Of a DNA stretch of 32,121 bases, positions 1 to 32,121 are shown one piece after another. The notes beneath the pieces were generated by a model that saw nothing but the letters and a program-made list of their open reading frames with translations, was not told the DNA's origin and did no database searches. Both the position numbers and the translations under genes were made by a program. This stretch comes from Actinomycetes bacterium (lineage in GTDB: Bacteria > Actinomycetota > Acidimicrobiia > Acidimicrobiales > Acidimicrobiaceae), in contig JAJYGA010000040.1 of the NCBI GenBank assembly GCA_021785255.1, forward strand, positions 1 through 32,121, written 5' to 3'. How positions within the stretch are numbered: the stretch's first letter is position 1; each line of letters starts with the position of its first letter.

Positions 1-1
1 C

Positions 2-286
2 TGGCTACTTGCCCATCCAAGATTTGAGTTCCACTTCACACCGACATATTCTTCGTGGATGAACCAGGTAGAACGTTGGTTCTCAGCTCTTACCACCAAG
101 TACCTACAACGCAGCGTACACCACAGTGTCACCGAACTCAACAGAGGGATTACCAAGTGGGCTAAGGCATGGAATGACAATCCCAAACCCTTTATATGGA
201 CCAAGAGTGCTGACGAGATCTTCGCTTCTATGCAAAAATACTTGGAACCCATTGTTATTCAAGGAAACTCTGATAAGGGACACTAG
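2..286 (+). CDS. IS630-family transposase, C-terminal part (5' end outside window)
   Basis: The frame is open from the window edge to the TAG at 284-286, giving about 94 codons. It reads through a Trp-Met-Asn-Gln-Val-Glu-Arg-Trp-Phe segment at 56-82, which is the region of the last acidic DDE residue in IS630/Tc1-like transposases. The tail has the usual AWNDNPKPFIWTKSADEI pattern. The enzyme would catalyse cut-and-paste transposition into TA. Because the sequence enters from outside the window, I cannot say whether the upstream part is intact. No clear right-end inverted repeat could be assigned in 287-388, though that stretch has the palindrome AGCGATCGCT at 341-350 and a six-bp inverted repeat (CTAGGA/TCCTAG) at 349-367. 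Family assignment is confident; activity is unknown. Confidence 0.85.
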   Translation, partial: WLLAHPRFEFHFTPTYSSWMNQVERWFSALTTKYLQRSVHHSVTELNRGITKWAKAWNDNPKPFIWTKSADEIFASMQKYLEPIVIQGNSDKGH

Positions 287-368
287 GTAATAGCAACAAT
301 GGCAAATACTTCCTGATGATGGTAAAGCTAAGAACCCTTAAGCGATCGCTAGGAGGGTAATTCCTAGT

Positions 369-391
369 TAGACGTATTGCTAAATCGTCTA
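369..391 (-). terminator. Small hairpin overlapping the stop codon of the C26 hydrolase gene
   Basis: TAGACG (369-374) pairs with CGTCTA (386-391) across an 11-base loop, and the right arm contains the stop codon of the minus-strand gene. There is no clear T-run after it, so a terminator role is only a guess; a second small inverted repeat (349-367) follows. Confidence 0.25.
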
Positions 392-1093
392 CTCCATTAA
401 CCACCCAAAATAAGATAGCTGACGTTTATCAGCGGAGATCATACGCTCAGGATGCCACTGGAGCCCTAGTATCTTATTAGCCTCCACCGCTTCAATGACA
501 CCATCAGGCGAAAAAGCTGTTGCTTTAAGTGAAGGAGCTACCTTCCTTATAGCTTGATGGTGAAGTGAATTCACCGATGTCGCACCTTGGCTGATCGTAG
601 CGCACTGTGCGCCCTGTTCAAATATGATCTCGTGTGCAAAGCCAAACTCCTGTTCCAGAACCATATGATTTGGGTAGCCTTCGCTTGGTAGGTCCTGAAT
701 AAGGGTTCCTCCTAACGCCACGTTCAAAATCTGCACACCGCGACAGACTGCCAAGATTTTCTTGTCTGCTTCCATAAACGCTCTAATGAGTGAGATCTCA
801 AGGAAGTCCCTATCATCTTCCACTCCGGAGGTTTTGGCGGAGATTTCCTCGTTGTATAGAGCAGGATTAACGTCTGCTCCACCTGTAAGCAACAAAGCGT
901 CATGAGTATTGGCCACATCAGAGACGTAATGATCCATTAGATCATGCTCGCCAAGATGCATATAGGCGAGAGCTGTCATAGAAGATATCGGTAAAGGTGC
1001 TCCACCTACAGCAAGAAGCGAGTCTATATAACCTTGGTGCACGCCATAACGCTCCTTTGTGACTTTACCAAAAGCCAGAGCTATCTTTTTCAT
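389..1093 (-). CDS. Gamma-glutamyl-gamma-aminobutyrate hydrolase family protein (peptidase C26, PuuD-like)
   Basis: This is a class I glutamine-amidotransferase-fold hydrolase of 234 residues, near the family's usual 230-255. It would cleave the gamma-glutamyl amide bond of a gamma-glutamylated amino acid, as PuuD does in the putrescine pathway. Visible are the nucleophile Cys117 in AVCRG, the His214-Pro-Glu216 pair in LQWHPE near the end, and the early LLLTGGADVNPALY motif. A start 18 bases further out (1111) is in frame, but AAAGGGAG lies just before ATG 1093, so the shorter protein MKKIALAF is preferred. It follows the permease on the same strand after about 90 bases and probably shares its transcript. 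The neighbouring GS-like ligase supports a gamma-glutamylation route; the actual substrate cannot be read from the sequence. Confidence 0.88.
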   Translation of the reverse strand: MKKIALAFGKVTKERYGVHQGYIDSLLAVGGAPLPISSMTALAYMHLGEHDLMDHYVSDVANTHDALLLTGGADVNPALYNEEISAKTSGVEDDRDFLEISLIRAFMEADKKILAVCRGVQILNVALGGTLIQDLPSEGYPNHMVLEQEFGFAHEIIFEQGAQCATISQGATSVNSLHHQAIRKVAPSLKATAFSPDGVIEAVEANKILGLQWHPERMISADKRQLSYFGWLME

Positions 1094-1117
1094 CGAAACT
1101 CCCTTTTCCATGCAGCT

Positions 1118-1156
1118 GTGCGAAGAAGCGCGTTGCTAATAGGCACTTCTTCGCAC
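1118..1156 (-). other. Intercistronic hairpin between permease and hydrolase genes
   Basis: GTGCGAAGAAG (1118-1128) is a perfect 11-bp inverted match of CTTCTTCGCAC (1146-1156), with a 17-base loop. It sits between the permease stop (1185-1187) and the hydrolase start, and no T-run follows it on the minus strand. It could attenuate transcription or protect the permease mRNA end, giving unequal expression of the two genes. Confidence 0.5.
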
Positions 1157-1184
1157 CGTTTAATCTAATGTTATTGGATGGACT

Positions 1185-2687
1185 CTAACTTTCAGCTAAG
1201 GTCTCACGGCCCCGATCGATTTCGTAGGGTGAATCCTGAGGGATAAGCCCTTCATCCTGAGTGAGCCGCAAGCCAGCCTTCTTTGCGAGCCCAGGAACCA
1301 AAAGTATCGCCGCTAGTGCCAGAGCTATCCACACACCACTAGCGAGGGGCAACCAAGCTAGTGCGCCTGTGGGGTAGGGGTATATGTTTCTAAATATCGT
1401 ATAACCCAACATTACAATCGCCATGATTGGCATGATCATCTCGTACTTAGGAACCTCCAACTTCTTAGAGACAAACAGGAGATGGAAGGCTCCGGCGGTG
1501 GCCAGCAGGTAGACAACCAAGAGAATTAACGTTCCGATAGTGCCAAACCAGTTGAACTCATCGAAAGCCGTAGCGCCTAAGACTGCTGCTACAAACCAAG
1601 TAATTACCGCAGTGAAGCCAACGATTGTCGCAGTCGCCCCTACTGGCGTGTCGTATCGATCTGAGACCGAAAGCAGTGACTTGGCCTCGATGCTGTCTCT
1701 ATTGATGGCGAACAATAGTCTTGAAGCGCCGACGGTGGAAGCAAGAGCACAACCAAAAGCGGAGACTATTGTTCCAACGGTAATAAGGTTTCCGATCCAA
1801 GGAGAGATGTAAGTACTTCCAAGGGCGCCTAGTAAAGAACCTGTATTAACAAAGTTACTTATATCCTTAGTTGTAGTCCCGAATCCCATCACCTCTACAG
1901 AGGTAACGAACACGAAGTACACCCCACCGAAGATTGCTGTCCACAGAATCGCTCTTGGTATATCCCTTTTAGGTTTCTTGGCTTCTTCACCCAAAGTCGC
2001 CGATGCTTCAAAACCAGCAAAGGACAAAAAGCCGAAAACTACCCCCAGGAACAAGTCCGATGACGTTATCCCTTTAGCTGGTGTGAATACAGACAGTGTG
2101 AAGTGTTGACCTTGAGGGCCATGACCTACGATCAACTCAAAAAGAATCACCACTGATATTCCTATGATCATTAAAACAGTGAGACCTTCAACCGTCAAGA
2201 GGAAATGAGTACCGTTTTTTGCAGGTCTTATCGCCAAGATAAATACCAACGCAAGCTCTATCGCTTGGATAACGAACGGAGTCCATGACGGTGGGTTCTT
2301 GAGAACTCCAATGCTCTGTAATAGAGAGGTGGCGAATATTGAAGAGGCAATCGAAGTGACAAGTGCGTAGGAGATGTAAGTTCCCATTAGCGACCAACCA
2401 GCTACAACCCCTGCCTTTGGCCCAATCGTGGCTCCAACGAATCCAAATACCGATCCGGAGTGATTGAAGTACTGTGTCAACCTTACAAAAACGTAAGCGA
2501 CGAACATGACACCGATTGCTGCAAAGAGAAACGCAAGTGGAACTGCTCGTCCAGCGGCACTTGCAGAACCCTGAGGATTGATATTTGCTGCCATTGACGG
2601 CGCCATGAGCGCCACCGACAGACCAACTACCTGCCACAGAGAAAGCTCTTTGCGAAGCTTTTTGGCTTCTGGTCTTACCACTTCCAT
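1185..2687 (-). CDS. APC-family amino acid/polyamine permease
   Basis: This is a 500-residue integral membrane protein with about 12 hydrophobic segments. The first helix carries the APC-type substrate-binding stretch (SVALMAPSMAANINPQG), and the FAGFEASATLGEEAKKPKRD region after helix 6 is the best-known APC consensus. It would import an amino acid or amine by proton or sodium symport at the cytoplasmic membrane. The frame extends to an ATG at 2726, but GGGGGCGG lies seven bases before the ATG at 2687 and the family begins close to there, so that start is chosen. It is divergent from the GS-like ligase across a short shared control region and is followed by the C26 hydrolase. Context suggests it brings in the compound that the ligase gamma-glutamylates. 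Substrate is not predictable from sequence alone. Confidence 0.88.
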   Translation of the reverse strand: MEVVRPEAKKLRKELSLWQVVGLSVALMAPSMAANINPQGSASAAGRAVPLAFLFAAIGVMFVAYVFVRLTQYFNHSGSVFGFVGATIGPKAGVVAGWSLMGTYISYALVTSIASSIFATSLLQSIGVLKNPPSWTPFVIQAIELALVFILAIRPAKNGTHFLLTVEGLTVLMIIGISVVILFELIVGHGPQGQHFTLSVFTPAKGITSSDLFLGVVFGFLSFAGFEASATLGEEAKKPKRDIPRAILWTAIFGGVYFVFVTSVEVMGFGTTTKDISNFVNTGSLLGALGSTYISPWIGNLITVGTIVSAFGCALASTVGASRLLFAINRDSIEAKSLLSVSDRYDTPVGATATIVGFTAVITWFVAAVLGATAFDEFNWFGTIGTLILLVVYLLATAGAFHLLFVSKKLEVPKYEMIMPIMAIVMLGYTIFRNIYPYPTGALAWLPLASGVWIALALAAILLVPGLAKKAGLRLTQDEGLIPQDSPYEIDRGRETLAES

Positions 2688-2741
2688 AGATATCCGCCCC
2701 CTTAAAGGTCTAAAGAACTTACGCAATGTTTTATCAGTTTC

Positions 2742-2833
2742 TTGACATGCTTGATGTCGTTAATTGCATTACAAATCGAAGAACTTAGCTAAATTGGCTT
2801 AAAAGAAGGGTTTTCAGTGTTATTTTCTAGAAA
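2742..2833 (+). promoter_or_regulatory. Divergent control region between permease and GS-like ligase
   Basis: A perfect -35-like TTGACA lies at 2742-2747 on the plus strand, but the best -10 at normal spacing (2765-2770, TGCATT) is weak. A 10-bp palindrome TTTCTAGAAA occurs at 2824-2833 just before the ligase Shine-Dalgarno sequence (GGAGAGG). The region is only 168 bases and must hold both promoters, so it is the likely binding place of the RpiR-type regulator; no operator is proven. Confidence 0.3.
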
Positions 2834-2855
2834 TTGTCTGGAGAGGTAAAGAGTA

Positions 2856-4238
2856 ATGCGTTTTTTGGAACTACAAGAACAAAACGATGACTTATGGGAA
2901 CATGTCCATTCACTCATAATCGGTTCTTCAATAAAAGCCGTCATTCTTGCCTACTCGGATAATGCCGGAATCTCACGAGTGAAGACGATTCCCGCACAGC
3001 GGCTTCGTAGTGCAGCACGTTTTGGTGTCGGTATGTCCCCGGTGTTTGACGCGTTTTTGTTTAATGACTCCATTACCTCTTCTGAGTTCTCCGGTGGTCC
3101 TATGGGTGAGTTGAGGCTACTCCCAGATCTTTCCGAACTTAAAGTCCTGGAATCGTCGCCCGGTTGGGCCTTTGTGCCGGTCGAACGATTCAAGCAAAAT
3201 TTGGAGTCACACCCGTTGTGCCATCGGCAGTTTGCGCGGCGCGTCTATAACTCTCTGTGTGAAGACGGAGTTACTTCCAAGATGGCTTTTGAAATTGAGT
3301 GGAGTGTGTCAGACGATCTTGAAGATGAGTTCACACCAGCATGCTCAGGACCAGCTTATAGCTTGGACAGAGTGGGGGAGCTGGACGAATATGTCTTAGA
3401 CATCTACAATGCACTCGAAGTTCAGCAAGTTGGAGTAGAGCAAATTCATCCCGAATACGCTCCAGGACAACTTGAGATATCAATCGAAGCCACCGATCCG
3501 ATTAGGGCAGCCGATTTGAGCGTGCTCGTTAAGCACACCATTAAGACGGTTTCAAAAAGGCATGGACTACGTGTTAGTTTTGCACCTGTTGTAACAGAAG
3601 ACGGAGTCGGTAATGGGGGACATCTGCACGTTTCGTTGCAGGACAACGGTGATCCAATCTTTCGATCTTTTCCTGGAGAACCCTATGACATGTCGTCAAA
3701 AGCTAGGTCTTTAATAGCAGGATTGATTCAAGAGCTACCAGCTCTTTGTGCCTTAGGTGCATCTTCTCCTGCTTCATATCTCAGACTTGTTCCACATCAT
3801 TGGGCCGGAGCTTTTCGATGCTGGGGTATCGACAACAGGGAGGCGGCTTTGCGTTTTGTAAAGGAGACAAAGCTGGTTAGCCGGGATGGCGCCAACTTGG
3901 AAATAAAGCCGTTTGATCTTTCTTCGAGTCCATATCTGGCTGTAGGAGGAGTCCTGGCAGTTGCACGTGCATATCTGAATCGCGGCCTTTTTCCTCCCGA
4001 ACCTGTCGTGAACGATCCTGGTACCTTTGATGAGCTCAAACGCAAAGACCTTGGAGTTGAGCAGTTGCCGACTTCGTTAGAGGAAGCAGTAGCGGCTATC
4101 GTCAATTCAGATGTGCTCAAGTCTGCCTTAGGTGAAGAGCTGCTAACCGCCTTCGTTGCAGTAAAAGAAGCTGAGATCGAACTGACGAGAACTATGGATG
4201 CTAAAGAGATCGTTACTGCTACAAGATGGCGATACTAG
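2856..4238 (+). CDS. Glutamine-synthetase-like gamma-glutamyl amine ligase (PuuA/FluG C-domain type)
   Basis: The protein has 460 residues with the full GS type I fold. Motifs include an active-site acidic strand (KMAFEIEWSV), EQIHPEYAPGQLEIS, the ATP-site NGGHLHVSL, and SYLRLVPHHWAGAFRCWGI-DNREAALR. The last block matches amine-glutamylating GS-like proteins rather than biosynthetic GlnA, and no C-terminal adenylylation loop is seen. It would use ATP to join glutamate through its gamma-carboxyl to an amine in the cytosol. GGAGAGG precedes ATG 2856. The gene diverges from the permease and leads a plus-strand run with the RpiR regulator (30 bases on) and the amidohydrolase. In fungal FluG an amidohydrolase and a GS domain are fused; here they are separate genes one apart. 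The amine could be putrescine, ethanolamine, an alkylamine or another compound. Confidence 0.85.
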   Translation: MRFLELQEQNDDLWEHVHSLIIGSSIKAVILAYSDNAGISRVKTIPAQRLRSAARFGVGMSPVFDAFLFNDSITSSEFSGGPMGELRLLPDLSELKVLESSPGWAFVPVERFKQNLESHPLCHRQFARRVYNSLCEDGVTSKMAFEIEWSVSDDLEDEFTPACSGPAYSLDRVGELDEYVLDIYNALEVQQVGVEQIHPEYAPGQLEISIEATDPIRAADLSVLVKHTIKTVSKRHGLRVSFAPVVTEDGVGNGGHLHVSLQDNGDPIFRSFPGEPYDMSSKARSLIAGLIQELPALCALGASSPASYLRLVPHHWAGAFRCWGIDNREAALRFVKETKLVSRDGANLEIKPFDLSSSPYLAVGGVLAVARAYLNRGLFPPEPVVNDPGTFDELKRKDLGVEQLPTSLEEAVAAIVNSDVLKSALGEELLTAFVAVKEAEIELTRTMDAKEIVTATRWRY

Positions 4239-4268
4239 TACGTCCTTTGACGACTTGGGAAAGGTTGA

Positions 4269-5204
4269 TTGGAAAGCGTGGAAAACAAAGACACTAAGAA
4301 CAAGATAGATGCTTTGAGAGACAGCAATACAGATGGAAACACAGTTACAGTTTCATCAGCGATTAGGCTGCTCAAAGCCTCTCTTTCAAAGGCGGAGCTT
4401 CGAGTAGCGGAAGCGCTGCTCTCGAACTATCCTGTCTCTGGTATCACGACCGCGTCGGCACTCGCTCAACAGGCAGGTGTTTCAGATCCGACGGTCACGC
4501 GCCTGGTTTCACGGTTGGGATTCGCGAGCTTTTCGGAGATGCGAGACTCACTCTTGAAAGAGCTTGAGTTGCGACTGTCACCTCCTAAATACAACGATCC
4601 ACTAACGTTAGATAGAACTGCGCAACAGTACGCGATCGAAGCAGCTAAAGAACTTTCTAACCAGATCGAACGTTCAATGAACTCACTGTCTGAAGGTGAT
4701 ATTAACCTGGCCGTAGATATGCTCGGCGACCTACGCAAAGATATCTACTTCACGGGTGGTCGAGCCTCGAGAACGGTTGCCATGCAAGCCAGTTGGGCGA
4801 TGCAGGTCATTCGACCGAAGGTGCGATTTCTCGAGGACTCCGAAGGAGCTCGGATTAACGCTCTCTTGGACATTGGCAAGAACTCCGTAGTGCTTCTTCT
4901 CGACTACAGGAGGTACCAAAAAGAGGCAATCGCGTTTGCCCGCTCAGTTCAGGAAGCCGGTGCTTCTTTAATCGTGGTAACGGACCCTTTTCTGTCACCG
5001 GCGGCTGCTTACGCAAAGGTCGTTCTAACTACGGAAATTGAGGGACTGTCTCCTTTTAATACTATGGTTCCGACGTTGGCTCTGTTGGAGTTGCTTACCT
5101 CGTTAATTGCCAGGCGAATATTCAGCTTTGATGATACGCGTCTAAATCGTTATGTTGAACTGTCACATGGAATGTTGTTGGGCCGTAAGGGCACCTCATC
5201 ATGA
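4269..5204 (+). CDS. MurR/RpiR-family transcriptional regulator
   Basis: The protein has 311 residues and two domains. An N-terminal RpiR helix-turn-helix spans roughly residues 28-105, with the typical LSKAELRVAEALLSN and GVSDPTVTRLVSRLGFASF segments. A SIS domain follows (about 135-275) with DIYFTGGRASRTVAMQASW at its ligand loop and DIGKNSVVLLLDYRRY after it. SIS domains usually bind phosphosugars, but RpiR proteins beside amine and GS-like genes are also common. The start is TTG 4269, placed five bases after GGGAAAGG; a GTG at 4278 is possible but has almost no spacing. It lies 30 bases after the ligase gene and before the amidohydrolase, so it is probably the local regulator acting on the 2688-2855 region. 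The first 25 residues are polar and low-complexity. Confidence 0.88.
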   Translation: MESVENKDTKNKIDALRDSNTDGNTVTVSSAIRLLKASLSKAELRVAEALLSNYPVSGITTASALAQQAGVSDPTVTRLVSRLGFASFSEMRDSLLKELELRLSPPKYNDPLTLDRTAQQYAIEAAKELSNQIERSMNSLSEGDINLAVDMLGDLRKDIYFTGGRASRTVAMQASWAMQVIRPKVRFLEDSEGARINALLDIGKNSVVLLLDYRRYQKEAIAFARSVQEAGASLIVVTDPFLSPAAAYAKVVLTTEIEGLSPFNTMVPTLALLELLTSLIARRIFSFDDTRLNRYVELSHGMLLGRKGTSS

Positions 5205-5240
5205 GATTAACGATGTTAGTCTTCAGGAATGTTGCATGTT

Positions 5241-5257
5241 AGGAGGTCGATATTCAC
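5241..5257 (+). promoter_or_regulatory. Strong Shine-Dalgarno AGGAGG in front of an ATT initiation site
   Basis: AGGAGG (5241-5246) is the best ribosome-binding site of this locus, yet no ATG, GTG, TTG or CTG follows it in the amidohydrolase frame until a TTG at 5303. In-frame candidates at usable spacing are ATT 5252 (5-base spacer) and ATT 5258 (11-base spacer); an in-frame TAG at 5240-5242 closes the frame upstream. An eight-codon ORF (ATG 5236 to TGA 5260-5262) overlaps the second ATT. Confidence 0.55.
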
Positions 5258-6400
5258 ATTGATCCAAGCTCTGAGATAGCTGATTATGTTCGTGAACTTC
5301 CGTTGATCGATAATCACTGTCATTCGGTAATATCATCAAGTTTGACTCAGCTGGAATTTGCCAATTTTTTGCGAGAGTCACCGCCGCGGGAAAACGGCGC
5401 TGAAGACGCGTTTCAATCAATGATAGGTATGACCGTATTGAAGTACTGTCCTTCGGTGCTTGGGGCCCAAGGTTTCATTGAACCTTCTGAATACCTTGAA
5501 CTTCGCCGGAGCCTTGCCCCTTCGAGTGTGACGGAGAAGTTCATGGGTTCTTTGGGTGTCTCTGTCCATGTAGTGGATACAGGATTCAACTCTAGTGATC
5601 TTGACTCTTTGGAGAGGTTCTCGCAATATAGCGGAAGTAAGGTACATGAGGTAGTACGTCTCGAAGCCGTCGCAGAAGAGGTGATTAATGTCCACGGAGT
5701 CGATAAATTCCTGGAAGTGTTCCCCGAGATCTTACGTTCCAGAGTTTCCCAAGCAGTGGGTGTTAAGTCGATAGCGGCTTATAGAGGTGGACTCGATCTT
5801 GGTGCAACGATGCCTGATTTGTCTAACGTGTATCGAGAGTTGAAGTATCTCGGGCAAAATACTGATACCTCCGGTGTGAGAGTGTACGGTCAGGTGATGG
5901 AGTCATACTTAGCACACTTAGCTTTGGAACACTTGGATCTCCCTATTCAGTTTCATGTTGGTTTTGGCGATCCGGACATTCAAATCGATCGTTCAAACCC
6001 ATCGCAATTGACGCCGTTTATCAAACGAGCAGCTCAACTGGGCCGAAAGGTTGTGCTGCTTCACTGCTACCCCTATCACAGAGAAGCAGCGTACCTCGCG
6101 CATGCTTTTGAAAATGTGTATCTAGATCTAGGGCTGACAATGAACTATGTAGCCGCTCGGGCGAAAAACGTGTTGATGGAGACTCTTGAGCTGGCTCCCT
6201 TTACACGCATGATGTATTCCTCCGACGCATATGGACTAGTTGAACTACACTATCTGGGTCAGCTGGTGTTTAGGAACTCACTCGGCGAGGTTTTGCATGA
6301 GTGGGTGGCCACATCCTTATGTTCACCTAGTTACGCTAAAGGCATCGCTGAGTCAATTGGTTTTCAAAATGCAAAACGCGTCTATAACTTTGATAACTAG
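5252..6400 (+). CDS. Amidohydrolase-2 family protein (FluG N-domain-like), probable ATT start
   Basis: A TIM-barrel amidohydrolase of about 382 residues if begun at ATT 5252. Metal-site features visible are DNHCH at residues 20-24, the FHVGFGDPDI strand, LLHCYPYHREAAYLAHAFEN and the late YSSDAYGLVELHYLG carrying the conserved Asp. The conserved ADYVRELPLIDNHCH segment begins before the first ordinary in-frame start (TTG 5303), which would cut into the first strand and has no Shine-Dalgarno sequence, whereas AGGAGG lies five bases before ATT 5252. The frame is therefore annotated from that ATT. The nearest known architecture is FluG, amidohydrolase fused to GS, and bacterial loci with both as separate genes exist. 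The reaction is unknown, possibly hydrolysis or decarboxylation of the intermediate made by the ligase. A mutated start, making it a pseudogene, is the main alternative. Confidence 0.8.
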   Translation: MHIDPSSEIADYVRELPLIDNHCHSVISSSLTQLEFANFLRESPPRENGAEDAFQSMIGMTVLKYCPSVLGAQGFIEPSEYLELRRSLAPSSVTEKFMGSLGVSVHVVDTGFNSSDLDSLERFSQYSGSKVHEVVRLEAVAEEVINVHGVDKFLEVFPEILRSRVSQAVGVKSIAAYRGGLDLGATMPDLSNVYRELKYLGQNTDTSGVRVYGQVMESYLAHLALEHLDLPIQFHVGFGDPDIQIDRSNPSQLTPFIKRAAQLGRKVVLLHCYPYHREAAYLAHAFENVYLDLGLTMNYVAARAKNVLMETLELAPFTRMMYSSDAYGLVELHYLGQLVFRNSLGEVLHEWVATSLCSPSYAKGIAESIGFQNAKRVYNFDN

Positions 6401-6494
6401 GTAGATGCGTGTATTTCGAGTCGCCCTTGGTAAAGTTGGTGGTAGCTTTAGTGGGCGTTATTAATTTCACGTGTGTTATTAGAGAGGTGAAGAT

Positions 6495-7088
6495 TTGAGT
6501 TCGCAACCTGTTGCAAGGAGGTTAGTGTTAGGTGACTTTTTGGGTGATGCACTCGTCGCCCAGGTGCTTTTGGTACTTGGATACGCTGCGCTCATTGGAC
6601 TCACGGCACAGATTGTCATCATACTTCCCTTCACTCCTGTGCCTATCACAGGACAGACCTTCGGAGTGCTTGTAGGCGCGATGGTGTTAGGTACCCGACG
6701 AGCGACGATTGGCTCTTTGATATATCTTTTTCTTGGGCTTGTGGGGATTCCCTGGTTTGCAGGGGCCTCTGGTGGTTTCGAGATTGTATCAACTCCATCC
6801 TTTGGCTATCTCTTGGGATTCGTCCTTGCTTCTTACATCGTTGGAACTCTGGCAGAGAAGGGTTTTGATAGAAAGTTTCTAGGAACCTTAGGTGTGATGG
6901 TGATAGGAAACTTGGTGATCTATCTATTGGGTGCTGGTTGGCTGGCCTTTGTATCGGGCTTAGGACTGAGCCAAGCAATTTTGCTGGGAGTTGTACCTTT
7001 CTTGATAGGTGATGGGATTAAAGCTCTTCTCGCGGACGTACTCCTGCCAACGGCATGGAGAGTAGCGGACCGATTCGAGTCTCGCTGA
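6495..7088 (+). CDS. bioY: Biotin transporter BioY (ECF S-component)
   Basis: This 197-residue membrane protein has six hydrophobic segments and the BioY signature near the first helices: ILPFTPVPITGQTFGVLVGAM, then LGTRRATIGSLIYLFLGLVGIPWFAG. BioY captures biotin, either alone or with the EcfAT energising module. No ecfA or ecfT gene is in view, so it would act solo or with a module encoded elsewhere. The start is TTG 6495, seven bases after GAGAGG; length is normal for the family. It follows the amidohydrolase by 94 bases on the same strand and may be transcribed with it or from its own promoter. Its place beside an amine locus may be chance, or may serve a biotin-dependent carboxylase step elsewhere. 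The intergenic bases show no recognisable biotin operator. Confidence 0.93.
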   Translation: MSSQPVARRLVLGDFLGDALVAQVLLVLGYAALIGLTAQIVIILPFTPVPITGQTFGVLVGAMVLGTRRATIGSLIYLFLGLVGIPWFAGASGGFEIVSTPSFGYLLGFVLASYIVGTLAEKGFDRKFLGTLGVMVIGNLVIYLLGAGWLAFVSGLGLSQAILLGVVPFLIGDGIKALLADVLLPTAWRVADRFESR

Positions 7089-7116
7089 ACAAATATATAT
7101 TTAATTGAACTACCTT

Positions 7117-7168
7117 CTGGAGCGAAGCTTGAGTTCTTGTAGTTAATTGATGTCTAGCTTCGCTCCAG
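7117..7168. terminator. 13-bp perfect hairpin between convergent bioY and peroxiredoxin genes
   Basis: CTGGAGCGAAGCT (7117-7129) matches AGCTTCGCTCCAG (7156-7168) perfectly; the loop is 26 bases. It lies between two gene ends that face each other, as a two-way terminator would, but neither side has a T-run, so it may act through Rho or as an mRNA end-protector. Confidence 0.55.
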
Positions 7169-7187
7169 ATAAGGGAAGTTCGGAGTT

Positions 7188-7670
7188 TTAGACTACTGCG
7201 AGTAGTGCTTCTACAGAGGATACCTCTAGGCCACTTCCTGGCTCTACAGCTAGATGAGTCACAATACCATCTTGAAGAACCATGGCAAATCTTTTGGAGC
7301 GTATTCCCATACCAAACGATGTGGCGTCCATATCTAGCCCTAAAGCCTTTGTGAACTCAGCGTTGCCGTCCGCGATTAGGACCACATGATCTTCAACGTT
7401 TTGGGACCGACCCCAAGCCGACATTACGAAAGCATCATTGACTGAAAGACACGCTATGGTTGCGACCCCTTTTTCTTTAAGTTCTTGCGCATGCATAACG
7501 AAACCTGGAAGATGGTAATCAGAACACGTTGGAGTAAAAGCACCAGGTAATCCAAACAGTATCACTTTGCCGTTACCCAGAAGTTCTGACGCTGCCGATT
7601 CTTTGTCCTCTCCATTTACAACTACTGTAAGTTGCATATTGGGTATCTTGCTACCAACTTCTATTGCCAT
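7188..7670 (-). CDS. Peroxiredoxin, Prx5/AhpE-like thiol peroxidase
   Basis: The protein has 160 residues and reads as a Prx5-subfamily enzyme. The peroxidatic Cys49 lies in PGAFTPTCSDYHLPG, followed by CLSVNDAFVMSAWG (Cys74) and the LGLDMDATSFGMGIRSKRFAM block typical of the PrxV group. It would reduce hydrogen peroxide and organic peroxides in the cytosol using thioredoxin or another thiol donor. Cys74 is in the place commonly Cys in this family and is not necessarily the resolving residue. GAAGGAGAT precedes ATG 7670 with good spacing. The gene is alone on its strand between a two-way hairpin and a 334-base intergenic region. An OxyR or FurA operator was not recognised. Peroxide defence would fit an aerobic iron- or sulfur-oxidising lifestyle, which is inference. 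Confidence 0.9.
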   Translation of the reverse strand: MAIEVGSKIPNMQLTVVVNGEDKESAASELLGNGKVILFGLPGAFTPTCSDYHLPGFVMHAQELKEKGVATIACLSVNDAFVMSAWGRSQNVEDHVVLIADGNAEFTKALGLDMDATSFGMGIRSKRFAMVLQDGIVTHLAVEPGSGLEVSSVEALLAVV

Positions 7671-8004
7671 TTGTATCTCCTTCGTTTGACGTATTGTTAT
7701 GGTTCAGAGTAAAACTCTTAGCTTTGTCGATAACTTTCAGGTTATAGGATAGAAGTATCTTCTCAGGGACGATACGACAATAGATCAGCGTTCTTCTTAC
7801 GCATTACCCACTTTAATCGAAATGAGCTTCTTCGCGAGGTGCCTTGATGCGGTGTTGGGAGGCTGCGTGATGGAAATCTGCAATATTTGACACGTTCAAG
7901 ATAGCGATGTTACACTAAGCGCTGCTCCTACCTCTGAATTGCTGAGTAGGACGAACTTGAGAGTTGGCATCATGGATCTGGCAGACGTCAACCTGAATTA
8001 CCTC
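7671..8004. other. 334-base intergenic stretch with a plus-strand promoter and hairpins
   Basis: No convincing gene is present. The stretch holds a plausible sigma-70-type promoter on the plus strand, TTGACA (7887-7892), 18 bases, TACACT (7911-7916), pointing at the 3' end of the minus-strand exonuclease gene. Downstream are two inverted repeats: TCCTAC/GTAGGA around 7926-7951 and ACTTGAGAG (7955-7963) with CTCTCAAGT (8002-8010), the latter spanning the exonuclease stop codon. A 23-codon plus-strand ORF begins at ATG 7972 inside the second loop, with weak ribosome-binding support. The first 150 bases, next to the peroxiredoxin start, should carry its promoter, but I could not place it. Confidence 0.4.
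7887..7916 (+). promoter_or_regulatory. Predicted sigma-70-type promoter TTGACA-N18-TACACT
   Basis: The -35 is perfect and the -10 matches four of six consensus bases. It has no annotated plus-strand gene to serve, so it would make a short non-coding or antisense transcript that runs through two hairpins into the exonuclease gene. Confidence 0.4.
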
Positions 8005-8730
8005 TCAAGTCTTCGGATCTATAGGCCACACTCGCAGAGATAGTGGATCCTCCCCTCGCGAGAGACGCCATCTGTTATAACTTTGTATCCACTCATCGTG
8101 ATAAGAAAACATGGTGGAGTCGATATCTGAGGTGGTGACTTCCAGGAACTCTGGGTATCGATCCAATATGGCAAGCAAAACTCCTAAAGTTACCTTAGCG
8201 TCAACCAGGGAATTGTGCAGTGAATCATCGGTTGGAACTCCATATACGCAAGCTAGATCCGCTAAGCGTCTTTTGCCTTTTCTAAAACGATCGAGGTGCC
8301 TATCCAAGACCAGAATATCCAAGGTGGCCGCGCTATAGCCAAGATCCAAAAGTCCGTTACCTAAGTACTTTTTACAAGCTCGATCCACGATAGTAAGATC
8401 ATAATTTACGTTCATTCCAAGAACAATCCAGCCCTGCTTTGATGCGTTCATGAGGGCGTCCAGCAGTTGAGTTAATGCGCTCGCAAGAGGAATGCCAAAC
8501 GACTGGGCAATTTCATCACTTATATGATGTATGGCAGCTGCTTCAGGTGGAATCGGTCTTCCGGGGTCAACAATCTGGTGGAACTCAAACACCGTTTGAC
8601 CAAATGCGTACTGTACCAAGGAATACGAAACTGGGACATCCTCTTCAACGTCGACTCCAGTCGTTTCAAGATCAAATACGAGTAATACTTTGTCTTCACT
8701 CCATCTTGCGGAGGGTGTCAGTTGTTGCAC
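8005..8730 (-). CDS. DEDDh-family 3'-5' exonuclease (DnaQ-like)
   Basis: The protein has 241 residues with all DnaQ-fold motifs: ExoI FDLETTG with Asp20 and Glu22, ExoII NVNYDLTIVD with Asp111, and ExoIII LHNSLVDAKVT with His172 and Asp177. These five residues bind two metal ions and hydrolyse single-stranded 3' ends. The C-terminal 45 residues, rich in Trp and Arg, are like those of stand-alone actinobacterial exonucleases of unknown partner rather than DNA polymerase III epsilon. The start is GTG 8730, with GGAG seven bases before it. It is transcribed alone. The upstream DNA has a CGAGTACTCG palindrome at 8748-8757 and a 7-bp inverted repeat at 8792-8809. It probably works in DNA repair or nucleic-acid turnover; the exact role is not readable. 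Confidence 0.88.
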   Translation of the reverse strand: MQQLTPSARWSEDKVLLVFDLETTGVDVEEDVPVSYSLVQYAFGQTVFEFHQIVDPGRPIPPEAAAIHHISDEIAQSFGIPLASALTQLLDALMNASKQGWIVLGMNVNYDLTIVDRACKKYLGNGLLDLGYSAATLDILVLDRHLDRFRKGKRRLADLACVYGVPTDDSLHNSLVDAKVTLGVLLAILDRYPEFLEVTTSDIDSTMFSYHDEWIQSYNRWRLSRGEDPLSLRVWPIDPKT

Positions 8731-8747
8731 GTACGTCTCCAGGCATG

Positions 8748-8809
8748 CGAGTACTCGTTGATTATCAGCTAACTCTAGTGTAAAGCATCGAAACTACAAA
8801 AATGTAGTT
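8748..8809 (-). promoter_or_regulatory. Two palindromes upstream of the exonuclease gene
   Basis: CGAGTACTCG (8748-8757) is a perfect 10-bp palindrome. AACTACA (8792-8798), AAAA, TGTAGTT (8803-8809) is a perfect 7-bp inverted repeat. Both lie in the likely promoter of the minus-strand exonuclease gene. The first resembles but does not match an actinobacterial LexA box, which needs CGAAC-N4-GTTCG spacing. They are operator candidates only. Confidence 0.3.
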
Positions 8810-9138
8810 AGATACCTCGGCGAGTTCACAGTGCTATAGATGTGATTGTTCTAAAACGCTTTGAACTGCTGTGGGCAAGAACATCGGTTTCTGCCAATCA
8901 CAAACATGCGTCGTCCTCTTCTATTATGGCAAAACTCTTCAAAGTTCGTACAATTCGGAACAACTTGCAGATCTGTGTCCATCAGTCCGATCCTCTCCCA
9001 GACGTTGAGAGCATGAGTGATTGCCTTATGTCGATGAAGTTTGAACCAAAGACGAGCTCATTGCGTTATAAAAGGTGATTGGCTTTGGTTTTGACCGTCT
9101 TGGGACAGATAGTTCTTCATAAGTACTTTCGGTCTCAA
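8810..9138. other. Intergenic stretch without a supported gene
   Basis: A 78-codon plus-strand reading frame (GTG 8842 to 9078) has no Shine-Dalgarno sequence and no recognisable family features, and minus-strand frames are shorter still. The stretch may be decayed coding DNA plus the lipoprotein promoter; I see nothing that can be named. Confidence 0.4.
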
Positions 9139-9151
9139 AAAGGAGGTAACC

Positions 9152-9664
9152 GTGAGGAAGTTTCTGGTGACTTTAACGCTGTTGTCCCTGGGTTTGACTG
9201 TAGCAGCTTGCGGCGCTTCATCTTCGGCGACGCAGCCCACATCCGCTTCTGTACCTAGGATCTCCGTAACAAACACATCAAAGTTCGGCACTATTGTCGT
9301 AGCACCAAATGGCATGGTATTGTACGCTTTCACCTCAGACACTCCGACAACATCGCATTGCCATGGAGCCTGTGCCTCGGTCTGGAGTCCATTGATAGCA
9401 TCGAGGGTGTCAGTTTCATCGGCGCTGAAGGCATCTTTGATAACGTATATAAATCGCGGGGCCGGGAAGAAGCAGGTAGCTTATAACGGACACCCTCTGT
9501 ATTTATTTGCGGACGACACGACGGCAGGTGTGGCGACAGGTGAAGGTCTTCACTCCTTTGGGGGATCCTGGTATGTTGTTTCTTCTTCGGGAGTGCCAGT
9601 CACTTTCACTTCGGCACACTCTGGGGCTACCAGCTCAACTTCTTCAAGCGCATATGGGTATTAA
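9152..9664 (+). CDS. Secreted-repeat lipoprotein (COG4315 / Lipoprotein_15 type)
   Basis: This 170-residue protein starts with a lipoprotein signal peptide: MRKF, a hydrophobic stretch, and the lipobox VAAC with Cys20 as the acylated residue. A Ser/Thr-rich linker follows. The body carries two copies of the COG4315 repeat, about residues 42-80 (GTIVVAPNGMVLYAFTSDT, ending HCHGACASVW) and 107-145 (VAYNGHPLYLFADDTTAGVA). The C-terminus is a Ser/Thr/Ala/Gly tail. It would be anchored on the outside of the membrane. The family function is unknown; the Cys/His pair in the first repeat could bind a metal or form a disulfide. GTG 9152 is preceded at 9139-9147 by AAAGGAGGT, a near-perfect anti-16S match, so strong expression is likely. 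No operon partner is evident. Confidence 0.88.
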   Translation: MRKFLVTLTLLSLGLTVAACGASSSATQPTSASVPRISVTNTSKFGTIVVAPNGMVLYAFTSDTPTTSHCHGACASVWSPLIASRVSVSSALKASLITYINRGAGKKQVAYNGHPLYLFADDTTAGVATGEGLHSFGGSWYVVSSSGVPVTFTSAHSGATSSTSSSAYGY

Positions 9665-10189
9665 CTTCCTTGGCATTGCAAGTGCCATAGAACAAAAGTA
9701 CATGAGGACGTGTCGGCCAAACAGTTGAGCTAGGTTATGACTTGGTACTAACTAGCTCGGGTTGATCACGGGCAATCTAGTCTGAGATAGTACAGGAAAG
9801 TGCTGATGTTTTGGTAGAGAACTGTAAGGAGTTATTAATATAACTCCAACCTGACTTAGCCGGATTCAGTGGCCTTTAATCTCAAGTTGTTTGTCGTTGC
9901 AGACGACACATGTCATAGCGACATGGGCGCTATGAGTGAGAGAACAGCTTGAGATCTAATATCGCCAGTTATATAACTATTACGTCCGTTCGATCCTGGC
10001 CAAGGGCTCGTGGAAAAGTCCTTGCGTCTCGTTTCGTCGGCTGTTATCAAAGCCAGTTGGCCGTCAGCTCGATGCATTTCAACCACGAACACATGTACCA
10101 GAGGAGATTAAAACGAACTCTCTTATTCCTATCGATCTTCCCACTTGGGAAAGCGCTAAGCGTAAGAGCACTATGTTGGAGTGTTTATA
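9665..10189. other. 525-base non-coding stretch with hairpins
   Basis: No supported gene is present. GGAGTTAT (9828-9835), TAAT, ATAACTCC (9840-9847) is a perfect 8-bp inverted repeat. CATAGCG (9914-9920) and CGCTATG (9928-9934) form a second hairpin with a 7-base loop. A short TGGCA/TGCCA repeat follows the lipoprotein stop. A plus-strand frame at 9949-10206 overlaps the next gene and has no support. I looked for a c-di-GMP riboswitch in front of the GGDEF-EAL gene and did not recognise one. Confidence 0.45.
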
Positions 10190-12541
10190 ATGGTATTAAA
10201 CCATAAAGTACTAACCCTCGACAGAGTCTTACACGACAGTCAGATCGTGCGATCTGTGATTCTGGCAGTCGAAGTCATGTTGCTCGCCGTAGCTACACTC
10301 GCTCCCTCTTTCGTACTGAGGGAGGAGGCATTTGGCATACTTTTGTTAGTGTTTTCGGCATCGATTGTATGGGCGGTGAGGCTTTATCGCCCCAAGAAGG
10401 TTTGGCCATTTTTAGCACTTTTAGTTGCCGGATTGTTATTCGCCACAGAGATGTCACTAAGAGCATTTTGGAACGTCGGACTTTACACGCGTCTGAACTT
10501 TCACTCCGTCGTCGTGAACACTTTGGCTGTATTGGGATATCTCCTACTTATCGTAGCGATAAGAGAGTTCGCGCTTAGTGGTACAGGATCGAGCAGGTCC
10601 GTAAATTTAGATCTGCTGCTTGATGGAGCAATGGCAGCCCTTATGATCCTTGCAGCAATCTGGTTGTTCATAATAAACCCAACTTTGACTGGGAGACCCA
10701 TTGGAGTCTGGAGCAAGGTACTTCTTGCCCTTTACCCTATGTTGTCTCTGGCCATGATCGTTATTTTGGTAAGGATTGTATTTTCAGATCACCGATCACA
10801 GGGTCGCGCTTACTGGTATCTTCTCGCTTCGATGTCGCTTCTTTTTGTCGGTGATATCTTCACATTGGTGGTTTCCGCTTACCGACTTCCTATCTCGCTT
10901 CCCGAGGCCTTTTTACCTTATGTTTTAACAACTTTGCTTGCTTCTTTTGGCGTCACCCATCCATCAATGAAGCTTCTTGTAGATTCGGTCTCTGAAGAAC
11001 ATAGCTCTACCTATCGAGAGTCACAGATAATACTTATTTCTGTTGCACTTATCATACCCGCCGTCCTGGCATGGGGAAATGTAGGTAGGGGTTTCGCCGA
11101 TCACACAGCCTGGTTCGTTATTGATCTAAGTCTCGTATTCCTGGCACTTTTGCGATTCCGAAGAGCTATGAACTATGCCAGAAAGACCGAAAAGTATCTT
11201 CGAGAGGTTGCTAATAAAGACGAGCTTACGGGATTGGCTAATCGACGTTTTCTCATAGGCGTTCTGAGGCAGATTCTGGGATCGTTACAAGAAGGGGAGT
11301 ACCTTCTAGTCGCGTTCATCGATATCGACCAGTTCAAATTAGTGAACGACAGCTACGGTCACAGTGTAGGTGATGACCTCTTGAGACTCCTTGGATCACG
11401 ACTCGCTGCAACTGCTCCTGCTGGTGCTCACGTCGGTAGGCTAGGAGGAGATGAGTTCATAGTCATCTTCAAACCTGAGACTAGCTTAAAGATGATTGAA
11501 ACCCGCTCGAGAACACTTCATACGGTTTTAAATGAGTCAGTAGATCTTGGCGTTGTTCAACTGTTTGTAACTGGAAGTATCGGTCTATCTGTTGTTGATC
11601 GAGAAAGCCACCTGGATCCTGAAACGATTCTTCAAGGGGCGGATACTGCCATGTATGTAGCTAAGAGTCGTGGAAGAAACGCCACGGTTCTTTACCAAAG
11701 ATCTATGCAAGCGAGTATCAGCCACCGGCTCGCTCTCAGAAACGAACTTAGAAACGCTATAGACAACCAGGAACTTTCCTTGGTCTACCAGCCGATAGTG
11801 TCTCTTTCCCGAGGTGAAGTGGTGGGAGCAGAGGCTCTAATGCGATGGAACAGCACTTCATTTGGAGAAGTGTCACCTATTGAGTTCATACCTCTGGCGG
11901 AGGAGACTGGACTTATACAAGAACTTGGCAGTTGGGCTATGAAGACAGGATTCAAGCAAAGAGCGCTATGGCAAGACACGGGTCTGTTTCCCTTTGACTT
12001 TTACGTGTCCGTGAATCTGTCTGCCTTACAGCTTATCGACGACTCGATAGTTGAAACCATACGAACTTCACTCCAAGACAACTCGCTGGAAGGTGTAGGG
12101 ATGGCTGTTGAGATTACGGAATCGATGGTAATGAAGAACTTTCACCAAAGCAAGAATACGCTGCGAAAAATTCGTGAGATGGGCGTTCGAATAGCTATAG
12201 ATGACTTTGGAACAGCTTACTCCTCACTATCTTATCTTAGAGACATATCTTTGGATGTCTTGAAAATCGACAAGTCATTTATTGATGCCTTAGAAGACGA
12301 TAACGACGGTCCTAGCACGTCGATAGTGGCAGCGATCTTAGCAATGGCTCGCGCGTTGGACATGGTCGTCATCACAGAAGGAGTGGAGACTAGAGCGCAG
12401 CTTGAAAAAGTTGATCTCTTGGGATGTGACCTAATTCAGGGTTTTTACTTTTCTGAACCCGTAGCGCCCAAGGCCTTTGAACTAGCCTTAGGATCGATCA
12501 GCAGACAAGCACGAGAGTTTCATGCCACAAAACGTTGGTAA
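10190..12541 (+). CDS. Membrane-anchored GGDEF-EAL cyclic-di-GMP enzyme
   Basis: The protein has 783 residues: about ten hydrophobic helices in the first 320, a GGDEF domain (about 350-505) and an EAL domain (about 525-770). GGDEF motif residues 419-423 are intact, but the inhibitory RxxD site nine residues earlier is missing (PAGA there). The EAL motif is intact at 548-550, with downstream DDFGTAYSSLSYL, TEGVET and QGFYFSEP. It could therefore both make and degrade cyclic di-GMP at the membrane, or use one domain as sensor. ATG 10190 is preferred because GGAG sits nine bases upstream; a GTG at 10181 has almost no spacing. The helical part probably senses a membrane or extracellular cue but matches no named sensor that I recognise. 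It converges on the GNAT-like gene. Confidence 0.92.
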   Translation: MVLNHKVLTLDRVLHDSQIVRSVILAVEVMLLAVATLAPSFVLREEAFGILLLVFSASIVWAVRLYRPKKVWPFLALLVAGLLFATEMSLRAFWNVGLYTRLNFHSVVVNTLAVLGYLLLIVAIREFALSGTGSSRSVNLDLLLDGAMAALMILAAIWLFIINPTLTGRPIGVWSKVLLALYPMLSLAMIVILVRIVFSDHRSQGRAYWYLLASMSLLFVGDIFTLVVSAYRLPISLPEAFLPYVLTTLLASFGVTHPSMKLLVDSVSEEHSSTYRESQIILISVALIIPAVLAWGNVGRGFADHTAWFVIDLSLVFLALLRFRRAMNYARKTEKYLREVANKDELTGLANRRFLIGVLRQILGSLQEGEYLLVAFIDIDQFKLVNDSYGHSVGDDLLRLLGSRLAATAPAGAHVGRLGGDEFIVIFKPETSLKMIETRSRTLHTVLNESVDLGVVQLFVTGSIGLSVVDRESHLDPETILQGADTAMYVAKSRGRNATVLYQRSMQASISHRLALRNELRNAIDNQELSLVYQPIVSLSRGEVVGAEALMRWNSTSFGEVSPIEFIPLAEETGLIQELGSWAMKTGFKQRALWQDTGLFPFDFYVSVNLSALQLIDDSIVETIRTSLQDNSLEGVGMAVEITESMVMKNFHQSKNTLRKIREMGVRIAIDDFGTAYSSLSYLRDISLDVLKIDKSFIDALEDDNDGPSTSIVAAILAMARALDMVVITEGVETRAQLEKVDLLGCDLIQGFYFSEPVAPKAFELALGSISRQAREFHATKRW

Positions 12542-12627
12542 TAATTTCGAAGTTGCCAAAGTAATTAGTTGAGGCCGTCCAATACCTAACTTGAGCTTCG
12601 TGTATTAGTTCAGATTTGTACTGGATA

Positions 12628-13455
12628 CTACAATTTCGGCAAATCTGTCTCAATGTCAATTGAGCGATTTTCGAGATCTAAAACATGACTTTGTCTTTCG
12701 TTTATCGTTCTGTAGACTCTGTCGACCTCGGTCAGATCAACGTGTTCTAACAGTTCGCCAATATTGTTGTTAGTAAACAACACTTCAGCTGTATTTGGAT
12801 CTGATTGTTCTAGGGTTTTTCTCACGGAAGAGAAACGGCAGTAAACGGGAATCGATGACGAAGACCCCATATAAGGCAGTGAACCTAACCCGTCAATTGG
12901 TGAAAATGGACTCTTGTACTGCCAATTCCCAGTGCGGTAAGCGGCTTCATCAAGGACTGCGATAATCATATCAACTCCGCAGTACATCGCGGATGTCATG
13001 ATCGAGTTGTATATGGCAATCGATACAAGTCCTGCCTTTAGAATTCCTCGATAGAACTTATTTACAGCAAGTGTCGCAACATCCCAATAAGGTTGCTCAG
13101 AAAGTGCTACACCATTGCAGGTGAGGCTACTCAGTGGACGGTGCCAGAGAGCCCTAAGATCATCTGTGGTTTTTGTGCCATCGTTTCGCATTCTATCTGG
13201 AACAACGATTCTGGCCATGGCAGCGGGAACTTGTTCTTTATGATCATAAACAAAGAGGAAAAAACTTCTTGTTTCGTAGGGTTCGTAGGCGTGTTCAAGA
13301 TCGCTTTTCGTATTTCCAAAGCTCTCTAAAAACACCTCTTCTTCGAGAGATTTCGGAACCGATGCGTAGGTACTCAACCCGTCGCACACATAGGATCCGA
13401 ATCTACGAATGCCCTTACGGTACGTGTCATCGATGAACGATAGGGGATTCGACAA
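12628..13455 (-). CDS. Putative GNAT-fold acyltransferase, LuxI/FeeM-like
   Basis: The protein has 275 residues without a confident named family. Its plan resembles acyl-homoserine-lactone synthases and FeeM-type N-acyl amino acid synthases: an early EEEVFLESFG and aromatic AYEPYETRSFFLFVYD region, a strand AAMARIVVPDR, then PYWDVATLAVNKFYRG followed by a helix and MIIAVLDEAAYR. In those families the middle element (E-x-x-R-x-x-V) shapes the acyl site; here it is WDVATLAV. The start is TTG 13455 with GGAGG seven bases before it. It faces the GGDEF-EAL gene and diverges from the ABC exporter gene. It could equally be an ordinary GNAT acetyltransferase of unknown substrate. There is no partner luxR-type gene nearby. 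The fold assignment is by eye only. Confidence 0.45.
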   Translation of the reverse strand: MSNPLSFIDDTYRKGIRRFGSYVCDGLSTYASVPKSLEEEVFLESFGNTKSDLEHAYEPYETRSFFLFVYDHKEQVPAAMARIVVPDRMRNDGTKTTDDLRALWHRPLSSLTCNGVALSEQPYWDVATLAVNKFYRGILKAGLVSIAIYNSIMTSAMYCGVDMIIAVLDEAAYRTGNWQYKSPFSPIDGLGSLPYMGSSSSIPVYCRFSSVRKTLEQSDPNTAEVLFTNNNIGELLEHVDLTEVDRVYRTINERQSHVLDLENRSIDIETDLPKL

Positions 13456-13604
13456 AGAGCCTCCATGTGAATTCCATTGTTGTAGTTACCTTAGCAGAGG
13501 ATCTAGTTCTAAAAGATGGCAGGTGTAAACGTTAACAGACTCTTTTAGGCTGCGTCTCTGGTTGCGGTTGTTCGTATCAATAATCTCAACCAGAGCTGAA
13601 ACCG

Positions 13605-13615
13605 TATACTGTATA
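13605..13615 (+). promoter_or_regulatory. Palindromic TATACTGTATA at the ABC exporter promoter
   Basis: TATACTGTATA (13605-13615) is a perfect inverted repeat around a central T and contains a good -10 hexamer (TATACT, 13605-13610). The gene's best start, GTG 13622, is only 11 bases beyond the hexamer and has no Shine-Dalgarno sequence, so the mRNA would be leaderless or nearly so. A repressor on the palindrome would cover the -10. No clear -35 is seen. Confidence 0.45.
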
Positions 13616-13621
13616 TGTATT

Positions 13622-14590
13622 GTGGAAACTTCAGACCCTGTTGCTAAGTTGGCGGTAAAGGCTGTGAAGCTTACTAAGACCTATGGATCCAAGGTCGCCG
13701 TTGATGAACTAGATATGGAAGTTAAAAGTGGTGAGATATTTGGTCTACTGGGGCCGAACGGGGCTGGAAAAACGACGACTGGTGGAATGATTACCACACG
13801 CGTTCTTCCAACTTCCGGGCAAGTCTATGTAGGAGGCGTGGATGTCGTCAAACATCCCGCAGAAGCTAAGTTGGAGATTGGAGTAGTTCCGCAGTCGAAT
13901 ACTTTGGACCGGTCTTTGAACGTAATACAAAACCTTTATTTTCATGGACGATATTTCGGAATGTCCAGGAAACAATCGAAGCAAGTCGCTCTAGACCTGC
14001 TAGAGAGGTTCAAGCTCGCTGATCGTCAATCTCTGCCTGTGAGCGCCTTGTCTGGAGGAATGGCCCAGCGCTTGATGGTAGCGCGAGCGATAATGCATAC
14101 TCCTGCTGTTCTTGTCCTAGATGAGCCAACCTCGGGTCTTGACCCCCAGAGCCGTTTAGCACTGTGGGACATACTACAGGAGCTAAACTCTGACGGCCAA
14201 TCCGTGCTGCTGACAACCCACAACATGGAAGAAGCTGACGGCTTATGCGATCGAATAGCGATAATGGATCACGGCAAGATTTTAGCATTGGGTTCATCGG
14301 CTGAACTGAAAAGAGATCTAGGCGGGACTTCCTCGTTGGTTATGAAAGTATCAGGGGACGTTCGCCAATTAATTCAAAAGCTTATGGTCGAGATCTCAAC
14401 GGATTCCATGACTAAGATAGTTCCTTCTGACGATGGATTAAAAATCGTGGGACATGACGTTGCTCAATTGATCTCAATAGCCGTCACTTCTGCCGAAGCC
14501 TTGAGTCTTAAAGTGTACGATCTGTCACTAGTGGAACCGTCATTGGAAACAGTGTTCATTAACCTAACGGGAAGAGAGTTGCGTGATTAA
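13622..14590 (+). CDS. ABC transporter ATP-binding protein, DrrA type
   Basis: The ATPase has 322 residues. Walker A GPNGAGKT lies at 44-51, the Q-loop is in VVPQSNTL, the signature LSGGMAQR starts at 143, Walker B is VLVLDEP with Asp167 and Glu168, and the H-loop is LLTTHNMEEAD. The C-terminal 85 residues follow the DrrA/CcmA-type extension ending in SLETVFINLTGREL. It would power export of a drug or other hydrophobic compound together with the next gene. A longer TTG start at 13562 is open, but the region between contains the promoter-like palindrome, and homology begins after GTG 13622. The stop (TAA 14588-14590) overlaps the permease ATG by one base, so the two are translationally coupled. 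Substrate is unknown. Confidence 0.93.
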   Translation: METSDPVAKLAVKAVKLTKTYGSKVAVDELDMEVKSGEIFGLLGPNGAGKTTTGGMITTRVLPTSGQVYVGGVDVVKHPAEAKLEIGVVPQSNTLDRSLNVIQNLYFHGRYFGMSRKQSKQVALDLLERFKLADRQSLPVSALSGGMAQRLMVARAIMHTPAVLVLDEPTSGLDPQSRLALWDILQELNSDGQSVLLTTHNMEEADGLCDRIAIMDHGKILALGSSAELKRDLGGTSSLVMKVSGDVRQLIQKLMVEISTDSMTKIVPSDDGLKIVGHDVAQLISIAVTSAEALSLKVYDLSLVEPSLETVFINLTGRELRD

Positions 14591-15432
14591 TGAAAGAGAC
14601 TATGTCACAGGTAGTGGTTCGTGATCGTTCAGTCTCTCTCTTGATGTATGCACGTGTTATTTTCGCGTTGTTGGGTAGAGACTTAGCTGTTCTTAAAAAA
14701 ACTGCTGCATTTTTTGTAATCAGGGTGATTATGCAACCGTTTCTCTTTGTCTTCGTCTTCACTTATGTTTTCCCAAAAATTGGTCAAGGAGTAGGCGGCG
14801 GAGGCAGTAAAGAGGTGGAGTTCTCCACGCTGCTAGTGGCAGGAGTGGTCGGAATCTCCATTATTTTTCAAGCTATCCAAGCAGTAGCGCTGCCATTGGT
14901 TCAGGAGTTTGGTTTCACCAAAGAGATCGAAGACAGAGCATTAGCACCCATGCCTGCCTGGGGATTAGCCGTTGAAAAAATCCTATCGGGAGCAATCCAA
15001 GCTATATTTGCGGGTATTGTGGTGTTCCCCATAGTGTTGTTTGTGCCAGCCACGGCTGTCCATCTTCAAATCAACTGGATTTTGCTCATTACGTTGGTTC
15101 CTTTGGCTGCTATAGTTTCCGGCACTTTGGGTTTGACTATCGGTACATGGATTCCTCCTACTCAAGTGCCACTAATTTTCGCAATAATCGTTCTTCCTAT
15201 CACGTTCCTAGGTGCGGTATACTATCCCTGGGCGTCACTTACGCCAATACCTTGGTTGAAAGATATAGTGCTAGTTAACCCCTTGGTTTACATTAACGAA
15301 GGTCTCAGGGCTGCGTTGACCACCGGAGTACCTCATATGAACATGACTTATGTGTATATAGCACTTCTTGTCTTTACTATCCTCCTTGGAGCGGTTTCGA
15401 TAAAAGGACTCCAAAAGAGAGTTGTTGGATAG
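14590..15432 (+). CDS. ABC-2 type transporter permease, DrrB type
   Basis: This 280-residue membrane protein has about six helices and a Gly-rich loop (GQGVGGGGSKEVEF) after the first. It shows the ABC-2 core EIEDRALAPMPAWGLAVEKI and the late hydrophobic GAVYYPWASLTP-IPWL and NPLVYINEGLRAAL, a well-conserved pair in DrrB proteins. It forms the membrane path of the exporter powered by the preceding ATPase. ATG 14590 overlaps the ATPase stop; an in-frame ATG 12 bases later (14602) is the alternative. The pair stands alone, with no biosynthetic genes beside it, so a resistance or lipid-export job is as likely as natural-product export. It ends 171 bases before the Fur-family gene, and no strong terminator is visible there. 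Confidence 0.92.
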   Translation: MKETMSQVVVRDRSVSLLMYARVIFALLGRDLAVLKKTAAFFVIRVIMQPFLFVFVFTYVFPKIGQGVGGGGSKEVEFSTLLVAGVVGISIIFQAIQAVALPLVQEFGFTKEIEDRALAPMPAWGLAVEKILSGAIQAIFAGIVVFPIVLFVPATAVHLQINWILLITLVPLAAIVSGTLGLTIGTWIPPTQVPLIFAIIVLPITFLGAVYYPWASLTPIPWLKDIVLVNPLVYINEGLRAALTTGVPHMNMTYVYIALLVFTILLGAVSIKGLQKRVVG

Positions 15433-15521
15433 TGCTCCGAATTGTCTCTTGCCGTGCCATGTCAGCTTCAAGTTTTGAGATATTGACCTTTGTTATGTTG
15501 AGCTACCGCATGTCTCAAATG

Positions 15522-15537
15522 ATCAACCAAAGTTGAT
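15522..15537. promoter_or_regulatory. Small inverted repeat upstream of the Fur-family gene
   Basis: ATCAAC (15522-15527), CAAA, GTTGAT (15532-15537) is a perfect 6-bp repeat 67 bases before the regulator's ATG. It does not resemble a Fur box. It may be an operator or chance; no T-run follows, so it is not a convincing terminator of the ABC pair. Confidence 0.2.
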
Positions 15538-15603
15538 TTAGCTATTGGCAGACAACGTTTTGTTTCTCAGCTTTTATGACAGCTTTATAGAACGGGAAAA
15601 GCA

Positions 15604-15999
15604 ATGACTTCAAAAGGAAGTACTCGGAAAAGTTCGAAGAAGGATCTGATCTACAAGGCCCTCATCCAAGAGGGTGGATTTGTTAGCGCTCAAGATCTTT
15701 ATCGTAAACTCAACGATAAAGGAGAGCGAGTCGGGCTAGCTACGGTGTATCGCAACCTTCAGCATCTCAGTGAACTCGGAACTGTCGTCGCTGCGCGAAC
15801 TGATGATTTGGAAGTTATATATAGTGCGTGCGAAGATGACTCACACCATCACCATCTGCGATGTAAGTCATGCGGTGCCTCGGTGAAGATAGACAACGAC
15901 GAAGCGGAACGTTGGGCGGCGCAAGTGGCTTCTGAGCATGGCTACATACAGGTGAGTCACACATTTGACATAGTAGGACTCTGTCCGAACTGTCAATAA
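15604..15999 (+). CDS. Fur-family metalloregulator, probably Zur-like
   Basis: The protein has 131 residues with the Fur winged helix (about 10-75; LATVYRNLQHLSELG is the recognition region) and the dimerisation and metal domain. Structural zinc ligands are clear: Cys87-x-x-Cys90 in RCKSC and Cys127-x-x-Cys130 in CPNC. The HHHHLRC stretch (81-87) is the usual regulatory-metal region. Actinobacterial Zur/FurB proteins share this size and double CXXC layout, so zinc is the best guess, but iron or nickel sensing cannot be excluded. ATG 15604 follows a GGGAAAAG ribosome site. It lies 69 bases before the NicO-like gene, whose leader carries a Fur-type box, so that gene is its probable target. Confidence 0.88.
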   Translation: MTSKGSTRKSSKKDLIYKALIQEGGFVSAQDLYRKLNDKGERVGLATVYRNLQHLSELGTVVAARTDDLEVIYSACEDDSHHHHLRCKSCGASVKIDNDEAERWAAQVASEHGYIQVSHTFDIVGLCPNCQ

Positions 16000-16023
16000 T
16001 GTCGCTTCGGGAATAACCTAGTA

Positions 16024-16038
16024 TGATAATCGTTATCG
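16024..16038 (+). promoter_or_regulatory. Fur-family operator in front of the NicO-like gene
   Basis: TGATAATCGTTATCG fits the 7-1-7 Fur box TGATAAT-N-ATTATCA with two mismatches, and its core GATAA-TCG-TTATC (16025-16037) is a perfect inverted repeat. It starts 45 bases before ATG 16069 and 25 bases after the regulator's stop. The match to a known consensus and the adjacency to a fur-family gene make it credible. Confidence 0.7.
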
Positions 16039-16068
16039 CTAGATAAGAAAGCGATATTAGGAGAAACC

Positions 16069-17007
16069 ATGTTCAGTGCCATCGATCTATTCAATCCTTC
16101 TCGAGGCTCTCTTACTCTAGCGTTGGTGACGGCTGTGTTGTTGGGCATGGTTCATGGAGTGACTCCAGATGAACATACTTGGCCAATTACGTTCTCATAT
16201 TCTGTCGGGAGTTATTCCTCGAAACGTGGTCGACGAGTGGGTTTCTTGTTTTCACTTTCGTTTACATTTCAACGAGCTCTCGCGTCTGAACTAGCTTTCT
16301 ATGCACTGACGAGCTTCCAGAACGCGTTAAGGTGGAACTTCGAGATCTATCTTGTCGTTGGTATAGTTATGGCCCTCTCTGGCTTGCATGTCTTGAGACG
16401 AGGCCATCCATTACATTTGACCCTTAGGGACATTAGAGCAGAAATTTCCGGTAAGCACGACCATCCCGAAACTGTAGTGCCAAAGGACCTTCCCTGGTAT
16501 ATGCCACTTGTACATGGTTTCATTGCTGGTTGGGGAGTTGGTGCTTTTGCAGTTATAATCTACACAGTTTTAGCTCCTCAGATGCCAAACGGATATGTTG
16601 GTTGGCTTCCGGGCGCGCTGTTCGGCATCGGCACGATGATCATGCAGATTGTACTGGGTTCGCTTTTTGGTTCTTGGATGCAAAGGCGACGGCTGGGTGA
16701 AAAGGCCAAGGCTTACTTAGCTCGTATGATGAGTGCGCGCACCTTAGTGGGTACCGGTGGCGGATTTATAGTTGTAGGAGTGCTAGGCGTTCTTTTCCCA
16801 GAGGTCCTAAGTTCTCTTCAGTTTGCCACTCCAATACATGTTCACAATCTTCACAACGTTGGCGTAGGTTTCTTCCTAGCAGTAATTCTCCTCTTTGGTG
16901 TGGCCACTTGGTCCTTCAAAAAGACAATCCACGAAGTAAAGACTATCGATTTTGAGCATCTGTCAGCCCAATCCTCATCCTTGATCGAAAGGCCACCTGA
17001 TCTCTGA
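16069..17007 (+). CDS. NicO/UreH-like integral membrane protein, predicted metal transporter
   Basis: The protein has 312 residues with six to seven hydrophobic helices. The first has GMVHGVTPDEHTWPITFSY, a His/Asp/Glu-rich motif in the place where NiCoT and NicO proteins have HAxDADH. After the second helix there is a positive loop, then a His-rich GKHDHPETV loop, PWYMPLVHGFIAGWGVGAFA and a late TPIHVHNLHNVGVGFF. These His and acidic residues in helices suggest a divalent metal path, nickel, cobalt or zinc. The Fur-type box directly upstream and the Zur-like gene before it support metal-controlled expression. AGGAGA precedes ATG 16069. Sulfite-exporter (TauE-like) or UreH-like membrane proteins of other function are alternatives. 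The last 30 residues are cytosolic and unconserved-looking. Confidence 0.7.
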   Translation: MFSAIDLFNPSRGSLTLALVTAVLLGMVHGVTPDEHTWPITFSYSVGSYSSKRGRRVGFLFSLSFTFQRALASELAFYALTSFQNALRWNFEIYLVVGIVMALSGLHVLRRGHPLHLTLRDIRAEISGKHDHPETVVPKDLPWYMPLVHGFIAGWGVGAFAVIIYTVLAPQMPNGYVGWLPGALFGIGTMIMQIVLGSLFGSWMQRRRLGEKAKAYLARMMSARTLVGTGGGFIVVGVLGVLFPEVLSSLQFATPIHVHNLHNVGVGFFLAVILLFGVATWSFKKTIHEVKTIDFEHLSAQSSSLIERPPDL

Positions 17008-17040
17008 TTTTTCGGCACGAACAGATCTGACACCTCCAAG

Positions 17041-17157
17041 GTGCTCGAGAACACTATTGACCCTTTGGACGAAATAAACGCTAAATTGCTTCTTGATCTC
17101 CAGGCGATACTTATTCCATGTAGTCGAGAAAGGTCTTCTTTCGGATTTCGGTCGTAA
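17041..17157 (+). pseudogene. Remnant of an Lrp/AsnC-type regulator N-terminus
   Basis: From GTG 17041 a 38-codon frame reads DPLDEINAKLLLDLQ, the hallmark opening of Lrp/AsnC helix-turn-helix proteins. It then loses sense (ILIPCSRERSSFGF) and stops at TAA 17155-17157. The continuation appears scrambled over other frames (a frame giving EKGLLSDFGRNRSV follows), as expected after small indels. There is no Shine-Dalgarno sequence. It lies just after the NicO-like gene; the rest of the gene, including the ligand domain, is absent. Confidence 0.4.
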
Positions 17158-17225
17158 TCGCTCGGTGTTTGGTTAGCAGTAGTTATCGGTAACTTTGGGA
17201 AAGAACGAGGAACGCTGCAGATTCC

Positions 17226-17651
17226 TTAAAGCTTTGCAGGAACCTTTTCCGCAATCTTTTTGAACTTTAAAAAGATCTTTGATATAAAGTATCGGCTTGT
17301 TGATACAGCGTTGTATACATTACTCGCCAAGAGATAAAACGGTCGAATTAACAATATCTTGCCAGATGCTCTGAAAAACTTTAGATCTGAAGATGCTAGA
17401 ACCTCTATGACAACATCGATCCCGAAATAGGTCCGTTTTGTAGTCGAGTCAATCATAATCACGCACTGCTGTGTCTGTGCCCTTGTGAGTCCAAAGAGTT
17501 CTAACTCTTTAATAGCTCCCGAGGATACGAGGTCGATGTTTTTAGCCAGTGAACTATCCCTTATGAACTTTGCGGTTGTTTCACAAATCGGACAGTCACC
17601 GTCGAAAATTACTAGCTTGTCGTTAACGCTCGCAAGTGTATCTTTATCGAT
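17226..17651 (-). CDS. DCC family thiol-disulfide oxidoreductase (DUF393), ATC as only plausible start
   Basis: The open frame encodes about 141 residues with the DUF393 plan: KLVIFDGDCPICETTAKFI with the CPIC pair at Cys20/Cys23, a middle strand CVIMIDSTTKRTYFG, and the C-terminal RPFYLLASNVYNAVSTSRYF, typical of the family. Such proteins are thioredoxin-like, and most are uncharacterised. An ATG-begun frame covers only the last 78 residues (from 17462) and would lack the CXXC. Going upstream, the frame holds no ATG, GTG, TTG or CTG before a TAA at 17664-17666. The only sensible site is ATC 17651, eight bases after AAAGGA. So it is either an unusual AUC start or a start-codon mutation that silenced the gene; the remaining frame shows no damage. 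It stands alone on its strand. Confidence 0.7.
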   Translation of the reverse strand: MDKDTLASVNDKLVIFDGDCPICETTAKFIRDSSLAKNIDLVSSGAIKELELFGLTRAQTQQCVIMIDSTTKRTYFGIDVVIEVLASSDLKFFRASGKILLIRPFYLLASNVYNAVSTSRYFISKIFLKFKKIAEKVPAKL

Positions 17652-17698
17652 GGTATCTTTCCTTTAATTTTTGTATGTACTGTCAACCTTTGCAATTG

Positions 17699-17724
17699 AG
17701 AGTCTCCGTGACGACGGAGACTCT
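17699..17724. terminator. Strong 11-bp hairpin with a 4-base loop
   Basis: AGAGTCTCCGT (17699-17709), GACG, ACGGAGACTCT (17714-17724) is a perfect hairpin, the strongest small stem in the window by eye. It lies 48 bases before the DUF393 start site, so on the minus strand it would either end a transcript from further upstream or sit in the 5' leader of that gene. No T-run follows on either strand. Confidence 0.5.
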
Positions 17725-18094
17725 GACAAAGCTATATTACCACTTTATAGATTTGCCTCGATATAGAGTTCGTTCTTCGAAGCGGGGACCACCAGCGAGG
17801 ATGGCAACATCTGTGATTCACGTAGATTACGACTAAAAGCCAAGTTCTCTTGCGGATCAAAAAAGACGCTCTTTGCCGCTGTCAGATCCACGGCGCAACC
17901 CCACCTCCGACTCCTGCCTAACATAACGTACCAAGCAGGATCAATCAGGGTATCTTCGGGATCTGTTGTGGCACATTTTCACAGAAGCAATTGGAAGATG
18001 AGTAAATACGTCAGGTTTGAAGCTTACACTTATAGTAATGTATTGACTACCTGGGGTAATGGGGAGTTAGCCCTTGTCTTGAAAGGAAGACATC
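17725..18094. other. 370-base stretch without a supported gene
   Basis: On the minus strand a 26-codon frame (17817-17737) reads DVAILAGGPRFEERTLYRGK and ends in a stop, but it has no start codon; it looks like the tail of a lost gene. The rest shows nothing I recognise. A -10-like TATAGT near 18032-18037 may belong to the promoter of the gene at 18095. Confidence 0.35.
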
Positions 18095-18880
18095 TTGCGT
18101 GCACATTCCAAAGAACATCTCTCTGAGTTAAATGCAGCTTCTAGGAAGCTACAGATAGACGAGACTGTAGCTAGTGGCATTATAGATGCAACTCGACTTC
18201 TTCTTCAGAACTTTTACGAGCTCTCCGATCAACTCTCTGATGTTTCCAGAGTGGACCCTACATTTGACGCATCATCCCTGTCAAAGATACGAAATGTGAT
18301 GGATGACATGGTTCGCCTTGGGTCTCGACTTGGCATATTTACATCAGACACGCCGTACTGGGTGTCCTTGAGAGAACTTTCAGAACTGCTGTCGTTGAGG
18401 ATACAAGAACGAAACGCTTCCTACAACCATGAGACTTCCAACGTCAAGATGACTGAGGATTTAATAACAGGCTTGCTTACCGACACCGAGTTTTGCAGTG
18501 AAGTCAAGGGGATCATCGATGAGCTGGTAGAGCTAACGCCGCTTTCCTTGGCAAGTAGTCTTTCTTTCCGTAACGGCGACTCCTTATACGCATTTAGTCA
18601 AGACTTTACACTCAGGATGTCCCGAAGTTCGCTAGGCGAGGGTGAGGCAGTACCGGGAGAGTCGGTTGTAAGAAGTTTTCTCGAGGTCTCCAATAGACAC
18701 GAGGGTCAATTGGAGACCTTCAGAGGATTAGTTGGAGATTCGTCTGCAATCGTAAAGTTGATGGCGTTTCCTATTTATTTAGCCGAAACACAGATAGCTT
18801 GCCTGAATGTGGCCTACCTCGTCGAAAGACGAACCGGAGAAAGGGCCTACAGGTATAGTAGTTGGCACGACGAACAGTAA
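18095..18880 (+). CDS. Unrecognised protein with a GAF-like C-terminal half
   Basis: The protein has 261 residues of no named family. It has no signal peptide or membrane helix. The first 100 residues look helical and charged, with a possible coiled coil around IIDATRLLLQNFYELSDQL. The second half has strands resembling a GAF or PAS-like sensor: SLASSLSFRNGDSLYAFSQD, a loop GEAVPGESVVRSFLEV, and VKLMAFPIYLAETQIACLNV near the end, where GAF domains have their last strands. TTG 18095 follows AAAGGA with seven-base spacing. It converges on the methyltransferase, with 47 bases between their ends. It lacks output motifs, so it might be a partner protein for a kinase or a c-di-GMP enzyme. Codon use looks ordinary for the region. 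Function is unknown. Confidence 0.65.
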   Translation: MRAHSKEHLSELNAASRKLQIDETVASGIIDATRLLLQNFYELSDQLSDVSRVDPTFDASSLSKIRNVMDDMVRLGSRLGIFTSDTPYWVSLRELSELLSLRIQERNASYNHETSNVKMTEDLITGLLTDTEFCSEVKGIIDELVELTPLSLASSLSFRNGDSLYAFSQDFTLRMSRSSLGEGEAVPGESVVRSFLEVSNRHEGQLETFRGLVGDSSAIVKLMAFPIYLAETQIACLNVAYLVERRTGERAYRYSSWHDEQ

Positions 18881-18927
18881 CCTGGTAATAAATGCTCTAA
18901 CGTATCTGTCTCACGACATGAAAATGA

Positions 18928-19779
18928 TCACTGCTTTCTCCACCAGATAAGTACGGATGGGTTTTCGGGCATGGGATTATTTTCAACATAACGTTGAAGT
19001 TCAGGTAGACGAGTCTCATCCAGCCCTAGACGTTGAGCCACTCCCTCAAGGGACATAACTCCTCTACGATAGGTCGAGGGTAGAGACTCCAGATATGGTT
19101 CGTAATGGAGCGCTGTCGTAATCTCGAACACATCCGTAATAGTGGGTGTAACGGGCCGTTCAAGATTCCAAAAGTGTTTAAACGCGTCATTAGTTCGATA
19201 AAATGGGTGTCTTATCGTAGCCTCGAGAATCACCAGATCGGTAGCTAAATCGTTGAGTGTGCGAATGAATTTTGCGGGATCAGTAACGTTATATATTACG
19301 TTCGAGCAGTTTACCACATTGGCAGGTTCTATATCCTTCGCAACCTCTGGAAACCTTCCTTGCACGATTCGATACATTGAAGCCGTTTCATACATATTTG
19401 CGAGATTTTGTTGGAGTGCTTGGCACATGTGTGACGCCTCTTCCACGCACGTAACCTGTTTAAAGGGACTTCGAATTGGCGCCAAAGACGATCCTGCACC
19501 AGCACCCACGTCAATCAGGGTCAGGTTTGCGACTACTGTACTGTCATTATTTCCACGGTCACGTAGTGTCTCTTTGATGATCTCGAGTCTTCTGTCAGTC
19601 GCGCTTGGTTCATCGGGAGAAAACGTCGAGGGGTCGAGTCGAAATGGCGAAGTTTTAAACTCCGATAGGATGTTTTCTGGAATTGCCCACTCAAGGATGC
19701 TCTTGTTCCAGCGTTCTTCCAGTGTGTTCAAGTATCTTTGATTGGCTGACTCTATCGTGTTCAAAGTTGATGCACTCAT
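18928..19779 (-). CDS. Class I SAM-dependent methyltransferase
   Basis: The protein has 283 residues with a Rossmann-like methyltransferase core. Motif I LIDVGAGAGSSLAPI lies at residues 88-102, with VTCVEEASHMCQAL after it (the acidic residue binding the ribose), then VVNCSNVIYNVTDPAKFIRTL and LVILEATIRHPFY. The C-terminal part (ITDVFEITTALHYEP, then a region ending VLIWWRKQ) follows the pattern of uncharacterised actinobacterial methyltransferases. The substrate is unknown. ATG 19779 has no Shine-Dalgarno sequence, and TAGTAT ends six bases before it, so translation is probably from a leaderless mRNA. It is divergent from the persulfide dioxygenase gene; the 224-base gap between them holds both promoters. 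Confidence 0.82.
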   Translation of the reverse strand: MSASTLNTIESANQRYLNTLEERWNKSILEWAIPENILSEFKTSPFRLDPSTFSPDEPSATDRRLEIIKETLRDRGNNDSTVVANLTLIDVGAGAGSSLAPIRSPFKQVTCVEEASHMCQALQQNLANMYETASMYRIVQGRFPEVAKDIEPANVVNCSNVIYNVTDPAKFIRTLNDLATDLVILEATIRHPFYRTNDAFKHFWNLERPVTPTITDVFEITTALHYEPYLESLPSTYRRGVMSLEGVAQRLGLDETRLPELQRYVENNPMPENPSVLIWWRKQ

Positions 19780-19785
19780 AAGTAG

Positions 19786-19791
19786 ATACTA
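19786..19791 (-). promoter_or_regulatory. -10 element for a probable leaderless methyltransferase mRNA
   Basis: On the minus strand TAGTAT ends six bases before the ATG, which puts the expected transcription start on the A of the start codon. There is no ribosome-binding site, in line with the leaderless genes that are common in Actinobacteria. No good -35 was found. Confidence 0.4.
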
Positions 19792-19930
19792 AAGTCATCA
19801 AGAACTCACACAGCGCATGTTATGTCATAGCGTTTTCTGAGCGTACAGGCTGGAGAACAAGTCGGACAAACCCCGAGCGTGATCCCGGTGAATTTTATGA
19901 AATAGATCGACAGCGGTACCGATGGCTCAA

Positions 19931-19963
19931 TTGTACGTACAAGTTACGTGTTTCTGGTATAGT
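19931..19963 (+). promoter_or_regulatory. Promoter with a 12-bp palindrome for the sulfide-oxidation genes
   Basis: TTGTACGTACAA (19931-19942) is a perfect 12-bp palindrome. Fifteen bases on is an extended -10, TGG-TATAGT (19955-19963), with a start expected near 19970, ahead of the dioxygenase GTG at 20004. The palindrome overlaps the -35 position, as a repressor site would. Sulfide/persulfide operons are usually controlled by persulfide-sensing CsoR- or ArsR-type repressors; none is encoded here. Confidence 0.5.
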
Positions 19964-20003
19964 ACTACTAACTGGCAAAGTTGGTTTTAGTAATGGGGGA
20001 TAC

Positions 20004-21362
20004 GTGCACGTAATAACTATAGAAACTGAAGAGTTAGGGGATAGAAGCTATTTAATTCACGACGGCAAAGAGGCATTGGTAGTCGACCCTCAAAGAGACA
20101 TCGATAGAGTTTTGGCAGCCGCCAAGCAAGCGGGAGTTGAGATTAAAGGTGTTGCAGAGACACACATCCACAACGACTACGTCACTGGCGGTTACGAGTT
20201 GGCGATCCAGCTGCAGATTCCATACTATGTCAATGAGGCTGACAATGTTTCTTTTGAACGTTCTGGAGTTACAGACGGTAGTCGCATATCTATTGGGTCG
20301 TTGTCGATCGAAGTCGTTGCTACACCTGGTCATACCCGCAACCACCTCTCCTATGTTGTGACGGACGGAAGCGGTGACGGAGTAGTTCTGTCTGGCGGTT
20401 CCATGTTATTTGGGTCGGTCGGAAGAACGGACTTGATCTCTACCGAGCTTACCGAGCCGTTGGCAAAGGCTCAATTCCATTCCGTGAGAAGGCTTGCTGA
20501 GAAGTTCCCCGATCACTTTGGAGTATTCCCAACACATGGATTTGGAAGTTTCTGTTCTTCTGTCGCCACGACAGGCGGATCAACCTCTACCCTCGGTGAA
20601 GAGCGCAAACATAATGTAGCTTTTAAGTTTGATGACGAAGAACTCTTTGCGAAAACGATAATCGCAGGACTTACCGCTTATCCAAAGTACTACGTTCACA
20701 TGGGCCGATTAAACGCTGCTGGACCTCGAGCTCCCAGGTTTGAACCTCCAATACTTCAAAGCGCTGACGATATATATATGCGCATTGAACGAGGTGAATG
20801 GGTTATTGACATGCGGTCTCGTCATGATTTTGCAAAAGCTCACATTGTCGGTAGCTACAACATAGAGTATGGAAACTCTTTTACCACCTTTTTTGGCTGG
20901 GTAGTGCCCTTTGATGCTGAGGTAACGTTGATGACTGAGGACATAACGAAGTTTGAACGTGCTCGAGTTGATCTCTCTCGTATCGGCTTTGACAATATAC
21001 GTAACGCGGTAATCGGCGATGTCGCATTCTTGGCCAACGATAAGATGCCATCGTCTTGTTATGAAGTCATCTCTTTTAGAGATCTCGATGAATTCGATGA
21101 GAACTACCGTCTTATAGACGTTAGACGCCACGACGAATGGAACAGCGGCTTTATAGACGGAGCGCATCATATACCCTTGGAGTTGGTGCATGAGCGTCGG
21201 ATGACGCTTGACGATAACGAGTCACATGTCGTACACTGCCAGAGCGGATATAGGGCGTCAATTGCTGCAAGTATTCTTGATGCGGCCGGTAAAAAGGTTT
21301 ACCTGATAAATGATGACTTTGGTGAAGCTGAACGAAGTGACCTCATAGTGAAAAGACCGTAG
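20004..21362 (+). CDS. Persulfide dioxygenase-rhodanese fusion (CstB-like)
   Basis: The protein has 452 residues in three parts: a metallo-beta-lactamase-fold persulfide dioxygenase (about 1-240), a rhodanese-like domain without Cys (about 255-345), and an active rhodanese (about 355-450) with Cys412 in VVHCQSGYRAS. The iron site of the first part is visible: His54, His56 and Asp58 in THIHNDY, His110 in PGHTRNH, Asp143 in GRTD and His178 in PTHG. This architecture is that of CstB from the Staphylococcus aureus cst operon, which oxidises persulfide and transfers sulfane sulfur to form thiosulfate. Here the next gene is a sulfide:quinone oxidoreductase, 79 bases on, again as in cst. GTG 20004 is preceded by GGGGGA. 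The middle domain is normally inactive in the family. It acts in the cytosol in sulfide detoxification. Confidence 0.93.
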   Translation: MHVITIETEELGDRSYLIHDGKEALVVDPQRDIDRVLAAAKQAGVEIKGVAETHIHNDYVTGGYELAIQLQIPYYVNEADNVSFERSGVTDGSRISIGSLSIEVVATPGHTRNHLSYVVTDGSGDGVVLSGGSMLFGSVGRTDLISTELTEPLAKAQFHSVRRLAEKFPDHFGVFPTHGFGSFCSSVATTGGSTSTLGEERKHNVAFKFDDEELFAKTIIAGLTAYPKYYVHMGRLNAAGPRAPRFEPPILQSADDIYMRIERGEWVIDMRSRHDFAKAHIVGSYNIEYGNSFTTFFGWVVPFDAEVTLMTEDITKFERARVDLSRIGFDNIRNAVIGDVAFLANDKMPSSCYEVISFRDLDEFDENYRLIDVRRHDEWNSGFIDGAHHIPLELVHERRMTLDDNESHVVHCQSGYRASIAASILDAAGKKVYLINDDFGEAERSDLIVKRP

Positions 21363-21441
21363 CGGCTTTCACAACATAGTAGGTTTACTAAATGTACATA
21401 CTCCGAGGCTGGCTGCCTAGGGACACTTGAAAGGGGCGGAG

Positions 21442-22644
21442 TTGAAAAATCTTCATCATAATATTCTCATAGTTGGCGGCGGAACAGCCGGAATAGCGGT
21501 TGCCGCTCGTCTGCAAAAGACAGACATACATGATATAGCCATACTGGATCCATCTGCCTATCACTACTACCAACCTCTTTGGACACTTGTTGGAGGAGGT
21601 ATCGTCAGGGCTTCCGAAACGGTAAGAGAAGAGGCAAATTACATTCCTTCTCGGACAACATGGATTAGGGATAAGGCAATCTCTATTGATCCAGATGCGA
21701 AGGTAGTAACTACAGAGGAGGATCTTTCTATCAGCTATGACTATCTCGTTGTCTGTCCTGGAATACAACTCGATTGGAGTCGCTTGCCAGGATCAGCTGA
21801 GATGTTGGGCAAAGAGGGCGTCTCGTCGAACTATACCTATGAGACTGCTCCTAAGACATGGGAGTTTTTAAAGTCTACCAAAAAAGGTACCGCGGTGTTC
21901 ACCATGCCTTCGGGTCCTATCAAATGCGCGGGCGCACCGCAAAAGATTGCCTATCTAGCCTCTGATTATTGGCGCTCAACGGGCGTACTGCCAAAACTCG
22001 ATGTGCATTTAATTCTTCCTACCCCAGGCATGTTTGGGATACCCGAGTTTGCTAAGGTCTTGGAACAGGTAGTCGCTCGCTATGGTATTCAGGTACATTA
22101 CCAAAGTGAAGTTGTCGAGTTAAATCCAAAGACAAAGACGATAACCGTCGTAAACAATGCAGAAGGTGGCGTTAAAAGTACACTTGACTTTGACTTCATA
22201 CACATAGTTCCTCCTCAAAGCGCTCCCGATTGGATCAAGGCATCCCCAATTTCAGATCCAGATAGCCCGGAAGGATATGTACAGATAGATCAAAATACTA
22301 TGCAACATGTCAGATACCCTGACATATTTGCGCTTGGCGATGCGGGAAGTACCCCTAATTCAAAGACAGGTGCTGCTATTAGGAAACAGGCGCCAGTGGT
22401 GGTAGCGAACCTATTGAGTCATATGGCCAAGCAACCACTAGCGGCAAGCTACGATGGTTACTCCTCATGTCCTTTGGTAACCTCACGGAAGTCCATGCTC
22501 TTGGCCGAGTTTGACTATTCCATGAAACCAGCACCTTCAATCCCTATTATCGATACAAAAAAGGAACGTTACGATATGTGGCTTCTGAAGAGATACGGGC
22601 TTCCTTTTATGTACTGGAATCTCATGCTAAAGGGACTTGCCTAG
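21442..22644 (+). CDS. sqr: Sulfide:quinone oxidoreductase, type II (SQRDL-like)
   Basis: This flavoprotein has 400 residues. It opens with the FAD-binding ILIVGGGTAGIAVAARL and carries the HYYQPLWTLVGGG block, then PSGPIKCAGAPQK with Cys162 and YSSCPLVTS with Cys343, the catalytic pair of mitochondrial-type SQR. A second FAD segment (DIFALGDAGSTPNSKTGAA) and the C-terminal quinone-side region (RYGLPFMYWNLML) follow. It oxidises sulfide, passes electrons to the quinone pool, and gives persulfide, the substrate of the CstB-like enzyme before it. An upstream in-frame TTG exists at 21427, but AAAGGGG lies five bases before TTG 21442, which is chosen. Membrane attachment is peripheral, through the C-terminus. 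It fits an organism exposed to sulfide or sulfur minerals, which is inference. Confidence 0.94.
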   Translation: MKNLHHNILIVGGGTAGIAVAARLQKTDIHDIAILDPSAYHYYQPLWTLVGGGIVRASETVREEANYIPSRTTWIRDKAISIDPDAKVVTTEEDLSISYDYLVVCPGIQLDWSRLPGSAEMLGKEGVSSNYTYETAPKTWEFLKSTKKGTAVFTMPSGPIKCAGAPQKIAYLASDYWRSTGVLPKLDVHLILPTPGMFGIPEFAKVLEQVVARYGIQVHYQSEVVELNPKTKTITVVNNAEGGVKSTLDFDFIHIVPPQSAPDWIKASPISDPDSPEGYVQIDQNTMQHVRYPDIFALGDAGSTPNSKTGAAIRKQAPVVVANLLSHMAKQPLAASYDGYSSCPLVTSRKSMLLAEFDYSMKPAPSIPIIDTKKERYDMWLLKRYGLPFMYWNLMLKGLA

Positions 22645-22749
22645 AAAAAGCCGTTGAAATGCGCCTTGACAGATCGCTCCACACTACATGACGCAAGTTT
22701 TTGCAGCTCCTCCTTCCGTCTTGCAACAATGGACGCAATCGCCAGATTG

Positions 22750-22804
22750 CTCGAATTGACGCAGGCGTGGGAAGCCCCGTCCGCAAGGGCGGGGAGGATG
22801 CCAC
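22750..22804 (+). mobile_element. Relic IS200/IS605 right end with a TnpB guide-RNA-like scaffold
   Basis: The stretch has the layout of the right end of IS200/IS605-type elements and of the RNA scaffold read from it: GCAGGCGTGGGAAGCCCC, then a hairpin of eight pairs (22775-22782 with 22787-22794, one G-T pair, GCAA loop), then AGGATGCCAC (22795-22804). GTGG before the stem can pair with CCAC after it. In live elements this hairpin is the 3' part of the omega/reRNA next to tnpB, and the following 16-20 bases act as guide. No tnpB frame is left upstream (22645-22750 has only short scrambled frames) and no tnpA is in view, so this is a remnant. Confidence 0.55.
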
Positions 22805-22921
22805 TATGGATAGCTCTTGATTAAGTATTTGCGACATACAACTATCTACACACCCGTCTACGCTTGATGTTGATAAGTTAACTTACTGAATGATTTGCTA
22901 TCTGAGTTAAGGCGGGTTGAG

Positions 22922-24226
22922 TTGAAACAGACAGAGGGCTCTGGCTCGTACTCATCATCTTTTTTTAAGAACACGCTGAAGAAAATTGTATTTGGCTCAA
23001 TAGAAGAAAAAGATCTTCATAAGATTTTGATAGCTCGAGGTTTGATGAGCGCTTCGAGAGCTTTAGCCGGTGTGTTGGTTCCCGTCTACTTCGTACTCCT
23101 TGGTTTTCGGGCAACGTCTTTAGGGGCGTTGTTCATGGGTATAGCCTTTGCTGCAGTCGCACTTTCCTTTAGCGTTGGAGTACTGTCAGACGCAAGTGGT
23201 CCAAAGCCGTTTTTGATCATGTTTCCACTGATGGTCACGTTGGCGTCGGTAGTTTTTGCTTTTACTACAAACAAGCTTGCATTAATAGTAGTAGCGATGG
23301 TTGCTTCTTATGGAAGGGGTGCAGGTGCAGGTGTAGGACAGATTGGACCCTATCAGCCAGCGGAGAGTTCTTTAGTAGTGTCAGCTGTATCTGCGAAAGA
23401 GCGCAACAACGCATTTTCGCGAGTCACCATGTTTTCGACGTTTGGCGCGCTGGTTGGTTCGTTACTTGCCTTGGCATCAAGGTCAAATCCTGGTAGTCGC
23501 TCTTTTGTAATGGACGAGTTTCGCTTCTCAATGCTGATCATTGGAACTTTATCGCTCTTTGCAGCACTCGTTGTTTTTCCAATAACCAACCACAAAAGAG
23601 AGGTTCAAAGTCAAAGTCTCCTTGGGAGTCCACTCCCACAGTCGGCTAAGGCGCTTGTACTTAGACTTTGGGCAACGAACACTCTCAACGGACTTTCGGT
23701 GGGTCTTTATGGACCATTTATTACGTATTGGTTCTACATACGATACGGCGTGAGTACCGCGACTATTGGAGTCCTTTACAGCGGAGTAAATATTGCTGCT
23801 CTTTCCTCTGGATTAATTGCTCCAAAGCTTGCGAAACGATACGGACTGATCCGCGCAACTGTTTTGCTTCGAGTCGCTCAGGCCTTGATGCTTATCCCAT
23901 GGGCGATCTCACCCACGTTTGTTCTGGCAGGGGTATTTTACACGGCCCGTATGATCTTTCAGCGAGCAAGTTTTCCCCTGAGGCAGTCCTACGCAATTGG
24001 GCTGGCTCCTGAAGGATCAAAAGCTCGTGTATCTTCCATCTCGAACATTCCTTCACAGGTGGCCATGGCGGTTTCCCCGGTTGCGGCAGGGGTGATTTAC
24101 GACTCCGTATCCCTTGAGCTACCGTTTTTCCTTGGAGCAGTATTACAGCTAGCAAGTAGCTACCTTTACTATATTTTCTTTAAGGACAGACCTCCTGTTG
24201 AAGAACAAAGCGAGGACCCTTTATAA
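22922..24226 (+). CDS. Major facilitator superfamily (MFS) transporter
   Basis: The protein has 434 residues and about 12 helices. The loop after helix 2 reads SVGVLSDASGPKPF, a variant of the MFS motif GxLxDxxGRR, and AKRYGLIRATVLLRVAQ is the matching motif in the second half. Between the halves is a polar loop (NHKREVQSQSLLGSPLPQ). It would move a small solute, substrate unknown; drug-efflux or sugar-type subgroups cannot be separated by eye. An in-frame TTG at 22895 has no ribosome site, while AAGGCGGG lies five bases before TTG 22922, so the later start is used. The first 45 residues are polar and cytosolic. It stands after the relic IS end and before a c-di-GMP gene, with no clear operon partner. 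Confidence 0.88.
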   Translation: MKQTEGSGSYSSSFFKNTLKKIVFGSIEEKDLHKILIARGLMSASRALAGVLVPVYFVLLGFRATSLGALFMGIAFAAVALSFSVGVLSDASGPKPFLIMFPLMVTLASVVFAFTTNKLALIVVAMVASYGRGAGAGVGQIGPYQPAESSLVVSAVSAKERNNAFSRVTMFSTFGALVGSLLALASRSNPGSRSFVMDEFRFSMLIIGTLSLFAALVVFPITNHKREVQSQSLLGSPLPQSAKALVLRLWATNTLNGLSVGLYGPFITYWFYIRYGVSTATIGVLYSGVNIAALSSGLIAPKLAKRYGLIRATVLLRVAQALMLIPWAISPTFVLAGVFYTARMIFQRASFPLRQSYAIGLAPEGSKARVSSISNIPSQVAMAVSPVAAGVIYDSVSLELPFFLGAVLQLASSYLYYIFFKDRPPVEEQSEDPL

Positions 24227-24372
24227 AGTTGTCATTAGGCGTAGTTCTGCCAGTTCAGGATGTACTAGAAAATGTAAAACTAAAAAGTGTAAAGGTTGTC
24301 TTTTCTACGAAACTATTCTGTTCCTTAAAAGTTTTGTTCAAGTTGTAGTAAAATTTCATCGTTCCTAGCCGA

Positions 24373-24386
24373 TATAGTAAGGTGGA
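24373..24386 (+). promoter_or_regulatory. -10-like element and ribosome site of the GGDEF gene
   Basis: TATAGT (24373-24378) is a good -10 hexamer and AAGGTGGA (24379-24386) the ribosome site six bases before GTG 24393. They touch each other, so if TATAGT were the real -10 the transcript would begin inside or just after the ribosome site. The AT-rich stretch before it (24260-24370) may hold another promoter. Confidence 0.25.
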
Positions 24387-24392
24387 CTCTCG

Positions 24393-27017
24393 GTGACCGC
24401 CGTCGGAACACGGACAAGGACTATGCATGGATGCTTTATGAGCACGGAAGATCTAGACGCTCAAGGTGAAGTGGCGCAGAGGAAAGCCTTTTCAGAGATA
24501 TCAAGGATTCTCGGTTCAAAACAGCCTAGTTCTAGATCTCTAATCGAGCTTCTTCGCATAGTTGGATCCACGGTTCAGTTGGATGTTGCCTTAGTATCAC
24601 GACTCTATCGCTCAACTGACATGGCTGTCCTAAATACCTATATCTCTGAGCACTCCAGCCTTCGTCAAGTATCTCGCAGGACACTAAGTGCTGCTTTTTT
24701 AGGAGCGTTACAGAACGAAGAAAAAGATGGTCACCTTGATCTTAATTTAGAACCGTCTGAATCTATAGGGGATCGTCGAGAGACAGCTATTGTGACGATA
24801 AAGAACTTTACTAGACGGTGCATCTTGGTGGCAACCTCTCCTCACGTGTCTCAGTGTATCCCACCTGAAAGCTTGGAGTTTATTGAACGGGTCTCTGATG
24901 CATTCGGACTGCTACTAAATAGCCGTGACGAACTAATTCAGAAGCGCATAGATGTAGCGATCGCTACCGGACACCATGAAATAGCTCGTACTTTGCTACG
25001 CTCTCGCGATGATTCAAGTCGCGCTGAGCTAGTGAAGGCAACAAGAAAAATACTTACTGAGATCACTCGCTGCAAAGACGTTCAGTTTCACATTCCGGGT
25101 TATTTAAAAGAGACAGAGGTCGAAATAATCCCTGCCTCTCGGAGAACCACTAAGGAGAACAACCTTAGCTCGACAAGTATCGTCAGACTTTCATTGCACG
25201 GGCAACAAGATGGCGAGGTTACTCTCAGAAGTACAAAGCCTATATCCGATGAAGTTCTTAACTCCATGAGCCTAATACTCGACCTATTTGTGTCGGGGAT
25301 CTCCTATTTATTAGAAGCAGAGCGTGCAGATAGGATCTCAAAAGATACACTACGCCTTGCGTTGGCACTGAATCGTGTGCCGATGGGAGTTATAATCTCA
25401 TCGGCACACGGTGATATCTCGTACTGGAACGTCTCCGCTCGTATGATGTTCGGCTACGGAGAAGACGAAAGAGCGAACATATATGACCTTTTAGATGAAA
25501 ACGATACAAAAGAAGAGTTCGAACAGGCTGTACAGGCCGCGAAGAATAGTTCTTCAACCACGATAAATCTTCAAGCGAAGAGAAAAGATGGGGCTATGTT
25601 CCATTCAACCTGGATGGGAGCGAACCTTGGCGAGATTGCTCCGGACCATGACAGTGTTCTTTGGACAGTGCATGACTCAAGCGAGAGCACAACTGTGCTA
25701 AAAGCACTTGAGTATCAGGCAAATCGTGACTACCTGACAGGAATGCTCAACATGCGGGCGCTCATGAACTCTCTAAAGAGCGTTGTCTCCAATCTTAAAA
25801 AGCCATTCTTTGTGGGCGTCGTCTTTGTGGACCTCGACGACTTTAAGTCGGTGAACGATACATATGGTCATCATATAGGTGATGCGCTTTTGAAGATAGT
25901 TGGACAACGAATTGAGAGCTGCTTGCGAGATGGTGATATAGCTGGGCGTATCTCCGGCGACGAATTTCTAGCCATCCTTCCCGTAGTAGCATCAGCTTCA
26001 CACGCAGAACGTATTGCTCGGCGTATCTCTCGAACTCTGGTGGAACATCCAGCTTCTGTTGAAGGGGTGAGCATTCGAGTTTCTGCTAGTGTGGGAGTTG
26101 CGACCACCAATAATGCCACTACAAGTCCCGAAGATCTTATTCGCCAAGCTGATAACTCCATGTATGCTATGAAACGAGGTGGGCGGTTGTCTCGTTCCAT
26201 CAGGCGTGCAGACATCCTCAATTCAGAGATTGCGCCCAGTGAAAGAATCGTCGGTGAAGTGCTTGGCGACGCCTTGAACGGTGGTGATCAGCTCCGCGTC
26301 ACGTATTCACCAATCTATGACCTGACAAATCATACGGTTTTTGGGATATCTAGTTCGCTTCAGCTTGAAGATCCTCGTATAGGGTGTGTCTCCTATCCAT
26401 CCATTGCTCGTGCTGCCGAAGTGACAGGATTACACTTTTCTTTACTGGAATGGTATTTGAGCTGCGTTAATGAAGAACTAGATGAGCATTTCGAAAGAAA
26501 GACTTCATCTCGATTGTCTAACCTTGTTGTTGCAATAAAGATCTCAAGGAAGACTCTTGAAGACAGCTCTCGTGTAGTGAAAGCCTTGCGCGAGAGAGGG
26601 AAAGTAGTGATTGCGTCAGTCATCTTAGAGTTCGATCGCTCTGCACTCGATGCGTTGGAAAACATAGAGCATCAACTAGTTTTTGGAACCCTTCGCCAAA
26701 GTCCATACTCGTTAGCTGTTGAAGTAGACGATGATATAGGTTCCTTGCTATCGCTATCTGATCTTTCTCCTCATTACTTGAAGTTATCACCAGGGTTCCA
26801 CACCTGGCGCAAGATGGAACCGTTCATGTCGTCGTTGGCCTCCTTATCACAGTCGTTGGATAGTGAACTTGTTGCACTTGAAGTAAACTCCAACGCAGAC
26901 TTGGAGGTAGTACAGCATCATGTACGCTTCATACAAGGCGGTCTCGGCAAGGGCAGCATCGGCGTGGAGAAACTGGAACAAGTATTAAACGAACTTGATC
27001 GAGACGGATTGAATTAG
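24393..27017 (+). CDS. GAF-PAS-GGDEF protein with a degenerate EAL domain
   Basis: The protein has 874 residues and no membrane helices. In order: a GAF-like region (about 30-190), a helical linker, a PAS domain (about 320-440; NRVPMGVIISSAHGDISYWN), a GGDEF domain (about 445-605) and a decayed EAL-like domain (about 625-870). The active site reads SGDEF (521-525), a variant found in working cyclases. The inhibitory site Arg512-x-x-Asp515 (RDGD) is exactly nine residues before it. The EAL motif is lost (LQL in SSLQLEDP), as are the metal ligands of the DDFG and TEGVE motifs, so phosphodiesterase activity is unlikely; the domain may bind c-di-GMP or be structural. It is probably a sensory diguanylate cyclase with product feedback. 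GTG 24393 follows AAGGTGGA. Confidence 0.88.
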   Translation: MTAVGTRTRTMHGCFMSTEDLDAQGEVAQRKAFSEISRILGSKQPSSRSLIELLRIVGSTVQLDVALVSRLYRSTDMAVLNTYISEHSSLRQVSRRTLSAAFLGALQNEEKDGHLDLNLEPSESIGDRRETAIVTIKNFTRRCILVATSPHVSQCIPPESLEFIERVSDAFGLLLNSRDELIQKRIDVAIATGHHEIARTLLRSRDDSSRAELVKATRKILTEITRCKDVQFHIPGYLKETEVEIIPASRRTTKENNLSSTSIVRLSLHGQQDGEVTLRSTKPISDEVLNSMSLILDLFVSGISYLLEAERADRISKDTLRLALALNRVPMGVIISSAHGDISYWNVSARMMFGYGEDERANIYDLLDENDTKEEFEQAVQAAKNSSSTTINLQAKRKDGAMFHSTWMGANLGEIAPDHDSVLWTVHDSSESTTVLKALEYQANRDYLTGMLNMRALMNSLKSVVSNLKKPFFVGVVFVDLDDFKSVNDTYGHHIGDALLKIVGQRIESCLRDGDIAGRISGDEFLAILPVVASASHAERIARRISRTLVEHPASVEGVSIRVSASVGVATTNNATTSPEDLIRQADNSMYAMKRGGRLSRSIRRADILNSEIAPSERIVGEVLGDALNGGDQLRVTYSPIYDLTNHTVFGISSSLQLEDPRIGCVSYPSIARAAEVTGLHFSLLEWYLSCVNEELDEHFERKTSSRLSNLVVAIKISRKTLEDSSRVVKALRERGKVVIASVILEFDRSALDALENIEHQLVFGTLRQSPYSLAVEVDDDIGSLLSLSDLSPHYLKLSPGFHTWRKMEPFMSSLASLSQSLDSELVALEVNSNADLEVVQHHVRFIQGGLGKGSIGVEKLEQVLNELDRDGLN

Positions 27018-27142
27018 TTACAGATGCCGATGTCGGATATAACTGGGGTTCGATCCGGACGAAAGGATAAAGACAAGCGGAGGACAGGTCAGGATCGAGA
27101 TAGCTGCTGTGTCTCGTTGTTGAAGCGTTTTGGGAGGGATGT

Positions 27143-28591
27143 GTGGTCGTTGAAGATTTGCTACCAAAGCTATGGGGACAAGTGTGGAGACAGTACTCTG
27201 ATCGCACGGCACTGGCATTCAGAGAAAAGCACATCTCTTACGGGGAACTTGATACCCTAACGTCAAAAGTGGGAGAGTACGTAGCGTCTCGTTTTGAACT
27301 TCATTTTAGCGAGAATGTTGTTCTGATGGCAACGGGTTCAGAGGCGTCTGTTGTGTTGAACTTATCTTTAATTAGAGCAGGAATCACCGTCGTGCCAGTG
27401 AACCCCTCTCTCTCATTGAGTGAGCTTTGCCACATTATCGATACGACGCATCCCAAAGTGGTCATTTCCTTTGGAGACGACTATATGAACGAGATGAGGA
27501 GTGCTTGTATTGTCAACGGTAATCGACTTTACGAAACCGCAGTCAAGGATCAAAACCGCTGCCAGTATCGCCCAAATACTTCGAACTCCTCACCTTTTCC
27601 CACTGCGCTGATAGCATTCACCTCCGGAACAACCGCTGCTCCAAAAGGTGTACCCATTTCGAACTCGGCTATTGTTTGGAATATTAGTACGCTGGCCAGG
27701 CTGTGGGAGTTAAGTTGTGAAGACTCTCTCTACCTTTCTCTGCCACTTTTCCACATACACGGTCTTGTAGTGGGTCTATATGGAGCACTCAGCGTTGGCG
27801 CCTCGATCTTTGTTGAGGATCGTTTCAGTTCAGAGGTCCTCGGAGAACTTTTGGATAGTCGGAAGGTGAACGTCTTTTTTGGAGTCCCAACGATGTATCA
27901 TCGACTTTTCGCAAGTGGCAAAGCAAAATACCTAGCAAATGCCAGACTGGCGGTCAGCGGTTCTGCACCGTTGTCTCGAGCACTGTTCGACAGTATCTTG
28001 GAGGTGTCCGGGAGACCGGTGGTGGAACGCTATGGAATGACCGAGACGCTAATTATAGCTTCCAATCCCTACAGGGGAGACAAACGTCCAGGTTCGGTCG
28101 GAGTCCCTCTGCCTGATACGCACGTATCGTTTTCACGAGATGGAGAGATCATAGTGTCTAGCCCGGGCGTATTTTCAGGCTATCTTCCTACAGGACAAAA
28201 CAAGACGGTCGACGCTCCTAGTCGATCTGAGTTTCATACGGGAGATCTTGGACACATGGACGACGACTATCTCTACATAGATGGCAGGAAGAAAGACCTA
28301 ATAATAACTGGGGGACACAACGTGCATCCACTGGAAGTTGAAGAGGTCATATCACGTATGGATTCAATTTCGGAAGTTGCAGTAGTGGGGAAGCCATCCC
28401 CAGAGTGGGGTGAGGAGCTTGTTGCATTTATCGTAGCTAACGATTCTGTGGATCAAAACACAATTAAGGAGTTTGCTAGAGTTCGTTTGAGCGGATTCAA
28501 AGTGCCAAAACATGTCGTGTTCGTGGAGTCACTACCTAAGAACGCTCTTGGAAAACTGGACAGAAAGGCTCTCAAAACAGAGTACCTTTGA
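27143..28591 (+). CDS. AMP-forming acyl-CoA synthetase, malonyl-CoA synthetase (MatB)-like
   Basis: The enzyme has 482 residues of the adenylate-forming ligase family. The P-loop FTSGTTAAPKG lies at 159-169, then LPLFHIHGL, the signature VERYGMTET, the hinge region HTGDLGHMDDDYLYIDGRKKD, and the acyl-adenylation lysine Lys471 in NALGKLDRKAL. The stretch after the signature (SNPYRGDKRPGSVGVPLP) is characteristic of malonyl-CoA synthetases, which turn malonate or methylmalonate into the CoA thioester with ATP. The usual length is about 500. GTG 27143 follows GGGAGGG with a short four-base spacer. It starts 125 bases after the GGDEF gene and may have its own promoter. No malonyl decarboxylase or polyketide gene is in view, so the use of the product is unknown; another short acid is possible. 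Confidence 0.8.
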   Translation: MVVEDLLPKLWGQVWRQYSDRTALAFREKHISYGELDTLTSKVGEYVASRFELHFSENVVLMATGSEASVVLNLSLIRAGITVVPVNPSLSLSELCHIIDTTHPKVVISFGDDYMNEMRSACIVNGNRLYETAVKDQNRCQYRPNTSNSSPFPTALIAFTSGTTAAPKGVPISNSAIVWNISTLARLWELSCEDSLYLSLPLFHIHGLVVGLYGALSVGASIFVEDRFSSEVLGELLDSRKVNVFFGVPTMYHRLFASGKAKYLANARLAVSGSAPLSRALFDSILEVSGRPVVERYGMTETLIIASNPYRGDKRPGSVGVPLPDTHVSFSRDGEIIVSSPGVFSGYLPTGQNKTVDAPSRSEFHTGDLGHMDDDYLYIDGRKKDLIITGGHNVHPLEVEEVISRMDSISEVAVVGKPSPEWGEELVAFIVANDSVDQNTIKEFARVRLSGFKVPKHVVFVESLPKNALGKLDRKALKTEYL

Positions 28592-28690
28592 TAACTTGGG
28601 CCCGCCTTTCGGTAATAACCTCTGCGTATCCTTGTCACAACCACGTCGAAGGCTCTTGGAGTCCAACGCTGCTCGGAGGGTCACACCTTC

Positions 28691-28863
28691 ATGACTCGCG
28701 TAGGAATAGGAGGGGACTGCCCCTCGTGTGACGAACCAATCGCCATCGATCTACTTGGGGAGGAGATGACACAAGCAATGAACTGAATCTGGGCTACTTC
28801 GACTATATTGACGATCCAATCGAATGGGTAGCTAGTAAGATCTGTAGCAGTCAACTCGAATAG
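28691..28863 (+). pseudogene. Frameshifted remnant of a small zinc-ribbon-like protein
   Basis: ATG 28691 opens a 31-codon frame with GDCPSCDEPIAIDLLGEEMT (a CxxC knuckle), preceded by GGAGGG at 28675-28680, and stops at TGA 28784-28786. In another frame, from about 28783 to TAG 28861-28863, it appears to go on as LGYFDYIDDPIEWVASKIC. The two parts look like one gene of about 57 codons broken by a small indel. I do not recognise the family. It is the first element of a run of damaged or very small genes. Confidence 0.35.
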
Positions 28864-28892
28864 ATACTCTGAAAGCTACTGGGAGGCGTAAA

Positions 28893-29066
28893 GTGCATGT
28901 GCCAGCGTCGGTTATGGTGGCCATCGGTTTGTTCATGATTTATCGCCTTTTGAAGCAACGAGAGCGTCTGCATACTGGCGTGTTTATATTTTGGTTGATC
29001 TTGTTCGGAGCGGTATCGGTTCTGGCCGCCCTTGTAGCCGTGCATGCGATACCCGCCACGATATGA
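28893..29066 (+). CDS. Small two-helix membrane protein, 57 residues
   Basis: GTG 28893 follows GGGAGG by six bases and opens a 58-codon frame ending in TGA 29064-29066. It has two predicted helices, about residues 5-20 (VMVAIGLFMIYRLL) and 30-52 (VFIFWLILFGAVSVLAALVA), joined by a charged turn KQRERLHTG. Its stop overlaps the ATG of the ABC ATPase pseudogene (ATGA at 29063-29066), the usual form of translational coupling in one operon, so it was probably a partner of that ATPase. The frame has no visible damage. The function is unknown, and with the ATPase broken it may be an operon relic. Confidence 0.5.
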   Translation: MHVPASVMVAIGLFMIYRLLKQRERLHTGVFIFWLILFGAVSVLAALVAVHAIPATI

Positions 29067-29375
29067 CGCATCCCGCCCTTGAGTTCACAGGTATCGTGCA
29101 TCGTTATGACGCCCCCAACGTTCTGGATGGTATTTCGTTGTTGATCGACTTCGGCGACGTGGTCTTGCTTGAGGAGACCTAATGGTGCAGGTAAGTCAAC
29201 GCTACTTCGTATAGCGGCAGGGCTGATGCGTCCACACGTGAAGATCTATCTCTCTCTGGCGTAGATCCGTATGATGATCGACGTGACGCTCAGGCAGGAG
29301 AAATGCAACGACCTCACCCTCATCTCCTTGGCACTGGTCGTCGATGACCGATGTTCCCTCTCATTTACAGCATGT
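29063..29375 (+). pseudogene. Frameshifted and truncated ABC transporter ATPase
   Basis: ATG 29063 starts MTHPALEFTGIVHRYDAP, a normal ABC ATPase N-terminus resembling the CcmA/heme-exporter type. The frame breaks at TAA 29180-29182, exactly at Walker A. The next frame continues NGAGKSTLLRIAAGLMRPH and stops within 65 bases. A third frame then shows SGVDPYDDRRDA, and later LVVDDRCSLSF is in yet another. There are thus at least three indels, and no signature or Walker B follows before the DsrE gene on the other strand. It is a dead gene. Confidence 0.75.
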
Positions 29376-29714
29376 CTAAAAACTAAGGACTGTGTACCCT
29401 AGATGATGATACTCTTGTATCTCGGCGCCGGCTGCTAGCAACTCGACTGGTTTATCTGCGATCTCGGCCTCAAGGTTGAATTGCTCCACGTTCCCGCGGC
29501 ATGCTTTTGGTAAGACTCCTGCATTACGAAGCACCTCTAGTTGTGCGTCAACTTTCCCACTCGCTGCTAGCTTTACCCCTGGTCCAAAGAACATTACTCT
29601 AACATCATCTCCGCGGTTTTCTTTGAGCCTCGAAGCCATAACCAAACCAGGTATAGCCCTTCCTGGATCTTCTGAAAGTATTAGAAATGCAATTTTCGCT
29701 TGTGTTTCAGCCAA
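29376..29714 (-). CDS. DsrE-family protein
   Basis: The protein has 112 residues and the DsrE/DsrF-like fold: an IAFLILSEDPGRAIPGLVMAS opening strand and helix, the VRVMFFGPGVKLAASGK motif that defines this subgroup, a middle VLRNAGVLPKACRG with the only Cys (about residue 72), and a C-terminal strand HHLGYTVLSF. DsrE relatives carry sulfur on a Cys or are soluble proteins of unknown role. The lone Cys lies at the position that is active in sulfur carriers, so a sulfur-relay job alongside the SQR/CstB-like pair is possible. TTG 29714 follows AAAGGGAAAG. The gene is next to a decayed ABC region on the other strand. No Dsr partner genes are in view. Confidence 0.8.
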   Translation of the reverse strand: MAETQAKIAFLILSEDPGRAIPGLVMASRLKENRGDDVRVMFFGPGVKLAASGKVDAQLEVLRNAGVLPKACRGNVEQFNLEAEIADKPVELLAAGAEIQEYHHLGYTVLSF

Positions 29715-29848
29715 CTTCTTTCCCTTTCCAATTTGTAGATAAAACTATATTACGAGTACGCTGATTTCGTTTCTTCTATTGTGTCTCATGTAACTTCGAG
29801 AAACGATCGACCCGACACCTCAGAGACTGTCCAAGCTAACTTGATAGA

Positions 29849-30628
29849 TCAAAGAGGGGAGAGACGTGCTTTGATCTCAAACAATGTAGGAACTGCAACG
29901 TCAATGGATGTTGCAAGTTTCACAAGTCTTTCAAGTCGTGCCCTAGCTACCCTGCCTCCTAATTTTTTGTCTGCATCTTTTGAGATCACTTCGATCACCT
30001 CTTTAATTATCAGACTCCTATCTAGACTCTGACCAATACTTGACTCTTGCACTGAAATTACCTCATCAATCACGGAATCCAAGACTCCCCGATATTTCGC
30101 AAGAACAGAGCTTGCCAAAGGATCTTTCAGCGCGATCGACACAATGTTTTGTGCCCAAATATAGGTGTTCTTAACCACCAGAGCAGTTATTAGCTCCGAA
30201 TTGTTTTCAAGAAGTTCTGTCTTTACGCCTACTGAATTCATTGCAATCGATATCTCTTTAGACAATGGTCCATGGAGCAAAGATGGGCGATATTCGCGAA
30301 TGACCTCTCCTGGTTTTTTGGAAAACCATACGATGAATATCGTCGGATCTACTACGCTACGAGACTCCCATTGGGTTGGTAGTAGTTCGTTTTGGAGTAG
30401 CACGGTCTTTGAGTTAAGCCACGAAGAAGGTACGGAGGAAAGCGCCTGTCCCAGATCATCTTCTCCGGTTGCGATTACCGCCATGTCGACCGGATTGACG
30501 GAATCGTAATCTCGCTCATGACGTCGAAATGCCGTAACCGTCCAACCAGAACAAAGTAACCCCTCTCCAAGTACCCTTCCCAGTTGTCCCATTCCAACAA
30601 TCGCCGCGTTAGGTCGTTTCAAGTTCAC
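29849..30628 (-). CDS. Rossmann-fold NAD(P)-binding dehydrogenase, ketopantoate-reductase-like
   Basis: The protein has 259 residues. It starts with a dinucleotide-binding AAIVGMGQLGRVLGEGL (GxGxxG) and has TVTAFRRHERDYD after the second strand, with Arg residues that suggest NADP. The middle (DMAVIATGEDDLGQAL and VLLQNELLP) resembles the PanE/ApbA group, and the C-terminal half is helical, as in 6-phosphogluconate-dehydrogenase-like C-domains. The substrate is unknown; a full ketopantoate reductase would be about 300 residues, and its conserved Lys/Glu pair could not be assigned here. GTG 30628 follows only a weak AAAGAAAGA site. The gap to the DsrE gene is 134 bases, so one transcript for both is possible. 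Confidence 0.6.
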   Translation of the reverse strand: MNLKRPNAAIVGMGQLGRVLGEGLLCSGWTVTAFRRHERDYDSVNPVDMAVIATGEDDLGQALSSVPSSWLNSKTVLLQNELLPTQWESRSVVDPTIFIVWFSKKPGEVIREYRPSLLHGPLSKEISIAMNSVGVKTELLENNSELITALVVKNTYIWAQNIVSIALKDPLASSVLAKYRGVLDSVIDEVISVQESSIGQSLDRSLIIKEVIEVISKDADKKLGGRVARARLERLVKLATSIDVAVPTLFEIKARLSPL

Positions 30629-30897
30629 TCTTTCTTTTGTGGTAATACTTAGAAAATAATATGGAACTGTTACGCCGCCAGCGGAAGGGGAGATCGATGT
30701 GGAAGATTGAGACCAACAAGTAGGGTTGTGCTAACACGACGGTTGTGCCCTTCCGTAGTCGTTGTGAACAGGCGCGAGTCAACGCGTTCTCTACTGCTCC
30801 AGAATAGATAAATTCTCCATCTTACAGAATACATCACCAAATGCTAGGGAGCGTGAGCAGCTAGACTATAAATGGAGATGGCGGGTCGAGTAGTCTT
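30629..30897. other. Intergenic stretch with possible decayed coding DNA
   Basis: On the minus strand a frame without start codon reads SGAVENALTRACSQRLRKG and then TTVVLAQPY, vaguely like the region after Walker B in ABC ATPases. It ends without a recognisable C-terminus and runs up to the dehydrogenase. No intact gene is present. The segment would also hold the promoter of the minus-strand dehydrogenase. Confidence 0.25.
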
Positions 30898-31773
30898 CTA
30901 CACGCCGTCTAGAGGAATGGTGAAGCCGATCGTTAATGTCGTTGGTTCCTCGCCGATTTTGCGAACCGCAGTACCAAGCGCTAAAAACTCCGTTGCGTGC
31001 TCGCCCCAGATGTGGTTGGAGACCATTGCCCTTACTCCTACTATTGAGTGAGCAGAGACGGCATCCGCTTCTGCTTGCATTCTCGTCATTGCCAGTTCAC
31101 GAGCACTGTAAACTGCTTCAGTAAATTGGGTTATCTCTTGGTTTATGAAACTTTGTCGCATTGCTTGAAAGGCTTTTTGATGAGCGACGTGATAGACGCA
31201 GGACCCCATAACAAATTCGACAGGGAAGTGTCCTCCTTGAACAAGCGTATAGAACTGTTGTCCGGAGAGGTCCGAAGTGAAAGGCTTTTTGGTAGGCAGT
31301 CTCCAGTCCTGAGATCTATCCGTTGCCCTAACCGCAGTGCCTTGAGCAACAAATTCTAAGACATCCTGGCCCCAAGCATACATGTTTATGTCCAGATGAA
31401 CCCCTATAACTCCATCCGCTCCGAGAGCATCGGCTTCGCTTCGCATTCTTTCGATAGCAAGTTCCCTCGCGTTATACATAGCTTGAGACAGTACATTCAA
31501 TTCTTGCGATGTATTCCAAGCGGCAACTTGGAGACCCACGTGGTAGATAGAGGTACCCATAACGTATCCAACTGGCTCAAAACCTAGCTGTGTAACGACC
31601 AGATGCTCGTCAACTGTCAAGTCAGACGTAAATGCGCCTTGAGCTTCGCTGTTGCGGAGTCTCGAAATTCTTTCTTCAGCCGCAGATGGAAGAGACTTAA
31701 AGTCACTGCCGTTAGAGGTCGTTCGATCTGCTGATTCTACTGGACTAGGTTGGTCACGTTTCCCGAAAGCCAT
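30898..31773 (-). CDS. Protein with two tandem YbjQ-like heavy-metal-binding domains
   Basis: The protein has 291 residues: a polar N-terminus (1-55), then two YbjQ/DUF74-like domains at about 58-150 and 176-272. They are clearly duplicates: MYNARELAIERMRSEADALG against VYSARELAMTRMQAEADAVS, each followed by GV-I/V-GV and a late Trp-Gly-(x)3-EF-x(4)-GTAVR block. Single YbjQ domains are about 105 residues and form pentamers; their function is unsettled. Here the two-domain chain may form a mixed ring. There is no signal peptide or membrane segment. ATG 31773 has AAGGAGTT seven bases before it; an in-frame ATG at 31836 would add 21 hydrophobic residues but lies in the promoter area without a ribosome site. 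It stands alone. Confidence 0.85.
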   Translation of the reverse strand: MAFGKRDQPSPVESADRTTSNGSDFKSLPSAAEERISRLRNSEAQGAFTSDLTVDEHLVVTQLGFEPVGYVMGTSIYHVGLQVAAWNTSQELNVLSQAMYNARELAIERMRSEADALGADGVIGVHLDINMYAWGQDVLEFVAQGTAVRATDRSQDWRLPTKKPFTSDLSGQQFYTLVQGGHFPVEFVMGSCVYHVAHQKAFQAMRQSFINQEITQFTEAVYSARELAMTRMQAEADAVSAHSIVGVRAMVSNHIWGEHATEFLALGTAVRKIGEEPTTLTIGFTIPLDGV

Positions 31774-31987
31774 CTGAACTCCTTTTTTGACACTTAACAA
31801 TCTATAAGCTATCACAGTGAGAATGAGAGATCTCAACTTTATACGGTAAGAATGAGATTGTTGTGAAAGGTCTATGGATTATTTATCATCAACCATCTAA
31901 ATCATTTACCCATGTTGAAATGGTTCTTAGGATTCCATTGGGAATTTAGTCAGTCCTAGCCACATGCCAGGGGTGAGTTTGGAGAGT

Positions 31988-32044
31988 CACAGGGGTTCTG
32001 CCAGAATGGATTAAGCAAACAACCTAACCTGGAGAACCCCTGTG
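31988..32044 (+). promoter_or_regulatory. Inverted repeat that encloses the start of an ISL3-like transposase
   Basis: CACAGGGGTTCT (31988-31999) pairs perfectly with AGAACCCCTGTG (32033-32044), and CCAG (32001-32004) pairs with CTGG (32029-32032) next to it, leaving one unpaired G. The right arm holds both the GGAG ribosome site (32031-32034) and the GTG start codon (32042-32044), so an RNA entering from outside would fold and hide both. Confidence 0.6.
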
Positions 32045-32121
32045 GAACAAAATGCTAGCCGAATTGCCGAGATCCTGCTCGGTCTTGAAGATGTCAATTT
32101 GATCGGTGTCGAAGATCTGGA
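32042..32121 (+). CDS. Transposase N-terminus, probable ISL3 family (3' end outside window)
   Basis: GTG 32042 opens a frame that runs off the window end: MEQNASRIAEILLGLEDV followed by NLIGVEDLE. The LLGLEDVNLIGVED pattern is how ISL3 transposases commonly begin, before their zinc-finger region. GGAG lies seven bases upstream. The element's left end should lie between about 31840 and 31990, but no terminal repeat can be fixed without the other end. Only 26 codons are in view, so the family call is tentative and intactness is unknown. Confidence 0.55.
   Translation, partial: MEQNASRIAEILLGLEDVNLIGVEDL

Follow-up and report, generated by a model that had tools for sequence, protein, structure and literature searches.

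The intergenic region behind an SQR-like gene of the window, the whole 32,121-nt stretch of DNA analysed here, holds a 49-nt unit that is probably a relic, namely the terminal 44–49 right-end bases of an IS200/IS605 element that carried tnpB and belonged to the C4/C26 group (Table 1). The unit is homologous to such right ends, stops at their right boundary and, on the left, starts to match them exactly with TTGAC. Missing from it are the left end, the gene and more than half of the guide-RNA scaffold, its upstream part. A right-end remnant as short as this can mimic a guide RNA when read alone, and the first-pass annotation had described it as an orphan TnpB guide-RNA-like scaffold and taken it for a relic; the latter suggestion stands as the most likely reading. 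The span given there, 22750-22824, does cover the unit and is a little wide, the element-derived part being 22756-22804.

Table 1. Features of the unit and its surroundings in the window, and single-hairpin units of the related genome G019.
Feature	Position	Strand	Remark
Element-derived part (unit)	22756-22804 (49 nt)	+	By homology in own genome and relatives
TTGAC, target/TAM-like pentamer	22756-22760	+	Exact left edge of homology
GCAGGCGTGG, 3' arm of the right-end second hairpin (HP2)	22761-22770	+	Partner 5' arm missing
GGAAG, foot of the terminal hairpin	22770-22774	+	
Terminal hairpin HP1, 8 pairs, GCAA loop	22775-22794	+	Stem 4 by analogy with ISDra2
AGGATGCCAC, right tail	22795-22804	+	22804 is the right boundary of the element
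Native flank in guide position	22805-22824	+	Second genomic target not found (22805-22822 tested)
Upstream intergenic DNA	22645-22755	+	No detectable left end, tnpB or right-end homology
Upstream neighbour, FAD/NAD(P) oxidoreductase (Pfam Pyr_redox_2)	21427-22644	+	'SQR' is the name given in the first-pass annotation
Downstream neighbour, MFS transporter	22895-24226	+	
G019 single-hairpin units	L224 1686-1736, L226 1903-1953, L227 1753-1803, L230 1609-1659	+	
G019 single-hairpin units	L229, L231, L232, L243	-	

The homology was established with a 141-base query against the window's own genome, G000 (2.57 Mb in 173 contigs, the window contig being C57). The query matched 24 places, the window included, the closest being G000:C4:55-103 (94% over 49 bases, E 4.5e-15) and C26:154-202 (92%, E 1e-13). 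An IS200/IS605 right end without genes, as first described, is thus what the letters hold: both they and the 8-pair GNRA hairpin are present, the homology is beyond chance, and the matching right ends belong to TnpB-type elements of the same genome. The lack of any matching right end, which had been named as the outcome that would speak for a plain terminator, was not seen, as the proposed search for IS605 right ends returned 23 other places. Eleven of these reach or pass 22804 (base 105 of the query) and 8 end exactly there, which indicates that this right boundary, as first placed, is genuine; at the remaining 12 places the match is confined to the hairpin and the near flank. Visual inspection sorts the right ends into three groups, the C4/C26 group, which is the window's own, a larger group mostly with GGAAGCCTCG, and a GGTTCAC-ending group, some members of which have tnpA nearby. 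Many right-end copies sit at contig ends, and at one place (C43; L058 1064-1090 and 1286-1312) an identical right end with its flank occurs twice, with N after one of them, probably an artefact of scaffolding.

The terminal hairpin and the right boundary are common to the unit and to tnpB-carrying elements. Profile searches of the genome (E <= 0.001, fragments included) located 10 OrfB_IS605, 20 Cas12f1-like_TNB (TnpB C-terminal) and 19 Y1_Tnp places, none of them on C57, and tblastn with five TnpBs gave no match in the window at E <= 1e-3, in agreement with the original remark that tnpB and tnpA frames are absent. The right-end copy on C26 directly follows the 3' end of a tnpB with 65% identity over 52 aa to the TnpB on C14. 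On that contig a full-length element (C14:706-2061) comprises a left end with its own hairpin, starting TTGATCAAAC / TTGATCAAACAGGAACG, a 412-codon frame which stops 14 bases before the GAAG foot, and a right end of this kind. Decay is graded, with C145 matching the C14 element over its last 84 bases only and C106 over the last 274. The start of C14 (L069 1-217) also carries a tandem repeat of about 54 bases, with a 100% self-match over 163 bases at offset 54.

Eight of 11 left ends start with TTGA and one further base (TTGAT, TTGAC, TTGAA or TTGAG), the others being CTGAC (L152), GTGAC (L157) and TTAAA (L062); a 12th listed row has no left end and was not counted. TTGA plus one base is therefore likely to be both target and TAM of these elements, judging from their ends. 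The target and TAM of ISDra2 is TTGAT (PMC8612924), and TTGAC of the unit is a target of the same TTGA type. No left end was found near the unit, since an alignment over 22561-22900 matched the hairpin itself only.

Within the unit, GGAAGCCCC is present at 22770-22778, and the terminal hairpin reads CCCCGTCC-GCAA-GGGCGGGG, with 8 pairs, one of them G.U, and a GNRA loop (22775-22794). Its GGAAG foot (22770-22774) presumably stands where Y1 transposase ends have their guide tetranucleotide. The 49 bases fold with -24.2 kcal/mol (z -2.60), a value equalled by 3 of 200 shuffles. The hairpin had originally been drawn with GTGG/CCAC closing pairs; GTGG (22767-22770) can indeed pair with CCAC (22801-22804), but the minimum-energy fold prefers to pair GGCGU (22764-22768) with AUGCC (22798-22802). 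As a family feature this closure fails: by eye it can form, with a wobble, in the C4/C26 group and not in the commoner right ends. Just 5' of the unit, at 22735-22750, lies a perfect 6-pair hairpin (GCAATC-GCCA-GATTGC) that was not seen in the right ends.

What the unit lacks was read from two alignments, the first of 33 right ends, the window included, with 5 ends of the GGTTCAC group left out, and the second of 19 right ends plus the window (20 rows), with 13 short, odd or decayed ends left out. Common to the fuller ends are the stretches ACGTGGAGGGATATCGCAC and CACAGCGACCC...GAAGCGTCAAC, as well as a second hairpin, which varies, and the terminal hairpin plus tail; 55–70 further conserved bases lie 5' of the second hairpin. 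Of 17 own-genome right ends tested, the window among them, 15 have this second hairpin immediately 5' of the GNRA hairpin; the two that lack it are the window (5 pairs, 12-base loop) and C120 (below threshold). The rule asked for 6 or more pairs whose end lies no more than 3 bases from the foot, and ends of which fewer than 70 bases were available were dropped. It is loose. In the related genome G002 it accepts all 6 places, even the units on C159 and C87; in G019 it passes 15 of 25 rows, including a palindrome and 2 of the 8 single-hairpin units, and rejects 3 of the 15 rows that look ordinary. The nearest fuller copies have CTATACCTG-TTTACG-CAGGCGTGG as their second hairpin, and the unit starts at TTGACG, inside the loop of that hairpin.

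For the scaffold we used a pairing model built by analogy with ISDra2, in which GATATC pairs with GATGTC (pseudoknot) and CGTG with CACG. When the 20 aligned rows are scored on this model, the window retains 8 of 8 HP1 pairs, 2 of 3 of stem 2, 1 of 4 of stem 1, 3 of 6 of the pseudoknot and 2 of 6 of HP2. Fuller ends also score low on single helices, with stem 1 at 1 of 4 in G006C37 and G061C60 and 0 of 4 in G002C22, the pseudoknot at 3 of 6 in G019C49, and HP2 at 3 of 6 in C26, G002C148 and G006C37, the HP2 columns being fitted to the larger group. Across the proposed scaffold 86.4% of cells pair, versus 35–49% in slid versions, and the five covariation measures were reached by 24, 421, 34, 479 and 69 of 500 shuffles, which gives the overall structure little support from covariation. 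A pseudoknot in this family is suggested by analogy, and the pair counts do not prove it; the second hairpin is the safer feature. Upstream of the unit, which the genome-wide query covered from 22700 on, no significant likeness to the right end was found: alignment to two right-end references was matched by 460 and 64 of 500 shuffles (local) and by 383 and 489 of 500 (anchored).

Part by part, the unit resembles IS200/IS605 (IS605/IS1341-like) TnpB elements such as ISDra2 in its terminal hairpin, its tail and the right boundary, which it shares with the own-genome elements, and differs from them in having no left end, tnpA or tnpB and in missing most of the right end. The solved omegaRNA of ISDra2 has a 116-nt scaffold with stems 1–4, bases -6 to -2 being paired with -102 to -106 (PMC10097598). 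The unit has the last stem in common with this omegaRNA (reRNA), as well as the 3' strand of the pseudoknot, judged by position; at 49 nt it is without stem 1, the 5' strand of stem 3 and the partner strand of the pseudoknot.

A relic of this form could have arisen as follows. An element would first have landed 3' of TTGAC. A short-repeat deletion or an aberrant TnpA event would then have removed everything between this target and the TT(T/G)AC of the second-hairpin loop, joining the two. The product would be a dead stub composed of target, terminal hairpin, right tail and native flank, today presumably a short DNA or RNA hairpin between sqr and the MFS gene without guide-RNA function. The left edge coincides exactly with TTGAC: because 37 TTGAC occur on the + strand of the window, a random edge would seldom fall on one. 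The five nearest right ends (C4, C26, G002 C52, C148 and C59) read TTTAC at the left-edge position, so a TTGAC edge needs one change only. Against the relic stands a copy in G002 (G002:C159) that shares with the unit TTGAC and GCCAC, both absent from these five right ends; such sharing, together with the exact TTGAC edge, is not predicted by random truncation. GCCAC alone is present in other right ends (C120, L148 and L238).

The alternative that survives best, possible though on balance rather unlikely, is that a 44-base mini-element (22761-22804) inserted whole 3' of TTGAC, moved in trans by a Y1 TnpA of the same genome. One hairpin would then serve as both left and right end, in the manner of REP sequences, and the pre-insertion allele would be TTGAC|TATGGATAG. 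The TTGAC at the exact left edge fits such an insertion, the Y1_Tnp places listed above offer candidate transposases, and the G002:C159 copy is a sister copy at an unrelated site: it is 46/49 identical, lies 199 bases past another reading frame, and its upstream flank is not significantly similar to that of the window (113 of 500 shuffles as good). However, only these two copies of the window's type were found among the best candidates, at most 9 per genome, of 98 genomes and in an exact-pattern scan. No empty site was seen at the window locus, where the sqr-MFS intergenic region of the congener G003 is too diverged for a base-exact alignment. The upstream DNA of G002:C159, moreover, may keep weak traces of a full right end, with 26 and 11 of 500 shuffles as good in anchored and 126 and 110 in local alignments.

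Units with one hairpin also occur in G019. There, 30 right-end matches were reduced by a stricter tail pattern to 25 rows at 24 distinct places, which by eye comprise 15 of the usual type, 8 with a single hairpin, preceded by TTGAC or TTGAT and once by TTATC, and 1 tail palindrome. The 8 units are about 49–51 bases long, lie at unrelated sites and have GATGTCAC behind them (once GATGTCGC); a script flagged 6 of the 8 as having a TTGAC/TTGAT left-end-like start, the hairpin and GATGTCAC (one with GTCGC). They are solo-end-like or mini IS605 derivatives. Further units were flagged in G023 (3), G032 (1), G002:C87 and G008:C54, and, within the same genus and family, units of this kind or close to it are found at L290 1514-1564 (G002:C87), L283, L288, L295, L308 and L314 (G032), L284-L287 (G023) and L302 (G008). 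The palindrome, G019:C5:10809 (L228 1300-1339), is near-perfect and has a copy of the right-end tail at either side (TGACATCCTCCCCG...CGGGGAGGATGTCA), resembling a REP with a double foot.

Movement of such units is favoured by one variant that occurs at three unrelated sites, G019:C20, G032:C132 (3 mismatches of 51, with TCGAT in front) and G032:C109 (7 mismatches); the gene before the G019:C20 unit was not found beside the G032 copies. That gene runs into the unit and has homologues in G013 and G026, and the C-termini diverge from about the start of the unit, which would fit an insertion. An empty site was not seen there either, and no base-exact junction could be drawn from the six relatives of its genus that were searched. 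On the other side, the loops of the G019 units are by eye partly of left-end and partly of right-end type, a mixture that fits repeated recombination between left and right ends equally. Repeated deletion between similar end hairpins, the counterpart of solo-LTR formation, fits the G019 units at least as well as movement does. The window unit differs from them in that its inner 10 bases derive from the right end.

PMC6006769 describes REP sequences as single hairpins of 21–65 nt, intergenic, with a short guide 5' of the foot and akin to IS200/IS605 ends. The unit is like REP sequences and their TnpA-REP (RAYT) system in all these respects, with its one short hairpin, guide 5' of the foot, intergenic position and IS200/IS605 kinship, and differs in its foot (GGAAG versus GTAG/GTGG), its few copies, its obvious IS605 ancestry and its target-like pentamer and tail. 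Measured against REP sequences in general, the single hairpin is there, 2 copies of the window's type were seen, and Y1 transposases, as candidate partners, are encoded in the genome. The PATE-like sequence of Halanaerobium, a 271-nt IS605 derivative made of ends only, is likewise non-coding and ends-only, but it has two ends against one hairpin, and about 271 bases against 49 (PMC7290912). A PATE or MITE has both ends around no gene; the left side of the unit consists of the TTGAC pentamer without a left-end hairpin.

As a broader conjecture, which we hold to be unlikely, IS200/IS605 elements of this bacterial family may shed 44–51-base single-hairpin derivatives with a TTGAC/TTGAT target and a GATGYCAC tail, moved in trans by Y1 TnpA, the window copy being one of them. 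That copy would have arisen as the TTTAC loop of the second right-end hairpin became a TTGAC cleavage site. If true, single-hairpin derivatives would link IS605 ends to REP sequences as a living intermediate, and mobility of the units would give a direct test of the origin of REP-type repeats from IS200/IS605 ends. In the portions of the literature available to us, neither single-hairpin IS605 units nor a trans role for orphan right ends was described.

Exaptation, whereby the hairpin would mark or protect the 3' end of the sqr mRNA whatever its origin, is improbable. The unit starts 111 bases past the end of the SQR-like gene and is the most stable of four stretches folded behind it, at -24.2 kcal/mol compared with -5.1 for 22645-22704, -13.5 for 22690-22755 and -9.9 for 22805-22894. 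In G003 a strong terminator-like 16-pair hairpin follows sqr (L160 2824-2858; 1 found, 0.4 expected), and the window is without one; but G002 is also without a terminator-like site after sqr, and the unit has no T-run and is thus no intrinsic terminator. We rejected the fallback first proposed, a plain terminator of sqr, on the same ground, as a GC-rich hairpin without a T-run, and 22500-23000 contains 0 terminator-like sites where 0.3 are expected.

That a TnpB from another locus uses the unit in trans as an orphan omegaRNA, guided by 22805-22824, is very improbable. The genome does encode TnpB C-terminal domains at the 20 places mentioned, and the unit retains the terminal hairpin and the proposed 3' strand of the pseudoknot. 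The truncation of the scaffold nevertheless speaks strongly against the claim: only the last 49 nt are there; the family alignment shows neither the upstream scaffold nor a 5' arm of the second hairpin in the unit, and for the scaffold the analogy with ISDra2 (PMC10097598) points the same way. Nor does the flank behave as a guide, as 22805-22822 has no second genomic match at 0–2 mismatches; one place matches with 3, compared with 4 places within 3 mismatches for the reversed pattern used as control. With both upstream scaffold and second target lacking, this reading was rejected. An Rfam search of the window returned 0 matches at gathering score. Among the relatives, sqr and the MFS gene stand side by side in G003 (same genus) without the unit, G002 has the two orthologues on separate contigs, and G001 (76% complete) gave no sqr match. 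The unit is therefore not conserved at the locus in G003, the one congener in which this can be judged, and its absence there speaks against a selected guide RNA.

A chance hairpin is refuted: although 8-pair hairpins are common in the window (40 matches on both strands, some places twice, under a loose rule of 8 pairs, G.U allowed, and a 4-base loop), the E value of 4.5e-15 and the right boundary shared with known elements decide against it, and HP1 has the richest arms in G/C (7/8) of the 40.

In a viral collection, 3 matches to TTGACGCAGGNGTGGGAAG, one identical sequence without the hairpin, were set aside as unrelated. A genome collection, from which the window's own genome is possibly left out, gave 4 matches in one MAG, JAJYHJ01, and a single match in a Bacteroidales MAG was discarded for want of a hairpin. 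On the other side of the SQR-like gene (21427-22644), directly before it, the window encodes a metallo-beta-lactamase and rhodanese protein (Pfam; 20004-21362), which we take to be persulfide dioxygenase-like, and the two genes are possibly a sulfide oxidation pair.
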